Source: Bacteroidota bacterium (GTDB lineage Bacteria; Bacteroidota; Bacteroidia; M30B66). Taken from it: 64,000 nt of DNA. The first letter of the stretch is position 1. Each line of letters starts with the position of its first letter. The notes beneath the pieces were generated by a model, which was not told the origin of the DNA, made no database searches, and saw nothing but the letters and a program-made list of their open reading frames with translations. Shown here one piece after another: positions 1 through 64,000 of this stretch. The position numbers and the translations under genes were made by a program. Location: contig JAIXYK010000054.1 of the NCBI GenBank assembly GCA_027490225.1, positions 1 through 64,000 of the forward strand, read 5' to 3'.

Positions 1-1033
1 AACCAAGGTCTGTTTCGTTTAGCTTTCTTGCAGCGGTGTGCAATATAGCAATTTGGACGCATGCACGTAAAAAATACAGACCAATTAATATTAACACATT
101 GTATTGAAGAATTAATCCTGCAATAATTGCTGCATGAAAAAATAACCAGGACAATGGGTAAACAATGAGTGTTCTCTTGTGTGTTGATTTATAGTGTTTT
201 GCTGTAGAGTGGTGACGTTTCTTTTGGCGAAACCACTCTTTCCAGGTTTGCTTTGGCAATGAAACTGTAATTGCATCTTTGTTGATAACTACTGCTACAT
301 TACTTTTAGTAGCAACTTCATTTATAAACAAATCATCATCGCCAGAAAGAATATGCATGTGAGATGCAAATCCTTTGGCGGCAAAGAATAGTTCTCTTTT
401 ATAAGAAAGATTTCTACCAACACCCATATATGTATTTCCTTTTAATGCATTGCCAAGAAACTGAACGGCAATAAAAAAAGCGTCGAAACGAATAAAAGTA
501 TTGAGTGTACTGTTTTGTTTTTCGTATTTGCCGTAAGCCACAACTATATTTTTGTTGGTTGAATGCCCATGCATCATTTCTTTTATCCATTGATTGCTTG
601 TTGGATAACAATCGGCATCGGTTAGCAACAGAATTTCGTTTACGGCTGCTTTTATTCCAATGGTTAAAGCGAATTTTTTACCATGTTCGTGCTTATCTAC
701 GAACTTAATATTTGCAACTTTTAAGTGCTTGTGGTTTAATGCTAAAGCTTCTAAAAGATCTTCTGAATTGTCCCATGAGCAATCATTTACAACAATAACC
801 TCAAAATTGGGATAATCTTGCTCCAACACCAAAGTTAAAAACTTTTCTAAGCGTTCGGCTTCATTTCTGGCACATATGACCACAGAAACCGGAGGGAAAG
901 TTGAAGGAGCTGGTAATGGTTTGTAAATTGAAACTTTTAGAAAAGTGAAAAGAAAATAATACAACTGCACCAATAGGCCCAATGTGGCAACTGCCAAAAT
1001 AATAAGTAAGGGTGAAGGTGTTAAATCAATCAT
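1..1033 (-). CDS. Glycosyltransferase family 2, membrane-anchored (C-terminus cut by window edge)
   Basis: This leftward gene has its ATG at 1033 and runs off the window at base 1, leaving 344 readable codons. One N-terminal membrane helix (about residues 10-30) is followed by a GT-A fold: VSVVICARNEAERL near 49-62, VVNDCSWDNS near 81-90, the metal/nucleotide-binding DAD at 139-141, GDDDLF at 231-236 as the likely acceptor/base motif, and QKKRH at 270-274 in the place of the usual QxxRW. More membrane helices follow from about 290. This is the layout of processive or lipid-linked GT2 enzymes that use a nucleotide sugar at the cytoplasmic membrane. The sugar and acceptor cannot be told. It is divergent from tgt across a 96-bp gap. 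Confidence 0.85.
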   Translation of the reverse strand, partial: MIDLTPSPLLIILAVATLGLLVQLYYFLFTFLKVSIYKPLPAPSTFPPVSVVICARNEAERLEKFLTLVLEQDYPNFEVIVVNDCSWDNSEDLLEALALNHKHLKVANIKFVDKHEHGKKFALTIGIKAAVNEILLLTDADCYPTSNQWIKEMMHGHSTNKNIVVAYGKYEKQNSTLNTFIRFDAFFIAVQFLGNALKGNTYMGVGRNLSYKRELFFAAKGFASHMHILSGDDDLFINEVATKSNVAVVINKDAITVSLPKQTWKEWFRQKKRHHSTAKHYKSTHKRTLIVYPLSWLFFHAAIIAGLILQYNVLILIGLYFLRACVQIAILHTAARKLNETDLG

Positions 1034-1058
1034 TAATAGTGTTTAAAAAAAAGAAGCA

Positions 1059-1066
1059 CAAAAGTA
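1059..1066 (-). promoter_or_regulatory. Candidate -7 box (TACTTTTG) of the glycosyltransferase gene
   Basis: On the minus strand TACTTTTG fits the Bacteroidota -7 consensus TAnnTTTG, 25 nt before the ATG at 1033. I see no clear TTTG -33 element at the expected spacing, so this rests on one short motif in AT-rich DNA. Confidence 0.35.
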
Positions 1067-1102
1067 GAATGTTTCTTATCGCAGGTTGAACGGTTAAAGG
1101 TC

Positions 1103-1110
1103 TATCTTTG
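1103..1110 (+). promoter_or_regulatory. Candidate -7 box (TATCTTTG) of tgt
   Basis: TATCTTTG matches TAnnTTTG and ends 19 nt before the tgt ATG. A TTG lies at 1086-1088, a little closer than the usual -33 spacing. It would drive tgt and the overlapping permease gene. Confidence 0.45.
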
Positions 1111-1129
1111 CGCAACTTTTTAACAAAGC

Positions 1130-2260
1130 ATGGACTTTACACTGGCAGCAACTGACAAGCATTCCAAGGCCAGAGCAGGAAACATTTCAACAGCACATGG
1201 GAATATTGAAACTCCTATTTTTATGCCTGTTGGTACTGCCGGAACTGTAAAAGCAGTACATCTGCGCGAACTGAAAGATGATATTCAGGCGCAGATTATT
1301 CTTGGAAATACTTACCATTTATTTTTACGACCTGGATTAGAGGTTTTGCAAACCGCAGGCGGCTTACACAAATTTAATGGTTGGGACAGGCCATTGCTTA
1401 CTGATAGTGGAGGTTATCAGGTTTTTTCTTTATCAGACCGAAGGAAAATAAAAGAAGAAGGAGCTATTTTTCAATCGCATATTGATGGCTCTAAACACAT
1501 GTTTAGTCCAGAAAGAGTAATGGATATTCAGCGTGTAATTGGTGCTGATATTATCATGGCGTTTGATGAGTGCACGCCTTATCCTTGCGATTATATTTAT
1601 GCAGAAAACAGCATGGAAAGGACACATCGCTGGTTGAAAAGATGCATTGAACGATTTGATACTACTGAAGGTTTGTATGGGTATTCTCAAACTTTGTTTC
1701 CGATTGTTCAGGGAAGCGTTTACAAAGATTTAAGGATAAGAAGTGCTGAGTTTATTGCCAGCATGAATAGGGAAGGAAATGCTATTGGAGGACTTTCTGT
1801 AGGAGAACCAGCTGAAGACATGTATGAAATGACAGAACTTGTTTGTAGTATTTTACCTCAAGATAAACCCCGGTATTTGATGGGTGTTGGTACTCCCGAA
1901 AATATATTAGAAGGTATTGCTTTGGGTGTAGATATGTTTGATTGTGTAATGCCGACTAGGAATGCAAGAAATGGTATGTTGTTTACAACTGAGGGAATTA
2001 TTAATATAAAAAATGCAAAATGGAAAGCCGATTTTTCTCCATTAGACCCATTACTATTAAATTTTGCTGATCAACAATATACTAAGGCTTATTTGAGACA
2101 TTTGTTTATTTCAGGCGAATATTTAGCTGGAATGATTGCAAGTGTGCACAATTTAGGATTTTATTTATGGTTAGTGAAAGAAGCAAGAAAACAAATTATT
2201 GCGGGTACTTTTGCTGAGTGGAAAACTACAATGGTTAAGAAAGTAAGTCAGCGCTTATGA
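1130..2260 (+). CDS. tgt: Queuine/preQ1 tRNA-guanine transglycosylase
   Basis: Exchanges guanine-34 of GUN anticodons for preQ1 in queuosine synthesis, in the cytoplasm. It is 376 residues long. The TIM-barrel landmarks are all present: MPVGTAGTVKAV near 32-43, LTDSGGYQVFS with general base D92, IVQGS near 192, and GVDMFDCVMPTRNARNG with the nucleophile aligning to D271. The C-terminal region where many bacterial enzymes carry the zinc cysteines (about 303-320 here) contains no cysteine, while the later histidine (H340) remains. From memory, Bacteroidota homologues share this lack, so it is probably lineage-typical. The stop overlaps the next start by 4 nt (ATGA), which implies translational coupling to the LptF/G-like permease. 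Confidence 0.96.
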   Translation: MDFTLAATDKHSKARAGNISTAHGNIETPIFMPVGTAGTVKAVHLRELKDDIQAQIILGNTYHLFLRPGLEVLQTAGGLHKFNGWDRPLLTDSGGYQVFSLSDRRKIKEEGAIFQSHIDGSKHMFSPERVMDIQRVIGADIIMAFDECTPYPCDYIYAENSMERTHRWLKRCIERFDTTEGLYGYSQTLFPIVQGSVYKDLRIRSAEFIASMNREGNAIGGLSVGEPAEDMYEMTELVCSILPQDKPRYLMGVGTPENILEGIALGVDMFDCVMPTRNARNGMLFTTEGIINIKNAKWKADFSPLDPLLLNFADQQYTKAYLRHLFISGEYLAGMIASVHNLGFYLWLVKEARKQIIAGTFAEWKTTMVKKVSQRL

Positions 2261-3348
2261 ACATTAAATTGTATTTGTTAGATAAGTATATCATTAAGAA
2301 GTTTTTGGGAACTTTTTTTTATGCCATTTTGGTATTTGGAGTAGCTATTCCGTTGATATTCGATTTAACAGAGAAAATGGATGATATTTTAGAAAAGGAA
2401 ATCCCTGTAAGCGAATTATTGGGCGATTATTATTTGAATTTCATTCCATATTTCGCAAATTTATTTACTCCATTATTTGCATTTATTAGTGTTGTTTTTT
2501 TTACTTCCCGCATGGCCAATCAAACTGAGATTGTTGCTATGCTTAGCAGTGGCGTGAGCTTTAGAAGATTGTTAAGGCCTTATATGATTTCCGCTATAAC
2601 AATCGGATTGTTTTCATTTTTATTAAATAGTTTTATAATTCCTCCGGCAAACGCCAACAGACTTAAATTTGAATATAAATATTTAAAATATAACTGGAAT
2701 AGAAACTATTCTAATCTACATAGGCAAATAGCTCCAGGAACTTTTATTTATTTAGAATCATTTACACAAAATACACAAACTGGTTATAGATTTACGCAAG
2801 AGGTAATGAAAGGTCAGGAAATGAAATCGAAAATGAGCGCGGAATATTTGCGTTGGGATACCATAAATAAAAAATGGACCCTCGATAATTATGTAATTAG
2901 GTTATTTGATGGCAAGAAAGAAAAGATAAAAAGAGGTACACGTAAAGATACAAGTCTAGCCTTTGTTCCCCTTGATTTTGCATTAGCTGACGACGATGTG
3001 GAAATGATGAATTTTTTTCAATTAAATGAATTTATAATTCGGGAAAAATCTAAAGGATCTGAATTTGTAGACTATTATTTATTTGAAAAGTACCGCCGAA
3101 TGGCAAATCCATTTTCTAATATAATTCTCACATTAATTGCAGTGCCACTGGCAGGCAGAAAGGTAAGGGGAGGAGTAGGAATGCATATTGGATTAGGTAT
3201 CGCTTTGAGTTTTACTTTTGTAATGTTGATGCAGATAAGTTCTGTTTTTGCAACTTTGGGTGGCGTTAATCCTGGCATTGCAGCGTGGATTCCTAATTTT
3301 TTATTCCTAATAGTGGCTTTATTTTTATTGAAAAATTCCCCAAAGTAA
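2257..3348 (+). CDS. LptF/LptG (YjgP/YjgQ) family LPS export permease
   Basis: A 363-residue inner-membrane protein with the family's 3+3 layout. Three helices lie in the N-terminal third (about 14-36, 57-78, 100-122), a soluble periplasmic domain follows (about 130-280), and three helices close the C-terminus (about 285-362). The signature region LYLLDKYIIKKFLGTF lies at the N-terminus. LptF/G permeases couple LptB ATP hydrolysis to lifting LPS out of the inner membrane. F and G cannot be told apart here, and no lptB is nearby. It overlaps tgt by 4 nt and its stop sits 3 bp from the converging stop of the next gene, with no room for a terminator. Confidence 0.9.
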   Translation: MNIKLYLLDKYIIKKFLGTFFYAILVFGVAIPLIFDLTEKMDDILEKEIPVSELLGDYYLNFIPYFANLFTPLFAFISVVFFTSRMANQTEIVAMLSSGVSFRRLLRPYMISAITIGLFSFLLNSFIIPPANANRLKFEYKYLKYNWNRNYSNLHRQIAPGTFIYLESFTQNTQTGYRFTQEVMKGQEMKSKMSAEYLRWDTINKKWTLDNYVIRLFDGKKEKIKRGTRKDTSLAFVPLDFALADDDVEMMNFFQLNEFIIREKSKGSEFVDYYLFEKYRRMANPFSNIILTLIAVPLAGRKVRGGVGMHIGLGIALSFTFVMLMQISSVFATLGGVNPGIAAWIPNFLFLIVALFLLKNSPK

Positions 3349-3351
3349 TCT

Positions 3352-6300
3352 TTAAACGCTTACACCAATCACACAGATATCATCTACTTGTTCTAAAATA
3401 CCTTGCCATTTATTGAGTGTATTTTCTAACTCTGCACATTGAATTTGCATTGATAAATGTGCATTATGTAAAAGAAGTTCTTTAAAACGTTTGCGCAGGA
3501 ATTTTCCACCTCTTTCGCCTCCGAACTGATCGACATATCCATCGGAAAATATGTAGAAGTTATCGCCTTCATTAAGTTGAATAGTGTGATTTGTGAAATC
3601 ATTCACAACAATATTAAGCGCAATAGACTGTTTATCACCTTTTATTTCTTCAATAATTTTCGCATCTTTTCTTTTTATCCAAATTGGACTATTTGCACCA
3701 GCCCAAGTAACTACGCGTGTTTTAATATTTAATAAACAAAGAGAAATATCCATACCATCTGCAACTTCTTTTTCGCTTTTCTCAAATGTTTCAAGCACTA
3801 ATTCTCTGACTTTATTTAAAATTAAATTAGGTGTGGAGAGTTGAAATTCTTTAACTGCTCTATTGAGCGCATTACTGCATACAACGCTAATCATCGCACC
3901 AGGAACGCCATGACCTGTGCAATCAGCCGCAGCAATTAATACTAAATCCTCATCAATTTTTTCTAACCAATAAAAATCTCCTGCAACAATATCTTTCGGC
4001 TTATAAAAAACAAAATATTCTTTAAGGTATTTATTTAACATTTTAATTGGTGGTAAAATAGCCTCTTGTAGACGTTGAGCATAATGCAAGGAATCAAGTA
4101 TTTCGTGATTTTTCAGTTCTACTAAATTCTTTTGTTGTTCTGCTATTTCTTTTTGAAGTACCACCTCGAATGTGCGCTCTGTTACAATTTTTTCTAGTTC
4201 TTTTTGCCTTAATATTAATGAGCGGGTTCGTTGTTTAATGATTAAAGCTATTAACACGATAGACAAAACAACGTAAATAAAGTATGCAAGTATCGTTTTA
4301 AACCAAGGAGGCCTGATAGAAAAAGAATACATACTTTCTTTGCTCCAATTGCCTGCATTGTTTTCGCATTTTACTTTAAAAATATAGTCACCCGCTGGTA
4401 AGTTTCCATAAGCAACGTAATTGTTTTTAGAAGATATACTCCATTGTTTATCAATTCCTTCTAACTTATATTGATATTTAATTTTGTCTGCTCGTTTTGT
4501 ACTAATACCGATAAAATTAAAGTTTAAAAAATTATTGTCATAGCGAAGAGATAAATTGACAGGTATTTGATTCCATTTTGCTATGCTGTCAAATTGTAGA
4601 TTTCCGATTTTAAGGCCATTTCCCAATTTCAATGTCGTGTCTTTATTTTTTTCAATTTTGGCCCATGGTATTGATTGGTTAAATAGTTCAACTTCAGTAA
4701 TTTCAACTGAAGGAACAATTGTGTCATTATTTAAATTATTGTTAAATAAGCAAGTTAGTCTATCACCTGTTCCGCACCAGATATTTCCTACAGAGTCTTC
4801 GCTTAATGCATTTCTCCAGCAATTAACTCCTAAAAAACCATCGTCGTAGTTGTATGATATAATTTCGGAATCAAAATTTATTTCTGATTTTTCACAATTA
4901 AGAGAATTTACAATTTGTGAATTTAATTTATTGATTCCATTCCTTGTACCTACCCAAATATTTTCATTTTTATCTTGAAATAAACTGTAAACTGAATTAT
5001 TACTTAAACCACAATTTTCTTCTATTTTAATGTAATTATTATTTTCCATACAGAGCAATCCGGAACCATTAGTTCCTAGCCAAATTTTGCCTTTATTATC
5101 AGCCAATATTGCAAATATTACGTTGTTAGGTAAGCCTTCACTTTTTGTAAATCTTGTTATTGTAATGTCTGTATAATCTTTAGACTGGTATTCTATTTTA
5201 TATAAACCATAGTAGGAACCTAACCAAATTGCTCCTTTTTTATCATGAATAAAGCCATAAATAATATCACTTTCCATTCCTGTATTTTTATCGTACAGCA
5301 GAATTTCTTTTCCATTAAAGTATTTCAAACCCTGTCCGTATGAACCAACCCAGAAGTTACCAAATTTATCTTCTATAATGCTGGAAATTTGACCAAATGC
5401 AGGACTGAAGTAACTTTTAAATGTCTTTCCATCATATTTTATAATACAATCTTGTCCAACAAAAACAATTTCGCTATTCTTTGTTTCTATTATTTTTGTG
5501 GCTGCCCCATCTTTATAAAAATAGGGCATTTTATAGTTTGTAATTTCATTATTATAAAGAGTAGAAATTCCATTATTGGTGCAAAACCATAATTTACCCT
5601 TAGAATCTTTTAGAATGGAAGAAATTATATTTCCTGAAAATCCTTCTTTTTCAGTATAATGATTAAAAAGTGAACCATTAAAAAGATTTAAACCTGCATA
5701 AGTAGATATCCAAATATTACCGCTTTTATCTTCAAAAACGCTTTTACAATCTATACTGCTCAAGCCATCTGATAAACCAAAATTTTTAATACACTTATCT
5801 TTTATTTTACTTAATCCAGAGGATGTTGAAATCCAAATATTACTATTAGAATCTTCATAAACATCATTTACATTATTTGCAATTAAACCTTGTTCTTGGC
5901 TATAATATTGTATTTTATTATTGTCTAAAATAGCTATACCAGCCCCGTAGCAAGCAAACCAAATTTTTCCTGATTTATCTTGCATAATAGCTCGAACATC
6001 TTTAAAAAAATCAGTATTACTTGTATTTAATAATTGGAATTTTTTCCCATCATATTTTGCAATACCTAAATTTTTAATGCTTAACCATTTATTATTTTCC
6101 GCATCATTAAAAATGGTTAAAACATTCAAAGGAACTGGTGATTTATTCTCGGATATTGAAATATTGTGAAATTTTTTATTCTCAAGATAGCTGATACCTT
6201 CTCTTGTAGCTACCCAAATATTATTTTTATTATCCTCTATTATTTTATTAACTCTATCATGAATAAGTCCTGTAGATTCGCTGTAGTGATAAATAAATTT

Positions 6301-6954
6301 CCCATCGTATTTGCTAATTCCATTTCGGTCCTCATAATACCATATATTTCCTGCCTTATCTATGTTTAAGGTATAAATATAATCGCTATTTAATCCTTCT
6401 TTTATGGTATACTGGGTAAATGTTTTTCCATTGAATTTACAGAATCCTCCACCATAAGTTGCAATCCATAAATTTCCTTTAGGCCCTTGTACAACATTTT
6501 GGATATAACTGTGGCTAACACCTTCATAGATTGAAAAAGAGCTGAAATTTTGTGGATTTGCTTCTTTAGATTTTGGAGCACTCACATTTACTTTTTTCGG
6601 TATTTTCATTTCCGATACAATAAATGAAGCGTCTTTTACAGTTGTTTTAATGCTTAAAAAAGTTGGAATTTTTTTCCAAATTTCATCTTGGGCAATTGTT
6701 TCAGTTTTATAAATTACTGACTTAACATTTGGATTTAAATAGTTTTTACTTACTTCAATTCCTTTTAAATCTGAAATGGTGATATTAGTAAATACTTTAG
6801 GTTTAACTTGATTTCCTGATATAATTACTTTTCCATTTAATTTATGAGAAATCTTTTCCTTCTTATGATTTATTTCCGCAGTATTGCTTTTATTGCAAGA
6901 AGATAGGCAACATACCAGCAGAAATAATGTAAAAAGTACTTTTTTAAACAACAT
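3352..6954 (-). CDS. Lipoprotein-type sensor phosphatase: two-component propeller repeats, Y_Y_Y domain, TM helix, SpoIIE/PP2C domain
   Basis: A 1200-residue one-piece signalling protein. The N-terminus ends in a lipobox (LSSC, C20). About 13 propeller repeats of the type GxIWxGTxxGLxxxxG follow (about 160-760), then a Y_Y_Y domain (about 800-880), one membrane helix (about 886-907), a short coiled linker, and a SpoIIE-type PP2C phosphatase (about 975-1200). Metal-binding acids are visible in VAGDFYW (D993), ADCTGHGVPGA (D1011), SDGYVD (D1138) and QVDD (1191-1192). No kinase or receiver domain is present, unlike hybrid two-component systems built on the same propeller. The known role of SpoIIE domains is to dephosphorylate anti-anti-sigma (STAS) proteins, but no STAS or anti-sigma gene is adjacent. 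The ligand is unknown. Confidence 0.9.
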   Translation of the reverse strand: MLFKKVLFTLFLLVCCLSSCNKSNTAEINHKKEKISHKLNGKVIISGNQVKPKVFTNITISDLKGIEVSKNYLNPNVKSVIYKTETIAQDEIWKKIPTFLSIKTTVKDASFIVSEMKIPKKVNVSAPKSKEANPQNFSSFSIYEGVSHSYIQNVVQGPKGNLWIATYGGGFCKFNGKTFTQYTIKEGLNSDYIYTLNIDKAGNIWYYEDRNGISKYDGKFIYHYSESTGLIHDRVNKIIEDNKNNIWVATREGISYLENKKFHNISISENKSPVPLNVLTIFNDAENNKWLSIKNLGIAKYDGKKFQLLNTSNTDFFKDVRAIMQDKSGKIWFACYGAGIAILDNNKIQYYSQEQGLIANNVNDVYEDSNSNIWISTSSGLSKIKDKCIKNFGLSDGLSSIDCKSVFEDKSGNIWISTYAGLNLFNGSLFNHYTEKEGFSGNIISSILKDSKGKLWFCTNNGISTLYNNEITNYKMPYFYKDGAATKIIETKNSEIVFVGQDCIIKYDGKTFKSYFSPAFGQISSIIEDKFGNFWVGSYGQGLKYFNGKEILLYDKNTGMESDIIYGFIHDKKGAIWLGSYYGLYKIEYQSKDYTDITITRFTKSEGLPNNVIFAILADNKGKIWLGTNGSGLLCMENNNYIKIEENCGLSNNSVYSLFQDKNENIWVGTRNGINKLNSQIVNSLNCEKSEINFDSEIISYNYDDGFLGVNCWRNALSEDSVGNIWCGTGDRLTCLFNNNLNNDTIVPSVEITEVELFNQSIPWAKIEKNKDTTLKLGNGLKIGNLQFDSIAKWNQIPVNLSLRYDNNFLNFNFIGISTKRADKIKYQYKLEGIDKQWSISSKNNYVAYGNLPAGDYIFKVKCENNAGNWSKESMYSFSIRPPWFKTILAYFIYVVLSIVLIALIIKQRTRSLILRQKELEKIVTERTFEVVLQKEIAEQQKNLVELKNHEILDSLHYAQRLQEAILPPIKMLNKYLKEYFVFYKPKDIVAGDFYWLEKIDEDLVLIAAADCTGHGVPGAMISVVCSNALNRAVKEFQLSTPNLILNKVRELVLETFEKSEKEVADGMDISLCLLNIKTRVVTWAGANSPIWIKRKDAKIIEEIKGDKQSIALNIVVNDFTNHTIQLNEGDNFYIFSDGYVDQFGGERGGKFLRKRFKELLLHNAHLSMQIQCAELENTLNKWQGILEQVDDICVIGVSV

Positions 6955-7034
6955 ACACGGATCTAATACGACATGCCTAAGATATGTAAAGAAATACTTT
7001 TTCCTACTTTATATTTACTTTGATTCATTTAAAA

Positions 7035-7068
7035 AATAAAACCAACCATTGCTGTAGTTGGTTTTATT
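7035..7068 (-). terminator. Rho-independent terminator after lepB
   Basis: A perfect 12-bp stem (7035-7046 with 7057-7068) has a 10-nt loop. Read on the minus strand, it is followed by a run of T. It lies 23 bp beyond the lepB stop and closes the par-dap-lep operon. Confidence 0.75.
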
Positions 7069-7090
7069 GTAATGTTCTGCTAAATATAAA

Positions 7091-8713
7091 CTACCTTCTA
7101 GTTATAAACCTTCCTCGCTGATTCCAACCAAAGATAATGAGTAACAAAGGAATCATGATTTGGAAAAAGTAACTTCCAGAAATTCCTTGTACACCAATAA
7201 AAGTGAAAATACGTTCGAAACGAATGTTAGGAAAGCTCCTGTTGCTGCTTTGACTCATCCAAATAAAAACAGCTTTTCCTACTATGTGGTCATTAGGAAC
7301 AAATCCCCAAAAACGAGAATCTGCAGAATTATGACGGTTATCTCCCATCATAAAATAATAATCTTGCTTAAAAGTGTATGAATTTGCAGCAGTGCCATTA
7401 ATAAGAATTTGGTTACCGTTTATTTTTAAATCATTGTTTTCATATACATCAATGATTCTTTTGTAAAGATGAATACTATGTGTGTCAATTGCTACAGTAA
7501 CGCCTTTTTTAGGAATGGTAAGTGGACCATAATTGTCTTTATTCCATGCATAGGAAGCAACATTTGGAAAAATGTCATAATCGAATTCACCTGCCGGGTC
7601 AATGCTTTCGGCTATGTTTGTTACCAGAGGAGATTCCTTTAGTTTTGCTTTGTTCTTTTCATTTAAATGCAATTGAAATACGTTTCCTTCTCGGTATGGC
7701 TGAACATCTGTAATATCTAGTTTATCGAAAGTTTTTTTCAGGTTACTGTTATTAAAAGCTACATCATAAGAAAATTGCATCATTTCTGGATTCATTGCAG
7801 GTTTGTTGTTGATAAACAACTGCTTATCCTTAATTTGAAGGATGTCACCGGGGATGGCCACACATCTTTTTACATAATTATCGCGCTTATCAACAGGGCG
7901 CCAAGTAACTTTTCCAAAAGTTTGACCAGTATATAAATTCACGGCAGAAGGAGTATTTACCATTTCCCAGCCGAATGTTCTCACTAATCTGTAATAGCTT
8001 ATGTTTTGTGAGTTTAATGCAACTGTATCGCCATCGGGATAATTAAAAACCACAATATCATTGTTTTTAACGCTACCTAATCCAGGGAAACGGAAATACG
8101 GTAATTGAATCCATTCAGAATAAGATGGTGTAGAAGCTGTAAAAGGTAATGTATGGTGCGTAAAAGGAATTGTTAAAGGTGTGTTTGGAGTTTTTGAGCC
8201 ATAACTTACTTTGCTAACAAATAAGTAATCTCCTACAAGCAAAGTTTTTTCCATAGAGGAAGTTGGAATAGTGAAAGCCTCGAAGAAAAATGTTCTAATA
8301 ATTGTTGCTGCCACAACAGCAAATACAATTGCTTCCGACCACTCAACTGCTGTGGTTCTTTCATAGGTTTTCCAGTAACCTGGACCCATAAAACGATGTT
8401 TTTCACTAAATCCTAAATAGGGTAGGTAGAAGAAAGAAAAAATGGTTCCTCCTATTGATTCTATTGGATTTTCAACTTCAAAATTGCGAATTGTGAGGTA
8501 TACCATGATTAAATAGATCATGATGTTTACGCCTGGTATTAATAATAGAATCATCCACCACCAAGGCTTTTCAACTAATTTTAGCCATATCCAAAAATTA
8601 TAGCCAGGAATAAATGCTTCCCAAGCTTGTCGCCCAGTTTTTACAAATATTCTCCAAAGGCCAATATGCAGGGCGATAAGTAAAATGATATTAACGATCC
8701 ATTTAAAATCCAT
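7091..8713 (-). CDS. lepB: Signal peptidase I with extra N-terminal membrane region
   Basis: Cleaves signal peptides of exported proteins at the periplasmic face of the inner membrane. Catalytic serine S153 lies in PTSSMEKTLLVGDY and the general base K282 in NYVKRCVAIPGD. The C-terminal box MMGDNRHNSADSRFWG is intact. The protein is 540 residues long, far above the roughly 200-320 of typical homologues. Residues 1-100 form a hydrophobic, tryptophan-rich region (like the DUF5684-type region) with at least two helices before the usual anchor at about 128-146. About 130 residues are inserted between the Ser and Lys boxes, and a C-terminal helix is added. Only 2 bp separate it from dapB, so it is the last gene of the parA-parB operon. 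Confidence 0.95.
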   Translation of the reverse strand: MDFKWIVNIILLIALHIGLWRIFVKTGRQAWEAFIPGYNFWIWLKLVEKPWWWMILLLIPGVNIMIYLIMVYLTIRNFEVENPIESIGGTIFSFFYLPYLGFSEKHRFMGPGYWKTYERTTAVEWSEAIVFAVVAATIIRTFFFEAFTIPTSSMEKTLLVGDYLFVSKVSYGSKTPNTPLTIPFTHHTLPFTASTPSYSEWIQLPYFRFPGLGSVKNNDIVVFNYPDGDTVALNSQNISYYRLVRTFGWEMVNTPSAVNLYTGQTFGKVTWRPVDKRDNYVKRCVAIPGDILQIKDKQLFINNKPAMNPEMMQFSYDVAFNNSNLKKTFDKLDITDVQPYREGNVFQLHLNEKNKAKLKESPLVTNIAESIDPAGEFDYDIFPNVASYAWNKDNYGPLTIPKKGVTVAIDTHSIHLYKRIIDVYENNDLKINGNQILINGTAANSYTFKQDYYFMMGDNRHNSADSRFWGFVPNDHIVGKAVFIWMSQSSNRSFPNIRFERIFTFIGVQGISGSYFFQIMIPLLLIIFGWNQRGRFITRR

Positions 8714-8715
8714 AG

Positions 8716-9435
8716 TCAGATTGTTTGATTGAGTAAGTGTTTCATGGTAAAAATTCCCTTTTTACCAATTAGAAATTCAGCTGCCAAAACAGCACCTAAA
8801 GCAAATCCTTTTCTGGAGAATGCTTCATGGGTTATTGTTATTTGGTCAACGGTTGAAGTATAAAGAATGCTGTGTGTGCCGGGAACGTCTGCTTCTCTGA
8901 TTGCAGTAATGGGCAATATTTGAGCTGAATGCTCTGGAGAATTAGTTTCAAAAGAACGATAACCAGCATGTTCCGCTAAAAGCCCTTCGGCCAAAGTTAT
9001 TGCAGTGCCACTTGGTGCATCTTTCTTTTTGGTATGATGAATTTCTGTAATAGAAGCTTTATATTCTGGGTGTTTCGACATCATCGAAGCTAAAGTTTTA
9101 TTGAGTTCGAAAAAGATATTTACCCCCAAACTGAAATTAGTAGCATAAAAAAGCGCTTTGTTTTGTGTTTCACAATGAAGTTTAATTTCTTCAAAATGAT
9201 GGTACCAACCTGTACTACCAACAACTACTGGAATATTTGCATCAAAACACAATTTAATGTTGGCTGCAGCACTTTCAGGAGTCGTAAATTCAATTGCAAG
9301 GTCTGCATTAGTTATCAATTCCTTTTGATGCAAATTTTCTTCGGTAAGTTTTAGTACTATTTCATGTCCTCGCTGCAAAGCTATTTCTTCAATAGCTTTT
9401 CCCATAGTTCCATATCCAATCAATGCTATTTTCAT
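8716..9435 (-). CDS. dapB: 4-hydroxy-tetrahydrodipicolinate reductase
   Basis: NAD(P)H-dependent reductase of the diaminopimelate/lysine pathway. The Rossmann motif GYGTMG is at the N-terminus. The substrate-binding/catalytic segment EIHHTKKKDAPSGTA lies in the middle and GFALGAVLAAEF near the end. Length is 239 residues, typical for the Bacteroidota form. I chose the ATG at 9435. A frame extension to a TTG at 9441 would overlap the upstream stop and adds only two residues. It sits between DUF5683 and lepB in the operon. Confidence 0.95.
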   Translation of the reverse strand: MKIALIGYGTMGKAIEEIALQRGHEIVLKLTEENLHQKELITNADLAIEFTTPESAAANIKLCFDANIPVVVGSTGWYHHFEEIKLHCETQNKALFYATNFSLGVNIFFELNKTLASMMSKHPEYKASITEIHHTKKKDAPSGTAITLAEGLLAEHAGYRSFETNSPEHSAQILPITAIREADVPGTHSILYTSTVDQITITHEAFSRKGFALGAVLAAEFLIGKKGIFTMKHLLNQTI

Positions 9436-9437
9436 TT

Positions 9438-10115
9438 TCAAAAATTTAAACTGATTGAAAACCCCGAACCTCTTGTATTGCCTGCATAAATGTTGAATGG
9501 ACTTGGACTAATTTTTAAACTTAAATCTTCACTTACATCAAAGTCGAATAAATGTCCATCAACATTCGCATCTACAATGTTTAATGCATACAACAAAAAC
9601 ATTCCGATAATACTTAAGTCTCTATTCCTGCGGTAATAACTTTGTAATTCGTTTAAATTAGCGTCTGAATACAAATTTAATTCAGGATTTAAACCACCCA
9701 GATTTTGCTGTCTTTTTATTAATTCTGATTTGTAGTTTTTATACAAACCTTGACTAAAGTTTAAACTATAAATTAATGCACCAGTTCCTGCAACAATAAT
9801 TCCTATTTTCCAATACTTTTTATTGTAGGCTTGACCTAAACCGGGTAAAATGGCTGAATAAATTGCCGCTTTTCTTGCTGAATGAGGAATAATTGAGTCT
9901 TTAACAGTTTTTGAAGTATCTATTGCTGCAATTTTGTTTTTTTTGATTGATTTTTCGGCAGGAATATTTTTCAAATCGCCAATGCGTTGAAATTTATCTG
10001 GAAAGGAATCTTTTACAGACGTGCTTTTGGTAGAATCTACTTGCGCAAACCCTACCTGAAATGCCAGGCTCCAAGTAAAGAAAAAAAGGAAAAAGTTTTT
10101 CTTTTGGATTTTCAT
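9438..10115 (-). CDS. DUF5683-like exported/membrane protein of the par-dap operon
   Basis: A 225-residue protein with a signal peptide ending near FQVGFAQ (residue 25). A charged linker (about 26-75) follows, then a conserved-looking block SARKAAIYSAILPGLGQAYNK, one or two hydrophobic segments (about 105-125, 165-185), and a C-terminal stretch ending in a beta-like ISLNF, which suggests an envelope protein. The block and gene position match the DUF5683 family found between parB and dapB in Bacteroidota. No biochemical role is known to me. Its ATG overlaps the parB stop by 1 nt (TAATG). Confidence 0.8.
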   Translation of the reverse strand: MKIQKKNFFLFFFTWSLAFQVGFAQVDSTKSTSVKDSFPDKFQRIGDLKNIPAEKSIKKNKIAAIDTSKTVKDSIIPHSARKAAIYSAILPGLGQAYNKKYWKIGIIVAGTGALIYSLNFSQGLYKNYKSELIKRQQNLGGLNPELNLYSDANLNELQSYYRRNRDLSIIGMFLLYALNIVDANVDGHLFDFDVSEDLSLKISPSPFNIYAGNTRGSGFSISLNF

Positions 10116-11014
10116 TAATGGGTTAATTTCTTGAGCAAGTCTTCTAATTCTTCATTAGATTGAAACTTGATATTCAACAATCCAGAGCCATCTTTCCCAA
10201 CTTTTACTTCCAGGGGTGTGTTAATTTTTTTGTTTATTTGATTGATAGCAGATTTTAATTCAGCAGAAACTTTGAAAGTAGAACGTTCAATAGATTTCTT
10301 TTCAGGTGATTTAACTGCACGCGCGGCTTCTTCTACTTGACGAACAGAAAGTTCGTTAGAAACAATCTGATTGTACAGATTTAACTGTTGTTGAGGATCT
10401 TCGATATTTATAAGAGCTCTTGCATGGCCCATACTTAATTTTCGGGTTCTTATTCCCAATTGAATTTCTGGTGGTAATCTTAATAAGCGTAAGTAATTGG
10501 TAATGGTAGAACGTTTTTTTGCTACTTTCTCACTTACTTCTTCTTGCGTAAGTTTTACTTCTTCAATTAAACGTTGATAGGCTAAAGCAATTTCTATAGA
10601 ATCGAGTTCTTCTCTTTGAATATTTTCAACCAATGCCATTTCTAGCATAGCTTGGTCGTTAGCGATTCTTATGTATGCAGGAATGAGTGTTAAACCTGCC
10701 ATTTGTGAAGCCCTGAATCTTCTTTCTCCGCTAATGAGCTGGTATTGGTCATAACCCATTTTACGAACTGTAACAGGTTGAATCAATCCCATTTCCTGAA
10801 TAGATTCTGACAATTCTTTTAAGGCTTCTTCCTCAAAATGTGTGCGTGGTTGAAATGGATTTGCAACAATTTGCTCAATTGGTAAATCTGCAATAGAACC
10901 TACCGAAGCAGTTTCTGCTGAACGAATTGTTTTTGTTGTGATGTCTGTTTCAGGACTCTGTAGCAATGCACCTAAACCTCTACCTAAAGCGCCTTTTTTA
11001 TTATTCGAACTCAT
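10115..11014 (-). CDS. parB: Chromosome partitioning protein ParB
   Basis: Binds parS sites and spreads as a CTP-dependent clamp to load ParA and SMC. A disordered N-terminus (MSSNNKKGALGRGLGALL, the usual ParA-stimulating motif) is followed by the ParB/Srx fold (about 43-130) with NPFQPR at 52-57 and the CTP-binding GERRFRA at 96-102. An HTH domain (about 150-200) and a C-terminal dimerisation domain (about 250-299) complete it. Length of 299 is standard. It is co-transcribed with parA, 22 bp downstream of it. I noticed no palindromic parS site in the window, though I did not scan exhaustively. Confidence 0.96.
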   Translation of the reverse strand: MSSNNKKGALGRGLGALLQSPETDITTKTIRSAETASVGSIADLPIEQIVANPFQPRTHFEEEALKELSESIQEMGLIQPVTVRKMGYDQYQLISGERRFRASQMAGLTLIPAYIRIANDQAMLEMALVENIQREELDSIEIALAYQRLIEEVKLTQEEVSEKVAKKRSTITNYLRLLRLPPEIQLGIRTRKLSMGHARALINIEDPQQQLNLYNQIVSNELSVRQVEEAARAVKSPEKKSIERSTFKVSAELKSAINQINKKINTPLEVKVGKDGSGLLNIKFQSNEELEDLLKKLTH

Positions 11015-11036
11015 GATTACTTAGATAAAATTGAGA

Positions 11037-11858
11037 TTAATTAAGCTGTTCACTTAAGTTATCAATGATTTTATCACTCAATTTCAATTTTGTTAATTCA
11101 TTTTTTTGCAAGATTTCTCTGGCAAGATTTAAATAATTAGTTGCTCCAGATGAGCTGGCGTCGTGCATTATTACAGACAATCCAAAACTTGGAGCCTCTC
11201 CTAAACGGATGTTGCGTTGGATTATTGTATCAAATACCATGGTTTGAAAATGCGTTTTTACTTCTTCAACCACTTGATTGCTAAGTCTTAGACGAGAGTC
11301 GTACATGGTTAATAAAATACCTTCAATTTCAAGTTCGGTATTTAAACGCGACTGAACTATTTTAATGGGATTCAACAATTTACCTAATCCTTCTAATGCA
11401 AAATACTCGCATTGAACAGGAATAATCACTGAATCTGCTGTAGTTAAAGAGTTTAATGTAATTAAGCCCAGAGAAGGAGAACAATCAATAATGATAAATT
11501 CGTATTGGTCTTTAATTTTGCTGATGGCATTACGCATCATGTGTTCCCGATTGGGAAGGTTAATCATTTCAATTTCAGCACCTACTAAATCGATATGTGC
11601 TGGAATTAAATCTAAATTGGGAGTATTGGTGTTTAAAATGATGTCTTTTATTTCTACTTCATTTATTATACACTCATAAATACTTGTTTTTATGTTTCTT
11701 GGGTCGAAGCCAATACCAGAAGTGGCGTTTGCTTGAGGATCAGCATCGATTAATAATGTTTTGTGCTCTAAAATCGCTAAGCTGGCCGCAAGGTTTATAG
11801 CTGTGGTAGTTTTTCCTACTCCTCCTTTTTGATTGGCAATTGCAATTATTCTACTCAT
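11037..11858 (-). CDS. parA: Chromosome partitioning ATPase ParA (Soj)
   Basis: Deviant Walker-A ATPase that moves ParB-parS complexes over the nucleoid. The N-terminal box KGGVGKTTTAINLAASLA has the signature first lysine at K11. LLIDADPQANATSG is Walker A', and FIIIDCSPSLGLITLNSL is the Walker B region. At 273 residues it is a chromosomal-type ParA without an N-terminal HTH. It is the first gene of the leftward operon to lepB. Confidence 0.96.
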   Translation of the reverse strand: MSRIIAIANQKGGVGKTTTAINLAASLAILEHKTLLIDADPQANATSGIGFDPRNIKTSIYECIINEVEIKDIILNTNTPNLDLIPAHIDLVGAEIEMINLPNREHMMRNAISKIKDQYEFIIIDCSPSLGLITLNSLTTADSVIIPVQCEYFALEGLGKLLNPIKIVQSRLNTELEIEGILLTMYDSRLRLSNQVVEEVKTHFQTMVFDTIIQRNIRLGEAPSFGLSVIMHDASSSGATNYLNLAREILQKNELTKLKLSDKIIDNLSEQLN

Positions 11859-11904
11859 AGTTTATGGCTTTAACAGTTCAGGATTTGTTGCTGTTAAATT
11901 TGTG

Positions 11905-11912
11905 CAAATATA
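11905..11912 (-). promoter_or_regulatory. Candidate -7 box (TATATTTG) of the parAB-dapB-lepB operon
   Basis: TATATTTG on the minus strand fits TAnnTTTG and lies 46 nt before the parA ATG. A -33 element is not obvious. Confidence 0.4.
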
Positions 11913-11988
11913 GCCAATAATGATGTGAGCTAATCTTAAAATGATTAACACTAAATAGTTGGTAAGTCTATGTTATTAACAAAATACC

Positions 11989-14106
11989 CTATAAATGCTC
12001 TTGCAGGTAGCGAGTAATTGTTTTCATCAGGTGAATTCTATCTTTACCTGAAACGTTGTGTTCGTGTTCAGGATAAATCATATAATCAATCAAAACGCCT
12101 TCTTCCACGCATTTTTTTACCATTTCCTGACTATGCTGCCAAACAACTACAGGGTCAACTGTTCCATGAATTAACATCAATCTGTCTTTCAGCATTTTTG
12201 CATTGTTCAATAAGTTGGCATTTTCATATCCCTTCTCGTTTTCTTGTGGTGTGTCCATGTATCGTTCCGTGTACATAATTTCATACATTTTCCAATCAAT
12301 TACAGGCCCTCCGGCTACACCAGCTTTAAACATTCCCGGATTCTTACTCAGCATAGTGGTTGTCATAAAACCGCCAAAACTCCAACCATGAACACCAATT
12401 CTGTTAACATCAACAAAATCTAAACTTTTTAAATAATCTACGCCTTTTAATTGGTCAGCCATTTCATTTACCCCTAAATTTTGATGAATTACCTGTTCAA
12501 ACTCAAGTCCACGGCTGGCAGAGCCTCTGTTGTCAACTGTAAAAATAACAAAACCTTGAGAAGCCATCCAGGCCATCCAATTGTTTCCTCCACCTAACCA
12601 TCTATTGGTAATCATTTGTGCATGAGGTCCACCATATACGTAAATCACAACAGGATATTTCTTCCCTTTCTCTATATTGTAAGGTTTGAAAAGCCTTCCA
12701 TTAAGTATTGTTTTACCATCGGCAGCAGTAATATTAATCAATTCTGGTTTTACCAACTTTGTGTCTTGAAAAGGGTCTGAAGCTGTTAAAACTGTTTGTA
12801 AAATCTTGCCGTTGGAAGCATTTACTGTTATTCTTCTCGGAATGGTAAGTGCACTAAAATTGTCGATAAAGTAATTTCCATCAGCACTCATTTGAACAGT
12901 ATGCATTCCATTTTCATTTGTCAAGAATGTCATTTTACCTTTTAAATCAGTTTTAACTAATTTTCGGTTTAATCCGTTTTCAGTAGAAAGTACCATGAAT
13001 ATTTGTTTCCCATCAGAAGAGATTGCAACAACTTGTTCTACAGGAGTGTCGCCAGCACTTAATTGCTGAATCATTTTGCCGGATAAATCATACAAATACA
13101 AATGGTTAAAGCCACTTCTTTCACTTTGCCAAATAAATTGATCGTTCTTTCCTGGAATAAACTGTGCAGCATTTTCTGGTTCAATCCATTGCGGGTCACT
13201 TTCTGTAAGGAGTGTTTTTACAAAACTGCCGTCAATGGCATTGTATTGATTCAATTTCATTTCATTTTGCGCACGATTTACGATTGCAATCAAAATGAAT
13301 TTTTCATCGGGTGTCCAAGAAATATTTGTAAGGTATTGTTCTTCAGGTTCTCCAGTTTTGATAAATATGGTTTTTTCAGAAGCTAAATCATACACTCCCA
13401 AAGTTACATGGTGACTTTTTTGCCCAGCCATTGGGTATTTGATGATTTTTTCTTTTGCTGGTAAAGTTCCTAATTGAACCAACGGATAATCAGTAACCAT
13501 CGTTTGATCCATTCTATAAAAAGCAAGCTTGTTACCATTGGGACTCCAAAAAGTACCTTTTGAAATTCCAAATTCTTCTCTATGAACCGATTTCCCCGAA
13601 ATGATGTTTATATTACTTTCATTGCTAACATTAACAGTTTTATCTTTACTAGCAATAAAAAGGTTGTTATTAATTGTAAAAGCAACATGTTTTTGAAGTG
13701 GAGCTACTTCTTGATTTTCTGCTTCCTTATCAATAGAAATTGTATTTATAATCTTTTTTTCTGAAAGGTTATAAATATGAAATCCTTTTGCATCATAGAA
13801 CGAAAACTGATTTTGGTCTATCCAAACAATATCAGGAAACCTTTTCAATTCTGAATTGATATCTGAGGGTTTTAATATTGTATCAACTTTATTGTCTTTA
13901 ACATTTCCACGGAGTAATTTTTCACCATTTTTATTCAATACCCAACTATAAGTATTGCTTCCTGTAATCCATTGTAAACGGCTTAAATTTATGGGGTTAA
14001 GGCTTGATTTTGTAAATATTTCTTCAAAGGTAATGTCCTTTTGAGCAGAGAGCGATGAAGAGAAAAAATAAAGGCAAACAATAATAGAACTAGCTATCTT
14101 TTTCAT
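11989..14106 (-). CDS. S9 family prolyl peptidase (dipeptidyl peptidase IV type)
   Basis: Exported serine peptidase likely to take dipeptides from N-termini with proline or alanine in position 2. A signal peptide (to about SLSAQ, residue 21) precedes a DPP IV-type beta-propeller (about 40-460) and an alpha/beta-hydrolase domain (about 470-705). The triad is visible: S576 in HGWSFGGF, D651 in IHGTVDPVV and H683 in EHEHNVSG. YGGPHAQM marks the oxyanion region. Length of 705 fits bacterial DPP IV. It stands alone between parA and a T9SS cargo gene. I see no sorting domain at its end. Confidence 0.92.
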   Translation of the reverse strand: MKKIASSIIVCLYFFSSSLSAQKDITFEEIFTKSSLNPINLSRLQWITGSNTYSWVLNKNGEKLLRGNVKDNKVDTILKPSDINSELKRFPDIVWIDQNQFSFYDAKGFHIYNLSEKKIINTISIDKEAENQEVAPLQKHVAFTINNNLFIASKDKTVNVSNESNINIISGKSVHREEFGISKGTFWSPNGNKLAFYRMDQTMVTDYPLVQLGTLPAKEKIIKYPMAGQKSHHVTLGVYDLASEKTIFIKTGEPEEQYLTNISWTPDEKFILIAIVNRAQNEMKLNQYNAIDGSFVKTLLTESDPQWIEPENAAQFIPGKNDQFIWQSERSGFNHLYLYDLSGKMIQQLSAGDTPVEQVVAISSDGKQIFMVLSTENGLNRKLVKTDLKGKMTFLTNENGMHTVQMSADGNYFIDNFSALTIPRRITVNASNGKILQTVLTASDPFQDTKLVKPELINITAADGKTILNGRLFKPYNIEKGKKYPVVIYVYGGPHAQMITNRWLGGGNNWMAWMASQGFVIFTVDNRGSASRGLEFEQVIHQNLGVNEMADQLKGVDYLKSLDFVDVNRIGVHGWSFGGFMTTTMLSKNPGMFKAGVAGGPVIDWKMYEIMYTERYMDTPQENEKGYENANLLNNAKMLKDRLMLIHGTVDPVVVWQHSQEMVKKCVEEGVLIDYMIYPEHEHNVSGKDRIHLMKTITRYLQEHL

Positions 14107-14152
14107 TAAAATAAATTTTGCCGAAAGTAAATAAATTACCGCTAAAACTTTA

Positions 14153-17100
14153 TTATCTGTAGAGAGTTATTGTTCCCATTCTAGTTTTTTTGGAACAAGC
14201 TGTATTTACTATAATTCTGTACACATAAACTCCTTCTTGCACTTCTAAACCATTAAAAGTTCCATCCCAGCCATCAGTTTTATCTTTCCAGCTATAAATC
14301 AATTCTCCCCAACGTGAATAAATACTGGCTTCAACTAAGGGCTCACCTTCTGTGTATAATTGAAATACAGGATTTATCTTATCACCATCGGGCGTAAATG
14401 CTGAAGGAATATACACTTCATCGTCTTGCAAAACATTAATTCTTATGGTATCTGTAATTGCTTCAGCACCGCATCCAGTTATCACACACCTCACTACAAT
14501 TCCATTTATCTCATTGTTGGCTTGTAATTGAAGTGTTGCTGTTTCAGTTCCTTGAACGTCAGAAGTATTAGCCAATGTATCAAATTCACCCAATAGGTTT
14601 CTAATTTCCCATTGATAATCAAGGCCTTCACCCGACGTTGCAACTGGTAATAAAATAGTTTGACCAGAACAAGTTGGAATTGATTTTGGTTCGCTTAAAA
14701 TTATAGGTACGCCTTTTATAAAAATTACTGCTTTTTCTGAAGTATCGGCAGGGAAACAAGTTCCTCCTGCCACACAAATTATTTCACCTAAATGCAAAGA
14801 GCTGTTTATATTGTTAATTACCAAGGTATTTGTATAGGCTCCGGAAATTCCATTTCCATTTTGAATAGGTTGGTAACCATTTCCAGTATTTAAAAACCAA
14901 TTGAAAGTATCGGCATTGCTGGTCGTTACTGACCAAATGGCATTTTCACCTACACAAACTGCTGGAGGAGCTGAAAGTGAGTTGATTTTTGGTAAAGGAG
15001 TAATTGCCAAAGTGGCTGTATTACTGTTAATTGCGTTTCCGCAACCTTCAAGTTGTAATTGAAATTGCGCGCCTTGAAGATTTAATGAAACTGGATTTAT
15101 TGTTATGCTATTGGAATTTGTTCCTGTTATTCCATTACCGTTGTTCAAAAGTGCAAATGTAATCCCATTGTCCAAGCTCATTGACCATTGAAATCCCGAA
15201 CTGTTTTGAGTTTGAGCAGAAAATTGAATGCTACTTCCTTCACAAGTAGTAATGCCTTGTGGTTGAGAAACAAAGATTGGTAAGTCGTTTACAGTTAAAA
15301 CAACATTTTCAGTAGTAAGCGTAGGCAGACAATTTCCTGAAATTATGCAATTTAAGACAATTCCGTTTTGTGAACTGGTAATTGCATTAAATGTTAATGT
15401 TGCTGCAGTTGCACCCGAAATTTGAGGAGAATTAATGAGCGGGCTAAATGTCACACCATTATCAGTGCTCATTTGCCATTGGTACTGAATTCCACTGCCT
15501 GTTGCGTTAACCGTAAAAATTGCATTTTCTCCCACACATTTTTGTACATCAATTGGTTGTAAGTTGATACTTGGAGCTTGCCGAACATTAATTGTTGCCA
15601 GTTGCGATATTACAGGCCCAAAGCAACCACCAGTTAAAATACACCTTACAGCAAATCCATCTTGACTAAAATCAGCATTTAATATTGTTAAGTTGCTTGT
15701 TTGTGTGCCAGAAAATTCTGCTCCATTTACTAAATCAACAAAACTACCAGATGTGTTTATTTGCCATTGAAAATTTGGATTTCCTGAAACGGTAATATTA
15801 TAGTTTATTGGTTGACCTTCGCAAACTGTCTGGGAAATTGGTTCCTGAACAATTGATAATTGGGTGCCGGTAATTATTTCAACCTCATTGCTGTTTACTG
15901 CATTATTGCAACCACTAACAATACAGTAAAAAACTAATCCAACCATGTTTGCTGTTGGACTGTTAATCAAGAGTGTATTTGTACTTGTTCCTGAATAAGG
16001 TGGAATATCGATAAGAGGCGTGAAATTATTCCCACCATCGTTACTAACCAACCATTGATAAGTATTGTTATTACCTGCAACAACATTAAAACTAATATCT
16101 TGACCCTGGCAATACGCTTGATCAAATGGTTGTTGCGTTATAATTGGTGAGGCACTGACATTTAGAATTGCTGTGCTTGAATTTACTGAAGGTCCGCATG
16201 GTCCAGTAACTTCGCAATAATATTGATTGTTATCATTTGAAGAAGAAACTGCAGTTAAAGATAATGTTCCTGTTTGAGCTCCTGAATAAATTCCACCATT
16301 TACAATAGGGGTGAAGGTTCCCGCTCCGTTTTGATTCACATACCATTGGTAAGTATAACCAATATTGGCTGTGCCGATAGAGAAAAATGTATCGTCTAAC
16401 TCGCAAATTGTTGAATTATCGGGTTGTTGAAAATTGCTAATTCCTAATGGCGTGAGTGTAAAGGTAAGTCTAGCATCTGAAGGCCGCTGGAAATATTCAA
16501 TCACTAAATCTGTTGCGCCTGCCAAACAAACTCCATTAGGATAGTTGGTTTGCGTTGTTTTTAAGCTTGAAATATAATTTTGTTCAATAAAACTGTTTAA
16601 TATCCAGGTTGCACCACCGTCTATACTCAAACGAATTCCATCGTCGCCTTGTATACTCATTTGATAAAAACCGGGAGTAAAATTCTCTTGCCTTAAAAGA
16701 CGCATTGAAAAATTTTGTGCATATGAATTGCCACAATCTATGCTTGTACCATTATTCAAAGTGCCTGGAATTCCGCCATTTGCAGAGAGGTTTAAATCGA
16801 ATGTCAATGGATTGTAAATTACATGTCCTTGGTAATTTGCAGGACCAAAAAAAGTTTGTGCATTTATCAAAGCTGGTGTACTTAACAAACCGTTAGTTGT
16901 AGGTGTCCAAGTATATACATGACCAATCCAATTTCCAATTCCTTGTTGATTTTGAGGAACTTGGGCCAAAGGTGTTATGTAAGGTGTAACTGTAATAACA
17001 TTTCCTCCACTGCACTGAAACAAGTCGTTGGATGTATAACCCGTAGAAGCTTTAATTTTAATAGTATATCCGTTTCCTGGGGGTGTAGAACCAGGAATGG

Positions 17101-17437
17101 TTATTTCAAAGTATAAATTGGTAATATTCCCTGTAAATGTATAAGAACCGTTTGTCCAGTTTGTTCCTTGATTGAGGCTATATCTCGTTGCATTTATTGT
17201 TTGTGTTCCTGTTGCAAATGAGCCAGCTGCATTAGAAAGTAATGCTTGAATAACGCTCCCTGCAGGTAAATTATCTATTTGTGGAATTTTCAAAATAATT
17301 CTTCCTCCAGCGCAAACAGCAGGGCAAGCGTAAGGAACAGGTTCGCTTCTAGAAATATATTGTGCAGAAGCAGCTGCCGAGCAAAAAATGAAAAAACAAA
17401 AAATTAAACGTGTTATCACAGAAATGTAAAAATGCAA
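14153..17437 (-). CDS. Secreted Ig-like repeat protein with PA14-like region and T9SS type B (CHU_C) sorting domain
   Basis: A 1094-residue surface or released protein. The signal peptide ends near SAAASAQ. A region near 230-330 (GFYQMSIQGDDGIRLSIDGG) resembles a PA14 carbohydrate-binding fold. About seven Ig-like repeats of 85-95 residues follow, each with a YQW/FQW tryptophan, a YSG/ISG turn and a late cysteine. The final ~85 residues form CHU_C (IPSAFTPDGDKINPVF, YSRWGELIYSWKDK), the type B T9SS signal. A surface-binding role is inferred. The frame opens with TTG at 17437; a GTG at 17419 would also give a good signal peptide, so the start is unsettled. Upstream lie a palindrome and the tandem repeat block. 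Confidence 0.85.
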   Translation of the reverse strand: MHFYISVITRLIFCFFIFCSAAASAQYISRSEPVPYACPAVCAGGRIILKIPQIDNLPAGSVIQALLSNAAGSFATGTQTINATRYSLNQGTNWTNGSYTFTGNITNLYFEITIPGSTPPGNGYTIKIKASTGYTSNDLFQCSGGNVITVTPYITPLAQVPQNQQGIGNWIGHVYTWTPTTNGLLSTPALINAQTFFGPANYQGHVIYNPLTFDLNLSANGGIPGTLNNGTSIDCGNSYAQNFSMRLLRQENFTPGFYQMSIQGDDGIRLSIDGGATWILNSFIEQNYISSLKTTQTNYPNGVCLAGATDLVIEYFQRPSDARLTFTLTPLGISNFQQPDNSTICELDDTFFSIGTANIGYTYQWYVNQNGAGTFTPIVNGGIYSGAQTGTLSLTAVSSSNDNNQYYCEVTGPCGPSVNSSTAILNVSASPIITQQPFDQAYCQGQDISFNVVAGNNNTYQWLVSNDGGNNFTPLIDIPPYSGTSTNTLLINSPTANMVGLVFYCIVSGCNNAVNSNEVEIITGTQLSIVQEPISQTVCEGQPINYNITVSGNPNFQWQINTSGSFVDLVNGAEFSGTQTSNLTILNADFSQDGFAVRCILTGGCFGPVISQLATINVRQAPSINLQPIDVQKCVGENAIFTVNATGSGIQYQWQMSTDNGVTFSPLINSPQISGATAATLTFNAITSSQNGIVLNCIISGNCLPTLTTENVVLTVNDLPIFVSQPQGITTCEGSSIQFSAQTQNSSGFQWSMSLDNGITFALLNNGNGITGTNSNSITINPVSLNLQGAQFQLQLEGCGNAINSNTATLAITPLPKINSLSAPPAVCVGENAIWSVTTSNADTFNWFLNTGNGYQPIQNGNGISGAYTNTLVINNINSSLHLGEIICVAGGTCFPADTSEKAVIFIKGVPIILSEPKSIPTCSGQTILLPVATSGEGLDYQWEIRNLLGEFDTLANTSDVQGTETATLQLQANNEINGIVVRCVITGCGAEAITDTIRINVLQDDEVYIPSAFTPDGDKINPVFQLYTEGEPLVEASIYSRWGELIYSWKDKTDGWDGTFNGLEVQEGVYVYRIIVNTACSKKTRMGTITLYR

Positions 17438-17443
17438 AATTTC

Positions 17444-17460
17444 AGTGTTTCTTAAACACT
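17444..17460. promoter_or_regulatory. Perfect inverted repeat just upstream of the Ig-repeat gene
   Basis: AGTGTTT (17444-17450) and AAACACT (17454-17460) form a perfect 7-bp inverted repeat with a 3-nt centre, 6 bp before the first possible start. It could be an operator or a 5'-leader hairpin. Confidence 0.45.
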
Positions 17461-17488
17461 AAGCTTGATATTTTTTTAATTCATCTAC

Positions 17489-17806
17489 CATTAAAAAATT
17501 AGGAATAAACTTAAAAATCATAATTGCTTCAAGTTTTTTACCATTAAGAAGTTAAGAGTAAACTTAAAAAACTTAATTCCTTCATGGATTTTTTCATTAA
17601 GAAGTTAAGCGTAAACTTAAAAAACTTAATTCCTTCATGGTTTTCTTTCATTAAGAAGTTAACAGTAAAATTTCTTAATTCCTTCATGGTTTTTTACCAT
17701 TAAGAAGTTAAGAGTAAACTTAAAAAACTTAATTCCTTCATGGATTATTTACCATTAAGAAATTAAGACTAAACTTATATTTCTTAACTCGTTATTGGTT
17801 TTATAA
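17489..17806. repeat. Six imperfect tandem copies of a ~53-bp palindromic unit
   Basis: Copies begin at about 17489, 17542, 17595, 17649, 17698 and 17753 (periods 49-55 bp). The core copies start CATTAAGAAGTTAAG and end CTTAATTCCTTCATGG; the first and last are degenerate. Inside each unit the left arm (ATTAAG, then TTAAG) is mirrored by the right arm (CTTAA, then CTTAAT), so each copy could fold as a hairpin. The array fills most of the 434-bp divergent gap between the Ig-repeat gene and the gene at 17872. Confidence 0.85.
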
Positions 17807-17850
17807 CAAAAAGTATTTTGAAAACTCAATTTTTGACAAACAGCACCATT

Positions 17851-17858
17851 TAATTTTG
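17851..17858 (+). promoter_or_regulatory. Candidate -7 box (TAATTTTG) of the gene at 17872
   Basis: TAATTTTG fits TAnnTTTG and ends 13 nt before the ATG. A TTTTG at 17831-17835 could serve as the -33 element, with a 15-nt spacer that is shorter than usual. Confidence 0.4.
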
Positions 17859-17871
17859 CATTATAAAACAT

Positions 17872-18375
17872 ATGAAAATGGAAAAACAATGGATAAAACA
17901 AGGCGAAGAAAAATTTTCACTCTACATTAATGGTCAATTAAACATTAGCGTTTTGTTTCTTCAAAAAAACAATGTTAACAAGGCTCTAATTGAATTTCAA
18001 GATGGAAAATTTACATTCGAAAAGTTTGGTATATCTAAAACAAAAGCAACTTTAACTGATGCGAATGGAAATGCTATTTTAAACCTAAAACCTGAAAAAT
18101 GGTATTCAGACATTACCTCGGTTGAAATGGGAAATAGAACGTATCTCATAAAAACTAAGAATGCTCCTTTGGTGCATCACATGCTGTTTGAAGGAGAAAA
18201 TCTAATGTTAAATTATGGACTAGAAAGCAAAGAGAGTAAACCTGTTTTAAAAATAATTACCCATCAATTAGATGCTTCACCGCTTTTAGATGCGCTGATG
18301 TTTATTTTGTTTTATCCCGTTTTGTTAGAAAATGTAAACGACGACTTACTCTTGCTTTTACTACTTTCTGCTTAG
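17872..18375 (+). CDS. Conserved-looking protein of unknown function with leucine-rich C-terminal tail
   Basis: I do not recognise this 167-residue protein. It has no signal peptide. Residues 1-140 alternate short hydrophobic and polar stretches with several turn-like D/N-G pairs, as in an all-beta fold. The C-terminus (about 141-167) is very hydrophobic, with a run of seven leucines interrupted only by NVNDD before it, and could be a membrane-associating tail. It starts just after the tandem repeat block and converges with the next gene, whose stop is 4 bp away. Base composition is like the surroundings. Confidence 0.7.
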   Translation: MKMEKQWIKQGEEKFSLYINGQLNISVLFLQKNNVNKALIEFQDGKFTFEKFGISKTKATLTDANGNAILNLKPEKWYSDITSVEMGNRTYLIKTKNAPLVHHMLFEGENLMLNYGLESKESKPVLKIITHQLDASPLLDALMFILFYPVLLENVNDDLLLLLLLSA

Positions 18376-18379
18376 CTAT

Positions 18380-19744
18380 TTAAAACGCCCTAATTGGTCT
18401 AACTCTGTAGGTGGTAGTGTTTTTAAAATTGCTTGAATTGCTTCCGGTAACAAAACTTTTAATCCACGCAGTTGAGGAAGTTGCTTCAGTTGAACTCCAA
18501 TAAGTAGCCAAACTAAAACTGCCTAATCCTGCTTGATGCAAATTAGTATACATCAGCGTTAACTCATCTCTCGAAGGCAAGAACCAATCTGTGTAGCCAT
18601 TATAATCTAAGTTGTAGCATAAATATCCTGCAGTATTTGTTGCAGAGCAACCAACCACAATAGCTTCGGTATTGAATAACCCAGTGCCAACAATCAAAGA
18701 AGTTCCGTTAATTGAAGATCCTTCACAACCCCAAGGTGAACCAATTCCTAAGTCTTGTGTTGCAGAAATTAATCCATGTTGACCTGTATTGTCAACATAA
18801 AATATAATTCCACCATTGTAAGTTTGGCCAACAGCAATGGTTTGAATAGGAGTAAAGCTTATTTCGTTTCCATAAGAAGTTCCGGCGCTATTGGTTGCAA
18901 AAGCACGCACATAATAAGTTGTATTAGCTGTAAGGCCAGTAAGATTCGTACTAAAACTTCCCGTTCCACTTCCAGATGCAACCACCGTATTGGCCGTTGT
19001 TGGCAATGGAGTTGTTGCATAACAAACACCGCGTTGTGTAACGGTTAATCCGCCAGCGTTTAGCACATTTCCACCCACTGTTGCAGAATTAGAAGTAATA
19101 GAAGATGCTGCTGTTGTGGTAATTGCTGCAATTGAACCAGGACAAGGTCCCCAAGTAGGAACGCCATTGCAAATATTTAAACTTAAACCGCTTGCTCCAG
19201 GTGCAATGGCTGTCCAGGTTGTGCCGTTCCAATAGAGCATTTCTCCTGCATTTGTACCAGCTGGGAAAGATCCCGCAGGACCAGTTGGGCCAGGAATTCC
19301 TTGGATACCTTGCGCTCCAGCAGGACCTTGTGGGCCCGGAGTTCCGCCATTTCCTGCAAACAATGCATAAGGCACACTTAGTAATTGTGTTTCATTGCTC
19401 AATGTAAAATTGTTTCCATTCAATGGGTCAACCTCTGTTTTAATAAAATAAGGACCATTTGCCCAATCAATACCAGCAATACTTCCAGAAATATTGGTTC
19501 CGCTGCCTACCTGTAAGCTGGACAATCCATTGCCATTGGTTGCAGCCGAATGTGTTTCAGAGAAAACTGTGTTTCCTGCAGCGCTACCTTGCAAAATGCT
19601 AATTCTCACGCTTGCATTTCCATTGCTTAGCAAAGTACCATTTGCACTTCTTATTACAGCTTGAAAGCTAAATTTTGCTGGTGCTTGAGCCATTGCGCAA
19701 ACACACAATAGGTTTATTAAAAATGCGGTAAATAAATGCTTCAT
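18380..19744 (-). CDS. Secreted protein with collagen-like, Fn3 and DUF1566 domains
   Basis: A 454-residue exported protein. The signal peptide ends near CAMAQA (residue 21). An N-terminal beta domain (about 22-130) of the type common before collagen stretches in Bacteroidota comes first. Then come about eight Gly-X-Y triplets (GPQGPAGAQGIQGIPGPTG, near 133-155), an Fn3-like domain (about 205-300, YYVRAFATNSAGTSYGNEI), and a C-terminal DUF1566/FISUMP-like domain (YNGGIIFYVD, GYTDWFLPSRDEL, YWSSTE, YRVRPIRAF). DUF1566 is linked to surface or adhesin-like proteins. I see no T9SS signal on this protein. It follows the small T9SS protein by 1 bp, so the two are surely co-transcribed. Confidence 0.85.
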   Translation of the reverse strand: MKHLFTAFLINLLCVCAMAQAPAKFSFQAVIRSANGTLLSNGNASVRISILQGSAAGNTVFSETHSAATNGNGLSSLQVGSGTNISGSIAGIDWANGPYFIKTEVDPLNGNNFTLSNETQLLSVPYALFAGNGGTPGPQGPAGAQGIQGIPGPTGPAGSFPAGTNAGEMLYWNGTTWTAIAPGASGLSLNICNGVPTWGPCPGSIAAITTTAASSITSNSATVGGNVLNAGGLTVTQRGVCYATTPLPTTANTVVASGSGTGSFSTNLTGLTANTTYYVRAFATNSAGTSYGNEISFTPIQTIAVGQTYNGGIIFYVDNTGQHGLISATQDLGIGSPWGCEGSSINGTSLIVGTGLFNTEAIVVGCSATNTAGYLCYNLDYNGYTDWFLPSRDELTLMYTNLHQAGLGSFSLATYWSSTEATSSTAWIKSFVTGSNSSNFKNTTTYRVRPIRAF

Positions 19745-19745
19745 T

Positions 19746-20243
19746 CTAATTAATTATTATTTTTTTGGAGGTTAAAATTTCTTGCTCATTGCTTAACAAT
19801 AATAAATAAGCACCTGAAGCCAAGTAAGTTGTATTGATTTCTATTAATTTTTGATTGCCAATAGTTTTTAAAATTGACTTTCCCTGCGCATCAAATAGTT
19901 CAATTTGGTAATGCTCATTTTTAAAATTTCCAATTTCAAGCATCAGTTTATCAGTTGCAGGATTTGGGTAGGCAACAATCGAATTTTGAACTAAATTAAT
20001 GTCAGAAAGTTGCGTAATAATTTCTGGATAGGCTTGTTGAACGCCCAATTCTGCCGAACCTGTGCTTGTCGAAAAATCTGTAAAAGCCATTTCACCATAA
20101 GTAAAATTTACGGCTCCATTGGCGTTGCTCATATCACCACCCGCCGCACCAACTGCTTCTTGCCCAATCAAAGGTGAAGCGCCAACAAATAAAACAAAAT
20201 ATGTAAAAATCTTTCTCAACAGTTTGTAAATTAAGGTGTGCAA
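19746..20243 (-). CDS. Small secreted protein with T9SS type A sorting domain
   Basis: A 165-residue protein. After a signal peptide (to about SPLIGQ) a short region of about 60 residues (GEAVGAAGG-like, MAFTDFSTSTGSAELGVQQAYPEI) precedes a type A sorting domain (YPNPATDKLMLEI, LFDAQGKSIL, YLASGAYLLLLS, KKIIIN). Such tiny proteins in Bacteroidota often sit before a collagen/DUF1566 partner, as here. No in-frame ATG gives the signal peptide; the frame opens with TTG at 20243. The function of the short N-terminal part is unknown. Confidence 0.8.
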   Translation of the reverse strand: MHTLIYKLLRKIFTYFVLFVGASPLIGQEAVGAAGGDMSNANGAVNFTYGEMAFTDFSTSTGSAELGVQQAYPEIITQLSDINLVQNSIVAYPNPATDKLMLEIGNFKNEHYQIELFDAQGKSILKTIGNQKLIEINTTYLASGAYLLLLSNEQEILTSKKIIIN

Positions 20244-20259
20244 GATATCATTTTTATAA

Positions 20260-20267
20260 CAAATTTA
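20260..20267 (-). promoter_or_regulatory. Candidate -7 box (TAAATTTG) for the 20243-18380 gene pair
   Basis: TAAATTTG on the minus strand ends 16 nt before the TTG start at 20243. That leaves room for only a short leader and supports a start at or close to this TTG. No clear -33 element. Confidence 0.4.
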
Positions 20268-20273
20268 AATTTT

Positions 20274-20631
20274 GGGCATGCCCTTGCTTTCCTTCGCACT
20301 ATTGCCCTTGCTCGCGCAAGGTCGCGCTATCGCTGCAAGTCCTTTTGCGGTTTTGAAATGGCATTTTATTAATTTTTCACATCTATTTCACCAACAACTT
20401 CAACAAAGGAGCTTTCCGCTTCTATCGCTCATGCTGCATATAGGACAATATTGGCTTAAGGACTGAGCCAAATACCGCCCGACTTTAGGAGGGCAGTATA
20501 GGCGAAGGCCTGACCGCAGCGGCTTTCGAAATATTAAAATGTTTTAAAAATGCAGAAAAGCCGCTGGGGGAAGCCCCAAAATTAATTTACGAGTGTATTC
20601 TTACTTTCAAAGTTTTACCTTGCGAGCAATT
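20274..20631. repeat. GC-richer intergenic element with several inverted repeats
   Basis: This gap stands out from the AT-rich background. It holds a palindrome GGGCATGCCC (20274-20283), a hairpin CCTTGC/GCAAGG (20306-20321), an imperfect stem TACCGCCC/GGGCAGTA (20473-20498), and a 9-bp stem AGCGGCTTT/AAAGCCGCT (20518-20526 with 20557-20565) whose loop is AT-rich. Its look is that of a dispersed REP-like or MITE-like repeat, but I have only one copy. A 64-codon open frame at 20272-20466 is not convincing as a gene. Confidence 0.5.
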
Positions 20632-21816
20632 ATGAGGAAGATTTTTACGACAATACTCTTTTTTTCTATTGCTACGCTTGGTGCTGCTCAAGTTGGTACT
20701 TTGCGTTTTATGCATTATAATTTGTTGATGTTTCCGGAGGCGAATCCTAACAAAGCTTTTCGTTTAAGGCCAATTGTAAACTATTTGCAACCTGATATTA
20801 TTTCGGTGAACGAGCTAACTGCGCAATCGGGAATTGATTCGTTGATGAAATATGCACTCGATACCAGCAAATACGCGCCTGCACCATGGATTGCTGATGG
20901 AACTTTGATAAGTTCTTTGATTTACAACAAGCAGCGTGTGGGCATTTTAAGGGCATATGCTGTTGCTTCAAATCCTCGTAAAACCTTTGTTTATCAAATG
21001 TATTACAAGGACCAGGATTTTACTTTATTTCCCGACACAATTAAATTCAGGCAATTTGTGGTGCATTTAAAATCTTCTCAAGGTACTGATAATGAGTTTC
21101 AAAGGGCTGAACAAACAGGTACCATTCGCTGGCATATAAATCAATCTATTGATAAACGTAACTGCATTGTAGCGGGCGATTTTAATGTCTACACGAGCAA
21201 TGAAGATGCTTACCAAAATTTGTTATTGCCCGGAAATGGCCAGTTTTTCGATCCAATTGATAGACCTGGAAATTGGAGCAACAATAGTTCTTTCTCTGAT
21301 ATTCATACGCAAAGTCCGCGTACCACTTCTTTTGACAATGGCGTAACTGGCGGCATGGACGACCGTTTTGATTTTATAATGGCAACAGAAGACATTATTG
21401 ACGGGCGTTTTGGCATGCGTTATTTACCAAATTCATACACTGCTGTGGGGAACGATGGCAATCATTTTAATAAATCTATTGTTGAAGCTCCAGTTAACAA
21501 TAGTGTTCCCGACAGTGTTTTGCAGGCTTTGCATTTAATGAGCGACCATATTCCGGTAATGATGGATGTGGAATTTAATCCTGCGAATGCGTTTAATGGC
21601 ATTTCAGAAATTACTAATTTCAATTGCAATTTCTCGCCTGAACAACTTGATTTATTGGCTTTTAAAAGGTTAATTATTAGAAGCTTAGATGGAAAATATA
21701 CATACGAATTATTACCAAAAGATAAATTACCAGAAATGACTGAAGGTATTTATTTTATTTCTGTTGAATTTTTAGATAATAGCATTTGTCATCAGAAATG
21801 GGGGGTGATTCATTAA
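20632..21816 (+). CDS. Secreted endonuclease/exonuclease/phosphatase-family protein
   Basis: An exported metal-dependent hydrolase of the DNase I-like (EEP) fold, 394 residues. Family motifs in order are MHYNLL, the metal-binding glutamate in SVNEL, VVHLKSS, GDFNVYTSNED, the basic/acidic pair in DDRFDFI, and the terminal SDHIPVMMD. The substrate (nucleic acid, phospholipid or inositol phosphate) cannot be told. The last ~70 residues (IIRSLDGKYTYEL, EGIYFISVEF) look like a degenerate T9SS type A domain. I placed the start at the ATG at 20632 because it begins a clean signal peptide (MRKIFTTILFFSIATLGAAQ). A GTG extension to 20593 puts 13 residues in front of it and is less likely. Confidence 0.85.
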   Translation: MRKIFTTILFFSIATLGAAQVGTLRFMHYNLLMFPEANPNKAFRLRPIVNYLQPDIISVNELTAQSGIDSLMKYALDTSKYAPAPWIADGTLISSLIYNKQRVGILRAYAVASNPRKTFVYQMYYKDQDFTLFPDTIKFRQFVVHLKSSQGTDNEFQRAEQTGTIRWHINQSIDKRNCIVAGDFNVYTSNEDAYQNLLLPGNGQFFDPIDRPGNWSNNSSFSDIHTQSPRTTSFDNGVTGGMDDRFDFIMATEDIIDGRFGMRYLPNSYTAVGNDGNHFNKSIVEAPVNNSVPDSVLQALHLMSDHIPVMMDVEFNPANAFNGISEITNFNCNFSPEQLDLLAFKRLIIRSLDGKYTYELLPKDKLPEMTEGIYFISVEFLDNSICHQKWGVIH

Positions 21817-21857
21817 TATTGGAGAATTTTTAAATTAAATAATCGTTTTTGTTTGTT

Positions 21858-23030
21858 ATGTCAATACCAGAAAAAAATAGAATTTCGAGTTTAGATTTTT
21901 TAAAAGGAATTGTAATGGTTTTAATGGCACTGGACCATACGAGAGATTATTTTCATGCCGATTCTTTTATTTTCGATCCTACGGATATTGAAAAATCGAA
22001 CCTTGCAATATTTTTTACGCGTTGGGTAACGCATTTTTGTGCACCAGCATTTTCAATGTTGGCAGGAGTTTCAGCATTTATAATGGGACAAAAGAAAACC
22101 AAGGCCGAACTATCTTCTTTCCTTTTAAAACGCGGAATATGGTTAGTTTTTATTGAATTTACGGTGATTAATTTCGGATGGTTTTTCGATGTTCATTTTG
22201 CAACCGTCGGGCTTATTACAATTTGGTCTTTGGGAATAAGCATGATAGTTTTATCTGCATTGGTTTATTTGCCTATTCAGGTAATACTGGCATTTAGTAT
22301 TATTTTAATTTTTGGTCATAATTTACTAGATACTGTTCATTTTGAAGGGAATGTTTTTTGGGCAATTTTACATGAGTTTTATTTTTATGATTTTAAAAAC
22401 GGCTATACATTTTTTGTGGGTTATCCTTTAATTCCGTGGATTGCAGTAATGTCTTTAGGGTATTGTATAGGTAAATTATATGAGAAGAATTTTGAAAGTA
22501 ATAAGCGAAGATTAATATTAAATTATATTGGAATTTCGGCGATTGTTTTATTTTTCATTCTAAGAATTACAAATATTTATGGAAATCCTGAAAATTGGAA
22601 AGTCTTTGATACACTTCCAAAAACAATCATGTCGTTTTTTAATGTAGATAAATATCCACCATCGCTTTCTTATTTGTTGATTACATTGGGTTTGCCGTTT
22701 TTGTTTTTAGCAAATTCAGAAAAAATGAAAGGTAAAATTGTAAATTTCTTTAGCACATTTGGCAGGGTGCCATTTTTCTTTTATATCATCCATATTTATT
22801 TAATTCACTTCGCAGCGATATTTGCAGCAGGACTTACCGGCTTCGGCTGGACTTCAATGTTTCTGAGCAATTGGGTTTCATACCAACCAAGTTTAGCGGG
22901 CTATGGTTTTTCTTTATCGGTTGTTTATTTAGTTTGGATTTTAATAATTTTTGCAACTTATCCGATATGCAAGTGGTTTGATAAATACAAGCAGAATAAT
23001 AGAGAAAAATGGTGGCTGAGCTATTTGTAA
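21858..23030 (+). CDS. DUF1624 / heparan-alpha-glucosaminide N-acetyltransferase-like membrane protein
   Basis: A 390-residue polytopic membrane protein with about ten helices. The N-terminal signature RISSLDFLKGIVMVLMALDH with the conserved histidine in DHTRDYFH, and FTRWVTHFCAPAFSMLAGVSA with a second histidine, are those of the YeiB/HGSNAT/acyltransferase-3-like clan. Members move acyl groups across the membrane onto sugars, but many are uncharacterised. The start was set at the ATG at 21858 (MSIPEKNRISS); the frame extends three codons to a TTG. It follows the EEP gene by 41 bp in the same direction. Confidence 0.85.
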   Translation: MSIPEKNRISSLDFLKGIVMVLMALDHTRDYFHADSFIFDPTDIEKSNLAIFFTRWVTHFCAPAFSMLAGVSAFIMGQKKTKAELSSFLLKRGIWLVFIEFTVINFGWFFDVHFATVGLITIWSLGISMIVLSALVYLPIQVILAFSIILIFGHNLLDTVHFEGNVFWAILHEFYFYDFKNGYTFFVGYPLIPWIAVMSLGYCIGKLYEKNFESNKRRLILNYIGISAIVLFFILRITNIYGNPENWKVFDTLPKTIMSFFNVDKYPPSLSYLLITLGLPFLFLANSEKMKGKIVNFFSTFGRVPFFFYIIHIYLIHFAAIFAAGLTGFGWTSMFLSNWVSYQPSLAGYGFSLSVVYLVWILIIFATYPICKWFDKYKQNNREKWWLSYL

Positions 23031-23151
23031 TTAATAATTAATAATTAAAAATTAATAATGAAGGCTTCCGAGTGAAATAATCGATACGTAAATTAATTGG
23101 AAACTATTTAAAGTTCATATTTCCCTTTCCCTTACTCCATACTTCAATCCC

Positions 23152-23348
23152 CTTTCAACTTTATACTTTCACCTTTATACTTTCACCTTTATACTTTCAC
23201 CTTTATACTTTCACCTTTATACTTTCAACTTTATACTTTCACCTTTACACTTTCACCTTTATACTTTCAACTTTACACTTTCAACTTTACACTTTCACCT
23301 TTATACTTTCAACTTTATACTTTATACTTTATACTTTACACTTTCACC
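23152..23348. repeat. 14-bp satellite running into the stop codon of the ABC ATPase gene
   Basis: About 13 units of CTTTATACTTTCAC and variants (TTTCAACTTTATAC, TTTACACTTTCACC) occupy the convergent gap after the gene ending at 23030. Near 23313-23337 the period shortens to 8 bp (TTTATACT). The last unit contains the minus-strand TGA stop (23344-23346) of the ABC gene. Preceding bases 23031-23150 are AT-rich with short AATTAATA-type repeats and no gene. Confidence 0.9.
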
Positions 23349-24021
23349 TAATCACTCTCCCGTCTTCCATTTCAATAATCCTATGCGTTCTGGCTGCAAA
23401 TTCGTTATCGTGGGTTACAATTAGCAATGATTGATTGTAGACTTCGGCTAATTCTTTAAAGATATTAAAAACAATTTCGGAATTCTTTTTATCTAAATTT
23501 CCAGTAGGTTCATCGCCCATGATTATAATTGGATTATTGATTAAAGCCCGAGCAATAGCAACCCTTTGCTTTTGTCCACCTGAAAGCTGATTGGGCTTTT
23601 TTAATGCTTCGTTTTCTATGCCCAATATTTTAAGTTTTTCGTAAGCATGGGCTTCAACTTCTTTTTCAGAGAGTTTTGCCAATTTAAGACCGGGAAGCAT
23701 CACATTTCTTATTACAGAAAATTCATTTAATAAATAATGAAATTGAAAAACAAACCCAATTTTTTCATTTCGAACGCGTGCTAATTCATTTTCTTTTTTA
23801 CCACGCATTTCAATTCCATCAATCAAAAGTTTTCCTTCGTAATCTGTATCCATGGTAGATAAGATATACAGTAAAGTAGATTTTCCGCAGCCAGATTTTC
23901 CAGTAATGGAAACGAATTCAGATTTTTTAATGCTAATATCAACTTCTTTTAAGACTTGTATTTTTACTGGGTCGTAAAAGTATTTATTGATTTTAATGCA
24001 TTCGAGAATTGATTTTTCCAT
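23344..24021 (-). CDS. ABC transporter ATP-binding protein (MacB/LolD type)
   Basis: A 225-residue ATPase with Walker A SGKSGCGKSTLLY, Q-loop GFVFQFHYLL, signature LSGGQKQRVAIARAL, Walker B IIIMGDEPTGNLD and the switch histidine in VTHD. This is the type VII ABC subfamily that powers FtsX-fold permeases by mechanotransmission rather than substrate passage through the membrane. It is the last gene of the adaptor-permease-ATPase operon, 1 bp after the permease. Cargo is unknown; drug, peptide or lipoprotein export are possible. Confidence 0.93.
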   Translation of the reverse strand: MEKSILECIKINKYFYDPVKIQVLKEVDISIKKSEFVSITGKSGCGKSTLLYILSTMDTDYEGKLLIDGIEMRGKKENELARVRNEKIGFVFQFHYLLNEFSVIRNVMLPGLKLAKLSEKEVEAHAYEKLKILGIENEALKKPNQLSGGQKQRVAIARALINNPIIIMGDEPTGNLDKKNSEIVFNIFKELAEVYNQSLLIVTHDNEFAARTHRIIEMEDGRVIR

Positions 24022-24022
24022 T

Positions 24023-25282
24023 TTATTTTCCCCTGATAATAATTACTGGATCAATTTTACTTGCCTTTCTTGATGGTAAATAGCCTGCGAAATAGGTAGT
24101 AATAATTGAAAATATTCCACCTACCATATAAAATTTAGGATTGTAATTTATTGGGTAGGTTTTTACTGTTGGAAGTGCAGCTGTATTAAATGGAATTTGG
24201 TCTATTAAAGCAGATAATCCGAAACCAAATAACAAACCTAATAAACCACCGAAAATGCCAATACTAAGCGCAATTGTTATAAATATTTTGTTTACATCAG
24301 CACCCGAAAATCCTGTGGCTTTTAAAATTGCAATTGAATCCATTTTTTCATAAATCATCATATTTAAAATGTTATAAATACCAAAACCAGCAACAATTAA
24401 TAAGGTAATTCCAACTGCATAAGAAATTAAAGTACGAACTGAGCTACCTGTTTCGAATTGCGAATTAGCAGTTTGAATATCGATGGCATCCAATTCAAAC
24501 AGTGCCGCATATTCTTTGGCTAGGGCAGGAGCAAGGGCAATATCTTTTAATTTAACTTGAATATCTGTAATGTATGAATTCGATTCGCCCAATAATTTTT
24601 GAGCAGTAGCAATGGAAGTGTAACTTTGTACTTTGTCAATATCTTGCAAACCAGATTGAAAAAAGCCAACTACTTTTAATTGTAAACGTTCACCTTTTGA
24701 AGTAGTAATTTGAATAATATCTCCAATATTAGTAAGCATTTTTTCGGCAACGCCTTTTCCCAAAACAATGCTATTTGTTGTATTTTTTAAATCGATATAA
24801 TTACCTTCTACCACATAATCTTTAAAAAGAAATAACCTGTTTTCTTCTTCTACATCAATTCCATTTATTATTCCTGTAAGGTCTATCGTTCCTACATTGT
24901 AAAATACTTGCGCAATAATTTTTGGAGCAATTCCAAGCACCCTATTATCGCTTTGTAAAGTTTTAATTACTGCAGCATTATTGTAAATTTCTAATAATTT
25001 ATTTTTAGGTTTTATTGACCTAATAAAATTGTAAGAAGTATTGTAATCTGCAGATTTATCAATCGGTTGTATTTTGCTAGGTAAAATTTCGTTATATAAC
25101 CTGATATGTGGCGTTCTGTTGACCACCAAGCCGTCTAATAAATCATTTAAGCCTGACATAAAGCTCAACAAACCAATAAACATGGTAATGCTGAATGTAA
25201 CGCCAATTGCGGCTACCAAGGTTTGTTTCCAACGTGCTAGCAGTAATGATTTTGAAACACTGGCTATTAATTTAAATTTCAT
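24023..25282 (-). CDS. FtsX-fold ABC permease (MacB/LolC-like)
   Basis: A 419-residue inner-membrane protein with the MacB/LolC topology. There is one helix near 20-43, a large periplasmic domain (about 45-280), and three helices near 285-310, 335-362 and 385-405. The C-terminal loop has the coupling-like EKMDSIAILKATGFSGADV that contacts the ATPase in this family. The start overlaps the adaptor stop by 4 nt (ATGA). Confidence 0.92.
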   Translation of the reverse strand: MKFKLIASVSKSLLLARWKQTLVAAIGVTFSITMFIGLLSFMSGLNDLLDGLVVNRTPHIRLYNEILPSKIQPIDKSADYNTSYNFIRSIKPKNKLLEIYNNAAVIKTLQSDNRVLGIAPKIIAQVFYNVGTIDLTGIINGIDVEEENRLFLFKDYVVEGNYIDLKNTTNSIVLGKGVAEKMLTNIGDIIQITTSKGERLQLKVVGFFQSGLQDIDKVQSYTSIATAQKLLGESNSYITDIQVKLKDIALAPALAKEYAALFELDAIDIQTANSQFETGSSVRTLISYAVGITLLIVAGFGIYNILNMMIYEKMDSIAILKATGFSGADVNKIFITIALSIGIFGGLLGLLFGFGLSALIDQIPFNTAALPTVKTYPINYNPKFYMVGGIFSIITTYFAGYLPSRKASKIDPVIIIRGK

Positions 25283-26358
25283 TTCACAGGTTTTATCAAT
25301 TCATCATTTTCTGTAAGTCCGGAAATAACCTCAATTTTTTGGTAATCTTTCAATCCCGTTTGAACTGCTATCGTATCTCCATTTGCATTTATTACTTTAT
25401 TGTTGGGTAATAAATAATTTCGAGGAATTAACAATGCATTCTCTTTAGTTTGAATAATAATATTGGCTTCTAAACTGATATTTGGATATAATATTTCTGG
25501 AGCATTTATAAATTCAGCTTCCACCAAAAATGTTTTTGTCCTTTCGTTCATTATTGGATTTATTTTGGTAATTGCAGCTTTAAATACCTTGTCTTTATAA
25601 CTATCCAAAGTAACCATCACGTTTAATCCTTTTTTGATAAATAAAATATCATATTCATCTACCTGCAATTCTATAATGAATTTTTTGGCATCTCCAATTA
25701 CTGCCAATGGAATTTGAGGAGTAATTAAATCACCTTTCGATTTCGTTAAGCTGTAAAGTTTTCCATTTATTTCGCTTTTTACCGTATAATCATCTTCTAT
25801 TTTACTTGAAATATTTACATTCTTTTTTGATTGAGCAGCATTAAATTCCAATTGACGTTTTAGGTCATTGTATTTTACAACAGCAGAATAGTAATTGGAA
25901 GAAGAATTTTGAAATGCAAGTTCCCTTTGTTCTAATTCTACTTTGGAACCTATTTTTTGATTCCACAAAGATTGTTGACGAGTGTAAAGCAAGGAATCGC
26001 TTTTTAATTTCCTTTTAGAAAGTTCAATGAGCTGCTTTGCATCGTTTAATTTGCCTTGGTTTGCAGCAATGTCTGAAAAATTAGCAGCCAATTCAGCATT
26101 CTCTAAATTGAACTGTTGTGCCTTATTTGAGATTTTTAAAAGAACTGTTCCAATTTGTAAAGAGTCGCCTTCGCTCACTAAGACTTCTTCTATTATTCCA
26201 CTTACTGTTGCAAAAGCTTGGTATTGATTTTTACTTTTTACAGTTCCAGATGCGTAAATTGATTCTGAAATGGATGATTTTGTTGGTTTAGTGGTTTCTT
26301 CTTTTTTATTACAAGCTATAAAAGAGAGAATTATAAGGGTATAATGTAATCGCTTCAT
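25279..26358 (-). CDS. Periplasmic adaptor (HlyD/MFP family) lipoprotein of the ABC exporter
   Basis: A 359-residue membrane-fusion protein. The N-terminus carries a lipobox (SFIAC, C16). A lipoyl/barrel-sandwich half (AFATVSGIIEEVLVSEGDSL) is followed by an alpha hairpin (about 85-170), the second lipoyl half (VKSEINGKLYSLTKSKGDLI) and a beta-barrel region (VMVTLDSYKDKVFKAAI). With the permease and ATPase it forms a MacA-MacB-like export system. No outer-membrane TolC gene is next to it, so it must borrow one. It is first in the operon. Confidence 0.92.
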   Translation of the reverse strand: MKRLHYTLIILSFIACNKKEETTKPTKSSISESIYASGTVKSKNQYQAFATVSGIIEEVLVSEGDSLQIGTVLLKISNKAQQFNLENAELAANFSDIAANQGKLNDAKQLIELSKRKLKSDSLLYTRQQSLWNQKIGSKVELEQRELAFQNSSSNYYSAVVKYNDLKRQLEFNAAQSKKNVNISSKIEDDYTVKSEINGKLYSLTKSKGDLITPQIPLAVIGDAKKFIIELQVDEYDILFIKKGLNVMVTLDSYKDKVFKAAITKINPIMNERTKTFLVEAEFINAPEILYPNISLEANIIIQTKENALLIPRNYLLPNNKVINANGDTIAVQTGLKDYQKIEVISGLTENDELIKPVK

Positions 26359-26365
26359 GATACAT

Positions 26366-26373
26366 CAAATATA
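26366..26373 (-). promoter_or_regulatory. TAnnTTTG box (TATATTTG) 7 nt before the adaptor ATG
   Basis: TATATTTG on the minus strand ends 7 nt before the ATG at 26358. If it is the -7 element, the transcript starts at or a few bases before the start codon. See the finding on leaderless transcripts. Confidence 0.4.
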
Positions 26374-26441
26374 CTATTTAAAATGCCCTTCTGTCATTTT
26401 AATTTTTATATTATTTACAGATTTAATAAAAATTAAATATT

Positions 26442-26449
26442 TAACTTTG
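26442..26449 (+). promoter_or_regulatory. Candidate -7 box (TAACTTTG) of the ferritin-like/VIT gene
   Basis: TAACTTTG fits TAnnTTTG and leaves a leader of about 45 nt before the ATG at 26500. The expected -33 position has only ATTT. Confidence 0.4.
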
Positions 26450-26499
26450 AGAACATTTATCTGTCTATTTTATTACATTAATTAAGTTTTATTAGCATT

Positions 26500-27597
26500 A
26501 TGAATTTGAAAAATATTCAAACCGAGGTTGACGCTGGTTTTTTGTATGATTTATTAGCAAAACAAGAGAAAGACGAAAATGTAGCCAACGTTTTTAGGCA
26601 AATGAGTGAAATTGAAAATAGTCATGCACTCATATTTATGCAAAAGAATAATATCGATGTTTCCCTACTTCCAGGACCTTCTAATAGGGCTAAAATATTA
26701 AAATTTATAGGCAGTGTTTTAGGTTATGACTATGTTTTAGGTGTATTATTAGATACAGAAAAAAGTATTGCAAGTTCTGTTATAAATGCCAGGAAAAGCA
26801 GCAATTCAGCTGCATCTATTTCTGATACAGCGCATGTTACAATTTTAAAGAACATTTTAAATAACAATCAGAATATTTCAGGTTCAAACTTAGCCAGATT
26901 CGAAAAGAGACACCGTTCAGTTGGAGGAAATGCTTTACGTGCAGCAGTTTTAGGTGGAAATGATGGTTTGGTTTCTAACTTTAGCTTAGTTATGGGAATT
27001 GCCGGTGCAACAAGCGGACAAAGTGAAGTTTTGTTAGCAGGTGTAGCTGGTTTATTAGCCGGTGCTTTGAGTATGGCTTTAGGCGAATGGATTTCTGTAA
27101 AAAGTTCTCAGGAGCTTTACGAAAATCAAATGCAATTAGAAATGGAAGAATTAGAACACAATCCAGAAGGAGAAGAAAAAGAATTGGCATTGATTTATAT
27201 TTCCAAGGGCATTCCAGAAGCACAAGCCAAAAGCATGGCCAAACAAATAATGACCAATATTGAAAATGCACACGAAATCCTAGTTAAAGAAGAACTTGGC
27301 ATCAGTAAGGAAGATTTACAAGGTTCAGCGATGGAAGCAGCAATTACTTCATTTTTATTGTTTAGTATTGGAGCTATTATTCCTGTTATCCCTTTTTTCT
27401 TTTTTGTAGGATTTAAAGCAATAATTTTAAGTGCCTTTTTAAGCGCAATTGGACTTTTTTTAATTGGAGCTTCAATTACCTTGTTTACTGGAAAAAGCAT
27501 ATGGTTTTCAGGATTTCGTCAGGTATTGTTTGGATTAGTTGCCGCTGGTATAACTTTCGGAATAGGTAAATTAATTGGTGTGGCCGTGTTGGGTTAA
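26500..27597 (+). CDS. Ferritin-like domain fused to VIT1/CCC1-family iron/manganese transporter
   Basis: A 365-residue membrane protein. Residues 1-130 look like a rubrerythrin-type helical domain with metal-binding acids and histidine (EKDENVANVFRQMSEIENSH). The VIT1/CCC1 domain follows: RAAVLGGNDGLVSNFSLVMG (about 146-165) is its hallmark, five membrane helices are visible, and an acidic cytosolic loop (LEMEELEHNPEGEEKEL) lies after helix 2, where VIT1 binds transported metal. Similar fusions (MbfA type) export iron and protect from peroxide stress. Here the direction of transport is inferred. The DUF2231-like gene follows 44 bp downstream. Confidence 0.88.
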   Translation: MNLKNIQTEVDAGFLYDLLAKQEKDENVANVFRQMSEIENSHALIFMQKNNIDVSLLPGPSNRAKILKFIGSVLGYDYVLGVLLDTEKSIASSVINARKSSNSAASISDTAHVTILKNILNNNQNISGSNLARFEKRHRSVGGNALRAAVLGGNDGLVSNFSLVMGIAGATSGQSEVLLAGVAGLLAGALSMALGEWISVKSSQELYENQMQLEMEELEHNPEGEEKELALIYISKGIPEAQAKSMAKQIMTNIENAHEILVKEELGISKEDLQGSAMEAAITSFLLFSIGAIIPVIPFFFFVGFKAIILSAFLSAIGLFLIGASITLFTGKSIWFSGFRQVLFGLVAAGITFGIGKLIGVAVLG

Positions 27598-27641
27598 AAT
27601 TTTATATTTACAAATTAATTTACATTCAAACTTAAATTACC

Positions 27642-28115
27642 ATGAACGACGCACATTTACATTTACTTTTCAATCACCTTCCAATAATAATTCCCATTGT
27701 TGGCTTATTAGTGCTTTTTGTAAATATTATAATTCGCTCAGAAATTGTGCAAAGAGTTGGTTATTTAATTTTGATTTTAGGAGCTATCGCAACAGTACCC
27801 GCATTTTTTACGGGTGAAGGCGCCGAAGAAATAGTCGAAAATATCGATGGAATTACACACGATATAATCCATGAACACGAAGAAGTGGCTGAAACTTTTG
27901 CCATTTTATCGTATATTTTAGGAGCTCTTTCCTTAGTAGGCCTTTGGGCAAATTTAAAGCGAAAATCTTTTTCTCTTTGGCTCGGTTATGCCATTTTTGC
28001 TTATGGATTTGTAGTCCTTGTTTTTGCCCAACAAACTGGAGTAACAGGAGGCGAAATCAGACACACAGAAATTAGAAAAGGTGCAGTGATTTCAAAAGAA
28101 ATAGAAGCTGATTAA
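27642..28115 (+). CDS. DUF2231-like four-helix membrane protein
   Basis: A 157-residue inner-membrane protein with about four helices (9-28, 36-55, 83-104, 110-130). The N-terminal histidines in DAHLHLLFNHLPII and a middle HDIIHEHEEVAETF are typical of DUF2231-type proteins, which are thought to bind haem or metal. It follows the VIT transporter in the same direction, which suggests a joint redox or iron job. That link is inference. Confidence 0.75.
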   Translation: MNDAHLHLLFNHLPIIIPIVGLLVLFVNIIIRSEIVQRVGYLILILGAIATVPAFFTGEGAEEIVENIDGITHDIIHEHEEVAETFAILSYILGALSLVGLWANLKRKSFSLWLGYAIFAYGFVVLVFAQQTGVTGGEIRHTEIRKGAVISKEIEAD

Positions 28116-28522
28116 ACTTGCTTTGAAATTATTTTGATTGATTTATCCAAATTGATTAAATAAGTTGCTTTGAAATTTTATTATTTATAACAACACTTTT
28201 TATTTTAATTGTTTGAAATTAAATATTATTTAGACTTTTTGTTTTTTATGTTGAGCGTATTTATTAATTTTTAGTGATATTTCTTACTGAAGAGGTATTC
28301 AGAAAATATTTTATTTATCAGCGAAAGATTCCACTATATTTTGGTTTTTAATTTTAAATAAAGGAACTTATTGTATTTATAATCAGAGTATTATGTTGCA
28401 ATAAGGTTTCAAATATCTAAATACTACGAGTAAGATATAAGTTAAATTAGCGTAACAAGTCCAGCATTTACGGGTATAAATCATAACGAAATACCTAATT
28501 GTACTCGATTCTATAAGAATTA
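28116..28522. other. 407-bp AT-rich intergenic region with a 13-bp direct repeat
   Basis: No open frame or RNA gene was recognised. TTGCTTTGAAATT occurs twice, at 28118-28130 and 28165-28177 (47 bp apart). The promoter of the giant PKD gene should lie near the right end, but I found no TAnnTTTG box close to its ATG. Confidence 0.5.
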
Positions 28523-31500
28523 ATGCTGAATTTTCTCCATAATTTGCACCTGAGGTCAAGCTTTTGCTTGATATTACTGCTTTTTAGCATTTCGGAGAAG
28601 GTATGTGGACAAGCTCCAGTTGCTAATTTTACAACAAACATTCAATCAGCATGTGCACCATTGAGTGTAAACTTTACAAATACTTCCACCAATGCAGTTT
28701 CTTATCAGTGGAATTTTGGAAATGGCAATTTCTCAACACTTGCTAACCCTCAAAATGTTTACATTCAACCTGGTACTTTTACTGTTCAACTAATCGCCAT
28801 TGGAGCTAATGGATTGAGTGATACTTTAATCCTGACAGATTACATAACTGCTGCTCCTGGTCCTCAATTGAGCATTTCGGTAAGCCAAATTGATGGCTGC
28901 GAAGATTTTACTGGATTTCAATTTACTTGTACCACACCTGATGCATTGAATTTAAATTGGGATTTTGGAGATGGTTCAACTTCTTCTTTACAAAACCCAA
29001 CAAAATTCTACACCAATGTTGGGAATTACTCTGTTAGTTTGCTTGGGACAAATAGTAATGGATGCCCAACTGCAGTAACATTGGCAGATACCTTAAGTGT
29101 TATTGCTTTACCTACAGCAGGATTTACAGTTGATGATATTGAGACTTGTAATCCTTTACAGTCTTTTCAATTTACAAGTACAACCAGCACAAATGATACT
29201 TATTTGTGGGATTTTGGAGATGGAACTACCAGCAATTTAATCAACCCTAGTCATGTATTTGCTTATCCAGACACTTTCACCGTTCAACTTAAAATTACAA
29301 ACTCTTTAGGTTGTGCTGATTCTCTTATCATAACGAATTTAGTAACTGTTCATCCTGACAATACACCACAAATAAACGCTACAGTTCTTAGTGGTTGTTT
29401 ACCATTGGCTTCCTCGCTTTCAAGCAGCAATACAACTGGAGCTGTTTCTTATAATTGGACCTCTAGCGACGGACAATCCTCTGTTTCTCCTGGTTTTTCT
29501 GTTACTTATTTTCCAGCAGGAAGTTATAATATCAACCTTACGGTGGAAATGCCCAATGGCTGTGTTTTTAGTAATCCACAACCAACTGTAATTCAGGTTA
29601 ATCCTAAACCAGTTTCATCGTTTACAGCCACTAATACCAATGGGTGCGCACCTTTAAACGTGCAGTTAACAAATACTTCTACCGGCGCTACTAACTACTT
29701 TTGGACATTTGGTGATGGAAACGTTTCTTTTGATGCTACGCCTCAATATTCGTATACACAACCAGGAACATATACCATTACTTTAAAATCTTTCAATGAA
29801 TTTGGTTGCTGGAGAACAAGTACATTTTCTCCTATTGTTGTTACTGCGCCTACAATTACTGCAAACATGAGTAACAATGTAGGTTGCCCTCCGCTTAATG
29901 TTTCTTTTACCAACACTACAATCAATGCCATTTCATACTTATGGGATTTTGGAGACGGCACAACATCAACAGAATTAGCGCCTCAACATATATATGATAC
30001 CCTAGGGCAATATCAAGTTACTTTAGTAGCTTACGGTTCGGGAGGTTGTACAGACACATTAGTATTTCCTACAATGGTGAATGTTTCAGCTCAATTGGCC
30101 AATTATACGATTCCTCCACCAATTGCGGGTTGTGAGCCATTTACAACTACATTTGGTTTAAACGACCCTAATATTTCTTCTTTTTTATGGGATTTTGGAG
30201 ATGGAACAACTTCTACTGAAGCAAATCCTTCGCATACATATGCCAATACAGGAACATACACGGTTTCTCTCGAAATTAATGATGGTACCGTTTGTAATTT
30301 GGCTTATCCTGTTTACCAACAAATTACTGTTGAAGGTATTACTCCAACATTTAGTGTATCAATAGACCCTTGTCCTCCTTACGCTGTTCATTTTACCGAT
30401 ACTGTTTCAGACGCGGTTTCTTGGTTATGGGAATTTGGCGATGGAACTACTTCGACTTTACAAAATCCAACACATATTTACCCCAACACAAATAATTATC
30501 ATGTTGGGTTAACAATAACAACATCTGCTGGCTGCACAAGGACTTTTGCGGCTTTTAATGCTGTTACTTTTACCAATTACCAGCCGTCATTTACCACTAA
30601 TTATTCACCAAATCTAGTTTATCCTTTAACAGTAAGTTTTACAGGAAACCCTGCATCCGCTAGTTCATGGCTTTGGAATTTTGGCGATGGATCTACATCT
30701 ACGCTCCAAAATCCTTCGCACGTTTACCAGGTGCCAGGAAACTATGTAGTAACATTAACTACTGTTTCAAATGGGTGTACTTTCACAGTTTCTGGAAATC
30801 CTATAAATCCTACCAATAATGGAAGTGGGGGAACAGTTGATCCAATTACAACTTTACCAAGCATACCATTTGTTTCATGCGCGCCTGCAACAATTGCATT
30901 TTTCAAACAGTCAATTAACCATCAAGTTATACAGTGGAATTTTGGCGATGGTACCACATCAACAGCATCAAATCCCTTAAAGATTTACACAACCCCAGGT
31001 TTTTACAATGTGTCTTATCAGGCAATGACACCAAGCGGCTTGCAAACCATCATTTATCCTCAAAGTTTGCATATTGGAGGGTATACGCCAGACATAGTTC
31101 TTACAACTTCAAACGATTGTGATAGTTTTTACATTGCAACCAATTTGTCTAATGCAGCATTGTTTGACCAAGTGCAATGGAAATTTGGAAACAGTCCTTT
31201 TTATAACGGTGTTCAAGTAAGTTACCAAACAGCATTTTCTAATTTGGCAATAAATGTTCAAGCTTTTGTTACCGATACATTGGGCTGCAATGCAATTGGA
31301 AATAACAATATCTTAATGAACAAGCCAATGCCGTTTGTTTCTTATCCAACAACAGTTTGCAGAGATTCTATCCACTTTATCCAATTGGGAAATACTACAG
31401 GTTTATCGTTTATTTGGGATTTTGATGATGGCACAAGCTCTACAGAAACTTCTCCGGTTCACCAGTACGATTCAACAGGAGCTTATAATGTTGTTTTGAC

Positions 31501-34315
31501 TATTAATACTGATCAAGGCTGCTCTGATACTTACACTTTAAGCCCTCAAATAATTTTTGCAACACCTAACTTACAAAATGTAATTGTAAACGGTGATTGG
31601 GACGGCTGTGCTCCCCATGCCATTGAAATTATTTATCCAACACCATTGGCTTTTGTAAATTACGTTCAGGATGGAATCTTTTTAACCAATTCTGATACAT
31701 TAAGAATTAGTTACCCAGATACAGGAAGTTATCCTGCATTGATAATGGTAGCAACTGCTACTTGGATTCCTGGTTGCAGAGATACAGTAGAGTTTCCAAC
31801 CATTCATGTGTATGATGCGTTTGCTGATTTTAGTTTCACACAAGATTCTTATTGTTTGCCTATAACGGCTCAATTTACAGATGAGAGTCCTGAAGCTGTT
31901 TCATGGAGTTGGAATTTTGGAAATGGAATAACATCAACCGAACAAAACCCGCAGATTGTATTTAATGAAGAACCTGAAGATACCGTTCAGTTAATCATTA
32001 CCACAGCTTTTGGCTGTACTGATACAATTGTAAAATCGGGAGTTTTTATGTATCAATTCCAGCAGCAAATTGCATTTCAGGGCGTTTGTAATCCACTCAC
32101 AGTAAACTTTGATGCATCTTCTAATTTGCCTACCCAATACGAATGGCATTTGGGAAATGGAGAGATATTAACCGATTCCACTTTCCTTTACACTTATACC
32201 GAGGATGGATTGTATTCTCCATATTTAGTAGGAATTTCAAATACTGGCTGCAGAGACACCACATTTTTAGATACCATTATTCGTGTTTCCAGTATACAGG
32301 CAGATTTCAATTCTCCTTTTGAAGCAGCATGTGCACCTTCGTTTGTTGAATTTTTTAATACAGGAACAGGAGCAGTTGCATGGGAATGGAATTTTGATGA
32401 CAACAGCGGCTCAATCTTAGAACATCCAATAAAATTATACGATTCACCGGGAGTTTATTCTATTTCTCTTGCTGTAACTTCGGTTGATGGTTGCAGAGAT
32501 ACATTAATAAAAACTGATTATATAACAGTGCTGGGGCCTGCAACTTCTTTTACAGTTTCATCTCCAACAGGATGCGCAGGCAGACAGTTGCAGTTTACCG
32601 ATTTGTCAACTGGTGCCCAAGAATGGGAATGGAATTTTGGAGAAGGTTCAACTAGCGCTGAGCAGTATCCAACATTTACTTATGAAACTCCTGGAAACTA
32701 TATCGTTACATTGTTTTCAAGAGATTCCATCGGTTGCTCTGCATTTTATTCAATTCCAGTTCCATTCACCGTAAATCCTTCGCCTGATGCGCAATTCGAC
32801 GTAATTAGTGGAAGCGGATGCACACCTTTTTCACCCGTTCTTGTTAATCAATCTTTAAACGCAATCAATAATTTCTGGAATTTGGGCGATGGCTCTGCAA
32901 TTCAATCAGATACGATTCCTTTGCATACCTACACGCAAGCAGGTCTTTATACTATTGATTTGATAGTTGAAAATCAGTTTGCTTGTTTTGATACAATGAG
33001 TGTAGATTCAATACATGCTTTGCTCGTTCCACAAGCTGCATTATCACTAGAACCACTTAATACATGCGCTCCAATTGAAGTACAAACAACTAATGAAAGT
33101 CTTAATTTAGAAAACCCCTCTTATTTACTCACGTTTTCAAACGGAATAAGTGGCATAAATCCAGATTCAACTTACGAATTTATGGAACAAGGTTTTTACT
33201 CTTTATATTTCAAAGTTAACAACGCAAATGGATGCTCTGATACAGTTGAATATGTTAACGCATTTGAAGTTTTACCTTCCGATCCTCCTCCAGCAATGAG
33301 AATTCTAAGAGTGTCGGTAGAAAGTCCAACTTCTGTTGTAATTGAATGGAATGAAAACTTTAACCCTAATTTTTCGCATTATAATTTGATTCGAAGAACT
33401 AGCGGAATTGCTGATTATTCATTATTAGCGACAATTACAGACCCGCATCAACTGGTTTATTATGATAGTCAGGTAAATACATTTGATTCTGTGTATTGTT
33501 ACCTCTTAGAAACTGTTGATTTTTGTGGAAGAAAATTACCTGTTGACAGTTTAATTGCCCATTGTACTATAAACGTTGAAGTTGAAAACTTTGCAAATCA
33601 AGGCAATGATGTAAAATGGTCTCCTTATGTTGGAAGAGCACCTGGAGGATACGTAGTTGTGAGAACAAATGAAAGCACAAATATTAGCGAAGGTATTGCA
33701 ACTGTAAGTGGAGACTCTACACATTATTTAGATAATGACGTATTTTGTCCTGTAAAGTATAGATATGAGATTCTTGCAATTGAACTTGATGGGTTATCGC
33801 ATTTGGAATCATCTTCTGATTATGATTTAGCGCCACCAATTGAAAATCCATTTGTGAATCAATTTGTGAATGTAGGTAGAAGTACAGTAGTTGATAATTC
33901 AAAAATATTAACTGAATGGGCCGCTCCTGATTTGTATTTAGATAAAGTGGTTGGTTATACCATCTACAGGGCAGATGGAAACAGTAATTATAAGTTTCTT
34001 ACTGAAGTTCCTGTAAGTCAACAGTTTTACATGGATGAAGATGTTGATGTAAATAATAAAAAATATAAGTATCAGGTATTCACAAGAAACGTTTGTGATG
34101 TTGAATCTGGTAAAGGTGTAGAAGGTGATAACATCGTTCTTCGCATAAAACCTTACGATGAACAGTTAAATGAATTAATTTGGACACCTTACGAAAGTTG
34201 GGGGCCTAACGGAGTGAATTTTTATACCATAGAAAAACAAAAAGAAGACGGAACCTGGGAATTTATTATTTCATTGCCAGGATTTGTAAATTCTTATTTG
34301 GATGAGAATTATTAA
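28523..34315 (+). CDS. Giant secreted PKD-repeat protein lacking a recognisable T9SS sorting domain
   Basis: A 1930-residue exported protein. The signal peptide ends near EKVCGQ (residue 30). About 18 PKD-type repeats of 80-95 residues fill most of it, each with the WxFGDGTTST core and many with a starting CAPL/CxP cysteine. The last ~350 residues change to Fn3-like modules (VVIEWNENFNPNFSHYNLIR, DKVVGYTIYRADG). The chain then stops at SYLDENY in the middle of what looks like another Fn3 module. There is no CHU_C or type A domain, although proteins of this build normally end with CHU_C. The next gene starts 42 bp later, so a simple frameshift cannot restore it. A role in adhesion or as a cell-surface scaffold is inferred. 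Confidence 0.88.
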   Translation: MLNFLHNLHLRSSFCLILLLFSISEKVCGQAPVANFTTNIQSACAPLSVNFTNTSTNAVSYQWNFGNGNFSTLANPQNVYIQPGTFTVQLIAIGANGLSDTLILTDYITAAPGPQLSISVSQIDGCEDFTGFQFTCTTPDALNLNWDFGDGSTSSLQNPTKFYTNVGNYSVSLLGTNSNGCPTAVTLADTLSVIALPTAGFTVDDIETCNPLQSFQFTSTTSTNDTYLWDFGDGTTSNLINPSHVFAYPDTFTVQLKITNSLGCADSLIITNLVTVHPDNTPQINATVLSGCLPLASSLSSSNTTGAVSYNWTSSDGQSSVSPGFSVTYFPAGSYNINLTVEMPNGCVFSNPQPTVIQVNPKPVSSFTATNTNGCAPLNVQLTNTSTGATNYFWTFGDGNVSFDATPQYSYTQPGTYTITLKSFNEFGCWRTSTFSPIVVTAPTITANMSNNVGCPPLNVSFTNTTINAISYLWDFGDGTTSTELAPQHIYDTLGQYQVTLVAYGSGGCTDTLVFPTMVNVSAQLANYTIPPPIAGCEPFTTTFGLNDPNISSFLWDFGDGTTSTEANPSHTYANTGTYTVSLEINDGTVCNLAYPVYQQITVEGITPTFSVSIDPCPPYAVHFTDTVSDAVSWLWEFGDGTTSTLQNPTHIYPNTNNYHVGLTITTSAGCTRTFAAFNAVTFTNYQPSFTTNYSPNLVYPLTVSFTGNPASASSWLWNFGDGSTSTLQNPSHVYQVPGNYVVTLTTVSNGCTFTVSGNPINPTNNGSGGTVDPITTLPSIPFVSCAPATIAFFKQSINHQVIQWNFGDGTTSTASNPLKIYTTPGFYNVSYQAMTPSGLQTIIYPQSLHIGGYTPDIVLTTSNDCDSFYIATNLSNAALFDQVQWKFGNSPFYNGVQVSYQTAFSNLAINVQAFVTDTLGCNAIGNNNILMNKPMPFVSYPTTVCRDSIHFIQLGNTTGLSFIWDFDDGTSSTETSPVHQYDSTGAYNVVLTINTDQGCSDTYTLSPQIIFATPNLQNVIVNGDWDGCAPHAIEIIYPTPLAFVNYVQDGIFLTNSDTLRISYPDTGSYPALIMVATATWIPGCRDTVEFPTIHVYDAFADFSFTQDSYCLPITAQFTDESPEAVSWSWNFGNGITSTEQNPQIVFNEEPEDTVQLIITTAFGCTDTIVKSGVFMYQFQQQIAFQGVCNPLTVNFDASSNLPTQYEWHLGNGEILTDSTFLYTYTEDGLYSPYLVGISNTGCRDTTFLDTIIRVSSIQADFNSPFEAACAPSFVEFFNTGTGAVAWEWNFDDNSGSILEHPIKLYDSPGVYSISLAVTSVDGCRDTLIKTDYITVLGPATSFTVSSPTGCAGRQLQFTDLSTGAQEWEWNFGEGSTSAEQYPTFTYETPGNYIVTLFSRDSIGCSAFYSIPVPFTVNPSPDAQFDVISGSGCTPFSPVLVNQSLNAINNFWNLGDGSAIQSDTIPLHTYTQAGLYTIDLIVENQFACFDTMSVDSIHALLVPQAALSLEPLNTCAPIEVQTTNESLNLENPSYLLTFSNGISGINPDSTYEFMEQGFYSLYFKVNNANGCSDTVEYVNAFEVLPSDPPPAMRILRVSVESPTSVVIEWNENFNPNFSHYNLIRRTSGIADYSLLATITDPHQLVYYDSQVNTFDSVYCYLLETVDFCGRKLPVDSLIAHCTINVEVENFANQGNDVKWSPYVGRAPGGYVVVRTNESTNISEGIATVSGDSTHYLDNDVFCPVKYRYEILAIELDGLSHLESSSDYDLAPPIENPFVNQFVNVGRSTVVDNSKILTEWAAPDLYLDKVVGYTIYRADGNSNYKFLTEVPVSQQFYMDEDVDVNNKKYKYQVFTRNVCDVESGKGVEGDNIVLRIKPYDEQLNELIWTPYESWGPNGVNFYTIEKQKEDGTWEFIISLPGFVNSYLDENY

Positions 34316-34331
34316 AAACAGCTAATTATTC

Positions 34332-34339
34332 TAAATTTG
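34332..34339 (+). promoter_or_regulatory. Candidate -7 box (TAAATTTG) of the delta-60 repeat gene
   Basis: TAAATTTG lies in the 42-bp gap after the PKD gene and ends 18 nt before the ATG at 34358. It suggests that the gene has its own promoter. Confidence 0.45.
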
Positions 34340-34357
34340 TGCTCTTAATCACAAATC

Positions 34358-35953
34358 ATGAAACTAATAGCTACATTCTTATTCATAACTTTAATCAGTT
34401 TTTCAAAAATTGGTAACGCACAAATCATTTGGGGAACCGATCCCACTTTCAATGGCAACGGCAAATTTACACATGATTATGGATTTTTTGATAACATTAC
34501 CAATGTAAAAATCCAACCGAATGACCAAAAAATTATTGCAATTGGAACAGCACTCAACCAAGCTTTTTCAGGTCGATTACTTGTGATGAGATTAATGCCT
34601 GATGGAACATTTGATAACACATTTAATGATTCTGGCTCGGTTGTTATTTCTGACTTTACAGAGTCTTATGCTTATGATTGTTTTATAAGAGATGATGGCA
34701 AAATTTTAATTGTTGGCGCAGCGGCAAATCCTAGTTATGAATTTAACATGGTTTTACTTCGCTTAAACGCTGATGGTTCAAGAGATGATAGTTTTGGAAC
34801 AAATGGAGTTGTTGTTACAGAATTTAATCAAAGAGATGAGTATGCGTATGGAGTAAGTAAACTATCTGATAATACTTTTATTGTTGCAGGTTCTATTGCA
34901 GATTCTTTAAATCAAGCAGTACCAACTATTGTAAAGTTTAAAGAAGATGGAAGTGTTGACCAGTTTTTTGGTAATAATGGAATCGTTCAAATTCCTGTTA
35001 TTTCGTCGGATAATGTTTTAAGAGATATTCTTATTCAGCCAGATAACAAGATTTTGGCAAGTGGACATTACGATCAGGGAATAACCGTTGGAGGAAATAT
35101 AAACTTCGATTTACTTTTAATCCGTTTAAACCCTAATGGAAGTTTCGATAATGGTTTTGGAACGAATGGGGTTGTAATTACATCTGTTTCTAACGAAAGA
35201 TTAGACGATGCGAATGGCTTGGGATTAACAAGTAATAATGATATTTTAGTTGGAGGATTTTCAGTTAGACCCGATGGTGGTTTCGATGCAACAATTCTAA
35301 AGTATAACGCAGATGGAACTAGCCAAACAACTTTTGGAACAAATGGAAGAGTTATCTTAGATATTGCTGCTCAAGATGTGGCGTATGATTTAGAGATTTT
35401 AGCAGACCAAAGTATTTTAATTGCCGGTTCATCAGGAGATTTATTTGGTACAGGCGAAGTTGATTATTTGTTGGTTAAGTACAAACCTGAAGGTGTGAGA
35501 GATAGCACTTTTGGAACAAATGGAATTATCTTAACTGCAGTTTTAAATAGTGTTGATGATGCTAACGCAATGACAATTCAGAATGATGGAAAAATTGTTT
35601 TAGCTGGAAAATCTACTGGAACTATAAACAATGATGTATCTCTTGTAAGATATTCTCCAACAGATTTTACTGGAATACAAAACAATCAAGATGAAAATTC
35701 TTTTAGAATTTTCCCAAATCCAGCTTTATCCAATACAACATTAAATATCTCTTTTAAAAATGCATTTAACGGTTCTATTTCACTTAGAATTTATGCCCTT
35801 GATGGAAAATTGGTGACGCAGAATAATTTATTTATTCAAAATAATTTTACCCAAACAACTTTACCAGTTAATTTACAAAGCGGAATTTATTTTGTAGAAA
35901 TTTCCAATCAAAATGGATTTAAAAATACCAATAGGTTAGTAATAAATAATTAG
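34358..35953 (+). CDS. Delta-60 repeat protein with T9SS type A sorting domain
   Basis: A 531-residue secreted protein. The signal peptide ends near SKIGNAQ (residue 22). About seven repeats of 50-60 residues follow, each with the delta-60 core PDGTFDNTFNDSG / NADGSRDDSFGTNGV and an interleaved KILIVGAA-type strand, as in a beta-propeller. The C-terminal 80 residues are a type A sorting domain (FRIFPNPALSNTTLNI, YALDGKLVT, LQSGIYFVEIS). Delta-60 proteins are common T9SS cargo with no known activity. Confidence 0.88.
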   Translation: MKLIATFLFITLISFSKIGNAQIIWGTDPTFNGNGKFTHDYGFFDNITNVKIQPNDQKIIAIGTALNQAFSGRLLVMRLMPDGTFDNTFNDSGSVVISDFTESYAYDCFIRDDGKILIVGAAANPSYEFNMVLLRLNADGSRDDSFGTNGVVVTEFNQRDEYAYGVSKLSDNTFIVAGSIADSLNQAVPTIVKFKEDGSVDQFFGNNGIVQIPVISSDNVLRDILIQPDNKILASGHYDQGITVGGNINFDLLLIRLNPNGSFDNGFGTNGVVITSVSNERLDDANGLGLTSNNDILVGGFSVRPDGGFDATILKYNADGTSQTTFGTNGRVILDIAAQDVAYDLEILADQSILIAGSSGDLFGTGEVDYLLVKYKPEGVRDSTFGTNGIILTAVLNSVDDANAMTIQNDGKIVLAGKSTGTINNDVSLVRYSPTDFTGIQNNQDENSFRIFPNPALSNTTLNISFKNAFNGSISLRIYALDGKLVTQNNLFIQNNFTQTTLPVNLQSGIYFVEISNQNGFKNTNRLVINN

Positions 35954-36324
35954 ATAGCTTCGTTTAGATAAGTCATTTATCAAATCGATATTGATATATT
36001 TATCTTACCCGATTTTCATTTTGTTACCGCTTCAGGCGAATGCAAAATTATGGCAAAGAATTACAGATTTCCCATCTTCGGAACGCGATGATGGGATTTC
36101 TTTTGGAAATACTCTCTTTTATTAACTGAACATTGATCAAGAAACCAAATTTTACAGCCGATCTTAACTCACATTTTCTGTTAAATTTTAAAAATGAATA
36201 TCCTTGCTGGATATATTATTTAAAGATTTCTGGTTTAGACTTTAACAAAATACTTAAGTTTACGGTAATTGATTAAAGCTTTAAAATCATAGTTGAAATT
36301 TACTTTTTTAATTGAGTTATTTTT
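35954..36324. other. 371-bp intergenic region with a short GC-richer patch
   Basis: No gene recognised. Bases about 36020-36100 are richer in GC than the flanks and hold a 7-bp stem TCCCATC/GATGGGA with a loop of about 13 nt. The minus strand of this patch is briefly open, which could be a gene or repeat remnant. The rest is AT-rich and presumably carries the promoter of the Crp-like gene. Confidence 0.4.
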
Positions 36325-36855
36325 ATGCAAACCGAATACACTTCTTTCATAGAAACTTTACTTACAAATTCAACAGAAATAAAAGTAAATCGTGACGAAT
36401 ATTTAATCAGAGAAGGAGAAATAGAAAATTATGTTTATTTCATTAAATCTGGTGCCATTCGCGTATTCTTGTTAAATGAATTTGAAGAATTAACCATCAG
36501 GTTTGGATATGCTAATTCGCTTATTAATTCTTTAACTTCATTTTTAAAAGCTACACCATCAGAATTTTATATTCAGGCTATTAGAAGTAGTACAATTGCA
36601 AAAATATCTCGGAAAACTTTCTTCGAAATTATCAATAAGAACGAAGCGTATAAGAATTTGTATTATCAAATTTTAGAGGATTTAATTACACAACAAATTG
36701 AAAGAGAAATTGATTTACTTACTTTTTCTCCTTCCGAAAGATTCAATAGAGTTGCTGCGAGAAGTCCTCAGTTATTTCAGGAAATTCCACTTAAATACAT
36801 TGCTTCTTATTTAAGAATGACACCTGAAACTTTAACACGAATCCGAAATTCTTGA
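36325..36855 (+). CDS. Crp/Fnr-family transcriptional regulator
   Basis: A 176-residue protein with a cyclic-nucleotide-binding-type beta-roll (about 10-120: DEYLIREGEIENYVYFIKSG) and a C-terminal winged helix (about 140-176: IPLKYIASYLRMTPETLTRI). The effector is unlikely to be cAMP, because a clear cAMP phosphate-binding cassette is not visible. The C-terminus ends roughly eight residues after the recognition helix, a little shorter than usual in this family but probably intact. It precedes a DinB gene by 61 bp in the same direction. Confidence 0.88.
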   Translation: MQTEYTSFIETLLTNSTEIKVNRDEYLIREGEIENYVYFIKSGAIRVFLLNEFEELTIRFGYANSLINSLTSFLKATPSEFYIQAIRSSTIAKISRKTFFEIINKNEAYKNLYYQILEDLITQQIEREIDLLTFSPSERFNRVAARSPQLFQEIPLKYIASYLRMTPETLTRIRNS

Positions 36856-36916
36856 TTCAAATCAATGTTTAATAAAATTTCTAAATGCAGCTTGCGTGTT
36901 GTAAAATTCAAATAAA

Positions 36917-37483
36917 ATGAAAATAGATTCCACGCAATTATTAAGCAATTTACAAGTGCTAACTGACGAGCTTATTGCAACAGTAAAGTATTTTAAAACA
37001 TTAGATTTTAAATATCTTCAATCAAAGGAAACTCCCGAAAAATGGAGCGTATTAGAATGCTTAGAGCACCTAAATTTATATGGGGATTTTTATCTACCTG
37101 AGATAGAAAAACGAATTTTTGCAGCACAACAGTCCAATCAAAATCAAATATTTAAAAGTGGTTTATTGGGCGATTATTCGGCCAAATCTATGCAGATTAA
37201 AAATGGAAACATCTCTAAAATGAATACTTTTAAAGAAATGAATACTAATAATTCTGTTTTAGATATAAAATGTTTGGAGAGATTTCTTAAGCAACAAGAA
37301 CGAATGAAAGCTTTACTAACAGCGGCAGAGAAAATTGATTTAAACAAAGTAAAGACTTCTATTTCTATTTCAAAATTTATTAAGTTTAAAATAGGAGATA
37401 CTTTTCGCTTTATTATTTATCATAATCAAAGGCATATTATTCAAGCTGAAAACGCAATTAAATTTGCCCAAAAGAATTCCTAA
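36917..37483 (+). CDS. DinB-family protein
   Basis: A 188-residue cytosolic four-helix-bundle protein. The family's metal-binding histidines are suggested by WSVLECLEHLNLYGD near 45-60 and IIYHNQRHIIQAENAI near the C-terminus. DinB/YfiT-like proteins bind a divalent metal and some act as thiol transferases; the substrate is unknown. It converges with the glycosyltransferase gene, and the two stops overlap by 4 nt. Confidence 0.82.
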   Translation: MKIDSTQLLSNLQVLTDELIATVKYFKTLDFKYLQSKETPEKWSVLECLEHLNLYGDFYLPEIEKRIFAAQQSNQNQIFKSGLLGDYSAKSMQIKNGNISKMNTFKEMNTNNSVLDIKCLERFLKQQERMKALLTAAEKIDLNKVKTSISISKFIKFKIGDTFRFIIYHNQRHIIQAENAIKFAQKNS

Positions 37484-38220
37484 TTCAAAAGCTTCCAGGA
37501 AGCTATTTTCGTTTTGTGAAAGAAATACCTTAAAGAAACTCCTAACACACCCAAACCATAAATAGAGCTTCTCTTAAAGTTGATAGAAGATGCTTCTTCA
37601 AAGTATTTTGTTGGACATGTAATTTCAGCGATTTCATATCCTTTATTAAATATTTGAGCAATCATTTGGTTATCAAATATAAAATCATCTGAATTATGCG
37701 TAAAATCTAGTGCTTTTAAAACTTCACCAGAAAAAGCCCTGAAACCAGTATGGTATTCACTTAACTTCTGATTCATCAAGGTGTTTTGTGCAAAAGTTAG
37801 AAACCTATTCGCTACATACTTATAAATTGGCATTCCACCTTTCAATGCACCTTTTCCAAGAATTCTGGAACCGAACACAACAGGATACAATTCGTAAGAA
37901 ATAAGCGAAACCATTGCATAAATTAGCTTTGGTGTATATTGATAATCAGGATGAAGCATTACAACCACATCTGCATTTAATTCCAAAGCCTTGGCATAAC
38001 AAGTTTTTTGATTTCCGCCATAACCTCTGTTCTTTTCATGTCTAATTACATGCTTAATACCAATTTGTCTGGCTAATTCAGAAGTGTTATCCTTACTACA
38101 ATCATCCACCAAAACAACATCATCAACTATATCAAATGGAATTTCTTTATACGTCTTTTCTAATGTTAAAGCAGCATTATAAGCCGGCAATACAATTACT
38201 ATTTTCTTACCTAAAAACAT
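37480..38220 (-). CDS. Glycosyltransferase family 2, dolichyl-phosphate-mannose synthase-like
   Basis: A 246-residue soluble GT-A enzyme. It opens with KIVIVLPAYNAALTLEKTY and VVLVDDCSKDNTSELA. VIRHEKNRGYGGNQKTCY follows, then MLHPDYQYTPKLI in the place of the usual DADxQ motif, and the acceptor-side YHTGFRAFSGEVL. It probably loads a sugar onto a polyprenyl phosphate. The ATG at 38220 is supported by a TAnnTTTG box 4 nt upstream and by the conserved start of the fold; an upstream TTG at 38265 would overlap the ATPase gene. Confidence 0.88.
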   Translation of the reverse strand: MFLGKKIVIVLPAYNAALTLEKTYKEIPFDIVDDVVLVDDCSKDNTSELARQIGIKHVIRHEKNRGYGGNQKTCYAKALELNADVVVMLHPDYQYTPKLIYAMVSLISYELYPVVFGSRILGKGALKGGMPIYKYVANRFLTFAQNTLMNQKLSEYHTGFRAFSGEVLKALDFTHNSDDFIFDNQMIAQIFNKGYEIAEITCPTKYFEEASSINFKRSSIYGLGVLGVSLRYFFHKTKIASWKLLN

Positions 38221-38224
38221 TTTG

Positions 38225-38232
38225 CAAACATA
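38225..38232 (-). promoter_or_regulatory. TAnnTTTG box (TATGTTTG) 4 nt before the glycosyltransferase ATG
   Basis: TATGTTTG on the minus strand sits in the 41-bp gap after the ATPase gene and is followed by CAAA and the ATG. It predicts a transcript starting at about the A of the start codon. Confidence 0.45.
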
Positions 38233-38261
38233 GTTCAAAAATTTTGGAGGATAATTGTTTC

Positions 38262-39416
38262 TCAAACATCTAAGCCATATTTTTCATTAAAGTATTGCTT
38301 TTTAAACCAAAGTTCGAAGGCAGGATCAATAAATTCTGTTGTTTCATTTATTTTATGAATAATGTCGCTATTGGTAAATATTGAATTGTTTTTACTAATA
38401 TTTCGAGGAGTTCCTAATTGATACCTTTGCATTACTTCATTTCCCATTAATTGCTTTTCCCCTTTTGCTATTGCCTTTAAAAAGTTGATTTGTTTTTCAC
38501 TTAAACCCTGAACTTCTCTCTGGTATAAAGGAGTATTTGCTTGAATTAATTCTTTTAAAGCCATTTCAATTTGTTCCCTATTTGCTTTCTTGCTAGTTAA
38601 ATTCCATGTATAATGAGAAAGTTGTTGCACATACCAGGAATGATTTTTCATTGTTTTGGGTATTAATGCTGCTGTTTCCTCATCTATTAACTTACCAGTA
38701 TTTTTAAACCCATCAACTATAAAATTTATCCATTTTGATGTTTCAATTTTTTGCAATAATATAATATCTCCAAAGCGATAAAACGGTTTGGATGGATTAT
38801 TGAAAATTTCAGCCATCATATGTTTATGACTTCCATACAAACAATAAGTAACTGATTTTTGTCTTTGCCAAGTTGCTCGTAATTTTTTCTCAAATATTTC
38901 AAAATCTTTAAATAATGCAAGATTTTGAAATTCATCCAAGCAAATAATCATTTTGATTGATTTTTTTTTGCATATTGTTTCTGGTAAATTTATTATTTCG
39001 TCTAAATTTTGTTTTAACTCTTTCCAGTCAAAACTTAAATTGAAATCTGTATTTGGATCAATTCCAATGCTGATTTTAGGTATTATTTTCTTAAAAAAAT
39101 CTTTTCCACTACTCATCCAGTCTTGCCAGTTGCTGGAGGATGATTTTATGACCTCCTTAGCATACAATTCTAAAAATTCATTTTCACTACCAACTGAAAA
39201 TAAATCTATTAATACAATCTTAGTATTGTTTTCTTCCGCCCTTATTTCCAATATAACTTTCTCAACTAAAGATGATTTTCCCCATCTTCTTGGTGAAATT
39301 AATGTTGTGTTTATACCATCTAATAAGTTCTTCTTCAGTTTTTTTGTTTCTTCTTCTCTATTAGTAAATGAATGCGTACTAACAGTTGTTCCGTAAATAA
39401 ATGGCGAGTCTTTCAT
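38262..39416 (-). CDS. Orphan AAA/archaeal-type ATPase
   Basis: A 384-residue STAND-like ATPase. After IYGTTVSTHSFTNREEETKKL comes the Walker A ISPRRWGKSSLVEK (about 40-53), Walker B IICLDEFQNL (about 158-168), a sensor region CLYGSHKHMM, and a C-terminal winged-helix-like domain (about 300-384: LSEKQINFLKAIAKGE, YQLGTPRNISKNNSIF). This resembles the ATPase_2/archaeal ATPase family often found alone in prokaryote genomes. The function is unknown. Toxin, defence or DNA-linked roles have been proposed for related proteins, but nothing adjacent proves one. It stands alone behind its own nested operator. Confidence 0.82.
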   Translation of the reverse strand: MKDSPFIYGTTVSTHSFTNREEETKKLKKNLLDGINTTLISPRRWGKSSLVEKVILEIRAEENNTKIVLIDLFSVGSENEFLELYAKEVIKSSSSNWQDWMSSGKDFFKKIIPKISIGIDPNTDFNLSFDWKELKQNLDEIINLPETICKKKSIKMIICLDEFQNLALFKDFEIFEKKLRATWQRQKSVTYCLYGSHKHMMAEIFNNPSKPFYRFGDIILLQKIETSKWINFIVDGFKNTGKLIDEETAALIPKTMKNHSWYVQQLSHYTWNLTSKKANREQIEMALKELIQANTPLYQREVQGLSEKQINFLKAIAKGEKQLMGNEVMQRYQLGTPRNISKNNSIFTNSDIIHKINETTEFIDPAFELWFKKQYFNEKYGLDV

Positions 39417-39464
39417 GTTTTGATTATTATGACTTTGTATTTTATACTATTGAACCATGTATTA

Positions 39465-39497
39465 TTGTACCAAATGGTATTATACCAAATGGTACAA
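39465..39497. promoter_or_regulatory. Nested palindromic operator upstream of the orphan ATPase
   Basis: TACCAAATGGTA occurs twice, at 39468-39479 and 39483-39494 (15-bp period). Each copy is a near-palindrome (TACCA/TGGTA). The outer arms TTGTACCA and TGGTACAA make the 33-bp site symmetric as a whole, and the inner TGGTATTATACCA is also symmetric. It lies 49 bp before the ATPase ATG, where a repressor or activator would act. The 106-bp gap is flanked by same-strand genes. Confidence 0.75.
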
Positions 39498-39521
39498 TGC
39501 AAATTTATTAATTTTTTGCTT

Positions 39522-40424
39522 TCAAAACCAAATTTCTTGTGCCAACCTAAATGTATTGGCATGTGCATTCACAATATCAGAAATCTTCTTCGAATAACCT
39601 CCACCCATTGCTGCTACTAATGGAATATTGTTGCGATGAGCCAATTTTAACGTGAATTTATCTCTTAATAAACAACCATTTTCTGTTAATCCTAAACGTC
39701 CCAATTGATCACTAGCAAGAACATCCACACCACTTTGATAAAAGATAAAATCAGGTTCGAATAAATCAATTGTTTTGTTTAAATGAAACTCTAATAACTT
39801 TAAATAGGCACCATCATTTATTCCATCTGGAAGCCCGATATCCAAATCTGAGTTTTCTTTGTGTAAAGGATAATTGTTGCCACCATGCATAGAAAATGTA
39901 AAAACAGCTGGCTCATTTTTAAATATTTGCGCAGTTCCATTGCCTTGATGCACATCTAAATCGACAATTAGAATGCGTTTTTTAAAATTGTTTTTCATTA
40001 AATAATCAGCTCCCAAAGCAAGGTCGTTTAACAAACAAAAACCTTCACCTTTATTGGTAAATGCATGATGCGTTCCTCCTGCAATATTCATAGCAACTCC
40101 ATACTGTAAAGCATATTCCGCTGCTTTTACGGTTCCGTGCATGATGTGAATTTCTCTTCTTATTAACTCATTTGAAAACGGAAATCCTGTAGCTCTTTGT
40201 TCTTTAGGTGAAAGCGTTAATGTCTTTAATTGATTCCAATAATTTAACTCGTGAATGCCTAAAATTTCTTCTTCTGACAATGCTTCGGGAACAAAGAAAT
40301 TTTCTGTCTTTACGGTACCTTCATACAATAACTGCTCGGGCAACAATGAATATTTTTCCATTGGGAAACGATGCCCATCAGGCAATGGATGATGGTACAA
40401 TTCGCTGTGGGCAATCTTTAGCAT
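39522..40424 (-). CDS. Histone deacetylase-superfamily hydrolase
   Basis: A 300-residue zinc amidohydrolase. The catalytic histidine pair is in GGTHHAF (H119-H120), zinc ligands are in DLDVHQGNG (D157, H159) and in SGVDVLASDQLG (D239), and the transition-state tyrosine is in AAMGGGY. Bacterial members remove acetyl groups from proteins, polyamines or small amides. Here it is the last gene of a heavy-metal RND operon, 6 bp after the adaptor stop, so it is co-transcribed with efflux. The substrate and the reason for this pairing are unknown. Confidence 0.92.
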   Translation of the reverse strand: MLKIAHSELYHHPLPDGHRFPMEKYSLLPEQLLYEGTVKTENFFVPEALSEEEILGIHELNYWNQLKTLTLSPKEQRATGFPFSNELIRREIHIMHGTVKAAEYALQYGVAMNIAGGTHHAFTNKGEGFCLLNDLALGADYLMKNNFKKRILIVDLDVHQGNGTAQIFKNEPAVFTFSMHGGNNYPLHKENSDLDIGLPDGINDGAYLKLLEFHLNKTIDLFEPDFIFYQSGVDVLASDQLGRLGLTENGCLLRDKFTLKLAHRNNIPLVAAMGGGYSKKISDIVNAHANTFRLAQEIWF

Positions 40425-40430
40425 CTTTAT

Positions 40431-41561
40431 TTATTCGTCAGATTTGTTTTTTAAAGCCATTAACAAGGTATATGCTCCCTTAGTAACAATGTTTTTCCCT
40501 ATTAAGTTCGATGTATTTTTAATAGTGATGAATTCGTTCTCCTGTATATCTGTTTCAACTGGAAACATTTTGAATTTATTTTTTCCTTCAGCAATGAATA
40601 TATAGTCATTCGCTTCAAAATTTACAATAGCCTCTTCGTGGATAACCATCGCTTTTTTTATATTTATTTCTATTTCAGCATTCATGTACATGCCCGGAAG
40701 CAAAGCTTTATCGTATTCTAAAAAGTGACAATGAACTTCAGCTGACCTATCTAATCCAAGGTCTTTACTAATTAAAATTATTTCACAAATATGTTTTATC
40801 GATGGATTAAAATTGTTGTAAGCGATAACTTTTTGACCGATCGCTAACTTGTCTAAATCTTTTTCAAAAACCTTAATATTCAAATGGATATCTGTTGGAT
40901 TTACCAATTCAAACAGCACATCGGTAGGGTTCACATATTTCCCAATATTTACATTAACATGAGAAACAAACCCATCAATTGGTGAATAAATATTGATAGC
41001 CTTTGATAAATTATTTTCACTTAAACTAGACGGATTAATGTGAATTAATTTTAACTTTTCAATCAAAGCATTTACATTTATTTGTTGATTGCTGTATTCC
41101 ATTTGGGCTTGCTGAAAAACCTTATCACTGCTCGCTTTAGATCCATTCAATTCTTTTTGTCGTTCAAAATCTGATTTTGCAAACTTTAATTTTGATTGAG
41201 CAGTTAAATAATCTTGCTGCAATTGAATGTATTGCTGATCTTCCATGGTAGCAATTATTTCACCTTTATTAATATGCATTCCAGGTAGTAATTTTGATGA
41301 CTTTAAATATCCACCCAACGGCATACTAATAGAGACCATATTTTGTGGAGGAACATCTATTTTTCCATTTAATTTAATAACATTAGAAATTTCTTTCTCA
41401 ACCAGCAAATTGGTTTCAATTTTTGCTGCATCTGCTTGATTTGCAGTGAGTGTTATTTCATTTTCTGATGCAACTAATGCTTGTGCTTCATTACTATTTT
41501 CTGTTGATTCTTTGCACGCTACTACATTAAAAATGAGTAGTAAATAAAATATATTTTTCAT
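40431..41561 (-). CDS. RND periplasmic adaptor lipoprotein (CusB/CzcB type)
   Basis: A 376-residue membrane-fusion lipoprotein with lipobox NVVAC (C16). It has a first lipoyl half (ISMPLGGYLKSSKLLPGMHI), an alpha hairpin (about 105-175), the second lipoyl half (IYSPIDGFVSHVNVNIGKYV), a beta-barrel and a membrane-proximal domain. PGMYMNAEIEI is typical of CusB/CzcB adaptors. No N-terminal metal-binding methionine or histidine cluster is evident. It follows the pump gene by 10 bp. Confidence 0.92.
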   Translation of the reverse strand: MKNIFYLLLIFNVVACKESTENSNEAQALVASENEITLTANQADAAKIETNLLVEKEISNVIKLNGKIDVPPQNMVSISMPLGGYLKSSKLLPGMHINKGEIIATMEDQQYIQLQQDYLTAQSKLKFAKSDFERQKELNGSKASSDKVFQQAQMEYSNQQINVNALIEKLKLIHINPSSLSENNLSKAINIYSPIDGFVSHVNVNIGKYVNPTDVLFELVNPTDIHLNIKVFEKDLDKLAIGQKVIAYNNFNPSIKHICEIILISKDLGLDRSAEVHCHFLEYDKALLPGMYMNAEIEINIKKAMVIHEEAIVNFEANDYIFIAEGKNKFKMFPVETDIQENEFITIKNTSNLIGKNIVTKGAYTLLMALKNKSDE

Positions 41562-41571
41562 TTTTTGAATA

Positions 41572-44500
41572 TTAAAATTTTGAACTCATGTAATTGAGAG
41601 AGATGATACTTTCGTTTAATAATTTAACCGCTTCGAGGTAATTGTTTTGAATGGTTATTGCCTGATTATTTAACATTACCCAATCGAGATAATTTATTTC
41701 TCCATTTGTAAAATTCTCATTGGCCACTTTCGAAATTAAAATTGCATTTTTCAAGCCATTCTCTTCATAATTATTTACAATTGCTGTATTATTTTGAAAT
41801 TGAATTTTGAGTTTTTCAAGTTGATTTTGCAATGATTGGGTTTGAAGTAATACCAAATTATCAGCAATATTTCCTTCTAATTTTGTTGCTTTAATCTTCG
41901 ATTTAAATGAACCCCAAAACAATGGAATTCCAACTCCAACTTGGGCTGAATTAAATCTTGCTGAACGATTGTAAAAAACGTTATCAGCACCATTACCTTG
42001 CATGCTCATGCTAAAGATGCCTAAATTAATATCTGGCAAAAGCATAGATTTTTCAAGTTTATAATTGGCAATTGATAAGCTTTTTTGTAGTTGTGCAATT
42101 TTTAAAAGTGGATGTTGCAAAAAATCGATGGTTGTGATTTCCGAAATTATTGGAACTTTTAAAGATGTTGCAATCGGAAAATATTTAATTCCAGTATTTA
42201 ACAACAACTGGAAATACATTAAATTAATTTCTTTCTCCTGTTGCACCATCAGCAATTGATTATGAATTGTATTTAATTGTGTTTCTGCAGTTACTTTTTC
42301 CAATACATTGCTTTCACCTTTCGCTAACTTTAAAGCAGTTTTATTATAAAATTCAGTATAATTACTATCAGCTTTTAAAAGTATTTTCTCTTTTTCTAAT
42401 AGAATTAAATAGGCATAAAACGTTTGTACTACACTCATTTTTATCTCTTTAGATTTTAACTCGGCATTTATAACTCCAATTTTATAGCTTTCCTTTAAAG
42501 CGTTAACCTGCCTTGAATAAACAGTTGGGAAATTAAATCCTTGAGAAAGTCCGAAGCGCATATCAGTATAAATACTATTAATTTGACCAATCTCGGCTGT
42601 AACAGCTGTTTGTTGAATATTAATTCCCGATTTAATTAGCTTTTTCTGATATTCAGCTTTCAATAATTCATTACGAATAGACAGATTATTTTTAGCCGCA
42701 CTATCAATAGCAGCTTCTATTGTAATGGATTGTTGACCGAAAATTAAATTTCCACTTAATAAGGAAAACAACAATACAATTGGCAAATTTTTCAATCTTG
42801 TACTTTTCTGTTTTTTATTTTCAAAAAGAATGTAAAGAATTGGTAATACAAATAATGTAAGAAGAGTTGCAATCAATAAACCACCAATTACAACTGTAGC
42901 TAGCGGCCTTTGCACTTCAGCTCCGGCTCCGTTGCTTAATGCCATTGGCAAAAAACCAAGAGAAGCCACAAAAGCTGTCATTAATACAGGCCGAAGTCTC
43001 ATTTTTGCTCCCATCATTACGATTTTATGTAAGTTCGAATTACCCTCATTTTTTAATCTGTTAAATTCAGCTATTAAGACAATTCCATTTAAGACAGCAA
43101 CTCCAAACAATGCTATAAAACCAACACCTGCGCTTATACTGAAAGGCATTCCCCGTAATGCTAGAAAGAAAATACCACCAATCGCAGAAAGCGGAATTGC
43201 GGTGTAAATCAATAAACCATGTTTTACAGAATTAAATGCAAAAAATAATAGAATAAAAATTAACACCAACGAAACAGGAACAGCTATCAATAATCTATTT
43301 TTTGCTTCATTTAAATTTTCGAATGCTCCACCGTAAGTCAAATAATAGCCAGTTGGAAATTTTATTTGGGTTTCAATTTTTTGTTGAAGTTCATTTACAA
43401 TGCTTTGTACATCTCTTCCCCTAACATTAAAACCTACAACAATTCTCCTTTTGGCATCTTCGCGTTGTATTTGATTAGGACCATCTTTAATTGAAACCTT
43501 TGCCAGTTGGCTCAATGGAATTTTGGTTCCATTTTCTGTTGGAATAAGTAAATTTTGAACATCCTCCAAATTTTTTCTTTTATCGAGTTCTAATCTTACA
43601 ACAACATCAAATCTTTTTTCTTCTTCGAAAATCAATCCTGCCGATTGTCCTGCAAATGCAGTATTAATTACTTTATTAATTCCTGCAATGCTAAGATTAA
43701 ATTGCGCAATAGCAGCCCTGTCGTATTCAATAATTATCTGTGGCATTCCCGTTACAGGCTCTAAGAATAAATCGGCACTCCCATCAACAGTATTAATTAT
43801 TTTACCAATTTTCTGAGCATAATGCGCCAGTGTATCTAAATTTTCACCAAATATTTTGCAAACCACATCTTGTCTGGCACCTGTCATTAATTCGTTAAAA
43901 CGCATTTGTACAGGATATTGAAAACCAAATGTTACTCCAGGAACATCTTTTAAGGCTTCCCCCATTTTTTCGGCAAGCTCATCAAAAGTTGAAGCAGATG
44001 TCCATTCTTTTTTGTCTTTTAGAATAATCATTAAATCGCTGGCTTCCATTGGCATTGGGTCGGTTGGTACTTCGCCGCTACCAATTTTCGTTACCACTTT
44101 CTGCACCTCTGGAAACTGACTCAATAGAATATGGGAGGCAGCTTTAGAAGCTTCAATACTTGTATTAAGATTACTACCTGTTAATACCCTTGTTTCTACT
44201 GCAAAATCACCTTCCTCCAAGGCTGGAATAAATTCACCTCCTAAAGTTGTTAGGGTGAAAATTGCTGCACCAAAAAGGATAACAACTGCTGCAATAACAA
44301 TCTTAGGAAATCTTAAAATCCGCATCAATACTGATTGATACCCATTTTCAATTTTCATCATCAATCTGTCAGAAATGTTAGGTGCATGTTTTGTTCTTTT
44401 ACTTAAAAACAAAGCACTCATCATTGGAATATAGGTTAATGATAAAATAAATGCTCCTAACAACGCAAAAGCTACAGTTTGGGCCATTGGTTTAAACATT

Positions 44501-45924
44501 TTACCTTCAATTCCTTGAAGAGTAAAAATGGGTAAATACACGATAAGAATGATTATTTGCCCAAATACAGCGCTATTCATCATTTTACTGGCTGAACTGA
44601 ATATTTGTTTATCCATTTCTGGCTGTGAAAGCATTGCCACTTTATTGAATTTCTTGTTATGCGACAATTGATGCATTACAGCTTCTACAATGATTACGGC
44701 ACCATCTACAATTAGTCCGAAATCCAAAGCACCTAAACTCATTAAATTGCCACTCACACCAAAGGCATTCATCATAATAACAGCAAAAAGCATTGCCAGC
44801 GGAATGATAGATGCAACCAATAATCCAGCTCTGACATTGCCTAAAAACAACACCAAAATAAAAATCACAATGAGCGCCCCTTCCATTAAATTGGTTTCAA
44901 CAGTACTGATGGCATTGTTTACCATTTTTGTTCTATCTAAAAATGGCTCAATGACTACACCTTCTGGAAGAGTTTTTTGAATTTGAACAATGCGTTCTTT
45001 TACATTTTTTATTACCTCGCTGCTATTTGCGCCTTTTAGCATCATTACTACTGCACCGGCAACTTCACCTTGATCGTTAAAACACAAGGCTCCATAGCGC
45101 GTTGCGTAGCCAATTTTAATTTCAGCCACATCTCTCATAAAAAGCGGAGTCCCATCAGGAGTTGCTTTAATTGATATATTTTCTATGTCTTCAATATTCC
45201 CAATTAAGCCTTCACTTCTTATAAAGAGCACAGTTGGTCCTTTTTCAATGTAAGCGCCGCCAGTATTTTGATTATTATTTTCAAGTGCAGTAAAAACTTC
45301 ATGAATAGTAATACCATAAGACTGCAGTTTATTTGGATTAACCGAAATCTCATACTGCTTTAATTTGCCTCCCATGCTGCTAACTTCAGCTACACCTTTT
45401 ACTCCAAGTAACTGTCGGCGCACAATCCAATCTTGAATGGTGCGTAATTCAGTATCGTTGTACTTTTTTTCGTACCCTTTTTTTGCACGAACCACATATT
45501 GGTAAATTTCTCCCAAACCAGTTGTAATTGGGCCTAATTCAGGATTTCCAATTCCAGTAGGAATTTGCGCTTGTACTTTCTGAAGTCTTTCGGCAACTTG
45601 CTGTCGTGCCCAGTAAATATCAATATCGTCTTCGAAAACTATTGTTACCAAAGACAATCCAAACCTGGAGAAGCTTCGGATTTCTTTTAATCCGTTAATA
45701 TTACTATTGGCTTGTTCTATTGGAAAAGTAACAAGGCGCTCAATATCTGTTGCTCCAAACGATGGTGCAACCGTTATTACTTGTACCTGATTATTTGTGA
45801 TGTCTGGTACCGCATCTATAGGTAATTTGGTTACTTCGTAAACCCCATAAACTATTAAAGCAAGCACAAATAAGCCCGTTATGAGTTTGTTGTTTATCGA
45901 AAATCCAATTATCTTGTTTAACAT
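41572..45924 (-). CDS. Heavy-metal RND pump (CusA/CzcA family) fused to a TolC-like outer-membrane domain
   Basis: A 1450-residue fusion. Residues 1 to ~1040 are a full HME-RND pump with twelve membrane helices, two periplasmic pore domains and the diagnostic proton-relay segment GALDFGLIVDGAVIIVE near 400. After the last helix a second signal-like hydrophobic stretch (LPIVLLFSLLSGNLIFGQ) leads into ~390 residues of TolC/OEP-type coiled coil (SITIEAAIDSAAKNNLSIRN, two repeated halves). From memory, such CzcA-OEP fusions occur elsewhere in Bacteroidota. The fused protein must span both membranes or be cleaved. Metal specificity (Cu/Ag versus Co/Zn/Cd) cannot be told. Confidence 0.93.
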   Translation of the reverse strand: MLNKIIGFSINNKLITGLFVLALIVYGVYEVTKLPIDAVPDITNNQVQVITVAPSFGATDIERLVTFPIEQANSNINGLKEIRSFSRFGLSLVTIVFEDDIDIYWARQQVAERLQKVQAQIPTGIGNPELGPITTGLGEIYQYVVRAKKGYEKKYNDTELRTIQDWIVRRQLLGVKGVAEVSSMGGKLKQYEISVNPNKLQSYGITIHEVFTALENNNQNTGGAYIEKGPTVLFIRSEGLIGNIEDIENISIKATPDGTPLFMRDVAEIKIGYATRYGALCFNDQGEVAGAVVMMLKGANSSEVIKNVKERIVQIQKTLPEGVVIEPFLDRTKMVNNAISTVETNLMEGALIVIFILVLFLGNVRAGLLVASIIPLAMLFAVIMMNAFGVSGNLMSLGALDFGLIVDGAVIIVEAVMHQLSHNKKFNKVAMLSQPEMDKQIFSSASKMMNSAVFGQIIILIVYLPIFTLQGIEGKMFKPMAQTVAFALLGAFILSLTYIPMMSALFLSKRTKHAPNISDRLMMKIENGYQSVLMRILRFPKIVIAAVVILFGAAIFTLTTLGGEFIPALEEGDFAVETRVLTGSNLNTSIEASKAASHILLSQFPEVQKVVTKIGSGEVPTDPMPMEASDLMIILKDKKEWTSASTFDELAEKMGEALKDVPGVTFGFQYPVQMRFNELMTGARQDVVCKIFGENLDTLAHYAQKIGKIINTVDGSADLFLEPVTGMPQIIIEYDRAAIAQFNLSIAGINKVINTAFAGQSAGLIFEEEKRFDVVVRLELDKRKNLEDVQNLLIPTENGTKIPLSQLAKVSIKDGPNQIQREDAKRRIVVGFNVRGRDVQSIVNELQQKIETQIKFPTGYYLTYGGAFENLNEAKNRLLIAVPVSLVLIFILLFFAFNSVKHGLLIYTAIPLSAIGGIFFLALRGMPFSISAGVGFIALFGVAVLNGIVLIAEFNRLKNEGNSNLHKIVMMGAKMRLRPVLMTAFVASLGFLPMALSNGAGAEVQRPLATVVIGGLLIATLLTLFVLPILYILFENKKQKSTRLKNLPIVLLFSLLSGNLIFGQQSITIEAAIDSAAKNNLSIRNELLKAEYQKKLIKSGINIQQTAVTAEIGQINSIYTDMRFGLSQGFNFPTVYSRQVNALKESYKIGVINAELKSKEIKMSVVQTFYAYLILLEKEKILLKADSNYTEFYNKTALKLAKGESNVLEKVTAETQLNTIHNQLLMVQQEKEINLMYFQLLLNTGIKYFPIATSLKVPIISEITTIDFLQHPLLKIAQLQKSLSIANYKLEKSMLLPDINLGIFSMSMQGNGADNVFYNRSARFNSAQVGVGIPLFWGSFKSKIKATKLEGNIADNLVLLQTQSLQNQLEKLKIQFQNNTAIVNNYEENGLKNAILISKVANENFTNGEINYLDWVMLNNQAITIQNNYLEAVKLLNESIISLNYMSSKF

Positions 45925-46006
45925 ATATATTGGAATAAGATGAATTTATTGTTGTATTTGAATTGAAATACAAACTAAGAAAATCGGAAAATGCTTGATT
46001 TTGATT

Positions 46007-46381
46007 TTACTGAGGGCAACCATTTTTTACCCAGCAGTCGAGTTTATTAATAACAGCATCAGATAATTTTGATGAGCCTCTTGGCATTGCCTCAACGCCA
46101 CTTGCATGGTGAATAGAAGCTAAATTTTTACTGTTATTTTTAAATTGATTGCTGGCATTTGAATAATTACTCAAATTTATGCCCGATGCTGAAGAACCTG
46201 CGCTATGGCATCCAGATGTGGCGCAATTAGAATTGATAATTGATGAAATTTCTCCAGAATAAATTGGCGTAACGCCTGTGCAATTGGCACTGTTGGCAAA
46301 ATCTGTGTTTTGTGTTTCTTTTTTGCAGCTGTTTATGATTACAATTGAACATAACACTGCAATTATTGCAATAAGTTTCAT
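46007..46381 (-). CDS. Cytochrome c-like lipoprotein with CX4CH motif
   Basis: A 124-residue lipoprotein (INSC, C19). The mature part has NCATSGCHS, a CX4CH variant of the haem-attachment motif, and a later MPRGSSKLSDAVINKLDCWVKNGCP in which the methionine may be the second axial ligand. This is the layout of short c-type cytochrome-like domains in Bacteroidota. I chose the ATG at 46381 because it begins the lipoprotein signal (MKLIAIIAVLCSIVIINSC); the frame continues 22 codons upstream without a good signal. It lies between the small exported protein and the RND pump. Confidence 0.78.
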   Translation of the reverse strand: MKLIAIIAVLCSIVIINSCKKETQNTDFANSANCTGVTPIYSGEISSIINSNCATSGCHSAGSSASGINLSNYSNASNQFKNNSKNLASIHHASGVEAMPRGSSKLSDAVINKLDCWVKNGCPQ

Positions 46382-46459
46382 AATGACTAAAGTTTTAAAA
46401 TGAATAAAATAGAGTAGCAGCAATGATGATGTTTTGTAACTACTCAAAAAATAAAAACT

Positions 46460-46846
46460 TTAGCAGTTTTTTGGTGGTTGCCAAATACTGGATAAATAAC
46501 TTGAACTCAAATAGCAGTCTTCCAGAGAAGAAAAACTGATTATGCTTTCAGAGAATTCTTTTAATACAAGATTTGATAAAGTAGGAGGGACGTTTGCTGC
46601 GATAAAAGTTGTAGCACAGCCATCATGTGACTTAAAAGGAAGTTGCATATCTTTTTCATGGTCTGCATCCTTTTTAGTTTCACCAGAATAATGAATATTT
46701 AAAAAATCTAAAAAAGTTAGTTCACTATTTTTTTTCTTATGTTCCCCGAAATGTTCTATTAATAAAGGTAGTTTTGACAATTGATGCAACTCTGTGGTTG
46801 AAATCAAATAGATCGATAAGAATAATATGGAAACAAGCTTTTTCAA
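46460..46846 (-). CDS. Small exported protein at the head of the RND operon
   Basis: A 128-residue protein with a signal-like N-terminus (MKKLVSILFLSIYLISTTEL). A charged, histidine-containing middle (LIEHFGEHKKKNSELTFLDF, HYSGETKKDADHEKDM) could bind metal. The C-terminus ends SIWQPPKNC. I recall small proteins with a similar IWQPPK end before CusA-type pumps in other Bacteroidota, but cannot verify that here. The frame opens with a TTG at 46846, 5 nt after a TAnnTTTG box. No alternative ATG keeps the signal peptide. Confidence 0.72.
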   Translation of the reverse strand: MKKLVSILFLSIYLISTTELHQLSKLPLLIEHFGEHKKKNSELTFLDFLNIHYSGETKKDADHEKDMQLPFKSHDGCATTFIAANVPPTLSNLVLKEFSESIISFSSLEDCYLSSSYLSSIWQPPKNC

Positions 46847-46851
46847 TGCAT

Positions 46852-46859
46852 CAAATTTA
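46852..46859 (-). promoter_or_regulatory. TAnnTTTG box (TAAATTTG) of the RND operon
   Basis: TAAATTTG on the minus strand is followed after 5 nt (ATGCA) by the TTG start of the first operon gene. It implies a very short or absent leader. No good -33 element is visible. Confidence 0.4.
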
Positions 46860-46891
46860 CGATAAATTTGAATTTAATTATTGATTAAAAT

Positions 46892-49800
46892 TTAATCTTC
46901 TCTTAAAAGCGTTACTGGTCCTTCAATTTTTTGTCCTTGTCCTTCAAATAAGAAAAAGTAGGTGCCATCGGGCATTTCGGCTCCATTTTCATTTGTTCCA
47001 TTCCAACATCCATTATCACTTTCTACACTTTCAAAAATGGGTTTTCCCCAGCGGTCATAAATTCTTAATGTGCTACACTTTAAGAAATTCTTATCGTCGG
47101 GTGCCGGCAAATCTTGTAGCGCGGGACTAAAACAATCATTTTTTCCATCCCCATTTGGACTAAACGCGTTAGATTTATTGATTGTAAAATACTCTGTCAA
47201 ACTTTTTAATGGAAATGATTTACTCAATGTATCTCTACAAATTTGATTTTCAACAATAAGAGTGATATTAACAGAATCTCCATATTGATAAATTACAAAA
47301 GGATTGTTTACTTGTTCTCCAACTCCTTTTCCAAATTCCCAGGTGTTAATTTGTGAAAGCTCACTTTTATTAGTGATAGAAACTTTTACATCGGTGCAAC
47401 TTGCTATCATTTCAGCATCGAAATCTGCTAAAGGAGCTCCTTCAGGAATTGTAACCAAAAGCGAATCTCTGCCTGGACATCCATTGGAAGTATCTTTGGG
47501 AATGCGCAACAACGTAAACCAAGTACTTTCATCAATACTCGCTAGAGGTTGTGAAATATTATGTGCATTTAAAAAATCTTCTGGTGACCATTGGTAATTG
47601 TACAACGCTGAATCACCTAAATTTCCAATAGAAACTGTTTGTCCCTTGCAAATATTTAAATCAGGTCCAGCATCAACTTGGTCTAGACGCACGTCAATAA
47701 ATTGTTCAATAGTATCTGCACAACTTCCTAAAGATAAGTAAAGTACATAGTTTGTAGCTAATGGAGGAGTTGCAGTTGGTCTTTGGGCATTCGGTTCATC
47801 TAAACCAATTGTTGGGTTCCACAATACTTCATAATATGGATCCACTGGAAATGGTGGCCCAATTTCAACACCAGTTAAATAACAAACACTCAATGAATCA
47901 AAAACATCTCTGGTTGAATTCACAACTCTAACCTGCTTTGTAAATGTGTCAACCACGTTACAGCTTGTTGGATTTTGAGCAATTAACTGAATAGTGTATA
48001 AACCAGCCTGATTAAAAGTTTGACTTGTATTTTCGTTGGTTGAAAAAGTGCTTCCGTTGATTTTCCATTCATAACTCGTGGCATTTGAGCTAGTGTTAGT
48101 AAAATCAACAGTATAAGGTGCACATCCAATAGGAGGAGAAGTAAAACTGGCTACTGTTGCTGGCAATTGAAAATCGAATTTAAATATAGCATTGTTGCAT
48201 CCACTAATTGAACCATTGGTATTAGACCAAACGCCCGGTGTTGTTGGGAAATCATCTCTTCCTCCACAACCTGCGCAAACAGATTGATATATTACGCCAC
48301 GTTTATCAAATCTGCTCGTTCCTCCATCAACGTGTTCTGAACTTGTTGCTCCACCAAAAAATGTTGCATAAACTAAACTTCTGTCAGGTTCATTTAACAC
48401 CATCAAATAGAAATCATTGTTATCTGTTGTTTGCTGAAAAGCGTCAGGAGTAACTGTCATTCCGGTTGTTCCTCCAAATGCAGCACCATCAGGACCGGCA
48501 TTTGAAGAACCTCCCCAGCCAGCCATAAATACTTGACCACAGATATCAACTGTAAATGCACTTGGGCTGATGTTAGGCTTTGGTGAACCGTTTCCAAAAC
48601 AAGTTGACCAAATTCTCTGACTCAAGTTATTCGAAAATTTTGAAACAAACTGCTTCCCATTATTTTCAGTAAAAGCAAAGTTACTTTGATAAAAATTTCC
48701 TCCTTTTTCTGTTTGACCATATACATAAACTTCACCCGCTCTGTTAGTTGCAACAAAATATGATTGGTCGTAGCTTTCTGCTCCATAATATGTAGAACCC
48801 AATAATTGTTGACCATTTGGGGAGATTCCTGTTACAAATCCATCGCATTGTCCACCACCATTTATTGCTTGATAGGCAGGTTGAATAATTGGGAAGTTTG
48901 TAGAAACAGTTGCTCCACTAACAAATACATTTCCAGCAGGATCCAGTGTAAGTGAACAAATTCCATCAGCCCCGCTTCCTCCTAAATAAGAGCCCCAAAA
49001 AAGTGTGCTTAAATTAGCATTCATTTTTACCACAATTCCATCTTGAGAACCTCCTGCATAAGAAGATTGAAAGGCATTTCCAGGAACTTGAAAATTTTCG
49101 GAAGCTGTGCTACAACCAACGTATACATTATTTTGGTTGTCTATGATTATTGCACCACGCGCTTCATCAGCATAATTATATTTTAGGTTCGAAGAAAGAA
49201 TCAAACCATCGTTTTTTGAACCGCCGAGTAGGGTGGAAGCCAATAAATTATTTCCGTTTTCTGCGAGTCTTGCAATAAAAATATCAGTTCCATTGGGAAA
49301 GGATATTCCATTTCTTAAAATTGAAACTTGGTCTCCACCATTAAATGTTCTATTATATGCTGTTGAAGTTGTAGGGAAATCTGAAGAGCCAGTAGTTCCA
49401 AATATAAATAATTCATTGTTAGAGCTTACTACCAGACTTTGAGGAACCTCATTTCCTGTTCCACCAATGTAGGTAGCCCACATTTTTTGTCCTGTTGGAG
49501 AATATTTTATTATTCCAATATCATTAGGTCGTGAACCCGTTCCTCCATTAAATGTTGTTTGATATGCACCTAAAGTAACAGGATAGCCAACTCCGAAAGA
49601 GATTCCGGCAGAATATGAATTTCCAGCATTGTCATATGTTGCAGTAAAGCCCCAGTTGTCAGCACTGGAACCTGAAAAACTACCGAAAACAAGCAATGGA
49701 TCTATGATGAGCGGTTGTTGCTTATCGTAATTTCCAATTTTAAAACCGTAAATGCCATTAACTTCTGTAAAAGCGCACTTTATAAATGTTTTTATCCCGT

Positions 49801-50407
49801 CAATTTCCTGGTATGCAATCGGTTCTTCTTCTACAATTTCTCCAAGAGTTGTTTTTATTACCAATTTTCCTTTTACTATTGAAATATCATCAACTCCATT
49901 GTATTTCCAGTGAATTTTATCTGGGTCACCATTTGGATTTACTATGAAGTCATACTTCAAATTTTTAGAAGTAGAATATACTTTCCAATTAATTTTTGGA
50001 TAAACCTCTTTCAATTCTACTTGCCCAAATGAAGCTACATTTTTTGCCCAATCTGAAGCATTTTTTCCTATGTAGTAATTTGAGTAAGCAGCTATTTTTT
50101 CACTTTTTTCAATTTTGCAACTTTTATTTGCATTCAAAAGTTCCATTTGAAAAGCATGGCCTTTTAGGACTTGTTCTTCATGCAACTCATGTTTTCCATG
50201 ATAATGACCTTCGGCATCGGAACTGCTGAAATGCCAGGTAAACTTATCATTTTCAATGAATAATGCACCTCCGGGAACTTCAGCTTTAAAAGAAACTTGC
50301 TTAGGTAATTGTCCTTTATTTTCTTCAAATCTAACTAAAGGCTGAGCATTCATGCTAGCAATAGTTATAATGAAGAATATCAAAAATAATTGTAAAAATT
50401 TACTCAT
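46892..50407 (-). CDS. Secreted SBBP-repeat protein with PKD and T9SS type B (CHU_C) domains
   Basis: A 1171-residue exported protein. The signal peptide ends near ASMNAQ (residue 22). The N-terminal region opens with RFEENKGQLPKQV, a hallmark of the 'ENKGQ' domain (about 25-240). Beta-propeller SBBP repeats follow (about 245-740: YIGGTGNEVPQSLVV, GTTGSSDFPTT, YLGGSGADGICSL). One PKD domain comes next (CAPYTVDFTNTSSNATSYEW), then further beta domains, and the end is CHU_C (NAFSPNGDGKNDCF, YDRWGKPIFES, MPDGTYFFLFEG). Architecture and sorting domain say T9SS cargo on the surface; no enzyme domain was seen. Confidence 0.9.
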   Translation of the reverse strand: MSKFLQLFLIFFIITIASMNAQPLVRFEENKGQLPKQVSFKAEVPGGALFIENDKFTWHFSSSDAEGHYHGKHELHEEQVLKGHAFQMELLNANKSCKIEKSEKIAAYSNYYIGKNASDWAKNVASFGQVELKEVYPKINWKVYSTSKNLKYDFIVNPNGDPDKIHWKYNGVDDISIVKGKLVIKTTLGEIVEEEPIAYQEIDGIKTFIKCAFTEVNGIYGFKIGNYDKQQPLIIDPLLVFGSFSGSSADNWGFTATYDNAGNSYSAGISFGVGYPVTLGAYQTTFNGGTGSRPNDIGIIKYSPTGQKMWATYIGGTGNEVPQSLVVSSNNELFIFGTTGSSDFPTTSTAYNRTFNGGDQVSILRNGISFPNGTDIFIARLAENGNNLLASTLLGGSKNDGLILSSNLKYNYADEARGAIIIDNQNNVYVGCSTASENFQVPGNAFQSSYAGGSQDGIVVKMNANLSTLFWGSYLGGSGADGICSLTLDPAGNVFVSGATVSTNFPIIQPAYQAINGGGQCDGFVTGISPNGQQLLGSTYYGAESYDQSYFVATNRAGEVYVYGQTEKGGNFYQSNFAFTENNGKQFVSKFSNNLSQRIWSTCFGNGSPKPNISPSAFTVDICGQVFMAGWGGSSNAGPDGAAFGGTTGMTVTPDAFQQTTDNNDFYLMVLNEPDRSLVYATFFGGATSSEHVDGGTSRFDKRGVIYQSVCAGCGGRDDFPTTPGVWSNTNGSISGCNNAIFKFDFQLPATVASFTSPPIGCAPYTVDFTNTSSNATSYEWKINGSTFSTNENTSQTFNQAGLYTIQLIAQNPTSCNVVDTFTKQVRVVNSTRDVFDSLSVCYLTGVEIGPPFPVDPYYEVLWNPTIGLDEPNAQRPTATPPLATNYVLYLSLGSCADTIEQFIDVRLDQVDAGPDLNICKGQTVSIGNLGDSALYNYQWSPEDFLNAHNISQPLASIDESTWFTLLRIPKDTSNGCPGRDSLLVTIPEGAPLADFDAEMIASCTDVKVSITNKSELSQINTWEFGKGVGEQVNNPFVIYQYGDSVNITLIVENQICRDTLSKSFPLKSLTEYFTINKSNAFSPNGDGKNDCFSPALQDLPAPDDKNFLKCSTLRIYDRWGKPIFESVESDNGCWNGTNENGAEMPDGTYFFLFEGQGQKIEGPVTLLRED

Positions 50408-50422
50408 TCAGTGCTGGTTTTC

Positions 50423-50435
50423 GGTAAAATTTACC
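50423..50435. promoter_or_regulatory. Perfect palindrome upstream of the SBBP-repeat gene
   Basis: GGTAAAATTTACC is a perfect 6-bp inverted repeat with one central base, 15 bp before the ATG of the leftward gene. It may be an operator. Confidence 0.35.
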
Positions 50436-50461
50436 TTGACACAGACCTATACGTAAACATT

Positions 50462-51571
50462 TTATTTTTGGTTATCTAGAACTACAGATTTATAAATTGG
50501 AGATTGTCCTTCAGGTGAAATCTGCAAAAAGTAAATTCCGTTTGTCAGATTTAATGCAGTTAAAGGTATAAATTCTATGTTTTCTCCCGCGTTTGCTTTT
50601 TTCCTATTCAAATCAAACACTTTTTTACCCATCGCATCAAATAATTGATATCTAATATCTGACGACTTAGTTAGATGTGAGTTTACAATTATAATCTCAG
50701 ATGCGGGATTTGGATAAAGTAATACAGAAGATTCATTTATTACATCAATGCTGTTTGGCTCAGTTACAGGAGGTCTGTCGCGATAAACAACCCTTGTAAT
50801 TATTTCAGCACCAAATAACTCTGTGGCTGTAATTTCTAATAAAGGCCAACCATAATTTGGTGCAACCCATTTATAACGCACCTCAGTTTGTGCAGGAACG
50901 TCAAATCCAAATCCCAGGGTGTCAATGGCAATTGTATCGTTAGAAACCAAAACAGAACGCAATCTTAAAGTTTCAAATTCACCAAAAGGAGTTTTTAGTA
51001 ATCCATATCCATCTACTTCATTGCTTCGTGTAGCTTCTCTGCCATAATATCCAAGACTTGGAATGCTAATTTCATAAGAATATACGCTAGAATTGGCACT
51101 ACTTGAAGTCATAGGTAATGGAAATAACACATCAGAAGACGAATAAGGAATAGGAACGGGAAATCCGCTTATACTTGCTCCAAAACCCTTTTGTGAAAAC
51201 GAACTGCCATTTACCTTGTAAAAATTGTAAACATCACTAATACTAATTCCTTGTATTGCTGGTAGTTGAAAAGCAGAATTGTCCAATCTTCCCATATCGC
51301 ATGATGCTCCAAACGGCCCAAAAGCGAAAATATAAGTGAATGGTGTTGAAGTAATGGGCAAAAATTCATCAATGTATTGAGAAGAACTCGTTAAACTGGT
51401 AAAATCCCAGACTTGATTCTGACCTCCATTTCCCGGTTGAATCATAACAGCGTTTGCCGCAACACTATACCTGATTGTATCACCTGCAGAGGGCATATCT
51501 GATTGATTAACTGTTACTTGTCCAATTAATTTTATACTGAACAGTGAAAGAATGAGTGCAAAATACTTCAT
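50462..51571 (-). CDS. Secreted protein with T9SS type A sorting domain
   Basis: A 369-residue exported protein. The signal peptide ends near SIKLIGQ (residue 18). The main region (about 20-270) is beta-rich with no family I recognise (GDTIRYSV, GGQNQVWDFTSL, DGYGLLKTPFGEFETLRLRS). This pattern of describing a measured 'W-D-F' opening recurs in uncharacterised Bacteroidota cargo. The C-terminal ~80 residues are a type A sorting domain (LLYPNPASEIIIVNS, LFDAMGKKVFDL, LTNGIYFLQIS). It is separated from the SBBP gene by 54 bp and from the SPFH gene by 17 bp, all leftward. Confidence 0.85.
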   Translation of the reverse strand: MKYFALILSLFSIKLIGQVTVNQSDMPSAGDTIRYSVAANAVMIQPGNGGQNQVWDFTSLTSSSQYIDEFLPITSTPFTYIFAFGPFGASCDMGRLDNSAFQLPAIQGISISDVYNFYKVNGSSFSQKGFGASISGFPVPIPYSSSDVLFPLPMTSSSANSSVYSYEISIPSLGYYGREATRSNEVDGYGLLKTPFGEFETLRLRSVLVSNDTIAIDTLGFGFDVPAQTEVRYKWVAPNYGWPLLEITATELFGAEIITRVVYRDRPPVTEPNSIDVINESSVLLYPNPASEIIIVNSHLTKSSDIRYQLFDAMGKKVFDLNRKKANAGENIEFIPLTALNLTNGIYFLQISPEGQSPIYKSVVLDNQK

Positions 51572-51588
51572 TGGGATGGTTTAATTAA

Positions 51589-52521
51589 TTATTTACTTAA
51601 TTTATTAGGTTCTGAGTTTACAATATGCATTAACTGTCTAAAGTTCTTCTCCATTCCATCTGGCGAACCATCTAGGAAAATAGCGTTCCCTTTTCCGTTT
51701 TCAGCAAAATGCTTAATGGCTTCGGTCCACATGGTAAAAAGTATTACAGATGTATCCATATCTGCGCTTTGCATTTCTTTCGCGGCTTGTGTCATACCTT
51801 TAGCTACCTCTTCTCTGAACAATGCAACACCTTGCCCTCTTAATTGAGCAGCTTGACGTTCGGCTTCTGCAGCAATTTTTATTGCATTTCCTTCAGCTTC
51901 AGCAGCCTTAGTTTTAGTAATCAACAATGCTTGACCTTCATTTTCTGCTGCAGCTTTTAAATTATTCGAAGCAACAACTTGCGACATTGATTTTAATATA
52001 ACATCATCGAAAGTTATGTCGTTTATCTGTAAGTCAATTAAATGATACCCCCAACTTTCCAATGTTTGGTCAATTTGCTCCTTTACATCTTCTACAATAT
52101 CTCTTCTCAAAGAAAGCACTTCACTCTGTTTCTTGGAAGCTACAAATGCACGAATAGAACCTTCTACAGTTCTAACAAGAGCTTGCATTAGATTTTTTTC
52201 ATCAATAAACTTAAAAGCTACATTTTTTACAGTTTCTTCATCAGGATTAACTACAGCAAATAAAAGCATCGCCTTGAAATATACATTTGCTTGATCAATT
52301 GTAACAGCCTGAAATTCTAATTCAACTGACCTATTTTGAATAGAGATTCTTTTATAAATCAACTCTATAAACGGAACTTTGAAATTTAGACCAGGCTTAA
52401 GCATTCTATTGTATTTCCCGAAAATGGTAGTTACTGCTATTGTTCCTTGTTGCACCGTCGCAAAAGAAGTAAATAACAAAAGAAATATTAAGACAATAAA
52501 GATAATTGTAAGTATTGGCAT
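51589..52521 (-). CDS. SPFH/band 7 (stomatin-like) membrane protein
   Basis: A 310-residue protein with one N-terminal membrane hairpin (about 3-22) followed by the SPFH domain (about 25-180: TIFGKYNRMLKPGLNFKVPF, RNRSVELEF-type strand, LRRDIVEDVKEQIDQTLESW). A long alanine/glutamate coiled coil (AAENEGQALLITKTKAAEAE) completes it. The layout is that of paraslipin/QmcA proteins, which build ring-like membrane microdomains and often act with NfeD or proteases. No nfeD gene is next to it. It is divergent from the histidine kinase. Confidence 0.9.
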   Translation of the reverse strand: MPILTIIFIVLIFLLLFTSFATVQQGTIAVTTIFGKYNRMLKPGLNFKVPFIELIYKRISIQNRSVELEFQAVTIDQANVYFKAMLLFAVVNPDEETVKNVAFKFIDEKNLMQALVRTVEGSIRAFVASKKQSEVLSLRRDIVEDVKEQIDQTLESWGYHLIDLQINDITFDDVILKSMSQVVASNNLKAAAENEGQALLITKTKAAEAEGNAIKIAAEAERQAAQLRGQGVALFREEVAKGMTQAAKEMQSADMDTSVILFTMWTEAIKHFAENGKGNAIFLDGSPDGMEKNFRQLMHIVNSEPNKLSK

Positions 52522-52590
52522 AGGTTTAAAATTAGCGTACTAAACTACGGTTTTTTTATAAATATCTTTTTTTCTTCTAAAGTACATGTA

Positions 52591-52612
52591 AGATAATTAT
52601 TAATTATCTTTG
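52591..52612 (+). promoter_or_regulatory. 19-bp palindrome overlapping a candidate -7 box before the histidine kinase
   Basis: AGATAATTATTAATTATCT (52591-52609) is a perfect 9-bp inverted repeat around one base. TATCTTTG (52605-52612), a TAnnTTTG box, overlaps its right arm. This is a good place for a repressor. The leader to the ATG at 52705 would be about 90 nt. Confidence 0.5.
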
Positions 52613-52704
52613 AAGTTACGCTAAACGTTTAGTAACGATTTATTTAGAATTCTCGAATAATAAATAAATCAAACTCTTAAATGAAAAAGAGGTAATTTCT
52701 TTTT

Positions 52705-54513
52705 ATGCAACAAACATTTACTAAGAAAATATTAGATTTCTTGCTTATTAGAAAAGTACAAGAATCTATTGGGGAAGAAGATTTGGTTTCTATGCAAAGA
52801 TTCAATCTTTTTAGAACATTTTCTTTTACCTCATTTTTGATAGGCTTAGCTATTACTTACCAAATATTGGAAGTAATACAGGGCATTAATTTTCTTTCAA
52901 TAAGTCTTGTTTTCTTAACATTAGCTATCATAAGTAATTACTATTTTTTAAATTTTACAAAGAACTTTAAATTAGCTTATGTTGTATTAATAGCTAGTGT
53001 TTTCTTCATATTACATTTTGTAACCTATTATTCTGGAGGTATTCGAAACTCAGGAATGATTTACCTCGGTAGTTTCATATTAGCATCATTTATGCTATTG
53101 GGTAAAAAAGCTGGTAAAATAATTTCTGTTTTATCAGTAATCAACCTTTTCTTCTTTTATTTTTACTCAGTTACTTTTGGTCACGATGTAAGAAATGTTC
53201 TAGATGCTGACGAAACAGGAGAGATGCTGAATCTAGATTATTTGATAACCTACACTACTGGAACAGTTTTATTATATGCATTATCAAATAATTTGGAAAG
53301 TGCCAAAAATGTGATTATAGCAAATATTTTAGATTCTAAGATTTCTTTGCAAAAGAAAAATGATGAATTAGAAAAACTTTCTATTGTTGCTTCCAACACT
53401 GATAATTCTGTAATTATCATAGATAAATTTAATAAAATAGAATGGGTAAATGAGGCTTTTACGCAGCATACTGGATACAATTTTAATGAGGTATTAGGAA
53501 AAAATCCTGAAGACTTTATGTATGGTCCATTAACAAATAAGGAAACTGTTGAAAACCTAAAAGAAAAAGTAAAACAAGGAAATTCATTTTCGGGAGAGAT
53601 ATTAAAATACCACAAAATGGGGCATACATTTTGGCATCAACTTACTATAACGCCTATTTATGATAAAGAAGGAACTGTTACACGATATGTAAGAGTAGGT
53701 AGTGAGATTACTGAAAGAAAACTTGCAGAGGTTCGAATGGCTGAGTATTATAAATATTTAGAGAAAGCAAATAAAGAACTAGACAAGTTTGCTTATGTGG
53801 TTTCTCACGATTTAAAAGCACCGCTAAGAGCTATTAGTAACCTTACAATTTGGATTGAAGAAGATATTGGTGATAAATTTACTGAAGATACCAAATCTCA
53901 TTTTAAAATGTTAAAAGGAAGAGTAGAAAGAATGGAAGGATTAATAAATGGTATACTTGATTATTCTCGGGCTGATAGGGTAAAATCGCCAAATGTTGAA
54001 ATATCTGTAGGTGAATTGATTTCAGAAATTGCAGAAATGGTAATATCTGACGATAAGGTGCAATTAAATATCAAAAATGCAATGCCTGTTATTTTTACAG
54101 AAAAAATGAAGCTTCAACAGGTTTTCTCTAATCTTATAACAAATGCGATAAAACATAACGATAAAGAAGTTCCTACAATTGATATTTACTGCAAGGAAGA
54201 TGGAGATAATTATATTTTTGAAGTAGTGGATAACGGACCAGGAATTGAACAACAATTTCATGATAAAATCTTCGTTATTTTTCAAACACTACAAGCAAGA
54301 GATACTTTCGAAAGCACTGGTGTTGGTTTAGCAATTGTTAAGAAAATTGTAGATGAAGTAGGAGGTAAAATTTGGGTAGAATCACAACTAAATATTGAAA
54401 CAAGATTTATATTTCAATGGCCTAAAAATAACATCAGCTCAATAAAACCATTTCAATTTTCAATGCAAAATTCTAATAGTAAAATTGAAAACAACATTTC
54501 TTCTGTAGCATGA
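52705..54513 (+). CDS. Membrane PAS-domain histidine kinase
   Basis: A 602-residue sensor kinase. Five or six N-terminal helices (about 40-195) form a membrane sensor without a large periplasmic domain. A PAS domain (about 225-340: IIIDKFNKIEWVNEAFTQHTG) is followed by a PAC-like ITERKLAE, HisKA with H368 in FAYVVSHDLKAPLRAI, and HATPase_c (N-box NLITNAIKHND, G1 DNGPGIE, G2 STGVGLAIVKKIVDEVGGKI). No receiver domain is in the protein and no response regulator gene is adjacent, so the partner is elsewhere. Its stop overlaps the next small gene by 4 nt. Confidence 0.92.
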   Translation: MQQTFTKKILDFLLIRKVQESIGEEDLVSMQRFNLFRTFSFTSFLIGLAITYQILEVIQGINFLSISLVFLTLAIISNYYFLNFTKNFKLAYVVLIASVFFILHFVTYYSGGIRNSGMIYLGSFILASFMLLGKKAGKIISVLSVINLFFFYFYSVTFGHDVRNVLDADETGEMLNLDYLITYTTGTVLLYALSNNLESAKNVIIANILDSKISLQKKNDELEKLSIVASNTDNSVIIIDKFNKIEWVNEAFTQHTGYNFNEVLGKNPEDFMYGPLTNKETVENLKEKVKQGNSFSGEILKYHKMGHTFWHQLTITPIYDKEGTVTRYVRVGSEITERKLAEVRMAEYYKYLEKANKELDKFAYVVSHDLKAPLRAISNLTIWIEEDIGDKFTEDTKSHFKMLKGRVERMEGLINGILDYSRADRVKSPNVEISVGELISEIAEMVISDDKVQLNIKNAMPVIFTEKMKLQQVFSNLITNAIKHNDKEVPTIDIYCKEDGDNYIFEVVDNGPGIEQQFHDKIFVIFQTLQARDTFESTGVGLAIVKKIVDEVGGKIWVESQLNIETRFIFQWPKNNISSIKPFQFSMQNSNSKIENNISSVA

Positions 54514-54704
54514 AAGATAAATTAAAACATATTTCATCGTATACTGAGCTTAGTTTTAAAAGCAATCATCCTTTTATCTTAAATGAAGGGAAATTAATAG
54601 AATCGAATGCTAATAATGAGCTTGAAAAAGATCAAAAAGAAGATTTAGAAAAACTGAATCAATTATTGCTTAGACTTAAAAAATTAAGCGATTCTCCTGA
54701 ATAA
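54510..54704 (+). CDS. Small acidic helical protein translationally coupled to the histidine kinase
   Basis: A 64-residue protein that I do not recognise. It starts in the kinase stop (ATGA), a strong sign that it is real and made with the kinase. The C-terminal half (NELEKDQKEDLEKLNQLLLR) is a charged heptad-like helix with leucines spaced for a coiled coil. It could be a kinase accessory or inhibitor; this is inference. It lacks a signal peptide. Confidence 0.6.
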   Translation: MKDKLKHISSYTELSFKSNHPFILNEGKLIESNANNELEKDQKEDLEKLNQLLLRLKKLSDSPE

Positions 54705-54792
54705 CTGTTTAAGGTTAGAAAAATCTAATTATAGATAAACACTACAAATTTTATTTTTATTCCTGCATTTCTCCGTATTTTAAACCATAAAA

Positions 54793-54823
54793 AAAGCGCG
54801 TAAACTTTAATTTTACGCGCTTT
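54793..54823 (-). terminator. Rho-independent terminator after tRNA-Ser
   Basis: A perfect 12-bp stem (AAAGCGCGTAAA with TTTACGCGCTTT; 54793-54804 and 54812-54823) has a 7-nt loop and on the minus strand is followed by a T run. It lies 21 bp beyond the tRNA 3' end. Confidence 0.85.
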
Positions 54824-54844
54824 GCTTTGCTATAGACTAGAATC

Positions 54845-54932
54845 TGGCGGAGAAAGAGGGATTCGAACCCCCGGTACCCTTCGGTACAACAGTTTTCAAG
54901 ACTGCCGCATTAAACCGCTCTGCCATTTCTCC
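54845..54932 (-). tRNA. tRNA-Ser(UGA)
   Basis: Minus-strand cloverleaf: acceptor GGAGAAA pairs with TTTCTCC, the D-arm is GCAGAGC-like, and the anticodon stem-loop has anticodon TGA at 54896-54898. A long variable arm (GTACC/GGTAC) identifies a class II tRNA of the Ser/Leu type. The T-arm is GGGGGTTCGAATCCC. Discriminator G and an encoded CCA (54845-54847) are present. Confidence 0.96.
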
Positions 54933-55478
54933 GAGGGCAAAATTAGTAATACCGTTGGTTCTACAAACAAAATTGTAAAAAATTCTTTAAATTATTATGC
55001 ACTGCGCTGAGACTAAGCAAGAATAAAATATTTTAGAGCAAATAAACTTCAATTTTTGGCAGTTTTTTACACCGTGAAAACGACTAAATTCTTTTTTTCT
55101 TTGCAAGTTTTACGATTTTTTCATTAATATATTAGCACTCAAACTTACAATTGATTCAGTTATGCATTGTTGATTATTATGTTTAAATAGAAACAATCTA
55201 CCTTTTGTTACGGAACTTTTGATCTTAAAAAAGTGTTTTAATTTAAAATTTTGATTTAATGAAACTGATATTTTATAAGTTAACTTCTAATTATATCGTT
55301 TTTTTTCTTTTGTTTTTGATATTACCTGTTCTTGTATTTATCACATATTCAAAAGGTTGTGTTTTATCTTATATTTACAAACGCATAAGTGTTGAAATTC
55401 TGCGTTTGTATTCAGTTAATACTCATTATGATTTATTAACTTTGTAAACTGCAATTAAAAGTTGTTTAATTATCTAGT
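54933..55478. other. 546-bp intergenic region between tRNA-Ser and the next T9SS cargo gene
   Basis: AT-rich. The left part should hold the tRNA promoter. A weak open frame of 62 codons at 55259-55447 has a hydrophobic N-terminus but overlaps the promoter of the next gene and was not accepted. Otherwise I see nothing. Confidence 0.5.
55415..55444 (+). promoter_or_regulatory. Promoter of the 55479 gene (TTTG-N18-TAACTTTG)
   Basis: TTTG at 55415-55418 and TAACTTTG at 55437-55444 are separated by 18 nt. This is the best full match to the Bacteroidota -33/-7 promoter in the window. The transcript should start near 55450, about 30 nt before the ATG. Confidence 0.65.
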
Positions 55479-57431
55479 ATGAAATACTACAAAACCATCT
55501 TTAGGTCCATATACATCTTAAGTTTACTTTTGATTTCCTCAATGCATAGTTTTGCTCAAACACCAGCTTCGGGAGATTGCCTTGGTGCTTTTACAGTTTG
55601 TGCATTAAACTATAATCAAACAGCTTCCTTTACTGGAGAAGGAAATTATTTAAATGAGATAAGTGGTTTAACTGGTTGTTTAAATAGTGGCGAAAGAAAT
55701 AATGCCTGGTATATGGTAACTGTTCAAAGTCCTGGGTTACTAAACTTTTCAATTAGTCCCAATTGCGATAATGCTGACTATGACTGGGCTGTTTATAACT
55801 TAACTAATGCTTCCTGTTCTGATATAGCCACAAATGCGGCACTTCAGGTTGGTTGTAATTTTTCAGGTAATATAACTCCAACTCCAGTTACTGGTCCAAA
55901 TGGTGGTACAACACCTCAAAGTGGTCCAGAAATTCCTGTTGCAGCAGGCGAGGTATATGCAATAAATGTTAATAATTTTTCTGGATTAAATGACTGCGGT
56001 TATATTTTAGATTTCGCAGCTTCCTCTGCAGGAATCATCGATCAAACTGCTCCAGTCTTTTCGTCTCCTATAGCTCAACAAGTTTCATGCGGAGATAATT
56101 CTGTTACATTTAATTTTTCTGAATTTGTAAAGTGCGAAACAGTTCAAGCTAATAATTTTATATTAATTGGTCCTCCTCCATCATTTGATACTATTCCAAT
56201 AAATGGTGTTACAGGTGCTGCATGCATTAATGGAGGTTTAGTTGAAAAACAGTTTACAATTTTACTTGGACAATCATTATTTGATGGTGGAATATACACC
56301 ATTCAAAGTTTTGGTCGCGTTGAAGATAATTGTGGGAATTTTACCACAGATACCATGCAGCTTCAATTTAACATTCAATCTTTTTCAATAGTAATGTCTT
56401 CTACAGATGTTAATTGTTTAGCAAATAATGGGACAGCCACAGTTTCTATTAATGTGCCAACCCCAAGTATAATTCCTCCATATGACGTAGCTTGGTCGCC
56501 ATCTGGACAAACAGGATCTTTTTCGCCCCCAACAAATGCTCATACCGCAACAAGTCTACCATTTGGGATGCAATATGTTACTATTCAAGATCAATCAGGC
56601 TGTATAGTTAGAGATTCAGTTTTCGTAAGCGACCCGAATAATTTTACTGTAAATCTTAATATATCAACTGATATTTGTTCATTTGGTTTAGGCAGTGCTG
56701 AAGCAATTGTAACTGGAGGAACTCCATTTGTTTCACCTCCTCGAGAGCTTCCTTATAATTATTTTTGGGAAGTTTTAGATCAAGCGCCCGATACTACTTT
56801 TATAGATAGTTTATTAACTGGGAATTACGTTGTAGTAATCACTGACAGTTTAGGATGTCAATACCGTAGAGAATTTTTTGTGCCTGATTTTAGATTTAAT
56901 CTCGACCCTGACTTTATTTTCTCTCCAGACACGGTTCCAATTCCTGGAATTTTTCCTGAAGTTACTTTCATTAATCAATCTCTCAATGCTGTTTATTTTC
57001 ATTGGGATTTCGGACAAGACTCATCAGATGAATATGAACCAACATACATTTTCCCTGGTTCTGGTGTTTGGGATGTAACTTTAACAGTTACAAATGAATT
57101 TGGATGTCAGGATTCTATTACTAAACAAGTTGAAATAGATTTTTTACTGACTTATTTTGCTCCTAATGCGTTTTCACCTAATAACGATAATGTTAACGAC
57201 ACATTTAATGTTGTAGTAACAGGTATTCTTGATGAAACATATCTTATGAGAATCTTTGACAGATGGGGAGAAGAAGTCTTTACAACAACAGATAAAACAG
57301 AAGGTTGGTTGGGTAGGAAATCAAATACTGGTAAGAGTTGCCCTAGCGGATACTATGTTTTTAGAAATTCTTTCATAGATCAATCAGGTAAAAAACATGT
57401 GAAGTACGGTAAAATATTATTGCTTGGTTAG
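55479..57431 (+). CDS. Secreted protein with PKD and T9SS type B (CHU_C) domains
   Basis: A 650-residue exported protein. The signal peptide ends near SMHSFAQ (residue 27). The N-terminal domain (about 30-190) has DCLGAFTVCALNYNQT and NNAWYMVTVQSPGLLNFSIS, with several cysteines, typical of T9SS-cargo beta domains. Two Ig/invasin-like domains follow (about 195-460). One PKD-like domain (FINQSLNAVYFHWDFGQDSS, about 490-555) leads to CHU_C at the end (FAPNAFSPNNDNVNDTF, MRIFDRWGEEVFTT, SGYYVFRNSF). A surface structural role is inferred. Its stop overlaps the converging MBL gene stop by 4 nt. Confidence 0.88.
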   Translation: MKYYKTIFRSIYILSLLLISSMHSFAQTPASGDCLGAFTVCALNYNQTASFTGEGNYLNEISGLTGCLNSGERNNAWYMVTVQSPGLLNFSISPNCDNADYDWAVYNLTNASCSDIATNAALQVGCNFSGNITPTPVTGPNGGTTPQSGPEIPVAAGEVYAINVNNFSGLNDCGYILDFAASSAGIIDQTAPVFSSPIAQQVSCGDNSVTFNFSEFVKCETVQANNFILIGPPPSFDTIPINGVTGAACINGGLVEKQFTILLGQSLFDGGIYTIQSFGRVEDNCGNFTTDTMQLQFNIQSFSIVMSSTDVNCLANNGTATVSINVPTPSIIPPYDVAWSPSGQTGSFSPPTNAHTATSLPFGMQYVTIQDQSGCIVRDSVFVSDPNNFTVNLNISTDICSFGLGSAEAIVTGGTPFVSPPRELPYNYFWEVLDQAPDTTFIDSLLTGNYVVVITDSLGCQYRREFFVPDFRFNLDPDFIFSPDTVPIPGIFPEVTFINQSLNAVYFHWDFGQDSSDEYEPTYIFPGSGVWDVTLTVTNEFGCQDSITKQVEIDFLLTYFAPNAFSPNNDNVNDTFNVVVTGILDETYLMRIFDRWGEEVFTTTDKTEGWLGRKSNTGKSCPSGYYVFRNSFIDQSGKKHVKYGKILLLG

Positions 57432-58189
57432 TATTCAATAGTTAAACCGTCATAAGCAATAAATACATTATCAGGTAGAGTTTTTGATACTACTTCATGT
57501 AAACCTAGCTGATGACTTATATGTGTCAAAAAAGCTTGTTTAGGTTTTAAATAGTCAATTATATCTAAGGCTTCATTCAAGGTTAAATGCGATACATGTG
57601 ATTCATGTCTTAAAGAATTTATGACCAGATATTTTAAACCAAACAACTTGTCTAATTCTTTCTTGTCGATAGTTTTTGCATCGGTTATATATGCGAAATC
57701 ATCAAAACGGTACCCAAAAACCGGCATTTTATAATGATGAACTTCAATAGGTAAAAATGTTTTATTATAGATTTCGAAAGATTTATTTTCTATTCTATTT
57801 AGATTAAGTAAAGGTATTCCAGGATATTTATCTTCCGCAAAAATATAAGCAAATTCTCGTCTTAAAGCGATTTCTACATGATTCGAAAGAAACACTTCCA
57901 TATGTTTAGATTGAAAGTAGTTAAAGGCTCTTATGTCGTCCAAACCTGCAACGTGGTCCTTATGTTCATGAGTATATAATACAGCATCAAGATGTAATAT
58001 ATTGTTACGCAGCATTTGCTGTCGAAAGTCAGGACCAGTATCAATTACTATATTTTTATTGTCATAAGTAAGCAATATTGAACAACGGAGTCTATTATCT
58101 TTTAAATCTGTTGATTTGCAAACAACACAAGAACATGCAATAACTGGCACACCTTGCGAAGTACCTGTACCAAGAAATGTAACTTTCAT
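57428..58189 (-). CDS. Metallo-beta-lactamase-fold hydrolase, PhnP-like
   Basis: A 253-residue cytosolic metallohydrolase. The N-terminal GTGTSQGVPVIACSCVVC with a cysteine cluster and RCSILLTYDNKNIVIDTGPD are PhnP-type. The metal motif THEHKDHVAGLDD is complete, and further ligands are likely in YITDAK and FLTHISHQLG. Relatives act on cyclic phosphodiesters; the substrate here is unknown. It is divergent from lpxB by 56 bp. Confidence 0.9.
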   Translation of the reverse strand: MKVTFLGTGTSQGVPVIACSCVVCKSTDLKDNRLRCSILLTYDNKNIVIDTGPDFRQQMLRNNILHLDAVLYTHEHKDHVAGLDDIRAFNYFQSKHMEVFLSNHVEIALRREFAYIFAEDKYPGIPLLNLNRIENKSFEIYNKTFLPIEVHHYKMPVFGYRFDDFAYITDAKTIDKKELDKLFGLKYLVINSLRHESHVSHLTLNEALDIIDYLKPKQAFLTHISHQLGLHEVVSKTLPDNVFIAYDGLTIEY

Positions 58190-58193
58190 TTTC

Positions 58194-58201
58194 CAAACGT
58201 A
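58194..58201 (-). promoter_or_regulatory. TAnnTTTG box (TACGTTTG) 4 nt before the MBL gene ATG
   Basis: TACGTTTG on the minus strand is followed by GAAA and the ATG at 58189. It predicts a leaderless transcript. Confidence 0.45.
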
Positions 58202-58245
58202 CTAAAAATTAAGACTATGAATAATTTTATTTTCTTTGTAATCAA

Positions 58246-59349
58246 ATGAAGTATTATATAATTGCCGGAGAAGCATCGGGAGATTTGCATGGCTCAAATT
58301 TAATTAAAGAACTAGTAAAGTTAGATTTACAACCAACAATTAGAGCTTGGGGTGGTGATTTAATGAAAAAGGCTGGTGCTGAAATTGTAAAACATTACAG
58401 AGATTTAGCTTTTATGGGTTTTACAGAAGTAGTAATGAACTTAAAAACAATTTTAAAAAACATATCATTTTGTAAACAAGACATTTTAGCATTCAAACCA
58501 GATGTAATTGTATTAATAGATTATCCTGGGTTTAATTTGAGAATTGCAGAATTTGCCAAAAAAAATAACATTAAAGTTGTATATTATATTTCTCCTCAAA
58601 TATGGGCTTGGAAAGAAAACCGAATTACTGAGATTAAAAAAAATGTGGATGAAATGCTTGTGATTTTGCCTTTCGAAAAGAATTTTTATGCAAAACACAA
58701 AATGAAAGTTCACTTTGTTGGGCATCCATTAATTGATGCAATTCAGAATTTTAATAAAAATCCGAATTTTAAAAGCCTTCATAATTTAAGTCCCAAGCCT
58801 ATTATAGCGCTTCTTCCAGGTAGCAGAAAACAAGAAATAAAAAAGATTCTTCCAATTATGCTTGAAGCTGCATATAATTTTACTGAATACCAAATATTAA
58901 TTGCAGCAGCACCATCAGTTGAAATAGATTTTTATCAAGATATTGTTAAAAGCAGAAGTGTGTCAATTATCCAGAATGATACATATAATATTTTAAACTC
59001 ATCTAGTGCAGCTTTAGTAACTTCTGGCACAGCAACTTTAGAAACGGCTCTATTTGGTGTACCTCAAGTGGTGTGTTATAAAGGAGGTGCTATTTCATAT
59101 TTGCTGGCAAAAAAACTTATCAAAGTGAAGTATATTTCTTTGGTTAATTTGATAATGGATAAGCCAGTTGTAAAAGAATTAATCCAAGATAATTGTAACG
59201 CTTTAGAAATTCAATTAGAGTTAAGTAAAGTACTTTTAAATAATGATACTATTTCAGAATTGAAATTAGAGATGATTAAATTAAAAGAAATATTAGGAGG
59301 TAGCGGTGCTTCAGAAAAAGCAGCTAACTTGATATATAGTATTAGTTAA
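58246..59349 (+). CDS. lpxB: Lipid-A-disaccharide synthase
   Basis: GT19 enzyme that joins UDP-2,3-diacylglucosamine and lipid X in lipid A synthesis at the inner membrane. It is 367 residues long. Motifs are [75 protein letters not shown] and the donor-site [15 protein letters not shown]. This proves an LPS-bearing outer membrane, in line with the LptF/G-like gene at 2257. The SpoIID-domain gene follows 67 bp downstream. Confidence 0.97.
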
Positions 59350-59404
59350 CTAATATTTGTTAGAAAACTAAAAATGACTTTTAAAATTCACTTTAAAGAT
59401 GTTG

Positions 59405-59412
59405 TATTTTTG
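59405..59412 (+). promoter_or_regulatory. TAnnTTTG box (TATTTTTG) 4 nt before the SpoIID-domain gene ATG
   Basis: TATTTTTG is followed by AAAA and the ATG at 59417, giving a predicted transcription start at the start codon. Confidence 0.45.
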
Positions 59413-59416
59413 AAAA

Positions 59417-60571
59417 ATGAAGTTTATCTTAACATTAACTTTTGCAATATTAATCTCAATTTGCTTTAAAGTTAATGCTCAACAACAAATAAAAATAGGT
59501 CTATTTAGAAGCAGTGAATTAAACATCATTGAAATAAAAAGTAGTGAAGAAACAATTAAAGTAAAAGCAGATAATATATTCTTTTCTTTACCTATTAACT
59601 CTACTGTATTAATTTCTGCAATTTCTAATGAAGTTTCAATTTTTACAGGTAATTTCAATTTAGGTAAATTTAAAAAAGTTGAAATTGAAATTAGAGATAA
59701 TGCTGGAATGACGCTAAAACCAGTATCTCCAGATTATCCAGAAAATAAATACACAGAAATTTTATTGATTTGTGCTAAACAAAGTAAGTTATCAATTATT
59801 AATAAGTTAACCACAGTAAATTATATCGTTGGTGTATTAAGGGGGGAAATTGGATATGATAAACCATTTAATTGTTATGTAGTTATGGCAATTTTAGCAC
59901 AAACATATGCAGAAGGTTATCTTTCAAGACATAGAATTGATAATTTTAATCTTTGCGATCAAACACATTGTCAGGTTTTTAAAGGGTATTTTAAATACGC
60001 ACCTTATCAACAAGCAGCTGAATTAGCAAAAAATAAAATTGTTTTAGATGCTAACGGGAATATAATTGAAGGATTATTTCATAGCAATTGTGGTGGAAAA
60101 ACTCAAAATTCTGAAGATGTTTGGAGAAATGACTTAAGTTATTGTAAATCTATTGATGATTCATTTTGTTTGAATCAAAAAAATAGCAAATGGACCAAAT
60201 CTTTTTCTATTTACGATTTTTGCTTAAAACTGAATATTCCTTTTAATACAGCTCAGACTAATGATTTCGATTTTTGTAGCAAAATTCAATTAAAAAATGA
60301 GGCAAGAGAAAAGGAAATTTTAATTGGTAATAAGACAATCAATACAATTTATGTAAGAACACAATTGAATTTAAAGTCAGATTGGTTCGATATTTCCTGC
60401 ACTGGAGATTCTGTTTTGATTAATGGAAAAGGATTTGGTCATGGAGTTGGTCTTTGTCAAGAAGGGGCAATTGAAATGGCCAAACAAGGCTGTAATGAAG
60501 AAGAAATAATTCAATATTATTTCAGAAATGTAGTAATTAACGAAAGGAAAAAAATACTATTCAACAATTAA
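59417..60571 (+). CDS. SpoIID/LytB-domain protein
   Basis: A 384-residue exported protein with a signal peptide to about FKVNAQ (residue 22). The SpoIID domain spans about 110-360: IVGVLRGEIGYDKPFNCYVV, AILAQTYAEGYLSRHR, FHSNCGGKTQNSEDVW, and the C-terminal GKGFGHGVGLCQEGAIEMAKQG. SpoIID of sporulating bacteria is a lytic transglycosylase for stem-less glycan strands. In Bacteroidota, homologues are likely cell-wall enzymes not tied to sporulation. The catalytic glutamate is plausibly the one in LRGEIGYD. Confidence 0.9.
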   Translation: MKFILTLTFAILISICFKVNAQQQIKIGLFRSSELNIIEIKSSEETIKVKADNIFFSLPINSTVLISAISNEVSIFTGNFNLGKFKKVEIEIRDNAGMTLKPVSPDYPENKYTEILLICAKQSKLSIINKLTTVNYIVGVLRGEIGYDKPFNCYVVMAILAQTYAEGYLSRHRIDNFNLCDQTHCQVFKGYFKYAPYQQAAELAKNKIVLDANGNIIEGLFHSNCGGKTQNSEDVWRNDLSYCKSIDDSFCLNQKNSKWTKSFSIYDFCLKLNIPFNTAQTNDFDFCSKIQLKNEAREKEILIGNKTINTIYVRTQLNLKSDWFDISCTGDSVLINGKGFGHGVGLCQEGAIEMAKQGCNEEEIIQYYFRNVVINERKKILFNN

Positions 60572-60573
60572 TT

Positions 60574-60954
60574 TCATAATAATGAAATTTGAGATTTTAG
60601 TCTTTCCTGCAATAAAACATAAATTCGTTTGTTTATTGTCTTCTGATTTTCAAGGTAAACGCAAAGTTCATCTGTAGTTAGATAGCTTATTACCATACCA
60701 ATAAGATAAACCTTAAATGTCGGGTGTTTTTTAAATAAATTATCTAAAGTCTTTTCAATTTCAAAAGTTGTCTTATTTTCAAAACTAATTTCTAAAGAGG
60801 CAATAAATGTTTTACTAAATTCAATTATAGTATTGTTTAACAATTTTAAAATAGGACGAACCGTGGTATTTTGAAATTGTTCAGTTAATGAGAAATCAGT
60901 ATTAATTGTTAATATTTCGGGTCTAATTTCACTCAGCCATTTTTGATAATCCAT
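60574..60954 (-). CDS. Hypothetical helical protein
   Basis: A 126-residue, cytosolic-looking protein that I do not recognise. It is rich in leucine, isoleucine and charged residues and appears mostly helical. ATG at 60954 and stop 2 bp from the SpoIID gene stop, converging. Codon use is like its neighbours. It stands alone and divergent from the AT-hook gene. Confidence 0.65.
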   Translation of the reverse strand: MDYQKWLSEIRPEILTINTDFSLTEQFQNTTVRPILKLLNNTIIEFSKTFIASLEISFENKTTFEIEKTLDNLFKKHPTFKVYLIGMVISYLTTDELCVYLENQKTINKRIYVLLQERLKSQISLL

Positions 60955-61108
60955 TTATATAGCAATAAAATTTAATTTAATTAGAAATTTAAATATCACA
61001 AAATGAGTTTATTATGATATTAACATGCAAACATAAATAAAATAATTAATATTTAGGTAACCTTATTTATTTAAATCTATATATTAGCAACATAAATATA
61101 AAAAAAGT

Positions 61109-62035
61109 ATGGCAAACCCCATCGCATTTTTACAGGACGAAATTGATGAATTACGTCAGTTTTATAATTCTGAGCTTGCTAAAGCTGAACAAAGAGTAAA
61201 TAGTATTAAATCAATTATTTCCAAATTAGGCGCAGACAAAAGCAAAAAAAAAGATTCTAAGCTTTCAGGAAAATCAATTGCTTCTGCTATTGAAAAAGAA
61301 CTAAAGGATGCCGCAAAAAAGGTAATTGGTGCATCTACGGCTAAACGCGGTAGACCAGCAAAAGCAGGCAAAACTTTAGATGCCACCAAATCAAAACCGA
61401 AAGGTAAAAGAGGTCGTCCTGCTAAAGCGGCTTCAGATTCTACTGTTACTAAAGTAGCAGGTAAAAGAGGAAGACCAGCTAAATCAATAGCATCTCCAGT
61501 TATTGCAAAAGTTCCTGGAAAAAGAGGTCGTCCTGCAAAAACTTCATCTTCTCCTGTTATAGCAAAGGTTCCTGGTAAAAGAGGAAGACCTGCTAAAGCA
61601 TCTTCTTCTACTGCAGTTGCAAAAGTAGCTGGTAAAAGAGGTCGTCCAACTAAAATCTCATCACCTGCAGTAGTAAAAGTATCAGGTAAAAGAGGTAGAC
61701 CAGCTAAAGTTAAAACAGAAAATAGCTTACCTAAAATTTCTGGTAAAAGAGGTCGTCCTGCAAAAGCTGCAATCGCTGCAGAAGTAAAAGTCGCAAGTAA
61801 AGTAATCAAACCAAAGAAAGAAAAAACTAAGACTACTTCTACTGCAAAAAGCGGGAAAAGAGGGAGACCATCAAAAGTGGTTGTAAGTCAGGCACCTGTT
61901 GTTGTTAAGCCAATAGTTGATAAGAAAACTACAAAAGTTAAAGCAACAAATGCTAATACTCCTAAAGCGAGCTCAGGTAAAAGAGGAAGACCAAGTAAAA
62001 AATCGTCACCTCCTGAAAACGAAACAACTAATTAA
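61109..62035 (+). CDS. Basic DNA-binding protein with ten AT-hook motifs
   Basis: A 308-residue protein. The N-terminus (1-47) is a helical, coiled-coil-like region (FLQDEIDELRQFYNSELAKA). The remainder is low-complexity, rich in lysine, alanine, serine and proline, with ten KRGRP-type AT-hooks (KRGRPAK, KRGRPTK, KRGRPSK) at 14-30 residue intervals. AT-hooks bind the minor groove of AT-rich DNA, so this is probably a nucleoid or HMGA/H1-like protein. Copies are diverged at the DNA level (ggt/gga, cgt/aga alternate), so the array is under protein-level selection. A strong terminator follows. Confidence 0.88.
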   Translation: MANPIAFLQDEIDELRQFYNSELAKAEQRVNSIKSIISKLGADKSKKKDSKLSGKSIASAIEKELKDAAKKVIGASTAKRGRPAKAGKTLDATKSKPKGKRGRPAKAASDSTVTKVAGKRGRPAKSIASPVIAKVPGKRGRPAKTSSSPVIAKVPGKRGRPAKASSSTAVAKVAGKRGRPTKISSPAVVKVSGKRGRPAKVKTENSLPKISGKRGRPAKAAIAAEVKVASKVIKPKKEKTKTTSTAKSGKRGRPSKVVVSQAPVVVKPIVDKKTTKVKATNANTPKASSGKRGRPSKKSSPPENETTN

Positions 62036-62057
62036 TAAAATATATAGTTAAAATTTG

Positions 62058-62085
62058 AAAGCCCTTAACCAAGGGCTTTTTTTTT
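62058..62085 (+). terminator. Rho-independent terminator after the AT-hook gene
   Basis: AAAGCCCTT and AAGGGCTTT (62058-62066 and 62071-62079) form a perfect 9-bp stem with a 4-nt loop and run into a T tract to 62085. Confidence 0.88.
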
Positions 62086-62116
62086 ATAAGTATTTTAAAT
62101 TTTTAAAGCAATGTAG

Positions 62117-62147
62117 TTGAATTCAAAGATTAAAACTATTAGGTTTG
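62117..62147 (+). promoter_or_regulatory. Promoter of fabG (TTG-N20-TAGGTTTG)
   Basis: TTG at 62117-62119 and TAGGTTTG at 62140-62147 are 20 nt apart. The box ends 18 nt before the ATG at 62166. This excludes an earlier TTG start at 62145, which lies in the promoter. Confidence 0.5.
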
Positions 62148-62165
62148 GGCTTTAAATGTTTTACA

Positions 62166-62915
62166 ATGAAATTACTTCAAAATAAAGTTGCAATTATTAC
62201 AGGAGCCACTCGTGGTATAGGAAAAGGCATTGCATTAAAATTTGCTCAAGAAGGTGCAAACATTGCATTTACCTATATGTCTAGTGAAAGTAAAGCCAAG
62301 GAATTAGAAATTGAACTTTCGGCGCTTGGAATTAAAGCAATGGGATTTAAATCGAATGCTGCAGATTTTACTGAAGCTGAAAATCTTGTTGCAAATGTTC
62401 TAAAAGAATTTGGCGACTTGCATATCGTAATTAATAATGCTGGCGTTACTAAAGACGGTTTATTGATGCGTATGAATGAACAACAATGGGACGAAGTATT
62501 AGATACTAATCTTAAATCTGTTTTTAATCTTACCAAAGCCGCTATGAAACCAATGTTGAAGAATAGATTTGGTGTATTTGTGAATATGAGTTCCGTTGTT
62601 GGTGGCAGTGGAAACGCCGGACAATCAAATTATGCTGCTTCAAAAGCTGGTATTGAAGGATTTACTAAATCTGTAGCCCAAGAACTTGGCTCAAGAAACA
62701 TTAGAAGTAATGCAATTGCACCAGGATTTATTGAAACTGAAATGACAGGAGAACTAAATGAAGAAGTTAAAAAAGGATGGTTATCTGTAATTCCTTTAAA
62801 AAGAGGTGGTACGGCAGAAGAAGTTGCAAATGTTGCCTTGTTTCTTTCTTCTGATTTATCTTCTTATGTAAATGGTCAAGTTATTAGAGTTTGCGGTGGA
62901 ATGCAAACCGCCTAA
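62166..62915 (+). CDS. fabG: 3-oxoacyl-[acyl-carrier-protein] reductase
   Basis: NADPH-dependent reductase of fatty acid elongation, an SDR-fold tetramer in the cytosol, 249 residues. The cofactor motif TGATRGIGKGIA is at the N-terminus and NNAGVTKDGLLMRM in the middle. The catalytic S-Y-K is in NMSSVVGGSGNAGQSNYAASKAG, and the C-terminal end has the tetramer-type SYVNGQVIRVCGGM. RTxD-type coenzyme arginine is partly present. SDR annotation alone would be ambiguous, but the NNAGVTKDGLLMRM stretch is specific to FabG. Confidence 0.93.
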   Translation: MKLLQNKVAIITGATRGIGKGIALKFAQEGANIAFTYMSSESKAKELEIELSALGIKAMGFKSNAADFTEAENLVANVLKEFGDLHIVINNAGVTKDGLLMRMNEQQWDEVLDTNLKSVFNLTKAAMKPMLKNRFGVFVNMSSVVGGSGNAGQSNYAASKAGIEGFTKSVAQELGSRNIRSNAIAPGFIETEMTGELNEEVKKGWLSVIPLKRGGTAEEVANVALFLSSDLSSYVNGQVIRVCGGMQTA

Positions 62916-62926
62916 CAATTATTATT

Positions 62927-64000
62927 TTGAATTTAGAATTTGTATTTGAATACCCTGTTTGGTATTTTATTTTTTGTATTGCTTTAGGTCTTTTATTTTC
63001 CTGGTTATTATACAGGAAATTAAATAGTTTTAAAGATGCCAAATCTTGGCTTGTAAAAGTATTGTTTGCAATTAGGTTTGTTGGAATTACTTTAATCAGT
63101 TTCTTACTGCTTTCTCCTTTGCTTAAATACATCCAAAGAGAAGTCGATAAACCTATTATCGTATTGATTCAAGATAATTCTGAGTCAATTCTACAAAAGA
63201 ATACTGGCAAATTTGTTCAAAAAGATTATAGTGAAAGATTAAAACAACTGGTTAAAAAATTAGAAGAAAATTATCAGGTTGACCAGTATAGTTTTTCTGA
63301 TAAAATTTCAGATTCGATTAATTTGAGTTTTAATGGAAAACAAACTGATATATCTAATGCACTTACAGAGATTAATAATTCATATCTCAATAGAAATGTT
63401 GGAGCTATAATTTTAGCAAGCGACGGGATAATTAATAAAGGAGCAAATCCTATTTACATTAAGAATATTCTCAAAGCGCCAATCTATACAATTGCTCTTG
63501 GTGATACTACAATTCAAAGAGATTTGTTGATTCATAAAGTAAATCAAAATCAAATTGCCTATTTGAATAATACTTTTCCAATTGAAGTGCTTGTCGATGC
63601 TAAAAAATTACAAGGTAAATTTTCAGAATTAATCATCTCTCAAAATGGAAAAAATATAGCGAGTCAAAATATTACAATCGAGAATAATAATTGGACAAAA
63701 TCATTCCAATTTCAAATCAAAGCTGAAAAAGTAGGTATTCAAAAATATTCTATTTACTTAAAAACAATAAATGGAGAATTTACCTTATTAAATAATCAGC
63801 GTGATATATACATTGATGTTATTGATAGTCGCCAGAAAGTATTATTATTGAGTGCATCTCCTCATCCAGATCTAGCAGCCATTAAATTAGCAATTCAGTC
63901 GAACGATAATTATGAAGTTAATTCTTTTTTGGTTGATAATTTTGATGGTAACCTGAAAGATTATAGCTTGGTTTTTTTGCATCAAATTCCTTCTAAAAAT
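62927..64000 (+). CDS. VWA-domain-like membrane protein (C-terminus cut by window edge)
   Basis: An open frame begins right after fabG and continues beyond base 64000, with 358 readable codons. The only start in the right place is a TTG at 62927, 12 bp from the fabG stop. Two N-terminal helices (about residues 8-26 and 41-61) are followed by IVLIQDNSESI, whose DxSxS pattern is that of a VWA metal site. A second acidic stretch (ILASDGIINKGANPIYI) fits the same fold. BatA-like Bacteroidota proteins of this kind sit in the inner membrane. The function is not known. Confidence 0.75.
   Translation, partial: MNLEFVFEYPVWYFIFCIALGLLFSWLLYRKLNSFKDAKSWLVKVLFAIRFVGITLISFLLLSPLLKYIQREVDKPIIVLIQDNSESILQKNTGKFVQKDYSERLKQLVKKLEENYQVDQYSFSDKISDSINLSFNGKQTDISNALTEINNSYLNRNVGAIILASDGIINKGANPIYIKNILKAPIYTIALGDTTIQRDLLIHKVNQNQIAYLNNTFPIEVLVDAKKLQGKFSELIISQNGKNIASQNITIENNNWTKSFQFQIKAEKVGIQKYSIYLKTINGEFTLLNNQRDIYIDVIDSRQKVLLLSASPHPDLAAIKLAIQSNDNYEVNSFLVDNFDGNLKDYSLVFLHQIPSKN

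Follow-up and report, generated by a model that had tools for sequence, protein, structure and literature searches.

We asked how a giant surface-type protein could be secreted when its chain ends before any sorting domain. T9SS cargo is recognised, and predicted in genomes, by a CTD that lies on the same chain. The window (the whole 64,000-nucleotide stretch of DNA analysed here, from a Bacteroidota bacterium) encodes a giant PKD/Fn3 protein, the window giant, that has the general build of type B cargo and stops inside a domain. We propose, with a probability of about 0.77, that this giant is the large half of a type B cargo protein that was split once or twice inside its last Fn3, and that a small protein completes the Fn3 and exports the giant through its CTD.

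The build of the window giant agrees in most respects with the initial annotation (Table 1). A hydrophobic, signal-like segment was recognised by eye at its start, where a signal peptide had been called. PKD_4 (Pfam) matched 16 stretches of the chain and a W-x-FGDG-like core motif occurred 16 times, which sets the repeat number at about 16; PKD repeats had been called correctly in the initial annotation, whereas their number, given as about 18, was too high. A domain profile scan returned no match to CHU_C or Por_Secre_tail at E 0.001, which agrees with the reported lack of a CHU_C domain. The stop is followed after 42 bases by the next ATG, at 34358, as reported, and no other reading frame carries the protein on. 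An AlphaFold model of the last 204 residues (mean pLDDT 91.8, from an alignment of 35 sequences) contains a complete Fn3 at model residues 49-146, for which structure comparison gave Z values of up to 12.4, with the rows listed covering residues 1-146. Beyond it, the model has strands at 147-151, 157-161, 174-180, 186-193 and 198-201, after which the chain ends. We read these five modelled strands as A, B, C, C' and E of an Fn3 cut after strand E, in keeping with the annotated end inside an Fn3-like module. Searched by sequence against the PDB, the giants matched distant Fn3 rows, and CHU_C matched GhpA of Aureispira.

Table 1. Features of the window giant and of genes near its relatives (coordinates without a locus handle are those of the window).
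Feature	Position	Strand	Remark
Giant PKD/Fn3 protein, 1930 aa	28523..34315	+	probable large N-terminal half of a naturally split T9SS type B cargo; same end in own-family copies
Signal peptide, residues 1-30	28523..28612	+	hydrophobic signal-like segment, by eye
PKD repeat region, residues 63-1457	28709..32893	+	first to last of 16 core motifs
Fn3 modules 1 and 2	33302..33844	+	limits approximate, by eye from alignment
Fn3 module 3, complete, residues 1775-1872	33845..34138	+	model residues 49-146; structure comparison Z 12.4
Half Fn3 module 4, residues 1873-1930	34139..34312	+	modelled strands A, B, C, C', E; without F, G
Stop codon, in E-F loop of Fn3 module 4 as modelled	34313..34315	+	position common to family
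Secreted Fn3-like genes, f21/f59	L139:3547-4077, L140:10185-10775, L144:2984-3583, L145:2914-3492, L146:3531-4175, L148:10231-10857, L152:13501-14088		
Similar secreted Fn3-like gene, G013 (f5)	L137:3525-3992		between small CHU_C gene and giant
Kinase-like and response-regulator-like genes	L073:11954-13476, equivalent stretch in L074, L075, L077; L206, L209, L286, L288, L290, L293		
..YWTFESSN.. proteins	L283:1-2943, L287:5321-9001, L294:5281-9000, L200:1-1218		

The genes on either side of the giant were considered as sources of the missing end. The gene that follows (34358-35953) was rejected, as it encodes an unrelated, complete delta-60-repeat protein with its own type A CTD, and frameshift or readthrough into it was rejected on the frame analysis described above. 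The gene upstream (27642-28115) encodes a membrane protein that is weakly DUF2231-like, below Pfam's cut-off, and was dismissed as a linked partner because it is not a CHU_C protein. A search for junction repeats or an inversion site around 34300 found two short direct repeats and no inverted repeats, and promoter and terminator scans gave only chance-level numbers. Elsewhere in the window, a 1450-aa ORF on the minus strand (41572-45924) matches an AcrB-type RND pump (PF00873, residues 5-1034) and an outer membrane efflux domain (PF02321, residues 1270-1446) and is predicted to carry pump and channel in one chain.

To find homologues, we used the last 471 residues of the window giant as the query. 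Relatives were found in 10 of 10 genomes of its family, its own included, and a search of its order returned the same 10 genomes. The own genome encodes a second copy, on contig C64, that is 43% identical to the window giant. All 11 own-family copies with a readable end (the window copy, the C64 copy and nine others) stop at the same place, so that the comparison of C-termini recommended in the initial annotation counts against a deletion. The chains finish in ...DEN or ...DEG, which the window copy and G009:C122 extend by one residue, and in 9 of the 11 a conserved 483-aa gene, different from the window's downstream gene, follows directly. In a twelfth copy (G008), in-frame stops break the frame and about 60 bases separate the giant from the next gene.

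The comparison was extended to a class sample of 396 genomes (E 1e-15, up to five candidates scored per genome), 105 of which contained matched relatives of the giant. Their 3' ends fell into two forms: split relatives stop 0-23 residues past the aligned end, and fused relatives extend for 106-168 residues into a CHU_C domain in the same frame (372 in one, whose match lies in an earlier module). A first reading of 24 loci found all of them split. A second, of 55 loci that include 22 of the same genes, gave 28 split, 26 fused (one with a broken frame) and one without a match, and a third, of 60 loci, gave 5 split, 53 fused (two of these with a frame break close to the end), one cut off by the edge of its contig and one without a match. 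Split forms occur in twelve family codes. Two split giants (L152:4446-13430 and L153:4547-13642) reach about 3000 residues, compared with the usual 1930 or so, and have the same cut end.

A candidate for the remainder of the split protein was found beside the giants. At the five own-family loci that reach far enough (the C64 copy, G002, G005, G009 and G008), the giant is directly preceded, on its own strand, by a gene of 155-170 aa, and on contig ends in G003 and G007 such a small gene likewise stands before a giant's start. The window giant is the exception, with no small gene adjoining. The small proteins, of about 150 aa class-wide, share one order: a signal peptide (by eye), some 5-13 residues, a YRVTA...SxSN stretch and a CHU_C domain, the last assigned by both PF13585 (Pfam) and TIGR04131 in three of three proteins scanned. 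Fused relatives also have a YRV...SxSN stretch, situated after the end of the aligned giant and before CHU_C. The small-protein profile has 44 matches in the own genome, of which the sole short gene (C64:41175-41648) lies beside the 43% identical giant. Two giants have broken frames next to an intact small gene: that of G008 (contig C3; L077:7184-7901), with several stops in its Fn3 region, and that of G013 (L137:4030-5005), with a break near its start. Either decay or sequence error would explain these breaks.

To locate the cut, we built a profile of the fused form (56 fused proteins, 207 positions) and placed split giants and small proteins on it. The giants end at positions 81-85 in 44 of 46 cases and at 93 in the other two; as these 46 were collected as split, their common end measures how narrow the cut site is and is no independent test. 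The small proteins start at positions 83-91 in 33 of 35 cases, with one at 79 and one at 43. Giant and small protein tile the fused protein, and the cut falls within one loop, the E-F loop of an Fn3. An AlphaFold model of one fused relative (pLDDT 95.6) has strand E at residues 77-79 and strand F at 89-98, and structure comparison identified its residues 21-116 as one Fn3 (Z 12.2). Strands A-E thus lie on the giant and F-G on the small protein, and they form one Fn3 when fused, as judged from the models of the window end and of this relative and, for the small protein, from profile positions. A disulfide locking the two halves was considered and rejected: cysteines are nearly absent on both sides of the cut (found in the last 58 residues of 1 of 46 giants and in 2 of 35 mature small proteins), and such a bond is therefore not expected. 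The initial annotation had allowed that the giant might be secreted or held in another way, for example by a partner, and a small protein that accompanies the family with the missing strands and a CHU_C domain supports that suggestion.

We also investigated whether the two genes occur together. The class sample was searched with the small-protein profile (up to nine candidates scored per genome, matches listed to about E 8e-27), and a small gene was counted when its frame was at most 230 aa and its match began at or before profile position 31. Three genomes that lack a split giant each showed a short CHU_C frame, and these frames were dropped before counting: G161:C188 and G270:C168 are contig-edge pieces of fused proteins, and G398:C81 has a broken frame. 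Among the matches listed, 34 of the 396 genomes contain a small gene, and a comparison of the sets found these to be the same 34 in which a split giant was found, counting G008, whose giant is broken near its end. In 45 further genomes all complete ends read as fused, and none has a small gene; the other 26 of the 105 matching genomes were counted neither as split nor as fused. In 18 of the 34 genomes, the small gene adjoins a giant or, where the contig breaks off, the start of one: 16 times upstream (once with another small gene in between) and twice downstream. In the remaining 16 it is unlinked: in 15 of these, no split giant was found on its contig, and in G390 the second giant is about 96 kb away. 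Both genes are nevertheless present, which suggests that the pair was kept after its genes moved apart. Two split giants accompany one small gene in 8 of the 34 genomes, the own genome included, and G009, which is outside the class sample, also has two giants. Distances among giants and among small proteins are correlated (Spearman 0.60, 34 pairs; none of 2000 shuffles as high), and both this correlation and the co-occurrence are also as expected from shared descent alone.

Trees were used to estimate how often the split arose. In a quick LG+G4 tree of 121 rows, from which the odd row L258 had been left out beforehand, all split giants fall on one side of one branch (SH-aLRT 99), which requires one change. 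A mixture-model tree of 84 rows (the 46 split rows and every second fused row) requires two changes between fused and split forms, with one change in 32% of its bootstrap trees; a first, quick version of this tree grouped the long-branched G135 with a fused row. We therefore count one or two splits. A tree of the CHU_C domain (35 domains from small proteins, 75 from fused proteins and 29 others, with few columns) nearly clustered the small proteins and gave two changes. In the quick tree of 121 rows, the window copy and G009:C122 form a separate branch (SH-aLRT 98). The trees are unrooted, and the direction was taken as fission of a fused protein because T9SS cargo commonly has its CTD in cis. 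These sequence comparisons indicate that the splitting of the giant family is old and widespread rather than recent.

Several other genes recur near the split giants or the small gene. In seven of nine f21 and f59 loci displayed, the gene directly before the split giant encodes a secreted protein of about 176-214 aa that has a whole Fn3-like domain but no CHU_C; the one such protein scanned gave no Pfam or NCBIfam match. A gene of about 480 aa is a frequent neighbour of split giants. At L073:3835-5286 it begins MIKFKSIVLQLKE, and the same gene is found in L074-L082; elsewhere it starts MDxLNKTIKKLSEEEYQ, and genes similar by eye occur in L137, L138-L140, L144, L145, L148, L149, L152 and L163. 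The one scanned had no Pfam or NCBIfam match. In several lineages, the giant or an unlinked small gene has histidine-kinase-like and short response-regulator-like genes (VMLIDDNELDNFINKK, by eye) as neighbours. In f21 genomes, the unlinked small gene is found near a large secreted protein of another kind, marked by ..YWTFESSN.., which is perhaps a further client of the small subunit.

How the two proteins could act together is proposed as follows, where we infer the pairing, its site, secretion, the anchor and the sharing of one subunit by two giants. Giant and small protein would each enter the periplasm by Sec, each with its own signal (both recognised by eye), and would meet there. The giant would bring its PKD repeats as a stalk, three whole Fn3 modules and the A-E strands of a fourth; the small protein would supply strands F and G near its mature N-terminus, followed by the CHU_C sorting domain. 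Pairing of the F-G hairpin with the open sheet of the giant's last module would complete the Fn3 by fold complementation, after which the CHU_C domain of the small subunit would take the folded complex through SprA, and a PorP/SprF-like carrier would hold it on the surface. T9SS cargo is described as folded in transit and can be very large (PMC9251779). In GFP fusions, type B CTDs required more than 200 residues for secretion (PMC10202324), a length that would span the preceding module, and the Fn3 may form part of the secretion signal.

The own genome encodes the T9SS translocon and PorP/SprF-like carriers, with one SprA gene (SprA_N, one match) and eight PorP/SprF-like genes (TIGR03519). Five of these eight adjoin a CHU_C match. 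The other three, on C27, C42 and C33, are on contigs without any of the 57 CHU_C matches, so that orphan carriers are available as candidates for the small subunit. In F. johnsoniae, one orphan carrier is reported to be common to three orphan type B substrates (PMC12618676). As no small subunit other than the C64 protein was found in the genome, that protein most likely serves both giants, the window giant included; we infer this pairing from the pattern of two giants and one subunit in other genomes.

Other explanations for the abrupt end were weighed against this reading. A recent deletion or a misassembly at 34315, the former proposed and the latter allowed for in the initial annotation, would fit a chain that breaks off within a module, with the next gene 42 bases away. 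Against it, the junction has only two short direct repeats, and the same end on other contigs, nine times before a different conserved gene, refutes such an event in the window; split relatives of other families end there too. We consider this explanation very improbable. Joining of the giant to a CTD by readthrough, frameshift or protein splicing is scarcely credible either: the existence of fused relatives is all that speaks for it, and against it no frame continues past the window giant's stop, and the small gene starts with a signal-like segment of its own, precedes the giant in five of five own-family loci showing both, and is unlinked in 16 of the 34 genomes.

Two further explanations accept the split and differ in what becomes of the giant. 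The family may pair with the small subunit while the window copy is an unpaired paralogue that stays in the periplasm, is decaying or has some other partner. The lack of an adjoining small gene, the single small gene found in the genome (on C64) and the separate branch with G009:C122 favour this explanation. We judge it unlikely, as the 1930-aa frame of the window copy is intact and ends in the same half module as its relatives, and sharing looks common, given the 8 of 34 genomes with two split giants and one small gene. Alternatively, another adjacent Fn3-like partner or a non-T9SS route holds the giant, and the small CHU_C protein has an unrelated job. The secreted Fn3-like protein directly upstream of the giant in seven of nine f21 and f59 loci, and its counterpart between the small gene and the giant in G013 (f5), could be such a rival, or a third partner. 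This gene was not seen beside the own-family giants read, however, and the small CHU_C protein is present in 34 of 34 split genomes even where unlinked and has the strands that the giant lacks; we consider this explanation quite improbable.

If the small protein does export the giant, the finding would bear on how T9SS cargo is listed and used. If a CTD can be supplied in trans by completion of a split domain, secretome lists drawn up from CTDs overlook some very large surface proteins, among the largest that Bacteroidota have, and there is a function for small proteins of the 'CTD-only' type. The pair would also represent a natural, long-lived split Fn3, useful for non-covalent protein coupling. 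We suggest only tentatively, and with more doubt than confidence, that the split Fn3 serves the T9SS generally as plug and socket, by which one sorting subunit exports and anchors at least two interchangeable giant stalks; a cell could then change its display without duplicating the secretion signal. On this view the contact between giant and small subunit would be non-covalent and, if loaded by the gliding machinery, could be a release point under force.

Type B cargo proteins, defined by CHU_C (PF13585/TIGR04131), include SprB of Flavobacterium johnsoniae and PG1035 of Porphyromonas gingivalis (PMC9143113). The window giant resembles them as a giant PKD/Fn3 surface-type protein with a putative Sec signal, and it is homologous to proteins with a type B CTD in cis, namely the fused relatives, in which that CTD is in-frame. 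Unlike them, it would have its CTD on another polypeptide, with the cut inside an Fn3 fold. The window giant is not filed as a type B member because its own chain does not end in a CTD, the feature that defines the type; it would work like type B cargo via its partner. The relevant passages of three papers treat the CTD as belonging to the cargo chain itself (PMC10202324, PMC10994853, PMC9251779), and the literature searched, in which few subscription papers or preprints were within reach, contained no account of a T9SS CTD that is provided by another chain. In the sprCDBF operon of F. johnsoniae, sprC lies directly before sprD (PMC9870892, PMC5879114), and SprC is stated, on the authority of a thesis, to travel on the gliding track (PMC12635249). 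Tentatively, SprC and SprD of gliding Flavobacterium could be another instance of the proposed device, the likeness to small protein and giant lying in gene order and in the movement of SprC.

The nearest mechanistic parallels to the proposed pair would be donor-strand complementation and hitchhiker export. Fimbriae assembled by donor-strand complementation, like artificially split Ig domains of the SpyTag/SpyCatcher kind, have a beta sandwich to which a second chain contributes the missing strand or hairpin. The pair proposed here would differ from these in that two strands (F-G) are given, the acceptor is the cargo and the donor bears its secretion signal; no covalent bond is expected, and fused relatives exist. 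In Tat hitchhiker export and peroxisome piggyback import, a subunit without a signal travels with one that bears it (PMC9251779). Compared with these, the giant and its small subunit would travel together at the outer membrane step of the T9SS, and their contact would be one shared domain, reconstituted from both chains.
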